DNA from: a virus
Direction: 5' to 3' (one strand)
Virus record (IMG/VR): IMGVR_UViG_3300031601_001918
Span: 1-31,382 of that record
DNA length: 31,382 nucleotides
Shown: in pieces, positions 1 to 31,382 of the stretch
Layout: each line of letters opens with the position of its first letter
Numbering within the stretch: the first letter of the stretch is position 1
Program-made: the position numbers and the translations under genes
The notes under the pieces: generated by a model
Databases searched by the model: none
What the model saw: only the letters and a program-made list of their open reading frames with translations
What the model was told of the DNA's origin: nothing

Positions 1-425
1 TGATAACCAATTATCTTTGGAAAGATAGTTAGTTCATTAGGTGGCATTCACTTAAACGTCACGGGTGTCATAGTCATTGATGTATAATCATTGAATATTT
101 GCCCCTCGAAAGGATTATAACTTAGTGGAATCATTGTAGACCCCATTTGAACCATATTTGAAATATACAATCTATGGATTCCAAGTATTTCTAATCTATC
201 ATTTTTTGGAATTCTGTATGTATTAAGAGTTCCGTCAAGGTGTTCGCCTTCGCCAATATTGATTGTGCATTTAAAAGGGAAGAACTTACTATATGTCATT
301 AGACTTTCTTGAAATACAACCCTCATCATTTCTTCTTCTGTTATTTCCATATCTTGTAGTACAGTACCAAGCATACGATTAATGTATCTTAGTACAGCTG
401 TAGGTGTTAAACCACTATAAGCCAT
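1..425 (-). CDS. Probable virion structural protein, C-terminus cut by window edge
   Basis: The gene starts at ATG 425 behind the Shine-Dalgarno AAAGGAGTGATG. The stop codon of the upstream transporter gene (TAG, 440-442) touches this ribosome site, so the two are probably translationally coupled. A TGA at 48-50 would end it at 125 aa; read as Trp126 the frame stays open to the window edge, giving at least 141 residues. The N-terminus is helical (AVLRYINRMLG, then EEEMMRVVFQESL) and is followed by a beta-rich part. That layout, and the PPNELTIFPK stretch after Trp126, remind me of neck or connector-type structural proteins of large myophages, but I cannot name a family. It is the second gene of the operon starting at 1687. 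Confidence 0.7.
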
Positions 426-439
426 ATCATCACTCCTTT

Positions 440-1687
440 CTAAATCTTACTATCTACTTCTGCTATAATTCCATCTTTATTTAAATCAACATTTATGAGA
501 TCTTCTATCATTTCATTGCTATATTTTCCCATAAGATATTTGTATATACTGCTAATTGTAGCAACGATTGGTGTTGCAATTATGAATCCTACAACTCCAA
601 ATAATGTTCCGAAAAATAATAGTCCACAGAATACTGACAGCGGATGTATATTTACTTCTTTACTCATAATAATAGGTTCTATTATAGTTTTTTGTAAATT
701 TTGCCCAATTAAATCTATAATTGCTAAAATTGATGCGAATATTAAAAATTGTTGTAATGATGTACTTGCTAATGCTATAAATGCCATTGGTAATATAATT
801 CCAATAGCTGGTCCAATGTATGGGACAAGATCTAACAATGCTATGATTCCACCAAATAACACACCATATAATATAGCCAACATTGGGTCTATTGGTCTAA
901 ATATAATTAGTGTAACTATAAATGATACTGAAAAGAATATAAATAAAAAGAATATTGATATTAATTTTCCTCGTATATATTTTTCAGTGCTTTTATTAGC
1001 AATACTTAACATTACTTCTGCGTCATCTCTATGCCATTTTGAAGGAATAACTTTGATGATTCCTGACATAATTGTATCTCCCTCTTTAAGAAAGAAGAAT
1101 AAAAATACAGGCATCATAATGATCATAATTAACCAATATAATGTTTTTAATACACCGTTTAAGGTTGCTGAAAAAGCATTAGTAAAAAAATCGCCAGAAC
1201 TAATTAATTGAACTGCATAATCTTTTAATAATGGAAGTTCTATAATTCCATCAACATTAGTTATTTGTGCTAATATATTTTCAGGAATAAAGTGCTGAAA
1301 TGCCGTTAAATTATTTAATATTACTGACCATTCGGTATCAATACGCCCAATTATATCGGTCACTTGTAATGTAACTAATAAAACGATTAAGCCTAGAAAT
1401 GCAAATAATACTATAAAAAATATTAAAATTGTTAGTATAGCAGCGCCAGCTTTTTTCATTTTCTTCTTAACTAAATAATTATTAAGAGGCCTAATTAAAT
1501 ACGCTATAAATAGTGCTAATGCTGCAGGAATAAATACTGACTGAACTGCGTCAAATACTCGACCTAAATAATCACCAAAGTTTAATTTTAGCAAATAAAC
1601 AATTACTAATAATAAAACAATTGAAGCCGAGGTGATCCCTACTTTTTTTCATTTCTCCGTTTTGTTAACTTCTTTCTTCTTTATCAT
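440..1687 (-). CDS. AI-2E family (TqsA/PerM-type) membrane transporter
   Basis: A 415-aa polytopic inner-membrane protein of the AI-2E transporter family (PF01594), whose members export or take up autoinducer-2 or act as cation/proton antiporters. Seen directly: several long hydrophobic helices, the family segment VPYIGPAIGIILP, and the C-terminal block EPIIMSKEVNIHPL followed by FFGTLFGVVGFIIATPIVA. The start at ATG 1687 is chosen because it has the ribosome site GAGGAGACGGAGAG. It requires TGA 1649-1651 to be read as Trp13, giving a cytoplasmic lead of KTEKWKKVGI before helix 1. Without that reading only a TTG start at 1594 remains, which loses much of helix 1. An AACA-N6-TA promoter lies at 1727-1738. 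A virion-type gene follows 14 bases downstream. A host-type gene here is unexpected; its substrate cannot be inferred. Confidence 0.93.
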
Positions 1688-1726
1688 TCTCTCCGTCTCC
1701 TCATGTGTTTCTCTTCATTTTAAATA

Positions 1727-1738
1727 TAATATATTGTT
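1727..1738 (-). promoter_or_regulatory. AACA-N6-TA promoter for transporter operon
   Basis: On the minus strand the sequence reads AACA-ATATAT-TA followed by TATTTAAAATG, 40 bases before the start at 1687. It is one of nine perfect copies of this element ahead of gene starts in the window and is back to back with the plus-strand copy at 1750. Confidence 0.65.
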
Positions 1739-1739
1739 T

Positions 1740-1751
1740 TTCGATGTCGAA
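1740..1751. promoter_or_regulatory. Palindrome between divergent promoters
   Basis: TTCGA-TG-TCGAA is a perfect 5-bp inverted repeat with a 2-base centre. It sits between the two outward-facing AACA boxes (1735-1738 minus, 1750-1753 plus). The position suits an operator or a shared polymerase site, but the palindrome is short and this role is inference. Confidence 0.3.
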
Positions 1752-1761
1752 CAATTTATTA
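1750..1761 (+). promoter_or_regulatory. AACA-N6-TA promoter for plus-strand operon
   Basis: AACA-ATTTAT-TA followed by TATGAAAA, 30 bases before the ATG at 1790. It matches the shared element exactly and drives the three-gene unit ending at the hairpin 3084-3109. Confidence 0.65.
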
Positions 1762-1789
1762 TATGAAAATAAAAATAAGGAGTGATTTT

Positions 1790-2026
1790 ATGATATGGAA
1801 GAATGTTGAACGCCTTTTAGAGACAGGGAAACGAATAATAACTATCAACCCAGATGACGTAAAAAAAGGTATGGCAACAAAATCTAATAATAACGATGAA
1901 AAAAGAAAAGCCTTAAAAAATACAGACAACGCTTTAAATAAATTAACAAACCGAAGTGGCTATGCAAAAACTGAAACAGAACGCAGACAAAAGATGACTA
2001 ATTTTCAAAATAGGGGGAACAAATAA
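1790..2026 (+). CDS. Unknown small basic protein
   Basis: A 78-aa protein rich in Lys, Asn, Arg and Thr, with a short N-terminal helix (MIWKNVERLLETGKRI) and a hydrophilic, probably disordered remainder ending in FQNRGNK. ATG 1790 is preferred over the in-frame ATG at 1763 because AAGGAG lies at the right distance (1777-1782), and the earlier ATG overlaps the promoter. First gene of a three-gene plus-strand operon. Its TAA overlaps the next ATG by one base (TAATG), so the two are likely coupled. I recognise no family. Its size, charge and place beside the divergent promoter would suit a regulator or nucleic-acid-binding protein, but nothing in the sequence proves this. Confidence 0.75.
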   Translation: MIWKNVERLLETGKRIITINPDDVKKGMATKSNNNDEKRKALKNTDNALNKLTNRSGYAKTETERRQKMTNFQNRGNK

Positions 2027-2814
2027 TGAATATAGATAACGCATATGAATTAGCTCAAATGATTGAGCTTTATAGAGATGACAAAATTACAGCATACTCA
2101 CTTCAAAAAGAGCTAATGTTAGCTGCAAAGAAAGCAGTATTTACAGGTGCTTCAATTACAGTGGATATTGTAAGAAATGATGGTTCTGCAACGAACTCAA
2201 CATTTGGTGTAACAACTATTCCTCATATTGGCCAAACAGCATCTCTTAAAATCTTAATTGATAAAAATGCTATTGACAATGTTTTCAAACCAGAAGAAAT
2301 GGTTAAAGTATTTGTTGTAGAAGCAATGAATGCACAAAAAATATTAAAAGCATATTCTAAATTTAGCATAGAACATTCAAATGAAGATATTACGATTGCT
2401 GACACATTATCAGTGTTCTTAGAAATCTATGCAATTTCAATAGATGCATTTTACGAAAAATTACCAGCTTTAGCTGATAGACTTAAAGAAAATAAAGTAT
2501 ATCCTTGTAAAGATGATATAACTAAAGCATTAGAGCTTATTAATACTGGTGAAGAAAAAATAGAACATCTTATGGAAACTTTTGTTGTTAAGAATATTCT
2601 TCCTGCAGTGGTTATTAAAACTGCAAAAGATTTAGCAATTAAAATAAAAAAAGAATATAAAAACATTGAAACTTATAATGCAAATTATAATGATGAGTCT
2701 CCGAATCTTAATACATTCGAAAAACAAAGAAAAGCTATATCTGATGGAACATTCGATGAAAAAATTAAAGGTCAAGAAATTGACCCTAATTATAAACCTG
2801 AAACAAACCAATAA
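2026..2814 (+). CDS. Unknown 262-aa protein
   Basis: A soluble protein without signal peptide or membrane segment. It starts at ATG 2026, coupled to the gene before it, with AGGGGGAAC as ribosome site. The N-terminal part (about 1-130) has a helix pair and a short beta-type segment (ASITVDIVRNDGSATNSTFG), then KPEEMVKVFVVEAMNAQKIL. The rest is mainly helical with charged heptad-like stretches, and the tail is polar (DESPNLNTFEKQRK). No motif I know is present. As the largest gene of the small plus-strand operon it probably defines that operon's function, which remains open. It has no Trp codon of either kind. Confidence 0.8.
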   Translation: MNIDNAYELAQMIELYRDDKITAYSLQKELMLAAKKAVFTGASITVDIVRNDGSATNSTFGVTTIPHIGQTASLKILIDKNAIDNVFKPEEMVKVFVVEAMNAQKILKAYSKFSIEHSNEDITIADTLSVFLEIYAISIDAFYEKLPALADRLKENKVYPCKDDITKALELINTGEEKIEHLMETFVVKNILPAVVIKTAKDLAIKIKKEYKNIETYNANYNDESPNLNTFEKQRKAISDGTFDEKIKGQEIDPNYKPETNQ

Positions 2815-2825
2815 GGGGTGAAAAT

Positions 2826-3092
2826 ATGATTAATGAAAAGTTAGAAAGATTATTAGAGGCTACTTCTGGTATAAGACCAGGAATTGGTAGAAAACTTAAA
2901 CATATCAAAGTGCAAACACCTGAAAATGATAGTCCTGAACTAAAGAAAAAATTAGAAGAACTTGGTGTAAGGTTAGTAGACAAACCGAAAAAAAGAAAAC
3001 TTAAAAAACAATTAAAGCTAAAAAAGAAAGCTGAAATAAAAGATCTTAAAAAACAACTAAAAGTAATGAAAAAAACAAAAATAAAAAGATAA
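2826..3092 (+). CDS. Unknown Lys-rich protein
   Basis: An 88-aa protein with AAGGGGTGA as ribosome site 11 bases after the preceding stop. Residues 1-50 look like a folded helix-turn unit (ERLLEATSGIRPGIGRKL); residues 51-88 are a nearly continuous run of Lys with Leu, in repeats like KLKKQLKLKKKAEIKDLKKQ. Such tails bind nucleic acid or acidic proteins non-specifically. A mimic of a histone-like or packaging protein is possible, but this is inference. The TAA lies inside the 5' arm of the terminator hairpin. Confidence 0.75.
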   Translation: MINEKLERLLEATSGIRPGIGRKLKHIKVQTPENDSPELKKKLEELGVRLVDKPKKRKLKKQLKLKKKAEIKDLKKQLKVMKKTKIKR

Positions 3093-3109
3093 CCGTTTGG
3101 TTATCTTTT
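3084..3109. terminator. Convergent bidirectional terminator
   Basis: An 11-bp perfect stem AAAAGATAACC / GGTTATCTTTT with loop GTTT, and T-rich tracts on both sides in the sense of each strand. It sits between the converging genes ending at 3092 and 3113. Confidence 0.85.
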
Positions 3110-3112
3110 CTT

Positions 3113-3853
3113 TTAATATTTCAATACTTTTTCTATTGGTGATACACGATCTTTTTTGCCCTGTCTATTTTTAAGAACAGCTGAAACTAATTGTTGTTTA
3201 ATATCTTCACCAATCATCCCTGTAAATGTAGAGTTTTGCTCTGGAATTTTAGTAATTCTTAGCATTTTATAAGCATATTGGCTTACTCTTTTACCATCAT
3301 AATTTAATCTAAATGGGTTACTTGTATTTCCTTTTTGTCTAAATAACTCAGATAGAATAAATTCAATTGTTAAAAATGGTACACCCAATCGGTCATTAAT
3401 ATTTGTAATTTGTAATGCTCTTGAGAACAGATTAAATACTTCATCATAAGATACTGTTGGAGGCAATTTTGCGCCTTCAATTAACTTTGATACAAACCAA
3501 GTGAGGTCATCTGAACTTTGCTTATGATTTACATCATATGAAAAAGCATCACCAGTTTTCAATTTAAATATAGTATAATCCATAGATGGCATTCCAGGTT
3601 TTAATTTAAGTTTTTTCTTTTCTTGTGATTGAAATTCAAAAGTAATTTTTACTGGTAGTTGAAGCTCATAAAAAGTTTGGCCAACCTTAAACCAAAATAA
3701 CCCAATACTTTCAATTTTATTTCCCATGTATATAGCCATTTTTTCGTTTTTATCTAAGAAGTATGTAGGTATAAATATTTCCATAATATTTCCAGTGAAT
3801 GTAAGCTGCGTTCTAAGATCTTTAGTCTCTTCTTTTAAAAATGAAAAATTCAT
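3113..3853 (-). CDS. Unknown 246-aa protein, likely late/structural
   Basis: Start at ATG 3853, one base after the preceding stop, with AAGGTAGGTAG as ribosome site. The first ~110 residues look beta-rich (QLTFTGNIMEIFIPTYF, VGQTFYELQLPVKITFEF), then comes a helical part with NINDRLGVPFLTIEFILSEL and a basic tail (LKNRQGKKDRVSPIEK). No family is recognised. It is the last gene of the minus-strand run that begins at 6995, terminates at the shared hairpin 3084-3109, and lies downstream of the large terminase and the tandem paralogue pair, which suggests a head or neck role by position only. Confidence 0.75.
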   Translation of the reverse strand: MNFSFLKEETKDLRTQLTFTGNIMEIFIPTYFLDKNEKMAIYMGNKIESIGLFWFKVGQTFYELQLPVKITFEFQSQEKKKLKLKPGMPSMDYTIFKLKTGDAFSYDVNHKQSSDDLTWFVSKLIEGAKLPPTVSYDEVFNLFSRALQITNINDRLGVPFLTIEFILSELFRQKGNTSNPFRLNYDGKRVSQYAYKMLRITKIPEQNSTFTGMIGEDIKQQLVSAVLKNRQGKKDRVSPIEKVLKY

Positions 3854-3854
3854 A

Positions 3855-4286
3855 TTATCTACCTACCTTTGCTGACATATCAGATTTCTTAAATCTAAAT
3901 ACAAATTTCTTTACATAAATAACATCACGTTTAATCATTACCATTACTGGAACTCCGTAGTCTACACGAGTTGATTCAATATGATAAATAAGCCCAACAT
4001 TATTATCTGTTTCATTATATTTTTTCATTAAGACATCTAATGTGTTTCTAATGTCTCTTTCAGACATCATTTCACCAATTTTATCTCTTAATTTAAAGAG
4101 ATCACCTCGTAAATCTACTTGTTCTCTTGTGAATCTCATTAAGTCACGAGTCATCGTATTCTTAATTCTAGAATAAAAAATAGAGTTTTCTAATGTTGAT
4201 GGGCGAGCGTCTTCAACTTTGATAAACATTTCATGTAGTGTTTCTTGATCTTTTGATTTATCTATTTTAAATGTCATAAATGCCAT
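3855..4286 (-). CDS. Unknown protein, tandem paralogue B
   Basis: A 143-aa protein clearly related to the gene just upstream (4267-4794). Shared blocks are EMFIKV, ENSIFYSRIK, YHIESTRVDYGVPV and IKRDVIYVKKFVFRFKKS. At the column where the paralogue has TGA this protein has Met (GVPVMVMIKR). Start at ATG 4286 overlaps the paralogue's end by 20 bases; ATG 4277 is an alternative. Neither has a strong ribosome site, so translation by coupling is likely. Mixed helix-then-beta layout, no known domain. It lacks the ~30-residue C-terminal extension of the paralogue. Confidence 0.75.
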   Translation of the reverse strand: MAFMTFKIDKSKDQETLHEMFIKVEDARPSTLENSIFYSRIKNTMTRDLMRFTREQVDLRGDLFKLRDKIGEMMSERDIRNTLDVLMKKYNETDNNVGLIYHIESTRVDYGVPVMVMIKRDVIYVKKFVFRFKKSDMSAKVGR

Positions 4287-4794
4287 CTTTATCGTCCATT
4301 AATTTAAGATATCTAACTTTACGAGCGCCTTTAGCTTCTTCAACTAATCCACCTACGTTTACATCATTAAGTCCCATAGTTGCTGAAGATTTTCTAAATC
4401 TAAATATAAATTTTTTCATAAAAATTTCTGCACGTTTAATTACAACTCATACAGGAACTCCGTAATCATATCTAGTAACTTCAATATGATAGTCAATTGC
4501 TATATTATTATCTTTATTATTATACTTTTCTTTTAATGCATCTAAATACTCACGAATTTCAGTCTCAGATAGTTTTTCACCAACGTTTAATCTGAAAAGA
4601 TTTAAATCATCTTTCATTTCTTTATGAGTCATTTCTGAACTTTTCATAAAGAACCTTAGTATTTCTTGATGCAATAGAACCTTTAATTTAGGATAAAATA
4701 TTGAGTTTTCTATTTTAGTAGGTAGACTATCTCCTACATTAATAAACATTTCATTTAGTTTTTGTAAATCTTTTGCTTGTTCCTCTAAATACAT
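4267..4794 (-). CDS. Unknown protein, tandem paralogue A
   Basis: A 175-aa protein, continuous only if TGA 4447-4449 is Trp116. Ending it at TGA would cut the protein exactly where similarity to the downstream paralogue continues: beyond it the frame reads VVIKRAEIFMKKFIFRFRKS, matching VMIKRDVIYVKKFVFRFKKS. That is strong internal proof of sense coding. The C-terminus adds a Gly/Val/Lys-rich extension ending KLMDDKDGIYDI. Ribosome site GTTGGTGGAACT before ATG 4794. Function unknown; duplicated adjacent genes of this size in a late region are often virion components, but that is inference. Confidence 0.85.
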
Positions 4795-4816
4795 AGTTCC
4801 ACCAACTTTCTTGAAA

Positions 4817-4837
4817 AAAGAGAGACTAGCTCTCTTT
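4817..4837 (-). terminator. Rho-independent terminator
   Basis: An 8-bp stem AAAGAGAG / CTCTCTTT with a 5-base loop, followed on the minus strand by TTTC. The TAG of the gene ending at 4826 lies in the loop region. Genes further downstream have no recognisable promoter of their own, so some read-through is likely. Confidence 0.75.
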
Positions 4838-5440
4838 GTTTTGTTTTAATATTGTTGAAGCTTCATAAAGCATTGCCAAACGATTTGCTGGTTCATTCAT
4901 AGCAAATATATCTCGTTCTAAAAGACCTTTGTTATAAGCATCAGATAATTCTTGAGTTTTTTCTAATAAAACACTAAAACTATCATATGCACTTACAATT
5001 CCTGCCTCAGATACAGTTATACTATCAAAATCTTCTGCAAGTTCAACATTGTTTTTACCACCAAAGAATAAAGTAACTTTCTCAGCAATATCTTCAGATT
5101 CAACTAATTTACATGTATAATGATTTAATATGCTGGATAATGCAGCACTCTCTGTTAATGAAAATGTATTATTTTTCTTAATGTACTTAACACTTTCTGC
5201 AATATTTTTTTGAATTGCATAATCTCCTAATACTTCTTCTACTACAGGATCATGCTTAAAGTTAATATAGTCAGCTTCTTCATATAATAATTTACTTTCC
5301 TCAGTAGTACCGTATGCTCTTATGGCATCTGCCATTTTAAATCCAGCAGATTGTATTATACTATGACCTTCTAATAAAGCAAGAGCCATATTTTGTTCTA
5401 ATTTCATATAACCTTCGTCTAAAATTGTTAATTTTTTCAT
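4826..5440 (-). CDS. Unknown 204-aa helical acidic protein
   Basis: Start ATG 5440 has the strong ribosome site AGGAGGTTATAAC. The protein is almost entirely helical and acidic (EESKLLYEEADYI, VEEVLGDYAIQKNIAESV), without Trp, signal peptide or membrane segment. The segment FSLTESAALSSILNHY and the Ala-rich helices suggest a bundle. Third gene of the run that starts at 6995. No family is recognised; prohead core or scaffold proteins have this kind of composition, but there is no specific evidence. Confidence 0.75.
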   Translation of the reverse strand: MKKLTILDEGYMKLEQNMALALLEGHSIIQSAGFKMADAIRAYGTTEESKLLYEEADYINFKHDPVVEEVLGDYAIQKNIAESVKYIKKNNTFSLTESAALSSILNHYTCKLVESEDIAEKVTLFFGGKNNVELAEDFDSITVSEAGIVSAYDSFSVLLEKTQELSDAYNKGLLERDIFAMNEPANRLAMLYEASTILKQNKES

Positions 5441-5463
5441 GTTATAACCTCCTATAAATTATA

Positions 5464-6192
5464 TTATTCATATAATGAATTGTTCTTATCAATGACTAAG
5501 TTTATGTTGGCTAAAAATTTCTTGTTGCTCTCTGATGTTAGATCTGTATCAGCGTGCAAATTTTCAACTCTTTTAAACAAATGATCTAAGAATACTGAAT
5601 AATCGTTTGTTTCTTTGTAACAGTATTTCACAACATTAATTAAAAATTTAGAAGGTTCTAATTTAAGTTCCTTTAGTTTTTTTTCAAGTTCGTTAAATTC
5701 TTTTGCAGTATGTTTATGATATTTGTTTAATAAAAGCTTTCGGTAGTATATATAACTCTCATATTTTTGATGTGGCATATGTTTTAAACATGAAAGATTT
5801 TTTGCATTATATACTTGAGTATTAACTTTATTATACGATGTATCTTTAACATCTGTTTTTTCTACTTCTTGTAATGCTAAACTATAAACTGAATTAAGAG
5901 CGTTTTCAGATAACTCCCAATATTGTTTCTTATTTGGGGTTGATTTCCCTGAGGAGTCTATTGCTAGCATTGGATGTTCTAATTTAAAAGCATCGAATAA
6001 ACTTTTTTCTCGATGCATTAATATATAGTTTAATTCTACTTCTTGAACTGCATTTAAATCTGGGAAAAAATTAAGAATTCTTTCACCTAAAAATACCTCG
6101 ATATCTTCTGGTATTTTGCTTTCAGACAAACCTTCTAAGTAATCTAGCAGTTCAATAAAGTTATCGTATTCTAGATTCTTTAATAAGTCCAT
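5464..6192 (-). CDS. Unknown 242-aa protein
   Basis: Start ATG 6192 overlaps the preceding TAA (TAATG), so it is translationally coupled. Helical, charged protein: N-terminal leucine-rich part (NFIELLDYLEGLSESKI), a central Tyr/Lys-rich stretch with HMPHQKYESYIYYRKLLLNKY, and a C-terminal helix ending in NNSLYE. No signal, membrane segment or metal motif. One ordinary TGG Trp. No family is recognised. Together with the genes at 6192-6995 and 4826-5440 it forms one transcription unit behind the promoter at 7021. Confidence 0.75.
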   Translation of the reverse strand: MDLLKNLEYDNFIELLDYLEGLSESKIPEDIEVFLGERILNFFPDLNAVQEVELNYILMHREKSLFDAFKLEHPMLAIDSSGKSTPNKKQYWELSENALNSVYSLALQEVEKTDVKDTSYNKVNTQVYNAKNLSCLKHMPHQKYESYIYYRKLLLNKYHKHTAKEFNELEKKLKELKLEPSKFLINVVKYCYKETNDYSVFLDHLFKRVENLHADTDLTSESNKKFLANINLVIDKNNSLYE

Positions 6193-6995
6193 TATTCGTC
6201 CTCAACTTCCACTGTTTCCAAATATTTCATTAATAAACTATTTCTTAGTTCAATACGAATATTTCTTTCTTTGAGTGGTAACATATAAAGCTCATAACAT
6301 TTACGGTCACCTTCAAAGCTAAATCCTTTTCCATAGTCTAATAATAATTCGCCAGCTTTGGCATTGAATTCTTCAAATGGGTCAGTACTAATAATACTAT
6401 CAAATAGTACATAGGCTGATTCAATACTTGCCATAATGTCATCCATAATTTCATCGATAAAATGAATGATAACAACATCATCTGTATTTTTAAATTTCTT
6501 TTTACTATTAATAACAAATACGTCTTTACTATGAGTATCGTTTTGTAACGCACTTTCATAGCGTTTAATAATACTAACTTTGTTTTGTATTAGTTCTGTA
6601 AAGAAATAATCTTTTAGATTGTCAAAATGCCTGATAAAGAAAAACTCATATAGTGTTTCCATATCTTTTAAATAATCATCTGGAAAATAAAAGTCTAAAT
6701 CATTTCCTAAACTAATACCGTATCGAGCCTTCATAAGATCACCTACTAATGTTGTAACCTTTGTTAATGCATCTCTTACATACGCTTTATCATAAAATGT
6801 TGTCTCAGAAGTAATTTCTGTGTATTTTGTTCTGAATAATGTTAAGTAGTTCATCTTATCAACAAAAATATCCATTTCGCCAGTAAGTTGGTCTTCTATA
6901 TTTGTTAAAATAATTTCTTCAGAAAGAGCATCACTCAATTCTAAAATTTTTTGCGAGATATCATAATACTCGTCTTTATAATCCTTATAAGCCAT
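6192..6995 (-). CDS. Unknown 267-aa acidic protein
   Basis: Start ATG 6995 has the purine-rich ribosome site AAAGGGGGTC and an AACA-N6-TA element 27 bases upstream, making it the first gene of a new unit. The protein is acidic and helical throughout (EYYDISQKILELSDALSEEI at the N-terminus, ending in LETVEVEDE) with no Trp at all. Segments such as FYFPDDYLKDMETLYEFFFI suggest an aromatic-rich helical core. No known motif. The position just after the terminase block suggests late expression. Confidence 0.75.
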   Translation of the reverse strand: MAYKDYKDEYYDISQKILELSDALSEEIILTNIEDQLTGEMDIFVDKMNYLTLFRTKYTEITSETTFYDKAYVRDALTKVTTLVGDLMKARYGISLGNDLDFYFPDDYLKDMETLYEFFFIRHFDNLKDYFFTELIQNKVSIIKRYESALQNDTHSKDVFVINSKKKFKNTDDVVIIHFIDEIMDDIMASIESAYVLFDSIISTDPFEEFNAKAGELLLDYGKGFSFEGDRKCYELYMLPLKERNIRIELRNSLLMKYLETVEVEDE

Positions 6996-7020
6996 TTTTT
7001 GACCCCCTTTATAGTAATAA

Positions 7021-7032
7021 TAAAAGTTTGTT
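7021..7032 (-). promoter_or_regulatory. AACA-N6-TA promoter
   Basis: On the minus strand AACA-AACTTT-TA, followed by TTATTACTAT, 26 bases before the ATG at 6995. It lies just downstream of the terminator at 7058-7080, as expected for a fresh start. The TATATG extension seen in most copies is missing here. Confidence 0.5.
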
Positions 7033-7057
7033 GAATTTTATTTAAATAAATAAAAAA

Positions 7058-7080
7058 AAGTAATCCAATCTGGATTACTT
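7058..7080 (-). terminator. Rho-independent terminator
   Basis: A 10-bp perfect stem AAGTAATCCA / TGGATTACTT with a 3-base loop, followed on the minus strand by a run of eight T. The TAA of the gene at 7075-7647 is inside the stem. Confidence 0.9.
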
Positions 7081-7647
7081 TATTAATGAAATTATATCTC
7101 CATAGTTTTGGATTTCTAAATTTTTCTTATTTAATTCATTGTTAAAAGCTGCAGTAGCGTTATGCTTGCTTGCAAAACTTTGAATTTGCGATTTTAAACT
7201 ATTTACACTAGCAAGAATTTCTGTATACTTAGCAAGTTGTAATGAAGTCTTAAATACATTTGGATATTTTGCATATATCAATTCTTGAGCTTTTAATTCT
7301 ACATAAATATTATAAAAATTTAATCTTAAAACTTTTGCTGATTGGTTTGAGGTTGGTTTTACAGATCCACCACCATATTGTTGCTTCAATGCAGCCATTT
7401 TATCTAATTTCTTAGCCTTTGGTACTGCAACATTTAAAGCTGAAATATCTTGTTGGATCATATCTTTAATTGCTGTAAAATTAGCGTCAGAATAGAACAT
7501 TTTTAGTTCTTTCTTTGCATTCTTAAAAATAACTTTACTTTTTAGGCTGCGCAATACAACCTTGCCTTGTTCCATAGCATCTTCAGCTTGTGCTATTTCA
7601 ACTAATTTGTCACCTTTTGCTTTTAAATCTTCTAAAAATTTATTCAT
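7075..7647 (-). CDS. Unknown 190-aa helical protein
   Basis: Start ATG 7647 has ribosome site AAAAAGGAGCGGATG, a promoter element 34 bases upstream and its own terminator, so it is a single-gene unit placed directly after the terminase. Composition is Lys/Ala/Leu-rich with long helices (LEDLKAKGDKLVEIAQAEDAM; the C-terminal half is similar), a Gly-rich break (KQQYGGGSVKPTSNQS, about 98-113) and no Trp. A coiled coil is likely. It could be a scaffold, core or small structural protein; the monocistronic setting argues for high expression. No family is recognised. Confidence 0.75.
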   Translation of the reverse strand: MNKFLEDLKAKGDKLVEIAQAEDAMEQGKVVLRSLKSKVIFKNAKKELKMFYSDANFTAIKDMIQQDISALNVAVPKAKKLDKMAALKQQYGGGSVKPTSNQSAKVLRLNFYNIYVELKAQELIYAKYPNVFKTSLQLAKYTEILASVNSLKSQIQSFASKHNATAAFNNELNKKNLEIQNYGDIISLIK

Positions 7648-7680
7648 ATCATCCGCTCCTTTTTAAATTATTTTCATATA

Positions 7681-7692
7681 TAATATTTTGTT
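7681..7692 (-). promoter_or_regulatory. AACA-N6-TA promoter
   Basis: On the minus strand AACA-AAATAT-TA followed by TATATGAAAATAA, 34 bases before ATG 7647. It abuts the terminase stop codon (TAG at 7693-7695). Confidence 0.65.
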
Positions 7693-9627
7693 CTAACCTA
7701 ATAGTTCATCAATTAATCGTCCACGAGAACTACTTTCTTTCAATTTTGAGTCTCTATCACGTAGATATGCGAATGCTTCTGTATTCAAACTAGGCATGTC
7801 GTCTACTCTATTTGCATCATCAATTATAGCATTAATTTTCTTAATATCTTCAGCTGATGATACAACTTTTATATTAGATTTTGTAGGCATAGGACTAATT
7901 TTGAACTTATTTCTTAAACATTTTCCAAAGTGCAAAGCTCATCTAAATACTAAGTATGACATTAAATTATCATCATGAGCACCATCAGCATGTTCAATCT
8001 TTCCATTTTTCTTTGTTTGTAGATCTGCAATATCTTGATATAACTTGTGTGATACAATTTTGTCATATTCAAATTCAACGATATTAGGAAGTATGTCAAA
8101 CATCTCTCGTCTTGTTTTTGTATTTGTATCTACACCATATACAATATTTTTAGTTTTTCTACGAACAACGAATCCATCTTTTTCAGTCTTTTCACCCATT
8201 GTAACACGTTCTTCACGTACCATTCTAGGTTCTACAATTCTATCTTTCATAAGGTTATGTAAAATATTTAGTCCATATGAGTTACGTTCTATAATTAAAA
8301 TTGCATTTCTAAACCAAGTAACCATTAATTCTTTGATTAGTAATCTAAATGCATCAGTATCAATTTTATTACTTCTAAAGTCTCCAACTATTCTAAAATC
8401 ATCAGGTGCGATAATTGAAATAGCTGAGCTATCATTACTTAAACCACCACCAACATCACATGAAATGATATAGTTTGTTCTTAAGTCTGGTTTCTCATAG
8501 AAATCTATTGCATAACCATTTACAAAAATTGTAGTAATTGCAGGTCTAACAAATGATGCTATTTTTTCTAGTTGATCTTCTTTAAATACTGATGTATCTG
8601 TAGATCGTGGCCATACTAATAACAAGTCACGTTTAATTTTAACCATGTTTCCTTGCATTAAACGAACTTGTGTATTAAGTCATTTTTCACTCTTTCCAAG
8701 TTCTGTATAAGTAAATTGCACATATAAGAAGTCATTTTCTGAATTTTTTTCAATATAGTCATCAAGTTCTTCAATACTCATATCAAAGCATTCAAGTTTT
8801 CACTCAGCAGCTTGTTCTTTAAATGCATAAGCGTACCCACCTTGTCTAGTATCTTTATTATTTGGTGTTGTTGTAATTGTAATTCCATAAGGAACTCCAT
8901 TTGCTTTTGCACTTGCTTTTGCTGCAGATCATGCAGGTAATGCTGCTTCATAGATAATTTTGTTACGAGCTAGGAATGCAAATTCATCAAAATAGATATT
9001 AGATGTGGTCATACCACGGCCTAGTTTATCGGCACTTTCATCACTATTTGCAGCTGGCATTGCTTTTAATGTATTATTTCTATTGTAAAAAAGCTTTTCT
9101 TCAATATTATCTCGATCTTTCTTATGAGATATCATGCTAACTAACCATTGAGGCAGTCTTTCTTTGATATCTCTGAATCTCTTTAATGCGCCTTTGCTGT
9201 CTTTAAACTCTTTATTTGAATAAATAATATTTGTATTCGTACTAGCAAATAATAGAATCCAGCTATCGTATACTATTTCACCAATAGTTTTTCCGTGCTG
9301 TCTAGGAAGTACTGTTATTTGATTTTTATTTCTTCATTTTATATAAGACATTGATAAGTTTCCTAGATTCAGCAAATACGAAATACCTTCGATTTTTCCT
9401 GGCACTGGTATTCTTACAACTTCTCTTAAATAATACCAAATATTATTTGTAACCTCTTCAAATATTTGGATCTTTTCTGAATCACTTAAATTCTTAGAAT
9501 GTGGATCTAAGCCTTGTATATGTGTATTATAAAGTGTAAGCATGAACTTGTTATTCTTTACATTTCTTCGTCTAAGTATAACAGATCCCTTTAAAAATGA
9601 TTTGTTTTTGGTCTTTATATCGTACAT
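7693..9627 (-). CDS. terL: Terminase large subunit, TGA read as Trp
   Basis: The 644-aa packaging motor: an ATPase that pumps DNA through the portal plus a nuclease that cuts the concatemer. Seen directly: Walker A LPRQHGKT (107-114), Walker B IYFDE (211-215), coupling motif TTTPN (252-256), and RNase H-type nuclease acidic residues Asp391 (ISCDVGGG), Glu447 (ILIIERNSYG) and the pair Asp552-Asp553 (GAHDDNL). Five in-frame TGA codons (9334, 8929, 8800, 8680, 7939) must encode Trp; with the standard code the gene breaks into fragments that split ATPase from nuclease. TGG is also used five times. Start ATG 9627 has AGAAGGAGAG and a promoter 33 bases upstream, divergent from the tail sheath. Ends in TAG. 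Confidence 0.97.
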
Positions 9628-9659
9628 AATTTACTCTCCTTCTTTAGGTTCTCTTCATA

Positions 9660-9671
9660 TAATTATTTGTT
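9660..9671 (-). promoter_or_regulatory. AACA-N6-TA promoter of terL
   Basis: On the minus strand AACA-AATAAT-TA followed by TATGAAGAG, 33 bases before the terminase ATG. It pairs with the divergent sheath promoter 22 bases away. Confidence 0.7.
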
Positions 9672-9692
9672 AAATAATAGTAATGCTTATTA

Positions 9693-9704
9693 AACAATAA
9701 ATTA
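9693..9704 (+). promoter_or_regulatory. AACA-N6-TA promoter of tail sheath/tube
   Basis: AACA-ATAAAT-TA followed by TATAGACG, 45 bases before ATG 9749. It exactly matches the minus-strand copies, so sheath and terminase are probably transcribed at the same time by the same polymerase. Confidence 0.7.
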
Positions 9705-9748
9705 TATAGACGATTAAAAAAGTTAAATTTAATAAAGGAGGAAATAAT

Positions 9749-11470
9749 ATGGCAACTATTAACAAAATTTATCCTCATGTTCAAGTAACTACAACAGCAT
9801 TAGCGAGAACTTATGCTCAAGCAGTTGAAAGTGGGGCTACAACTCTTTTTGTTCCTTTTTATTCAAAAAAAGGTCTAAATAATGAGGTACAAAAGATTTA
9901 TAACTTAAACCAATTTATAACTGAATATGGAAATCCAGATTTTGATTATCAAGGACGCGGTGTTTTAAATATATACAATTGGTTATCTGCAGGTGGAGCG
10001 ATTTATGCTCTAAGATTAACAGCTCCAGATGCTGTAAAAGCTACTGATGCAACTACAGCTTTCGGTGACGGAAACATGGTTGTAACTGCTAAATATCCTG
10101 GTGCATACTACAATGATATAAGCTTATTTATAACTGAAAGTAATTATTCAACAGATATTGTAAAATATGCAGACGTTCAAATTCTTTTAGATGGTTCTAG
10201 AATAACATCTCTTTACAGAGTAAAATATGCAGAATTCGCAACATTAGTATCTTCTACAGGTTATGTTGATGTAACAATAACAAGTGCTGCTTTAGAGACT
10301 GATTATATTACATTTATTACCGCAGCTGGAGATACAGGAACTACAGTTACATTAATAAGTGGTTCTGATGGAACTTTTACTTTTGAAGACACTCTTCAAA
10401 GATTCTTTGGTTCTGTTACAACTGAATTAACTTCAACAACTAGTGGAGTGTTAACTACAACAGTTCCATTTCCAGTTGATAATGATGATTATCTTGCATT
10501 AAATTGGAGTATTGGAGATTCTATTAATATTACAAGTACAGCTCTTACTTCAACAGCTGTTATTACTAATTATGTTTCTGGTACTTTAACAGTTTTGGCT
10601 GTAGGAACTGAAGCAATAACTACTGCTGCTGATTGGACTTTAAGTTTTAATACAGAAGATGATATTTATATTTCAGCTGAAAAAATTATATCAAATAAAC
10701 TTGAATTACCTATTGATGTGTTCTTAGATCCAGGTTATTCTCAAGCTTCAAAAGCCTTAATCAAAGATTTTGCAGAAGATTTTAGAGACGATATATTCTT
10801 CTATTTCTCAGAAGTTGATTTTTCAACATATGAAAGTGGAAGCTTTGAAGGTGCTCTTGTATTTGAAGGTACTTCAAATTCTGAAATTAACCAAGCAATT
10901 TATACTCAAAAATTTATAGTTGAAGACATTATTTCAGATACAAATTTATGGGTTGCACCTACGTATTTCTTAGCTTCATTATTACCATATAATGATAGAA
11001 TTTATGGATTACAATGGCCAACAGCTGGTTTAACTCGTGGAGTTTTAACAGGTGTAGATGGAATTAACATAAATCCAACATCAGCTAAAAAAACTTCAAA
11101 TATCTTAGCAAAAATAAATTATGTAGAAAAAGATTCTCGTGGTTATACATTTATGGCACAATTAACTGGAGAACTTGAAAATACAGCTTTACAATATATT
11201 AGTAATGTAAGAGTTGTAAATAGAATAGTTAGAGATCTTGAAAATCTTGGACGTGAATATTTATTCGAATTCAATGATGCAACAACTTTAACAAATATGA
11301 GAAACGCATTAACTCGTTATACTGACGAATGGATTCAAAACAGAACATTGGAATATGCAGTGGTTCAAGTTGAAAAAGATGAGTATTCAGATGAAAGAGT
11401 AAATGTAAACTTAACAATTAAATTTGTAGGAATTATCGATGTTATTTCAATCGATATTACAATAGAGTAA
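9749..11470 (+). CDS. Contractile tail sheath protein
   Basis: A 573-aa sheath subunit that polymerises around the tail tube and contracts on injection. The C-terminal ~280 residues show the conserved Phage_sheath_1 (PF04984) pattern: EGALVFEGTSNSEINQ, DTNLWVAPTYFLASLLPYND, NISNVRVVNRIV-type helix, and a C-terminal NLTIKFVGIIDVISIDITIE strand, as expected for the arm that links neighbouring subunits. The N-terminus (about 10-80) has the usual AVESGATTLFVPFYSKKG and WLSAGGAIYALRL. Residues about 90-290 are a Thr/Val/Ser-rich insertion, probably a surface domain. Strong ribosome site AAAGGAGG. All six Trp are TGG. The tube gene follows 17 bases later. Confidence 0.95.
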   Translation: MATINKIYPHVQVTTTALARTYAQAVESGATTLFVPFYSKKGLNNEVQKIYNLNQFITEYGNPDFDYQGRGVLNIYNWLSAGGAIYALRLTAPDAVKATDATTAFGDGNMVVTAKYPGAYYNDISLFITESNYSTDIVKYADVQILLDGSRITSLYRVKYAEFATLVSSTGYVDVTITSAALETDYITFITAAGDTGTTVTLISGSDGTFTFEDTLQRFFGSVTTELTSTTSGVLTTTVPFPVDNDDYLALNWSIGDSINITSTALTSTAVITNYVSGTLTVLAVGTEAITTAADWTLSFNTEDDIYISAEKIISNKLELPIDVFLDPGYSQASKALIKDFAEDFRDDIFFYFSEVDFSTYESGSFEGALVFEGTSNSEINQAIYTQKFIVEDIISDTNLWVAPTYFLASLLPYNDRIYGLQWPTAGLTRGVLTGVDGININPTSAKKTSNILAKINYVEKDSRGYTFMAQLTGELENTALQYISNVRVVNRIVRDLENLGREYLFEFNDATTLTNMRNALTRYTDEWIQNRTLEYAVVQVEKDEYSDERVNVNLTIKFVGIIDVISIDITIE

Positions 11471-11487
11471 GGAAGGAGAGATAAATT

Positions 11488-12306
11488 ATGGCACAAAACA
11501 TTAGAAGAACGATTCTTACTGACTTAGAAACGATCAAAGGTGCAGATAGTACTTTCTTTACTGGTATTGACGACCTTATCAAATTAAACCAAGATCCAAT
11601 TGTTACTGGATATTCATATATCTTTTGGTTACAACTTCCTTCATGGTTTGAAAAAGATCCTGATTTAAAATATTTCAAAACAATAACTGAAAAGAACTTC
11701 CGTTCATTCCAAGGACTTACTGAAATGACTATGAACACACAAGAACATATAACAGGATTTGGTGGAGCTACATACGATGTAGTTACTGGTATTACTAAAG
11801 GAAACACTGACTTTACGTTAGCACATAAAGAATTCTCAGGAATGCCTATTAGAAAAATGTATCAAAAATGGGTATCTTATATTAGAGATCCAAGAACTGG
11901 TATAGCAATTTATCCAAAATTATTTGGAGTAGACTATGGTGCAAGAAATCATACAGGTCAATTAATGTATATCATGGTTCGTCCAGATGCAAACAATACT
12001 GATAAAGAAATTGTTGAATTCGCAGCAGTTTATACAAATGTATTTCCAACTGCAATTCCAATTGGAGAACTTAACTTTGAATTAGGAACTCAAGACTCAC
12101 CAATTATCACGATTCCTTATAAAGGATTCATGGAAACTGGTCCTGATATTGAAATTTATGCTAAAAAACTATTAAAAGAAAAAATTCTTAAAGTTACAGA
12201 TGGTGGAAATGGAATACCATTATTAGATTCTTATGCGTCTGATACAGATATTACATCACTATTAAATGTAGGTCTTTTAAAAGATATCTATAATCCAACA
12301 GAATAA
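11488..12306 (+). CDS. Tail tube protein
   Basis: A 272-aa protein directly after the sheath, the standard order for myophages. Residues about 40-215 have the tube-like beta fold: YSYIFWLQLPSWFEKD, SFQGLTEMTMNTQEHITGFGG, GNTDFTLAHKEFSGMPIRKM, then VYTNVFPTAIPIGELNFELG, resembling T4 gp19-type tubes (family link by pattern, not by search). Ribosome site AAGGAGAG before ATG 11488. The C-terminal ~55 residues are an extension. Three TGG Trp and no TGA. The unit ends in a strong hairpin seven bases after the stop. Confidence 0.9.
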   Translation: MAQNIRRTILTDLETIKGADSTFFTGIDDLIKLNQDPIVTGYSYIFWLQLPSWFEKDPDLKYFKTITEKNFRSFQGLTEMTMNTQEHITGFGGATYDVVTGITKGNTDFTLAHKEFSGMPIRKMYQKWVSYIRDPRTGIAIYPKLFGVDYGARNHTGQLMYIMVRPDANNTDKEIVEFAAVYTNVFPTAIPIGELNFELGTQDSPIITIPYKGFMETGPDIEIYAKKLLKEKILKVTDGGNGIPLLDSYASDTDITSLLNVGLLKDIYNPTE

Positions 12307-12312
12307 TAAATA

Positions 12313-12338
12313 AAAGAATAACCTTAGGGTTATTCTTT
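12313..12338 (+). terminator. Terminator of sheath/tube unit
   Basis: An 11-bp perfect stem AAAGAATAACC / GGTTATTCTTT with loop TTAG, followed by GTTTTTTG. The stem sequence is the same as that of the terminator at 12718-12744. Confidence 0.9.
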
Positions 12339-12355
12339 GTTTTTTGAGCCTTTTT

Positions 12356-12367
12356 AATAATATATTA
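12356..12367 (+). promoter_or_regulatory. Probable degenerate promoter (AATA-N6-TA)
   Basis: AATA-ATATAT-TA followed by TAATTATGAAA, 24 bases before ATG 12391, right after a terminator. It differs from the shared element by one base in the AACA box. Confidence 0.35.
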
Positions 12368-12390
12368 TAATTATGAAATGGAGGGCTATG

Positions 12391-12726
12391 ATGAAATTAT
12401 ATAAATATTTAATCAAAATTATTGGTAGAAATAAAGACGGGTTTTATAATAGAACTATAGTAAAAACATCTAGAAATTATTTTGATGTTAACGATGATGT
12501 TCGAGTAACTATAAAAGATACCAAATATAGAGGCCACATACAAAAATTAATTGGAATTAACTTTGGTTCTCAACGACAAGGAATGCGTTTGTCTATATTA
12601 GAAACTGTTGAACCTTGGGCTAATCACAAAATATTTAAGGATATTGAACAAGTTCAATATGGCCATAATGAATGGGCTTTATTAAATTATTCAAATTCAT
12701 GTCCTGATATATTTAATAAAGAATAA
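12391..12726 (+). CDS. Unknown 111-aa protein
   Basis: Start ATG 12391 is chosen because GGAGGG lies five bases upstream; in-frame ATGs at 12373 and 12388 are before or too close to that site. Small, mixed alpha/beta protein with a basic N-terminus (MKLYKYLIKIIGRNKDGFYN), a likely beta-barrel part (DDVRVTIKDTKYRGHIQKL) and a polar tail (YSNSCPDIFNKE). Two TGG Trp. No family is recognised. It forms its own unit between two terminators with identical stems. The TAA lies in the 5' arm of the second one. Confidence 0.75.
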   Translation: MKLYKYLIKIIGRNKDGFYNRTIVKTSRNYFDVNDDVRVTIKDTKYRGHIQKLIGINFGSQRQGMRLSILETVEPWANHKIFKDIEQVQYGHNEWALLNYSNSCPDIFNKE

Positions 12727-12744
12727 CCATAAAGGTTATTCTTT
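12718..12744. terminator. Convergent bidirectional terminator
   Basis: Stem AAAGAATAACC / GGTTATTCTTT with a 5-base loop, T-runs on the plus side and A/T-rich on the other. It lies between the converging stops at 12726 and 12750 and repeats the stem of 12313-12338. Confidence 0.88.
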
Positions 12745-12749
12745 TTTTA

Positions 12750-15101
12750 TTACATTCCTGCATAAGGATCTAGTGGATCTCCTTTAGGATTCTTAATATC
12801 TTCTTTGACTGCATCAAGCCTAACGTCTTCAGCGTATTCTTTAAATTTTTCCCAATCAAGTCCTGGTACTAAATCTTGAAGTATTCGTGATTTAAGTTTT
12901 AAACGTTTTGGTTCATCAAGTCCCTGTGCATCTGGTGGGAATAATTGACTAGCTGCAATATCTGCAACACCATCAGCAATTTGAAGTTGGTCTGTAAGAT
13001 TCGTTATGTTTAACGTTGCTGGTGATGGGAATTTTACTTTAATATCTTTAATGTTAATAAAGTCTAAAGTTTCTGATTCACCATTATCAGTAAATTTATA
13101 TTCATTTTGGTATAAACGTCTATAAAGTTTTGTAAATGGAGCTGTAAAGCGTTTTTGATATTTAATTACATTACGAACAAAGTTAGCATTTTGAGCACTT
13201 AATGTACGAGCAAAATCCACTTCTTTAGTTGCATCAATTAATGTTCTTGGAACACCAATTCCAGAAAGCATTGAGTCTTTAAGGAACTCAACAAAATCAT
13301 TGTTCATATCAATATCCATACCTTGAAGAGTATCAATTTCAATTGGTTTTTCACCATTGATTGTTGGGATATAGTAGTCATCAAAACGACCTGGTGTAAG
13401 GTTTAATATAGTATTAATCTCACCCATTGAATCCATCTTGAATTCTTTAGTTTTAATATCATGTATAACTTTAGATATTCCTTGTTCATAATCTGCATCC
13501 GCTCCAACGTCTACATAAAATACACGTTTGTCATGAGCTCTACCCATTTTAATCAGTAACATATTAATTAGAATTGCCATATATAATTTTGCAAAGAATA
13601 CAACTTTTCTATATAATGCTGGAACCTTAAATGCGATAATTTCATCAGGTGCGAAATATGTCATTTTAATATCTTTTTTAATAATATAATCTTGTCGTAC
13701 TAAGTTGAAAATAAAGTCTTTGAATTCTTTATTATGTCTTACAAAGTCCTTATTAATTTTTTTAGATAATACATCTAAGAACACTTTTGAAATTAGATGA
13801 ACTTTTGCGTCTGATACACCAGATGCTGAAAGTGTACTTGATGTTGGTGTGAATTTTGTATTGTTTGTAGTAACAATGTTTGATCCCATGTTTACAGGAT
13901 TAAGAACTTCTCTACCACTACTACTTCCTAAATAACTCATATTCGGCATGCTTGTTGCGCCTACATCTTCAAATACATAGTATCCATATACGATATTGTC
14001 AATTTTTAATTCAACAACTCTAGATGCATCTAGTAGCCTTACAGATGAGCCATTGACAAACATCGGTTTTTCATCGTCTCTGTGATCTTTTGGTTTTTTA
14101 AGACTGTTCTTTGGAAGATCATGCATTTGAGCCTCTTGTAGTATATATCGCTCTGCTGAGATTCGTTCTAATAGCAATTCCTTTTTAGAACCAATATGAA
14201 CATTCTGATTAATAAGCCCAGATACCCATTCTTTAATTGATTCTTCGTTTATAAGTTCATCATCTTCTTTAAAGCCTTCAACCATTGAACTAAAAGATTC
14301 TGTTAAAATTTCGGTATTGTACTCTTCAGTATAAACATCCTCTTTATTAACATCAATATTTATAGTGTCTAAATCAAAAAATGCAAGAGTTTCTTCATTC
14401 AATGCTCGTCCACTATTGTTAATAATAGGGTCATTTAACATTACATCTAGTTCTTCTTCTAATGAAAGAACAGCAAGATATTGATCACCATAAACTAGAG
14501 CTTCTCCGATAATTTCATCAGCAAGATCGTCTATTTCATATTTTACAGTTATATCTTCCAATTGTCCTTCGATAGTATCTTTAACATTTTCGTCTAATTC
14601 ATTATCATATTGAATATTAAATATCATTTTAGTAAAATCATCAGGACTCATAATGTTATCTTTATAAGTATCTAGTGCTTGAGCTGCTTCGGGAATATGT
14701 GTATAAATAGCTTTGTAGTTATTATAATTAATAATTCTACCAGCTTCTTGAGTCATCATTGCATTAACTGCATCAAAATCAAGATCTGACATATATTTTT
14801 TAAATGCCCGCTTAGGATTTGCTTTGAAATCATCTTGTTTTTTCTTATCAAGCTTGTCTTTCTTAAATTCAGCAAAGGCTGACGCAAAATTTATCTCATT
14901 AAAATAATCAATAACTTTGCCATTAGAAGTTTGACTTCCATATTTTTCAGATGTAGATACCATGGTTTGTTTGATAATATCTTTTAAATTATCTGATTCC
15001 ATTCCTAGGTCTCGCCCTATTCCATAAACTCCTAGGGTTGATTTGTTTTCTATATCTGTTAAGACTCTTTTTTGTGCTCCATATTTTTTATTTTCAGCCA
15101 T
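12750..15101 (-). CDS. Portal protein
   Basis: A 783-aa portal, the dodecameric ring at the special head vertex through which DNA is packaged and ejected, and the docking site of the terminase. Support: the C-terminal clip/stem region 613-664 reads SGIGVPRTLIDATKEVDFAR then QNANFVRNVIKYQKRFTAPF, the typical pattern of T4 gp20-like portals, followed by the TLNITNLTDQLQIADGVAD helix. The N-terminal ~200 residues are a long acidic/basic helical extension, and the total is far longer than T4 gp20. Start ATG 15101 has GAAAGGATGTGAG; an in-frame ATG at 15113 (reached only through a TGA) has no spacing for a ribosome site. Two TGG Trp, no TGA. Last gene of the run from 21967. Confidence 0.9.
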   Translation of the reverse strand: MAENKKYGAQKRVLTDIENKSTLGVYGIGRDLGMESDNLKDIIKQTMVSTSEKYGSQTSNGKVIDYFNEINFASAFAEFKKDKLDKKKQDDFKANPKRAFKKYMSDLDFDAVNAMMTQEAGRIINYNNYKAIYTHIPEAAQALDTYKDNIMSPDDFTKMIFNIQYDNELDENVKDTIEGQLEDITVKYEIDDLADEIIGEALVYGDQYLAVLSLEEELDVMLNDPIINNSGRALNEETLAFFDLDTINIDVNKEDVYTEEYNTEILTESFSSMVEGFKEDDELINEESIKEWVSGLINQNVHIGSKKELLLERISAERYILQEAQMHDLPKNSLKKPKDHRDDEKPMFVNGSSVRLLDASRVVELKIDNIVYGYYVFEDVGATSMPNMSYLGSSSGREVLNPVNMGSNIVTTNNTKFTPTSSTLSASGVSDAKVHLISKVFLDVLSKKINKDFVRHNKEFKDFIFNLVRQDYIIKKDIKMTYFAPDEIIAFKVPALYRKVVFFAKLYMAILINMLLIKMGRAHDKRVFYVDVGADADYEQGISKVIHDIKTKEFKMDSMGEINTILNLTPGRFDDYYIPTINGEKPIEIDTLQGMDIDMNNDFVEFLKDSMLSGIGVPRTLIDATKEVDFARTLSAQNANFVRNVIKYQKRFTAPFTKLYRRLYQNEYKFTDNGESETLDFINIKDIKVKFPSPATLNITNLTDQLQIADGVADIAASQLFPPDAQGLDEPKRLKLKSRILQDLVPGLDWEKFKEYAEDVRLDAVKEDIKNPKGDPLDPYAGM

Positions 15102-15120
15102 GAAGTCTCACATCCTTTCA

Positions 15121-15912
15121 TTAATTTATTGTACCTTTTATTATTTTATCATAAAAATCTAATATAAAATCATGCGCATTTGCAAAATCAGTATTTTGGT
15201 TTACAGATAAATAATACTTATAATATAATCCAGTAGTACTTGTAAGTATAGAAAGATCTTTTTGACTTTCCACTCCGTTTACTAATTTTCTGTATACTCC
15301 AGTTTGTAGAGCGTTTTCTTTCCTTATAAAGTACTTGTTCGTTACATCATAATTAATTAAAAACGAGTAATGTGCAATTTCTGTTTCTATATATGATATT
15401 TCATTATTTATTTTTGCCATTGAATAAGCATCAAAAGATGCATCTAACGCTTCCATTATAGTTCTATCCGCAGTAACAGTTTCTAAATATATTTTGTCCA
15501 ATTCAGTTTTTACGTTTACTTCATCTTTATAAGATAATCTACTTGAATCACCGTGATAAAGTTTTGGTATATAATCACGTACATATTTTATTGCAGCCAA
15601 AGTAGGAGTGCCACTTAATCCACCTGGAATTTCATAAAGCTCATATTCAAGAATAACCATTTTTTCAAATATATCAGTGTATGTTGAGGTATATGCACTA
15701 ATTATAGCAAGGATAGTCTCAATTGTAGCAGATTCTTTATATAAGATAGCCATTATTAAATCAAATGTATACTTATCTTCTATTATAGTTAGATTCAATA
15801 ATGAACTATAAACGTCTATAGAATCTTCATTTATTACATTATTTAAAAATTCGAACATATAATCTTTCGGAATTTTTTCTTTTATAAGTCGCTGTATATC
15901 TTTATCAGTCAC
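15121..15912 (-). CDS. Unknown 263-aa protein before portal
   Basis: Uses GTG at 15912, immediately after the TAA of the previous gene (TAAGTG), with TTAGGGATGTGA as ribosome site inside that gene. No earlier start is possible in this frame. Helical, acidic, Tyr/Ile/Thr-rich protein (FLNNVINEDSIDVYSSLLNL, then YTSTYTDIFEKMVILEYELY), with a Gly/Pro break at IPGGLSGTPTL. No Trp. Composition matches the three long genes upstream, so it probably belongs to the same virion substructure or assembly pathway. No family is recognised. Confidence 0.75.
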   Translation of the reverse strand: MTDKDIQRLIKEKIPKDYMFEFLNNVINEDSIDVYSSLLNLTIIEDKYTFDLIMAILYKESATIETILAIISAYTSTYTDIFEKMVILEYELYEIPGGLSGTPTLAAIKYVRDYIPKLYHGDSSRLSYKDEVNVKTELDKIYLETVTADRTIMEALDASFDAYSMAKINNEISYIETEIAHYSFLINYDVTNKYFIRKENALQTGVYRKLVNGVESQKDLSILTSTTGLYYKYYLSVNQNTDFANAHDFILDFYDKIIKGTIN

Positions 15913-18003
15913 TTACATCACATCCCTAATTTGTTGTCTTGAATTATGTTTGTCTAATGTATAATTATAAAAATATTTGTACCCATCTAATTCTACTAAG
16001 TAATTAGCGTATGCACTATTTTGTGCATTAGTTGGTATAGAACCATAGTTCTTAAACTCTATATAATCTGTAAAAGACATTATTTTTTCATTAGAAAATA
16101 ATCCAAAGAATAATAAATACAAATCGTAATATTTCAATTTTTTTAGTTGTTCAAAGAATAACCCAGTTGACGCAAATGTTTGTTGTACAAAATTAATAAT
16201 TCTGTAATTACTATACGAATCAGCTGTCACATAAAGTATTTTATTAAATGTATATGTATTGGTACCTAGAAGATAATTTAAATAATTTTTAAATATATCT
16301 GTATACATATTTAAAGATATTGATACTTCATAGTTATTTAAAGCTGCAATTTCAGTTCTAATATCAGGAATAAGTGCAATTAGTGCTGTAAGATAATCAA
16401 AAACACTAGTTCCTACACCAGTAATTCAACCAATATCCACAGCATCTAAATCTAAAATTAATATAGCATTGTCATTAAGTACTTTTGCTAATACATTTTT
16501 AAAGTTTGAAATATATTGTGGGTTTATATATCTAAGTTTATAGTGATTACTTCCAGCTATAGATACTGAATTATTTAAAATAATCATATCTAAATTTTTT
16601 AAAATAGTTGGTATTGTATTTCCGCTTTCATCAAGTACTTTAGTCTTTATACTTGTATTATAGAAACTTGTATAATCATAATCATTATCAAAGTTTTTTC
16701 TTGTAAGAAAATATCTTCTAAAATAATCAGAACTTTCTAATGTATAAGGTACTGGTACTGACATAAGACTATTATAATCCACTATTGTTGGGAATATTTT
16801 TTCCAGCAATTCTTTAGTTTTGGCATCCGTAATAAAATCAAATACGTATGGTGTACTAAATGTATATGGTGTTAAAGTTCCTGATATACTTGTAAAATAA
16901 CTTCCAGTATTAACATATGCGTTTTTAAGATATTCTCCATAATAAATAAAGTCATAAGTGCCATTTAAATCTAAAGCATATTTAAAAATATCTTCAGTGG
17001 TAATATCTAATATAGATGTTAAATTAATATCTAATCCATGTTGAGAATTTCCATAAAAAAGAGTGCTATATTCTGCAACGATATTTGAATGTTTAGCATA
17101 CCGTGAAGGATCTCGTCTTATAAAAGCAGATCGTATATGTGGAGCCATTACTGTCTCAAAATAAGCATTTATAAATTTGTTAGAAGCATAAAATTTAAGT
17201 TGTTCTGGTATAGCTGGATTGTTACAATCATTTAGTACAGATAATGTTGAATTTGTAGTATATGTGAGTGTATCTCCTACAACTCCTAAATAATTATCTA
17301 CAATAACAGTTTCAGATTCATATGGTAATTTATGACTAAATAAAGTTGTAAAAGTTAATGCATCGCCTCAGTCTGTTTCAACTGGATCAACTATATTTGT
17401 TAACGTTGAACTAGCTTCTAGTGTTTTAACAATTGTTTTTAAAAATACATCTACCTCTAAATTATTCACACGTACTTCTGCATAAGGCATTACAATATCA
17501 TCTAAACTACTCATATCCTCTTTTTCAGTAAAGCCATTATCAACTAAAGACTCTATATTTTCATAAAAATTAGAAAATAATGAATCAAATTTAAGCATGT
17601 ATTCATTTTCTCTAGATAAGTATCTAAGAAGGTATTCAGTTCTTGTATAGAATGGCATGTTTAGCATTTTTATAATTTCATCTATAGATGCAATATTTTC
17701 CCTTAATAAATATATTATTGACATAAAATGAATGCGTTCCATAGTTAAAAGTACTGGAACTTCGTCCATGTGCTCTTTAAATTTTGATGCTATAAGACTT
17801 TGTATATTGTCATAAGTCATTATTTTAGGTTGATTAATACCAAGCTTTTCAAAAAATTCTAAAAGTTGTGCCGTATCAGATGTATATAATTGCACATTTG
17901 CTTCGTCATATTCGCTTCCACTAAAAGTTATTAATTTCTTTTTTAAAGACTTACCCGTTATATAACGTTGTTGTCCTACTTTACTTTCATAAATAAAAGG
18001 CAT
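15913..18003 (-). CDS. Unknown 696-aa protein, TGA read as Trp
   Basis: Continuous from ATG 18003, behind a perfect GGAGGTG ribosome site, to TAA 15913 only with TGA = Trp at 212 (17368) and 526 (16426). With the standard code it would fall into three pieces, of which the middle part between 17149 and 17367 would have no start. It contains no TGG Trp at all. Sequence is rich in Tyr, Asn, Asp, Leu and Ser, helical at the N-terminus and mixed later (GTLTPYTFSTPYVFDFITDA). No signal peptide, membrane segment, enzyme motif or repeat seen. Position in the portal operon and composition suggest a large virion protein, but that is inference. Confidence 0.88.
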
Positions 18004-18015
18004 ATCGGCACCTCC

Positions 18016-19299
18016 TTAATCATATTTTATATTATTTTTTAATTCAGTTCATATATTTATTAGTATAACTCTTAAAGCTGCATATTCTGCAAGCAATGTT
18101 GTTCTTAATGTTGTGTATGTTGGATTTATAAAGTTATTAAACTCGAAAATTCCAAGTGTATAAAACGTCAGTTCCTTTAGTTCAGCTAACGTTATAGTAT
18201 CTATTGTTGCATGATCAATTGCAAATAAACCTAATTTATAAATTAAAAATGCGTTTATATCTGGTAATTCAAGAGAATCATCAGAGTAATCAAAACTAGG
18301 ATTTGTATCATAATATTCAACAAATTCGTCGGCCATTTTATCTATAAAATATAATACATCTGTATTTGATAAAGATGCATAACTATCTTTTAACAAAGCC
18401 AAAATTGTATCGTTTAAGCTTTGCGTTTCAATATATAGATTTTTTTGATATTCTTTCTTTAAGAATACTGGAACGCCACTAGTCTTTTTGTTATAGATTT
18501 TGTCAGTTGTGATTTTAACTATGTCTTGTAACAAAATATTATCAAAATTATAAGTGGCTAATCCAATATAAGCTGTAACAACATCTCAATAGTCTTCTTC
18601 AGCTATTCTACGGTTTCTATAATAGTCGTCTCCACCAAAATAATTTATTTTTGGATTTAGACTAAAATAGTTTTCATTCTTCAATAACATATCAGACTCA
18701 GTAATTCTATAAAAAATAGTGTTATCAGCATCATTATATAATGTATTAAAGAAAGAAATTAAGTTTCCATTTTCTATATAAACACCATTAATTAATCTAT
18801 CTTTAATTATTGATTTTTTGTAATCAGTTAATATACTTAAGAATATTAATATGTTTTCATAGTTTATTTCATATGAATTATCTTCAAAATAAATAAGCAC
18901 ATCGCTAATTGTAAATAAATCTTGATCTATACTAGCAAAAAAAAGATAAAATATAGTAAATGCTTCATATGTATTTACTTCTGAAAGTATTGTAAACAAT
19001 TTGTAAGTATCACTATTTTCATCAGATAATTCGTCTATATTAGACTCTAATAAAGTATCTATTATTCCATATAATGATGCGTAGTTTGAAACATATATAT
19101 TGTCTATAGGTATATGTCTAGGTCTAAGTATGCTTGTTGATGTTGTAGTTGTATCTGATAAATTTTCTAAATGTGTTTCTAATAATTTGCTTTTAGTATA
19201 GGTAACAATTTCGGTATATGCTGTTACTACGGCTTCAGGTACTGTAACCCTAGATATACTATCAACAGTGATAAAGTTAGCAAGATAATTTTGTGCCAT
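18016..19299 (-). CDS. Unknown 427-aa protein, TGA read as Trp
   Basis: Start ATG 19299 has GAAGGTGGTG at the right distance and begins one base after the upstream TAA; an in-frame ATG at 19317 would overlap that gene and lacks a ribosome site. TGA codons 18586 (Trp238) and 18049 (Trp417) must be sense; the second leaves an ending TELKNNIKYD before TAA 18016. No TGG is used. The protein is acidic and rich in Tyr, Asn, Thr and Ile, with a Thr/Ser run (SDTTTTSTSIL, about 48-58) and FGGDDYYRNRRIAEEDYWD around 217-239. Ends 12 bases before the next gene. No family is recognised. Confidence 0.88.
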
Positions 19300-19300
19300 C

Positions 19301-19963
19301 TTATACACCACCTTCATATTTTGTTCGTAAAAACATTGCAAGAGCTTTAAGCTTCTTCATCTTTTGCTCTGAAGTTTTATTTTCAATCATAAATTCATTA
19401 TCAAGTTGATTTAAAACTTGATGTTCATATGATAGTGGAATAATTAGAGAGTCTGTAAATAATAATAAATCTTGTTTATTTAACTCTCCACTTTGAAATT
19501 TTTCTAATAACTTTATCTTTGATTCTCGTACTATATCAGAATCTCTTTCAGTTGTATATAAAATTTGATACATAAGGTCGTCTCTAATTTCTTCTGAAAT
19601 TGTATCATAGAAGCCATCATAATCTTCACCTTCGGTAGGTCTTACTATTGCGAGGTTTCCCTGAATGTTATCAATTGTATATAATGTTTCTCCTAATGTA
19701 TTATATCTATATTCTAAAAGTCTTTCAACTTCGTTCTTAAGGTTTAATTGAGTTCTGAAATTTTGTTCTAGCACATTTGCATATGCATCATCTACAAATA
19801 TTCGTTCAAAATCTTCAATAAATAATTCTCCGTTAAAAATACCTTCAAGAGCTTTTATAAAAAATTTGTCATCCGCATTATTCATAAGATTCAATAATGT
19901 GTTATAATCTTTTTCATAAATATTCATTTGATCTACAGCTCTAAGCATCTCGTCTCTAGTCAT
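19301..19963 (-). CDS. Unknown 220-aa acidic protein
   Basis: Start ATG 19963 has AATAAAGGAGGGC, among the best ribosome sites in the cluster, pointing to high synthesis. Helical, acidic (MTRDEMLRAVDQMNIYEKDY, VERLLEYRYNTLGETLYTID) with a basic C-terminal helix (TSEQKMKKLKALAMFLRTKY). No Trp and no Cys. Its stop is followed two bases later by the next start. No domain is recognised. It sits between two very large unknown proteins of similar composition, which suggests that all are assembled together or act on the same structure. Confidence 0.78.
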   Translation of the reverse strand: MTRDEMLRAVDQMNIYEKDYNTLLNLMNNADDKFFIKALEGIFNGELFIEDFERIFVDDAYANVLEQNFRTQLNLKNEVERLLEYRYNTLGETLYTIDNIQGNLAIVRPTEGEDYDGFYDTISEEIRDDLMYQILYTTERDSDIVRESKIKLLEKFQSGELNKQDLLLFTDSLIIPLSYEHQVLNQLDNEFMIENKTSEQKMKKLKALAMFLRTKYEGGV

Positions 19964-19975
19964 AGTAGCCCTCCT

Positions 19976-21967
19976 TTATTCGTAGATTGTCTCTAAGTAA
20001 GTTCTAAGCTCATTTCCATCTACTAGTATTTTTTCTATAAGATTTTCTTCTGCAGTATAAAAAGCGGATCTTACAAGTTTGTAATTAGCAAGTATACCTT
20101 CATTCACATTATCAATATCAACAGTTAAGTAATTCTGCATTAATGTAATCGTTGAAGCGTTAATTATAGATGTTTGTCCATCAATGTAGTCAACTAATTT
20201 TGCAAATACTTTTCGTATTATCATTTCAATAAATACTGATTTAAAATTAGTTCCTCGTTGTTGATATACTTCAATTGTTTTTGTAATTGTACTATTTATA
20301 TTTTTACTTTGTTTTAATATAGCTTCCATTACTGACATATAAATTATATTGATAAAAGCTTCTAAGTCAACTGGTATTGTTCCACTCATTCATGTATCAT
20401 TGTCAAGGTTATAGTAAGTTGTCTCACCTAGAGCAATTCAATATGAATCATTATAACCAATATTGTAATCTAATAAGACACTAATATCAACTAAATCTAT
20501 AATATTAAACTTTGGATACAATGTTTTAATTGCAGGATTTATTAAATCTGTATTCACATTATCTTTAACATTAATTCCATATATTTCAGAAAGATTTTCT
20601 TCTAATACTTTAAGATTCGTAAACGCTATTTCATTTACTTCGCTATCATTTACTTCACTTTTAACTACAAGATTTTTAACTGCATAATTTATATAATCTA
20701 ATGCATATGTATCAGTTTCATAAGTTTTAAGCTTTAAACCAGTATATAGAAGTATTAAGTTATAGTAATCTTCAAAAAATAATATTTTTTCATCATCCGT
20801 ATTCGATAATTGTTGTAATTCGTATATAAATGTTTTTAAATTAGGCTGATTAGCATCTTCTATTAAAAAGTATTCTTTATCATCTTCATCTGAAAGATTA
20901 TCTCAATAATTATCTAAAACAGTATTTATACTTTTTGCAATTTGTTCTATATTAGTTTCTGGTAATTTTACAAATAACGCATAATTTTCTAAAAATGTGT
21001 TTATACTAGTAATACTTCTAAGTGTTTCATATATAAGGGCATTTAATTCTGATTTTATATCTTCAGCTGTTAAAAAGAGTAAGCTGAATGAGCCATCGTC
21101 TTCTAGAGCTTCCATAGTTTCTTCAGTAATTCCAGAAAAACTTAATAAATAAAAATCATAAATCTCAATCTTATCAAATATATCTTGTGTGTATGTTCCT
21201 GTATAAGATGCTTCATTTTCTTTTCTGTATGTATCTAGAATCATAAATCGTTTTAAATTATTCTTCATTTTTTCTATCTCATCAGCAAATGTTTCAAATG
21301 TAAATGAGCTTAAATTTCTATTGCTAGTTTCTATAATATTAAGTATTGACATTATATGAGTATAATTAAAAAATAAACCAGTTGCTGTTGCTAAATATCC
21401 TAAAGTATAAAATAAAAAGTTATCAGGATTTTCAGGATCATCTTTTTCTATTGTTACATATACAGACCCATTTCATTCTTGTAAAGCTGGCCCAATATCT
21501 GTTTGAAGCATTTGCAAATTTCTATCTCTAAGAGCTAGAAGAGTGTCAAATTTGTCTTGAAAATAATCTTGATACTGTTTTGTTTTAGTAACAGTTAAAG
21601 TTCCAGTGATATAATATTTTAGATTTTGTAAAGTATTTGTAAATTCTTCTGATTTAGAGAATTCTAATAAACGATACCATACAGTAGCATTATAAAGATC
21701 TAATTGAGCAGCATTAAAGAAATGAGATAAATATAAAATAGTTATAACTGACTGATATGCTTCGCTTCTTTCATCCATTAGAGTTTCAACTTCAGAAAAT
21801 AATGTATCTCTACTTGTAATAACTTCATCAAACGACGTTTTCAAAGTATTAATTTCAGTATTTTGATCTTTTGATACTTGAGATATATCATTTAATTCAT
21901 CTGCAACTATATTAGCTATTTTTTTCTTTAGAATATTTTTTAATTGTTTGTATATATTCTCTGCCAT
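19976..21967 (-). CDS. Unknown 663-aa protein, TGA read as Trp
   Basis: Requires four sense TGA codons: Trp165 (21473), Trp355 (20903), Trp510 (20438) and Trp526 (20390). One TGG is used (TVWYRL). Start ATG 21967 has AAAGGTGGTGG six bases upstream; the in-frame ATG 21994 falls in the promoter and is rejected. First gene of the long operon down to the portal. N-terminal ~80 residues look like a coiled coil (KDQNTEINTLKTSFDEVITS); the rest is helical, acidic, Tyr/Asn/Leu-rich. A small direct repeat encodes VKSEVNDSEVNEI. The standard code would leave about 500 bases (20390-20902) with no gene. No family is recognised. Confidence 0.88.
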
Positions 21968-21995
21968 AGTATCCACCACCTTTGATTTATTCATA

Positions 21996-22007
21996 TAAAC
22001 TATTGTT
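21996..22007 (-). promoter_or_regulatory. AACA-N6-TA promoter of portal operon
   Basis: On the minus strand AACA-ATAGTT-TA followed by TATGAATAAATC, 29 bases before ATG 21967, between the terminator at 22031-22062 and the operon's first gene. Confidence 0.7.
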
Positions 22008-22030
22008 TCCCTTAATTTGCAATATTAAAA

Positions 22031-22062
22031 AAATATAAAATGACCGAAGTCATTTTATATTT
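22031..22062 (-). terminator. Terminator with UUCG tetraloop
   Basis: A 14-bp perfect stem AAATATAAAATGAC / GTCATTTTATATTT. On the minus strand the loop is C-UUCG-G, the extra-stable tetraloop, and a T-run follows. It ends the unit 24127-22075. Confidence 0.92.
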
Positions 22063-22074
22063 CTCATTATTATA

Positions 22075-22446
22075 TTATTCTTGTCTTGCTTTTGCTTCTA
22101 ATCGTTGTAATTTCTTTTGGGCTTTGTATCTTTTATAGCGTTTTTTCAATGGAAGTTTCTTGTTAACTTCACATGTGCATTTGTCTAAATGTCTACCACA
22201 TCTTTGACAAATAACTCTAGCCATCTTGCGTTGTCTATAAGTTGCTACTTTTTTAACTGCTTTACTTATTGTCTTTAATCCTTGACTAGTATTTGAAAAT
22301 ACTAATTTAAGAAGTTTAAAAACAAAATAAATAAATAATACTACAAATACAACTTGTAAGATACTTAAGTCTTTTAAAGTATACATTCCATCCGTATTAG
22401 CAATAATATCCCAAAAATTTTTAAGAATGTCGAAAATTGCTTTCAT
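22075..22446 (-). CDS. Small membrane protein with Cys cluster
   Basis: A 123-aa protein with one clear transmembrane helix (about 27-50, LSILQVVFVVLFIYFVFKLL) and a basic stretch after it. Then comes a four-Cys cluster, Cys80-x2-Cys83 and Cys90-x-Cys92 (CQRCGRHLDKCTC), which looks like a small zinc-binding knuckle, and a Lys/Arg-rich coiled tail (KKRYKRYKAQKKLQRLEAKA). By the positive-inside rule the Cys cluster and tail face the cytoplasm. Ribosome site AGGAGGCAATT. It is the last gene of the unit behind promoter 24152. A membrane anchor for phage components or nucleic acid is possible; holin is unlikely given the long basic tail. No family is recognised. Confidence 0.8.
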   Translation of the reverse strand: MKAIFDILKNFWDIIANTDGMYTLKDLSILQVVFVVLFIYFVFKLLKLVFSNTSQGLKTISKAVKKVATYRQRKMARVICQRCGRHLDKCTCEVNKKLPLKKRYKRYKAQKKLQRLEAKARQE

Positions 22447-22474
22447 AATTGCCTCCTATTTTATATTTTTTTTA

Positions 22475-24127
22475 TTAAATTAATTTCTCTAATGCTCTAA
22501 TAATTGGTTCATTTTCGTCGTTGTAACCAATACATATTTTATAGTCTGATGCTCTTGGTTCTGGTGTTACACCATCTTCAAGATATTCTTGTACTAAGCC
22601 TAAGAATCCGATGCCATAAACTGTATAAATACGAAGTACATTACTTCGCCATTCGCCATTAACTAAACTAGCAACAGTGTATAAATCTTTTTCATTGGTA
22701 AATGTGTATATTGGAACTCTAATTTCTTCTTGTGTTTCATTAATTCCATCGCCATCTGTATCAATAAATTGATTAATACGTAATGTTGCAAGTGAACTAT
22801 CACTAAAGAAGAATTGGTCGTTATCAATAGCTTTAAGAATAGATTCAAATAATGCTCTATCAGCCCAAATTGTAACTGAAAAATCTTGAGCATCTGCTTC
22901 TAAAATTTCTAAAGACATTTGCTCATAATCTATAAGTACTTTTGTTTCATCCATAAGGCCATATCTATTTTGTACTTTTATATATAATAAATCTCGAATA
23001 TCGAAATAATGGTCCATCATATAAGCATGCACTTTTTTAAGGTCATCTTTTAAATAATCCATTAACAATACTTCTGTAACAGGAGTATCTAAACTATATG
23101 TAAATACATTGAAGAAAATTTCTTCTCCAATAACTTGGTCTCCTGATGCATTTGGAAAGTATATAGCTTTATCTCTATTAAGAGTTAAGTTCGGAATTGA
23201 AATTGAATAGAACCCTTCATCTTGTTCTGAAACTGAATCATCTACAGCCATAGCTATAACTTCTGTGTCTAATGAATAAAATTTAGTTTGGTCAATAGAC
23301 ATAATAAAAGCGTTTGGTAATCATGCAGAGACTTGTATTTTGAAGTTAATTGTATATTCTCCTTCTGACATTGACTCTCTAATGATTGATGAAGGCGCAT
23401 CTAAATCTGTTAATAATGTTAATAGATTAGTTTTTTCATTAACAAAGAATCCAATTTTTCCTGTAAGGGCATTGATTTTTTTTTGAATTAACTGTTCGAC
23501 AGTTCCTGTAGAAATAAGATATAAACGTAATGTATCCATATCGTCGTTATCAGTTGTATCTAAATTAAGCATGTTTGCTATAAGTTTAATATACGTTTTT
23601 GGAATTTCAGTATTCATATATTTATCATTTAGATATTGAAAGAACCCTACTTGGAATCTTGATTTAATATAATAAGCTAAATCCATATTTTGTACAAATT
23701 TATTTGTTGTGATTCTAAAATTAAAGTTTGTAGTTATATAATCACTTGTATAATACATTGAGAATTTTTCATGTGGGTCTATTACTAACGTCTTATAAGA
23801 ACGTCTCATATCTTTTCTAAGATATAGATTTGGACTTGAAAGATGTAGAGACTTTTCCATTCCTCCGATTGGATCATCAAGAGATATCTCTGGTGTGATT
23901 GCTACATTTGGGTATTGTATCTTGTTAAGATTTTCATTATACTTAGCATTCCTATTTTGTGCGTGAACGGTTTCAGCTGTGTCAATATACATAGACTTAA
24001 AGAATCCTCTTGGGAACTTTGAAGCCACATATTGCTCAATTTCTCCTGTAATAGAGCTAATTAAAGTTGAGGCCGAAGCTGTAGATTGAACAAGTTTTAC
24101 TTCATTCTCTCCTGGATATATAATCAT
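22475..24127 (-). CDS. Unknown 550-aa virion-type protein, TGA read as Trp
   Basis: One continuous gene if TGA 23321-23323 is Trp269 (QVSAWLPNAF). The apparent second start at 23302 has no ribosome site and is in the same frame, so two separate genes are unlikely. Start ATG 24127 has AAGAAGGGAGCTGAG and a promoter 25 bases upstream. Residues 1-268 are mixed alpha/beta with TGEIEQYVASKFPRGFFKSM; the second half is beta-rich and has a calcium-loop-like stretch, IDTDGDGINETQEE (about 455-468). Acidic and without membrane segments. Head, tail or baseplate role fits by style and promoter but cannot be assigned. Confidence 0.85.
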
Positions 24128-24151
24128 TCTCTCAGCTCCCTTCTTTTCATA

Positions 24152-24163
24152 TAATTTATTGTT
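24152..24163 (-). promoter_or_regulatory. AACA-N6-TA promoter
   Basis: On the minus strand AACA-ATAAAT-TA followed by TATGAAAAGAAGG, 25 bases before ATG 24127 and just past the terminator 24191-24212. The 12 bases are identical to those of the plus-strand sheath promoter. Confidence 0.7.
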
Positions 24164-24190
24164 CCTTTTAAAATACTAGATAACAAAAAA

Positions 24191-24212
24191 AAAAGAGTTA
24201 AAGAACTCTTTT
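24191..24212 (-). terminator. Rho-independent terminator
   Basis: A 9-bp stem AAAAGAGTT / AACTCTTTT with a 4-base loop, followed on the minus strand by about ten T. It lies 3 bases after the stop of the 51-aa gene. Confidence 0.88.
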
Positions 24213-24215
24213 AAA

Positions 24216-24371
24216 TTATGCTTCTTCTGTACATGTTAAAATTACAACATTGTCGTCTCTATCAAAAGACGAACGAAATTCTTTACGAGCTTCATAATCT
24301 GTTGCAGCTTCAATTTTAAGTCCCATGCTACATCCATTAACATTACCGTTTACATTGAATAATTTATCCAT
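24216..24371 (-). CDS. Small unknown protein, 51 aa
   Basis: Start ATG 24371 has a very good ribosome site (ACAGGAGAATTAAA) and the TAA at 24216 is followed by a strong terminator, so this short frame is very likely real. The N-terminus MDKLFNVNGNVNGCSMGLKI is Asn/Gly/Val-rich, the middle is charged (DYEARKEFRSSFDRDNV), and it ends in VILTCTEEA. Two Cys, no Trp, no membrane segment. It lies between two terminators, so it is expressed as a nearly separate short transcript. No family is recognised. Confidence 0.72.
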   Translation of the reverse strand: MDKLFNVNGNVNGCSMGLKIEAATDYEARKEFRSSFDRDDNVVILTCTEEA

Positions 24372-24451
24372 TTTAATTCTCCTGTTTTTGAGAAGTCTTA
24401 TTTTCTTCTTCTTCTATTTTTATAATATATGCTCATAAAATCATGAAAAAC

Positions 24452-24476
24452 AAAAGATAGCTATTCGCTATCTTTT
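24452..24476 (-). terminator. Rho-independent terminator
   Basis: A 10-bp stem AAAAGATAGC / GCTATCTTTT with a 5-base loop, followed on the minus strand by TTTTTC after a G. The TAG of the gene ending at 24461 is at the stem-loop junction. Confidence 0.82.
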
Positions 24477-24892
24477 TCTTCAGTATTCATTTCTCTTAGT
24501 CTCTTAACATTTTCTTTAAGAGCAACTAGTTTAATTTTTTCATTATTTTTCTTAATAACTTCAGATGTGAGATCCACATAAAAATCTTCAGTAATAAATT
24601 TAATTAATTCAGCTTCACTACCAAAATATTTGTCAACTATAAATTGTTTGTAACGACCATCAATTTCTGTAAATACTTCATAAACACCATCAGCAATTTT
24701 ACCTTCGATATCTTCGTCTCTAATATAGTCTGTATCTTTTAATTGAGCATTATAAATATCAATAAAATAATTTTTAATAATGTTTTTCTTTCGTTGCATT
24801 TTCACAAATAAGAATCCCATTTCTTTATCCCACTTAGTGAAATCTTCTTTTGTTGGGTCTATTATTGGTTCTGGTTTTTTTCTTTTGAACAT
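24461..24892 (-). CDS. Unknown 143-aa protein
   Basis: Start ATG 24892 has GGGAGAGATAAAGA, overlapping the end of the preceding gene closely (3 bases between). Basic N-terminus (MFKRKKPEPIIDPTKEDF), a helical middle (MQRKKNIIKNYFIDIYNAQL), an acidic middle-to-late part (YRDEDIEGKI-like, FYVDLTSEVIKKN) and a charged tail ending NTEEKDSE. One TGG Trp. No membrane segment and no known motif. It lies in the primase unit, downstream of the 92-aa gene, so a replication accessory role is possible but unproven. Confidence 0.75.
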   Translation of the reverse strand: MFKRKKPEPIIDPTKEDFTKWDKEMGFLFVKMQRKKNIIKNYFIDIYNAQLKDTDYIRDEDIEGKIADGVYEVFTEIDGRYKQFIVDKYFGSEAELIKFITEDFYVDLTSEVIKKNNEKIKLVALKENVKRLREMNTEEKDSE

Positions 24893-24895
24893 TCT

Positions 24896-25174
24896 TTATC
24901 TCTCCCTATCTTGAAGTAATAACCATAATTGTAAGTCAACAGGAAATTCTTCATATTTATCGTGGTTTCTTAGTGCTAGTATATCTACATCATCTAGTGC
25001 TTCGAGACCTTCATTTTCTAAAAAAATATCTAATATTTCTAAATCAATATCTGATTTTAAAATTCCAAAATAATCTATATATAAATTTCCATTTAACGAT
25101 TCTTTAAATGTTATATTAGTTGATAGAACATATTGGACTGGATTTATATTCATTACTCTCATAAATTTTGTCAT
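24896..25174 (-). CDS. Unknown 92-aa acidic protein
   Basis: Start ATG 25174 has ATAAAGGAGTTTAAA, just past the hairpin that follows the primase gene. Acidic, Leu/Ile/Asp-rich: SDIDLEILDIFLENEGLEAL then DDVDILALRNHDKYEEF. A single TGG Trp near the end (LQLWLLLQDRER). No membrane segment despite the Leu-rich end. No family is recognised. There is no own promoter element, so it probably depends on read-through past the primase hairpin. Confidence 0.75.
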   Translation of the reverse strand: MTKFMRVMNINPVQYVLSTNITFKESLNGNLYIDYFGILKSDIDLEILDIFLENEGLEALDDVDILALRNHDKYEEFPVDLQLWLLLQDRER

Positions 25175-25196
25175 TTTAAACTCCTTTATAAAAAAA

Positions 25197-25214
25197 AGTT
25201 ATTAGATAATAACT
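25197..25214 (-). terminator. Weak terminator after primase
   Basis: AGTTATTA-GA-TAATAACT, an AT-only stem (realistically 6 bp with a 6-base loop), followed on the minus strand by eight T. The primase TAA is inside it. Likely leaky, since the next genes lack a promoter. Confidence 0.65.
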
Positions 25215-26227
25215 CTTCTTAATTTGATTCTATCTTTTGATACTCCAAAATCTTTTTCTAATGTATTATAATAAATTGTTAATTTATTATTTTTTAAATA
25301 AAGAGAACTGTCTTTTAAGTTTCTAAAAAATCGCTCTTTTACATCAGCATCTGAGTATATAATCACCTTTAAATTTAAGAATCCCATTCTAATATAGTGG
25401 GAAATGACCGCATTGTAACCTTTACCGGCTGCAGCTGCAAATATATAGTCATTATCAATCTCTTTATCCTTATAAAAAGTCTCATAAACTCCGATTATAT
25501 CGAATATTCCTTCAGTAATAACAAGCGTAATTTCATCTTTCATAATGTCAATTCCACTTTTTATATTGTAAAGTTTATTACTTGTTGATGATTCTTCATG
25601 ATATAAATTAAAGTTATAATATCTCTTTGGTTGTCGTCCTGTTAGGTCTCTAAAGATAACATGAGATCCATCAGATGACAAAAAACCAATTGAGTTATTA
25701 AAATCATATAGTGTGTATCCTCCACTATTTGTAGGAACATTAACATGATTTGCATTAAAGAATTCAGCTGAATTCGTTATAGCTTTAAATTTATCTACAA
25801 TTTCATCATTTGTATATATTGTATTAAATCTAGAATTAAAATATGCTGTTGCATTTTGAGCAAAAGGACTGTCAACTTTATTTAGCTTTGTATCCTTTTT
25901 GTCAATTTTAAATTTACTTCCAGTTTTCTTTTTAATCGTTTTGTTCGCTTGTATAATTGAAGCCGAAAGATTGTTATCATAGATTTCTAAATCTCTTAAC
26001 GTCTGAGTGTTTAAAACACCCGACACATTACATCTATGGCAATAAAATTTAAAAGGTGGCATCATTTCAATATACATGTGCATATGATTACGGTCAGTTT
26101 TGCTATCTCCACAGTATGGGCATCGAACTGTAACTTCTTTTCTGTTAGTCGTTTGTGATGACGGTCTCTTATTTCTAAGAATAAGGTCTTTTACAAACTG
26201 TATTTCATCTCTTTCTTTTGAATCCAT
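25202..26227 (-). CDS. DNA primase, zinc finger plus TOPRIM
   Basis: A 341-aa primase that makes RNA primers for lagging-strand synthesis, close in length to T4 gp61 (342 aa). N-terminal zinc ribbon: Cys36-x2-Cys39 (VRCPYCGDSK) and Cys63-x2-Cys66 (FYCHRCNVSG). TOPRIM metal site: Glu229 (LVITEGIFDI) and Asp283/Asp285 (IIYSDADVKE), with the GKG motif AAAAGKGYNAV between them. Residues 85-210 form the linker and RNA-polymerase part. ATG 26227 is chosen because AGGGTGAT sits five bases upstream; an in-frame GTG at 26236 overlaps that site. No Trp. A replication gene within a mostly late-looking block; the helicase partner is not in this window. Confidence 0.92.
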   Translation of the reverse strand: MDSKERDEIQFVKDLILRNKRPSSQTTNRKEVTVRCPYCGDSKTDRNHMHMYIEMMPPFKFYCHRCNVSGVLNTQTLRDLEIYDNNLSASIIQANKTIKKKTGSKFKIDKKDTKLNKVDSPFAQNATAYFNSRFNTIYTNDEIVDKFKAITNSAEFFNANHVNVPTNSGGYTLYDFNNSIGFLSSDGSHVIFRDLTGRQPKRYYNFNLYHEESSTSNKLYNIKSGIDIMKDEITLVITEGIFDIIGVYETFYKDKEIDNDYIFAAAAGKGYNAVISHYIRMGFLNLKVIIYSDADVKERFFRNLKDSSLYLKNNKLTIYYNTLEKDFGVSKDRIKLRRVII

Positions 26228-26268
26228 TTTTATCACCCTAATTTTATTGTTTTCGTAAATTTAATAAT

Positions 26269-26730
26269 TTAATTTAGTATTCTAATTAATTGCATTTCAT
26301 CTATTTTAGCTTCTAGTTCAGTAATTAAGCCTGTAGTAAGAAAGTCATCAAGATTAAATAAAATATCTAATTTTGAATTTTTTATTCTTTTTACAACTCG
26401 TTTTAGATCAAGTCTTGGATTTAAAGATTCTTTTCTACCATTTAATATAGTGTATATACGTTTTGTATGTAATGAGTCATAATATGTACTTAAAAGGTCT
26501 ACATTATAAATCTTATTGAATCCATGAAGCATTACCTTAACTGAAATATCAGCCATATTTTCAATCATATATTGGCTTAGCCGATGTTCATAAAAAGCAT
26601 TTTCAAATTTATTTAATTCGTTAGCAATACTCAATTGTGGTTTAAAAGTATTCCAATCATAAAAAAGTATACATTCGTATATAAATGCATCTAATATAGT
26701 TCTTTTTTTCTCTATTGTAATTTTAGCCAT
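26269..26730 (-). CDS. Unknown 153-aa protein before primase
   Basis: Start ATG 26730, three bases after the stop of a 22-codon leader frame, with GAGGG at a somewhat long spacing. Helical, basic (EKKRTILDAFIYECILFYDW at the N-terminus, LKRVVKRIKNSKLDILF near the C-terminus). One TGG Trp. No known motif or membrane segment. Its place directly before the primase suggests a replication-associated role such as helicase loading or primase partner, but this is by position only. Confidence 0.75.
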   Translation of the reverse strand: MAKITIEKKRTILDAFIYECILFYDWNTFKPQLSIANELNKFENAFYEHRLSQYMIENMADISVKVMLHGFNKIYNVDLLSTYYDSLHTKRIYTILNGRKESLNPRLDLKRVVKRIKNSKLDILFNLDDFLTTGLITELEAKIDEMQLIRILN

Positions 26731-26733
26731 AAT

Positions 26734-26802
26734 TTAAAACCCTCGATCAATTATTTTACAGTTGTCATATACATCTGCTAAAATTTTTTTAGTTATATTC
26801 AT
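26734..26802 (-). CDS. Possible 22-aa leader peptide
   Basis: ATG 26802 has an excellent ribosome site (AAGGGAGAAATT) and a 22-codon frame (MNITKKILADVYDNCKIIDR then Gly-Phe-stop) that ends three bases before the next ATG. The next gene's own ribosome site is poorly spaced, so the small frame could deliver ribosomes to it by coupling. Its shortness keeps this tentative. Confidence 0.5.
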   Translation of the reverse strand: MNITKKILADVYDNCKIIDRGF

Positions 26803-26822
26803 AATTTCTCCCTTATTAAAAA

Positions 26823-26846
26823 AGAAAGATCCAAAAGGATCTTTCT
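26823..26846 (-). terminator. Rho-independent terminator
   Basis: A 10-bp stem AGAAAGATCC / GGATCTTTCT with a 4-base loop, followed on the minus strand by a T-run. The TAG of the 523-aa gene (26845-26847) overlaps the stem. Confidence 0.88.
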
Positions 26847-28416
26847 ATATTAGATATGCTAAATCGATTAATTCATCAGCTATCTTACCAACTTTTACAG
26901 TTGAATCAAACAATTCGTCTCCAGCATCATCAGTAAATACTGATGCATATGTAGATGCGATAATTGCTGATAGTGGTTTCTTAACTTCTTCCGAGAAGCT
27001 ATTGTATTTCATATTAAATAATTGCATATACTTTTTACTATCTTGAATCATCGGACGGATTCTTTTTCCTGAAATATTAGTTCGTTCTTTATGTTTTTCA
27101 CAATGAGCTAATAATATTTGAGGTAGTAATTTGAATTGATGTTTCGCTAAATATTTTTCAACTGCTAATACTAAATATACATATTGAAAATATGACAAGA
27201 ATTTAACTGCCATTTTATCTTCAAAGTACTTAAACGTAAGCATCGTAATAATTTTCTCTTGAATACTATGACGATAGAATGTTTTAATTGCATTCTTAAC
27301 TTCATCATCAGTTACTTCAACACCGAAATATTCTGGAATTTTATTAAGTGTGTTTTGAATATTTAGTTTCCTAAGTGTATATAAACCTTCGTCTTTTCTA
27401 AGCATTCTGATTTCAAGACGTTCATATTCCGAAGTATCTTCGTCATCATCAGAATATTTTTCATGATTAGTTCCAAGAATAATAAATTTGTTTTTAAACT
27501 TATTTTGGAATAAAAAATTAATTTGGTTTATAATCACAGATTGAAAGAAGCTAATAAGGTTCTTATCAGGGTCTATCGATAATTTTGGAATTGCATTTGT
27601 TAATAATTTTTTATAAATCTCTAATGTCTCTGTATCTTTTGTAATTCCTTGATTCTTAGCAACAGCCCAGAATCTTTTGTCAGAATATACTGTCTTAGAT
27701 ACTCTGCTTAAGGTTAATTTATAAAGCTTGTTTCTAATTGCATCTGCATTCTCAGCAAATTTCTCAAATAAATAATTGAAAATTTCACTGTTAATTTCTC
27801 CGAATTTTAAATCTTCGAAGTCATCATTATCACGTTGATCTTCATTCTTAGCAAATGATGTTTTATTATAACTGAAATATACAGAAATAACAGGTATCAT
27901 AATTCTGAATAAATATGCAATCTTAATAAGTGTCTTTGCATGTGCATCTGAAAATTGTAATTCTTCGTTGATTTTATTCTTTTTGCTTTTTGTGTTTCTT
28001 GTACTCTCATCAAGTTTTAAACCATAATTTTCTCTTACAAATTCATCAATAGTTTGTATTAAAATTCCATCATTTGAATCAGTAATTACATCAATCATTT
28101 TTAGAAAATCATCATACGATGTTTCACCATCTTGAATTTCTAATGATGATTTAACACTTAATACATTAAATAAGATTATCGCAAGTTCTTCATTAAATCG
28201 TCCACCTTGATCAAGAAATATCTCTTGGTACGTCTCAATAATTGCAGGCACTAAATTTTTAAAATTTCGTTTAGAGTTCATTTCAAATAGGTTGTAAACT
28301 TCAAGTTCTTCTTTTCCAAAGATCTCGTCAAATGCAACACCAAATAAATTTCCTCCATCTTCTGAATAAAAATTCGGTTTAGTTTCTGTCTTCTCGATAT
28401 TAGTTTTGTTTGGCAC
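26845..28416 (-). CDS. Unknown 523-aa protein
   Basis: Start GTG 28416 is chosen because AGGAGGAATATTTA lies right before it; the longer frame would need a TTG inside a hairpin. Large, soluble, charged and mostly helical protein with Asp/Glu-rich loops (YSDDDEDTSEYERLEIRML). The C-terminal ~200 residues look like a compact helical domain (FGVEVTDDEVKNAIKTFYRH, FKYFEDKMAVKFLSYFQYVY). One TGG Trp. No ATPase, nuclease or metal motif is seen. Transcribed after the basic protein at 28494-29297 and before the primase unit. Confidence 0.8.
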   Translation of the reverse strand: MPNKTNIEKTETKPNFYSEDGGNLFGVAFDEIFGKEELEVYNLFEMNSKRNFKNLVPAIIETYQEIFLDQGGRFNEELAIILFNVLSVKSSLEIQDGETSYDDFLKMIDVITDSNDGILIQTIDEFVRENYGLKLDESTRNTKSKKNKINEELQFSDAHAKTLIKIAYLFRIMIPVISVYFSYNKTSFAKNEDQRDNDDFEDLKFGEINSEIFNYLFEKFAENADAIRNKLYKLTLSRVSKTVYSDKRFWAVAKNQGITKDTETLEIYKKLLTNAIPKLSIDPDKNLISFFQSVIINQINFLFQNKFKNKFIILGTNHEKYSDDDEDTSEYERLEIRMLRKDEGLYTLRKLNIQNTLNKIPEYFGVEVTDDEVKNAIKTFYRHSIQEKIITMLTFKYFEDKMAVKFLSYFQYVYLVLAVEKYLAKHQFKLLPQILLAHCEKHKERTNISGKRIRPMIQDSKKYMQLFNMKYNSFSEEVKKPLSAIIASTYASVFTDDAGDELFDSTVKVGKIADELIDLAYLI

Positions 28417-28444
28417 TAAATATTCCTCCTGTGCAATCGAAAGT

Positions 28445-28475
28445 ATAGAAAGAAACAATAAATGTTTCTTTCTAT
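28445..28475 (-). other. Perfect 13-bp hairpin upstream of 523-aa gene
   Basis: ATAGAAAGAAACA / TGTTTCTTTCTAT with a 5-base loop. On the minus strand no T-run follows, unlike every other hairpin here, and it lies about 30 bases before the GTG start. It may act as a 5'-leader structure, processing site or 3'-end stabiliser rather than a classical terminator. Confidence 0.6.
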
Positions 28476-28493
28476 CATCCTTATAATATATTA

Positions 28494-29297
28494 TTATAGA
28501 TGTCTTTTAGCTTTTCGAGCTGTGATTTTTGCTCGTGGTTTTCTTTTTGGAATAATTCCTGTTCCTCTTCTAGGAGCAGTTTTCTTTGCTTTTGTAACAA
28601 ATCGTTTTTGTAATTCTTTACGGTCTGCTGTTCTTTTTTTATCGATTGTTGATTTTTTAGCTTGTAGTTGTCGTCCTAATGCGTAAATTTGAACAATGTT
28701 ATCAGGGTCTGCAATCTTTTGTAAAAGATTAATTTCCTCAAATCTGTTCATTTTCTTTCCATATTGTTGAATATATTTATCTGTAAGCGCATGGCCATCA
28801 ATTAAATATCTTGCAGCAATGTATGTTGATTTCTCATAACCAAGTGATTCAACAGGGTTTCTAACTTCGGGTGCTTGAATTAATGATAACGTTGGTAATT
28901 TACTAGCAAATTCATCAATTACTAAATCATCATGGTAATAAACATAAGCATATGTAAATACAAATGAAGGTGAGTTTGAAAACATTCTAACATTTCTCAT
29001 ACTATATCGTCTTGTTGGGTCATTTTCAATTTTAAGTAACACATCATAATGAAGTTTGTTATACTTGTATTCCTCTGATGGAACTCTTACATGAAAAAGT
29101 ACATCACCGTTTGCATATACATATGGAACTGCATAAAATTTAGTTCTATGTTCTCTTAATAATTTAACAAATATTTGATTCAATCCTGCTTTAATTGCTT
29201 TACGACTTGCTAAGAAGGCAGATCCACGATATGGATTATCTACATATTGACGTAGATTGATTTTTATTGCAGTTTTTTTCTTTGCTGGTAATGGCAT
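28494..29297 (-). CDS. Unknown 267-aa protein with basic tail
   Basis: Start ATG 29297 behind AGAGGGAGTGAGACT, with an AACA-N6-TA promoter 25 bases upstream. Residues 1-190 look folded (RQYVDNPYRGSAFLASRKAI, YVYANGDVLFHVRVPSEEY, FVFTYAYVYYHDDLVI). The last ~55 residues are very basic (KKSTIDKKRTADRKELQKRF and a Arg/Lys/Pro tail KRKPRAKITARKAKRHL), fitting nucleic-acid binding. No Trp or Cys. A DNA-binding or head-internal protein is possible, but no family is recognised. Confidence 0.8.
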   Translation of the reverse strand: MPLPAKKKTAIKINLRQYVDNPYRGSAFLASRKAIKAGLNQIFVKLLREHRTKFYAVPYVYANGDVLFHVRVPSEEYKYNKLHYDVLLKIENDPTRRYSMRNVRMFSNSPSFVFTYAYVYYHDDLVIDEFASKLPTLSLIQAPEVRNPVESLGYEKSTYIAARYLIDGHALTDKYIQQYGKKMNRFEEINLLQKIADPDNIVQIYALGRQLQAKKSTIDKKRTADRKELQKRFVTKAKKTAPRRGTGIIPKRKPRAKITARKAKRHL

Positions 29298-29321
29298 AGT
29301 CTCACTCCCTCTTAATACATA

Positions 29322-29333
29322 TAAATAATTGTT
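29322..29333 (-). promoter_or_regulatory. AACA-N6-TA promoter
   Basis: On the minus strand AACA-ATTATT-TA followed by TATGTATTAAG, 25 bases before ATG 29297. A second AACA box 4 bases upstream (29334-29337) also has TA at the same spacing. Confidence 0.65.
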
Positions 29334-29362
29334 TGTTACTGGTACTTTAGATAATAAAAAAA

Positions 29363-29390
29363 AAATAAGAATCCAAAAGGATTCTTATTT
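29363..29390 (-). terminator. Terminator of chaperonin gene
   Basis: A 12-bp perfect stem AAATAAGAATCC / GGATTCTTATTT with a 4-base loop and a run of T on the minus strand. The chaperonin TAA (29385-29387) is inside the stem. Confidence 0.9.
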
Positions 29391-31193
29391 AATTTGATCA
29401 CTAACTGCAAAGTTCATTGTAATCATTTGATTAGATGTTGCCATAATACCAATGATTGAAACAACACTTTGTAGTATTTGAATATCTGTGTCAACCGAAT
29501 TTATAACTTCAGTCTTATCAATATCTTCGTATTTATGAGTTTTTAAATTATAGAATTTATTTTCATTCAAACATATGCTTAAAACTTCGTTAACTTTTTC
29601 TTCATTAAAATAACTATTACTTAAAACATGATAATAGCTTGCAACGAATGCATCTTTAACTAAGATTAAGAAATCTCTAATAAATATTTCTTTATCGAAC
29701 ACTGGAATATAATTATATTTTTCTACTAATTGACTTATTAATAGTGTGTCAGCTAAAGGTTTAGTTATTTCGTCTTCTAAAATTTTAGGAATCATGATGT
29801 TTCCACCAGGAATCACGCCATATTTAATTGCAGATTTTGAAGCTAGAATTGCATCTTCAAATAATCTTTCACGAGTTCTTCTTTCAGTTAAGCTCTTACC
29901 TGCAATATGAATAACCGCAGTTGAATCTGTAAGAGATGATAAACGTCTTTGAAGAATATATCTGTCAAATAATTCGTTGTTAGAAGGTTCTTCAAGTTCC
30001 ATATTTTTACGTAATGCTGTTGTAAGTTGTTTTACACATGCTTTTTTAGATTTAATATGTTTTACACTACGATCCATACCTAAAACTTGAGTTTTCTTTC
30101 TAGTTACAGTAATTGCAGCAGCTCTACCAACAAATCTATCTGGTGTTGCCATAATTTGAGCTGCATTATGTTCAAGTTTATCATATATTTCTGAGTCTAA
30201 TAAAATTGCAAGGTCTGCAAGTGTTGCTTTACTAGATTGAGTAACTTGGTCAATATCTACTACAGTAAATGGTAATTCAGCACGATTTCCTGCTAAATGT
30301 TGAGTTCTATTTAGTTTAAAGAATTTTCTTACATCTTCTTCATAATCGTTTGCAATGATAAGTAATTCAGCTTTTTCAGTTCCACATACTTGCCCAATAA
30401 GTGGAAGTAAAATATTTGAAATATCATCATAAATTAAAGTACCGTTTGTAATAAATACTCTAGGTTCTTGGTCCATAATTATTTTTTTATTCTCATAACC
30501 ATTAGCAAAGTATTCGTCAATATATCCTCTTTCTCATTCAATACCTTGGCGAATTTCATACTCATCTTCTTCTTTTTTTGCCATAATATCTGTAGATATA
30601 AATCCAAATTCTCCAATTTGGTCATAAATTTCTTTAATAAATTTACCAGTTTTTCTATCATTATTAGTTGCAATCATAGCAACTTTTTCAATTTCTTTTA
30701 GGTCTTTTGATATAGGCCTTGCCTGAGCTTTAAGTTCAAATTCTAAATATTTAGAGATATCTTTAAGAATATCTAAAACATCTTTTGGTGCAACTGTATC
30801 AAATATTTTTGAATCAGGAGCTGTAAGTTCGCTATATAATTCACTTGCAACTACTAATGCTGAAGTTGATCCGTCACCAACAGTATTTACTTGGTTACTT
30901 GCAACTGAACGAGCCATATCTAAAATAGTTCTTGGTAATTCTTCACTAAAATTAATTCGGTTTAATAAGTCATAGCCATCTTTAGTTGCAAAATGTTTTG
31001 ACATTTCTCTATCTTGTATAATAGTTGTGCTACCGTAAGGCCCAAGAGTACCACATAATATTTTTTCTATAACTTGTAATGTTGCTCTGATTTTGGCTTT
31101 TGTATTCTTTTCCTCTACAACATTTGTAAGGAAAGAAAAACCTATATTATTTTCTTTGCATATTTCATAATTTGTTTTATCTCGTAATTTCAT
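29385..31193 (-). CDS. Phage GroEL-type chaperonin, TGA read as Trp
   Basis: A 602-aa Hsp60/GroEL homologue, longer than E. coli GroEL (548 aa). ATP-site elements are present: CGTLGPYG (47-54), ATKDGYD with Asp72 (GroEL Asp52), VGDGSTSA with Asp107 (GroEL Asp87) and RERLFEDAI with Asp447 (GroEL Asp398), so it should hydrolyse ATP. The apical domain starts EIRQGIEWERGYIDEYF, equivalent to EGMQFDRGYLSPYF; the TGA at 30534 gives Trp220 where GroEL has Phe. Without this reading the apical domain is cut off. The Gly-Gly-Met tail is absent (ends AVSDQIK). Ribosome site AAAGGAGAGATAAA. Phage chaperonins are known in EL and OBP; no GroES gene is in this window. Likely substrate: phage virion proteins. 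Confidence 0.95.
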
Positions 31194-31205
31194 TTTATCT
31201 CTCCT

Positions 31206-31382
31206 TTAAAATAAGTAGAACGTTAGGATATCGTTTTGTTGGGTAATATCCTGACATATTCCAGCCATATTTCTGATTATATCTTGTATAACTTTATCTT
31301 CGAGAAACAAAGAAGATTCTACTTTGAATACCTTCATTTGGTTCTCTTTCTCTGTAGCTGCGATTCCCAATTTTTCAACTGT
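31206..31382 (-). CDS. C-terminal fragment of unknown gene
   Basis: An open frame from the window edge to TAA 31206-31208, 58 residues, ending QQNDILTFYLF. The upstream part lies outside the window. Helical and charged (VEKLGIAATEKENQMKVFKV), with ESSLFLEDKVIQDIIRNMAG. It ends 12 bases before the chaperonin start, and its stop touches that gene's ribosome site, so they are probably cotranscribed and coupled. No family can be assigned from this fragment. Confidence 0.65.
   Translation of the reverse strand, partial: TVEKLGIAATEKENQMKVFKVESSLFLEDKVIQDIIRNMAGICQDITQQNDILTFYLF

What the first reader, a model, noticed from the sequence alone, without database searches (positions are those of the whole stretch)
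440..1687. AI-2E family transporter in a phage late-type operon
A full-length polytopic host-type transporter sits behind the phage promoter element, uses the phage UGA-Trp code and is coupled to a virion-type gene. It is not an assembly junction: promoter, code and spacing match the phage. If it moves AI-2, the phage could change quorum signalling; if it is an ion antiporter, it could adjust membrane energetics late in infection.
Basis: partly seen in the sequence, partly recalled or inferred. Interest (0 to 1): 0.72.

Follow-up and report, generated by a model that had tools for sequence, protein, structure and literature searches.

The report
Jumbo-phage late-operon AI-2E-family transporter
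An uncultured giant phage related to Bacillus phages PBS1 and AR9 carries, under its own late-type promoter and next to a virion gene, a bacterial-type membrane transporter of the AI-2E family; it is a true resident phage gene, kept in the same slot by one diverged uncultured cousin, but what it transports is unknown.

Summary
Window 440-1687 (minus strand) is a complete 415-aa PF01594 (AI-2E) transporter (E=2e-41). Its single in-frame TGA (codon 13) aligns with tryptophan in a relative. It opens a late-type operon: AACA-N6-TA promoter, 40-nt leader, Shine-Dalgarno site, transporter, then 14 bp later a virion gene (AR9 gp111 homologue). The promoter matches the mapped AR9 late consensus, is enriched upstream of window genes (12 versus 1.6 expected), and the window encodes a homologue of AR9's promoter-specificity subunit gp226. 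A chimera is excluded: a diverged phage (TerL 61%, 55% GC) has a 40%-identical transporter in the same slot behind the same divergent promoters, and a second, near-identical contig has the same joins. A third relative keeps the promoters and virion gene but lacks the transporter; AR9, BpSp and LPJP1 lack it entirely. In a sparse tree the two phage proteins form one clade, sister to a Mycoplasmatota homologue. Quorum signalling is unsupported: the family name does not predict AI-2 export. The published Na+/H+ antiporter signature is only partly present. Best reading: a stably kept, probably late-expressed solute or ion transporter; substrate unknown. Late expression and transport are inferred, not shown.

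The parts
440..1687 (-). AI-2E-family (PF01594) transporter gene, 415 aa, TGA=Trp at codon 13 (1651-1649)
   Evidence: Pfam E=2.1e-41; translation; homologue in L005 with W at the same place
1727..1738 (-). Late-type promoter AACAATATATTA; the last A (1727) is the predicted transcription start of the transporter operon
   Evidence: Match to AR9 late consensus AACA-6N-TA/G (PMC5312081); enrichment upstream of genes; conserved in L005 and L006
1750..1761 (+). Divergent late-type promoter AACAATTTATTA driving genes 1763-3092
1697..1702 (-). Shine-Dalgarno-like GAGGAG, 9 nt before the ATG of the transporter
   Evidence: Read directly from the sequence
3..425 (-). Second gene of the operon: virion structural protein, AR9 gp111 homologue (cut by the window end; complete in L003)
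   Evidence: PHROG_18911 E=3.7e-22; AR9 34%; full length in L003
26845..28458 (-). Homologue of the AR9 non-virion RNA polymerase promoter-specificity subunit gp226, the presumed reader of the late promoters
   Evidence: PDB 7s01_A E=5.4e-23; PHROG_25005 RNA polymerase

Best explanation
The gene is a resident phage gene: an AI-2E-superfamily inner-membrane transporter that an AR9/PBS1-like jumbo-phage lineage took from a cellular donor (the nearest cellular relative found is from Mycoplasmatota) before the window phage and the L005 phage diverged, and that other relatives never had or lost. It lies between a shared divergent late-type promoter and a virion gene. Supported by sequence: promoter matching the AR9 late consensus, leader, ribosome site, phage code, first gene of a two-gene operon, conserved slot in a second phage. 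Inferred: the phage's own RNA polymerase transcribes it late together with virion genes; the product inserts in the host membrane as an oligomer like TqsA; it moves a small solute or ion, helping the cell to stay energised or tolerate stress while particles are made. Charged residues kept in both phage proteins (D286, K333, E337, K241) hint at charge- or ion-coupled transport. The substrate is unknown.
For: Full-length Pfam match. Same slot, same divergent promoters and same downstream virion gene in L005 with a 40-41% identical protein. Promoter enrichment and published consensus; gp226 homologue. Codon use within the phage range, z=-1.39. Same joins in a second contig. Phage clade support 99/98, sister to MO-XQ 100/99. 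Protein intact and 40% conserved between two diverged phages, which points to a function under selection.
Against: No expression or transport data. Only two phages are known to have it. The slot is empty in L006 and the gene is absent from AR9, BpSp and LPJP1, so it is not essential to the group. The structure prediction failed, so the fold rests on sequence. The tree has only 14 rows. Residue mapping in distant alignments is uncertain, and E337 and K241 are also found in E. coli TqsA and YhhT.
Confidence: 0.6

Rival explanations
1. It is a working AI-2 exporter of the TqsA type by which the phage changes AI-2 levels and so quorum signalling.
For: PF01594 membership; local similarity to TqsA; K241 and E337 shared with TqsA; a Lactobacillus member raised AI-2 secretion (PMC9134010).
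Against: TqsA and YhhT form a separate supported pair far from the phage clade in the tree. The family contains other functions (PMC7221264). No AI-2 gene was seen next to it, and the host is unknown.
Confidence: 0.12
2. It is a Na+(Li+)/H+ antiporter of the UPF0118 group that adjusts membrane energetics late in infection.
For: D286 corresponds to the essential D251 and E337 to E296 of UPF0118; in 12 bacterial proteins compared the D is absent.
Against: Essential R293 and S307 are T/I and H; R292 is K, a change that inactivates UPF0118; Q217 is K.
Confidence: 0.13
3. The fold has been re-used without true transport, for example as a late membrane-disturbing or lysis-timing protein, or as a membrane anchor for the neighbouring virion protein.
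For: Late-type operon shared with a virion gene; phage membrane proteins made late are often lysis proteins (general knowledge).
Against: The whole PF01594 core is kept, with its conserved glycines and prolines, as expected for a working transporter; the virion gene lives without it in AR9 and L006.
Confidence: 0.1
4. It is host DNA joined to a phage contig by mis-assembly.
For: The gene is of host type, and the AI-2E hits opened in the phages collection are in unverified records, one clearly chromosomal.
Against: Same slot in a diverged phage; same joins in a second contig with SNPs (perhaps a related sample); phage promoter, code and codon use.
Confidence: 0.02

Closest known systems
AI-2E / UPF0118 family (PF01594): E. 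coli TqsA, YhhT, PerM; Halobacillus UPF0118
   Same: Full-length family profile; conserved C-terminal core; several long hydrophobic stretches
   Different: Encoded by a phage behind a phage late-type promoter; about 13-24% identical to the bacterial members aligned other than MO-XQ; D286 and K333 absent from the bacterial proteins compared
Tenericutes bacterium MO-XQ plasmid protein AUD64147.1 (BK010_10800)
   Same: Closest cellular relative found, 31-32% over residues 4-384, shared loop insertions, sister in the tree
   Different: On a bacterial plasmid among non-phage genes; lacks D286, K333, E337 and K241
Bacillus phages AR9/PBS1, BpSp (Takahashivirus) and Listeria phage LPJP1
   Same: TerL, sheath, tube, portal-like and gp111-type virion genes; late promoter consensus; gp226-type subunit
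   Different: No AI-2E gene in the whole genomes of AR9, BpSp and LPJP1; in LPJP1 a head maturation protease gene stands upstream of the gp111 homologue

Membership tests
AI-2E family (PF01594) | Full-length match to the family profile above the curated cut-off | tested here: met
   142.6 bits against 34.3, positions 19-325 of 327
AI-2E family (PF01594) | Oligomeric inner-membrane fold as in TqsA (7nb6) | tested here: inconclusive
   Sequence match to 7nb6 E=9e-7, but the AlphaFold model is poor, pLDDT 44.5
AI-2 exporters (TqsA function) | Exports AI-2 | not testable with these tools
   Needs an assay; host unknown
Na+/H+ Antiporter Group (UPF0118) | Signature E179-R182-K215-Q217-D251-R292-R293-E296-K298-S307 with the allowed exchanges | tested here: not met
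   D251 and E296 kept; R292 is K, R293 is T/I, S307 is H, Q217 is K
AR9-like late transcription unit | AACA-6N-TA/G promoter upstream of the gene | tested here: met
   AACAATATATTA at 1738-1727 (-); enrichment; consensus
AR9-like late transcription unit | gp226-type promoter-specificity subunit in the same genome | tested here: met
   26845-28458, 7s01_A E=5e-23
AR9-like late transcription unit | Uracil-containing DNA and late timing of the transcript | not testable with these tools
   Needs DNA chemistry and RNA data

The most novel reading that the evidence does not exclude
A phage-adapted branch of the AI-2E superfamily, with its own set of charged core residues (D286, K333, with E337 and K241), is made late under an AR9-type promoter to run ion-coupled transport that keeps or resets membrane potential or cell volume while a jumbo phage assembles: the first phage gene shown to use this transporter fold.
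Probability: 0.25. Interest if true: 0.65.

Novelty: new member of a known kind. Interest (0 to 1): 0.47.

Why it matters
AI-2E transporters are very widespread in bacteria (13 of 14 control genomes have one) but poorly understood, and the paper searches found no report of one in a phage. A gene kept in the same late-operon slot by two diverged jumbo phages, and missing from a third with the same promoters, gives a natural comparison for what such a protein does during infection, and would add membrane transport to the late programme of AR9-like phages.

Tried and rejected
Host contamination or chimera: rejected. Other phages with the gene: the records opened from the phages collection (Listeria LM 4-14-1, Enterococcus Efs 1-1-1, Bacteriophage sp. 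MT836180) are marked unverified; MT836180 carries dnaE, psd and other chromosomal genes; the other hits were not opened. PHROG_24681 matches ordinary host-type AI-2E proteins, one far better than ours, so it is no sign of a phage family. More relatives: five further viral scans found no new carrier, one with an Enterococcus protein found nothing, a 14-row alignment was too diverse to scan with; the genome scan gave one 22% Elusimicrobia hit. Structure: AlphaFold with two sequences failed, so no fold search was run. Sampling donors by phylum was not possible because only genome handles are accepted as a centre. AR9 early promoter motif: no site in the window with fewer than two mismatches. Sample origin of the contigs: not found in the papers. 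Antisense ORF 495-1220 (+): taken as chance overlap.

Full report
Observation. ORF 440-1687 lies on the minus strand, 415 aa, with one TGA at codon 13. It matches PF01594 (AI-2E_transport) with E=2.1e-41 over nearly the whole model and E. coli TqsA (7nb6) by sequence (profile comparison, 95% probability over the C-terminal half); no NCBIfam equivalog passes its cut-off. Hydropathy shows several long hydrophobic stretches. The window is a 31,382-bp virus record.

The phage. TerL is 38-40% identical to the Bacillus jumbo phages BpSp, Goe21, PBS1 and AR9 and 33-36% to the Staphylococcus S6-like group; sheath, tube, portal-like and virion genes agree with AR9. The gene at 26845-28458 is a homologue of the AR9 nvRNAP promoter-specificity subunit (PDB 7s01_A, E=5e-23). 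A GroEL-like chaperonin lies at 29385-31193. TGA is read as Trp: 19 TGA and 34 TGG codons in the window genes, complete genes end in TAA or TAG only. In TerL, TGA codons 233, 276 and 316 fall on W in most relatives, while 98 and 563 fall on mixed residues. Relatives L004, L005 and L006 have no in-frame TGA in homologous segments, so among these phages the changed code is particular to the window lineage.

Promoter and operon. The AR9 late consensus is AACA-(6N)-TA/G with the last base as the start (PMC5312081); its template-strand form is given in PMC9209446. The 75-bp divergent space 1688-1762 holds AACAATATATTA on the minus strand, towards the transporter, with a leader of about 40 nt and a GAGGAG site, and AACAATTTATTA on the plus strand. 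Upstream of window genes the motif is found 12 times where 1.6 is expected, whereas over the whole window it is no commoner than chance, so the enrichment is specific to upstream regions. The transporter is followed 14 bp later by the virion gene (PHROG_18911; AR9 gp111, 34%), which in L003 ends before a hairpin with a T run (sequence). That the operon is transcribed late is inferred from the promoter, not shown.

Is it really a phage gene? Contig IMGVR_UViG_3300031645_000030 spans both joins, with 9 SNPs in 19,345 bp, one of them (synonymous) in the transporter. It may come from a related sample, so it gets limited weight. The stronger test is L005 (IMGVR_UViG_3300042363_001848; TerL 61%, 55% GC): a 389-aa homologue, 40-41% identical, in the same slot, behind AACAATAAATTA with a divergent AACAAGATATTA, and followed by the gp111 homologue (66%). 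L006 (TerL 52%) has the same divergent promoter pair, with the gp111 and 2026-2814 homologues on either side, but no transporter. L004 ends before the slot. Whole genomes of AR9, BpSp and LPJP1, and the 239-kb L007 record, have none. Gain or loss at one locus explains the pattern; which of the two is not settled. Codon use is within the phage range (z=-1.39; range -2.9 to 3.7).

Origin. In a 14-sequence tree the two phage proteins are one clade (99/98) with Tenericutes MO-XQ as sister (100/99), and they share loop insertions with it. Sampling is thin because broad searches of cellular genomes were not available, so the donor is a lead only.

Function. AI-2E is a family name, not a function: members include AI-2 exporters and Na+(Li+)/H+ antiporters (PMC7221264, PMC9134010). 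Of the residues needed in UPF0118 the phage proteins keep D251 (D286) and E296 (E337), carry K for R292, and lack R293, S307 and Q217. Membership of that antiporter group is therefore not met. D286 and K333 occur in both phage proteins and in none of the 12 bacterial proteins compared, while E337 and K241 also occur in TqsA and YhhT. I favour a late-made membrane transporter of an unknown small solute or ion, possibly charge-coupled, over quorum interference.

Novelty. Paper searches for AI-2E, TqsA or autoinducer-2 transport in phages gave no such report (openly licensed papers only). The gene is a new member of a known kind: a host-derived transporter carried by a phage.

Noticed in passing
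26845-28458 (-): Homologue of AR9 gp226, the promoter-specificity subunit that needs uracil in the template strand; with the conserved promoter consensus it suggests that this UGA-Trp phage may also have uracil-containing DNA.
   Followed up: partly
window and L003 versus L004, L005, L006: In-frame TGA (Trp) codons occur only in the window lineage; the nearest relatives have none, so the code change is recent in this phage group and points to a change of host.
   Followed up: partly
L005 14000-14120: The AACA-N6-TA divergent promoters are kept in a 55% GC phage, which suggests strong constraint on this promoter type.
   Followed up: partly
3855-4286 and 4267-4794 (-): Adjacent overlapping genes are paralogues (47% identity); L005 and L006 show one gene where the window has two.
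   Followed up: no
126-268: Seven of the nine SNPs between the window and contig L003 cluster in the virion gene near the window end; strain mixture or local recombination.
   Followed up: no
29385-31193 (-): Phage-type GroEL-like chaperonin (PHROG_5725 E=6e-99), well below cellular GroEL cut-offs.
   Followed up: no
440-1687, PHROG_24681: PHROG_24681 (unknown function) is matched best by an ordinary AI-2E protein from an unverified Enterococcus 'phage' record (E=2.5e-87); that PHROG may rest on host sequence.
   Followed up: partly
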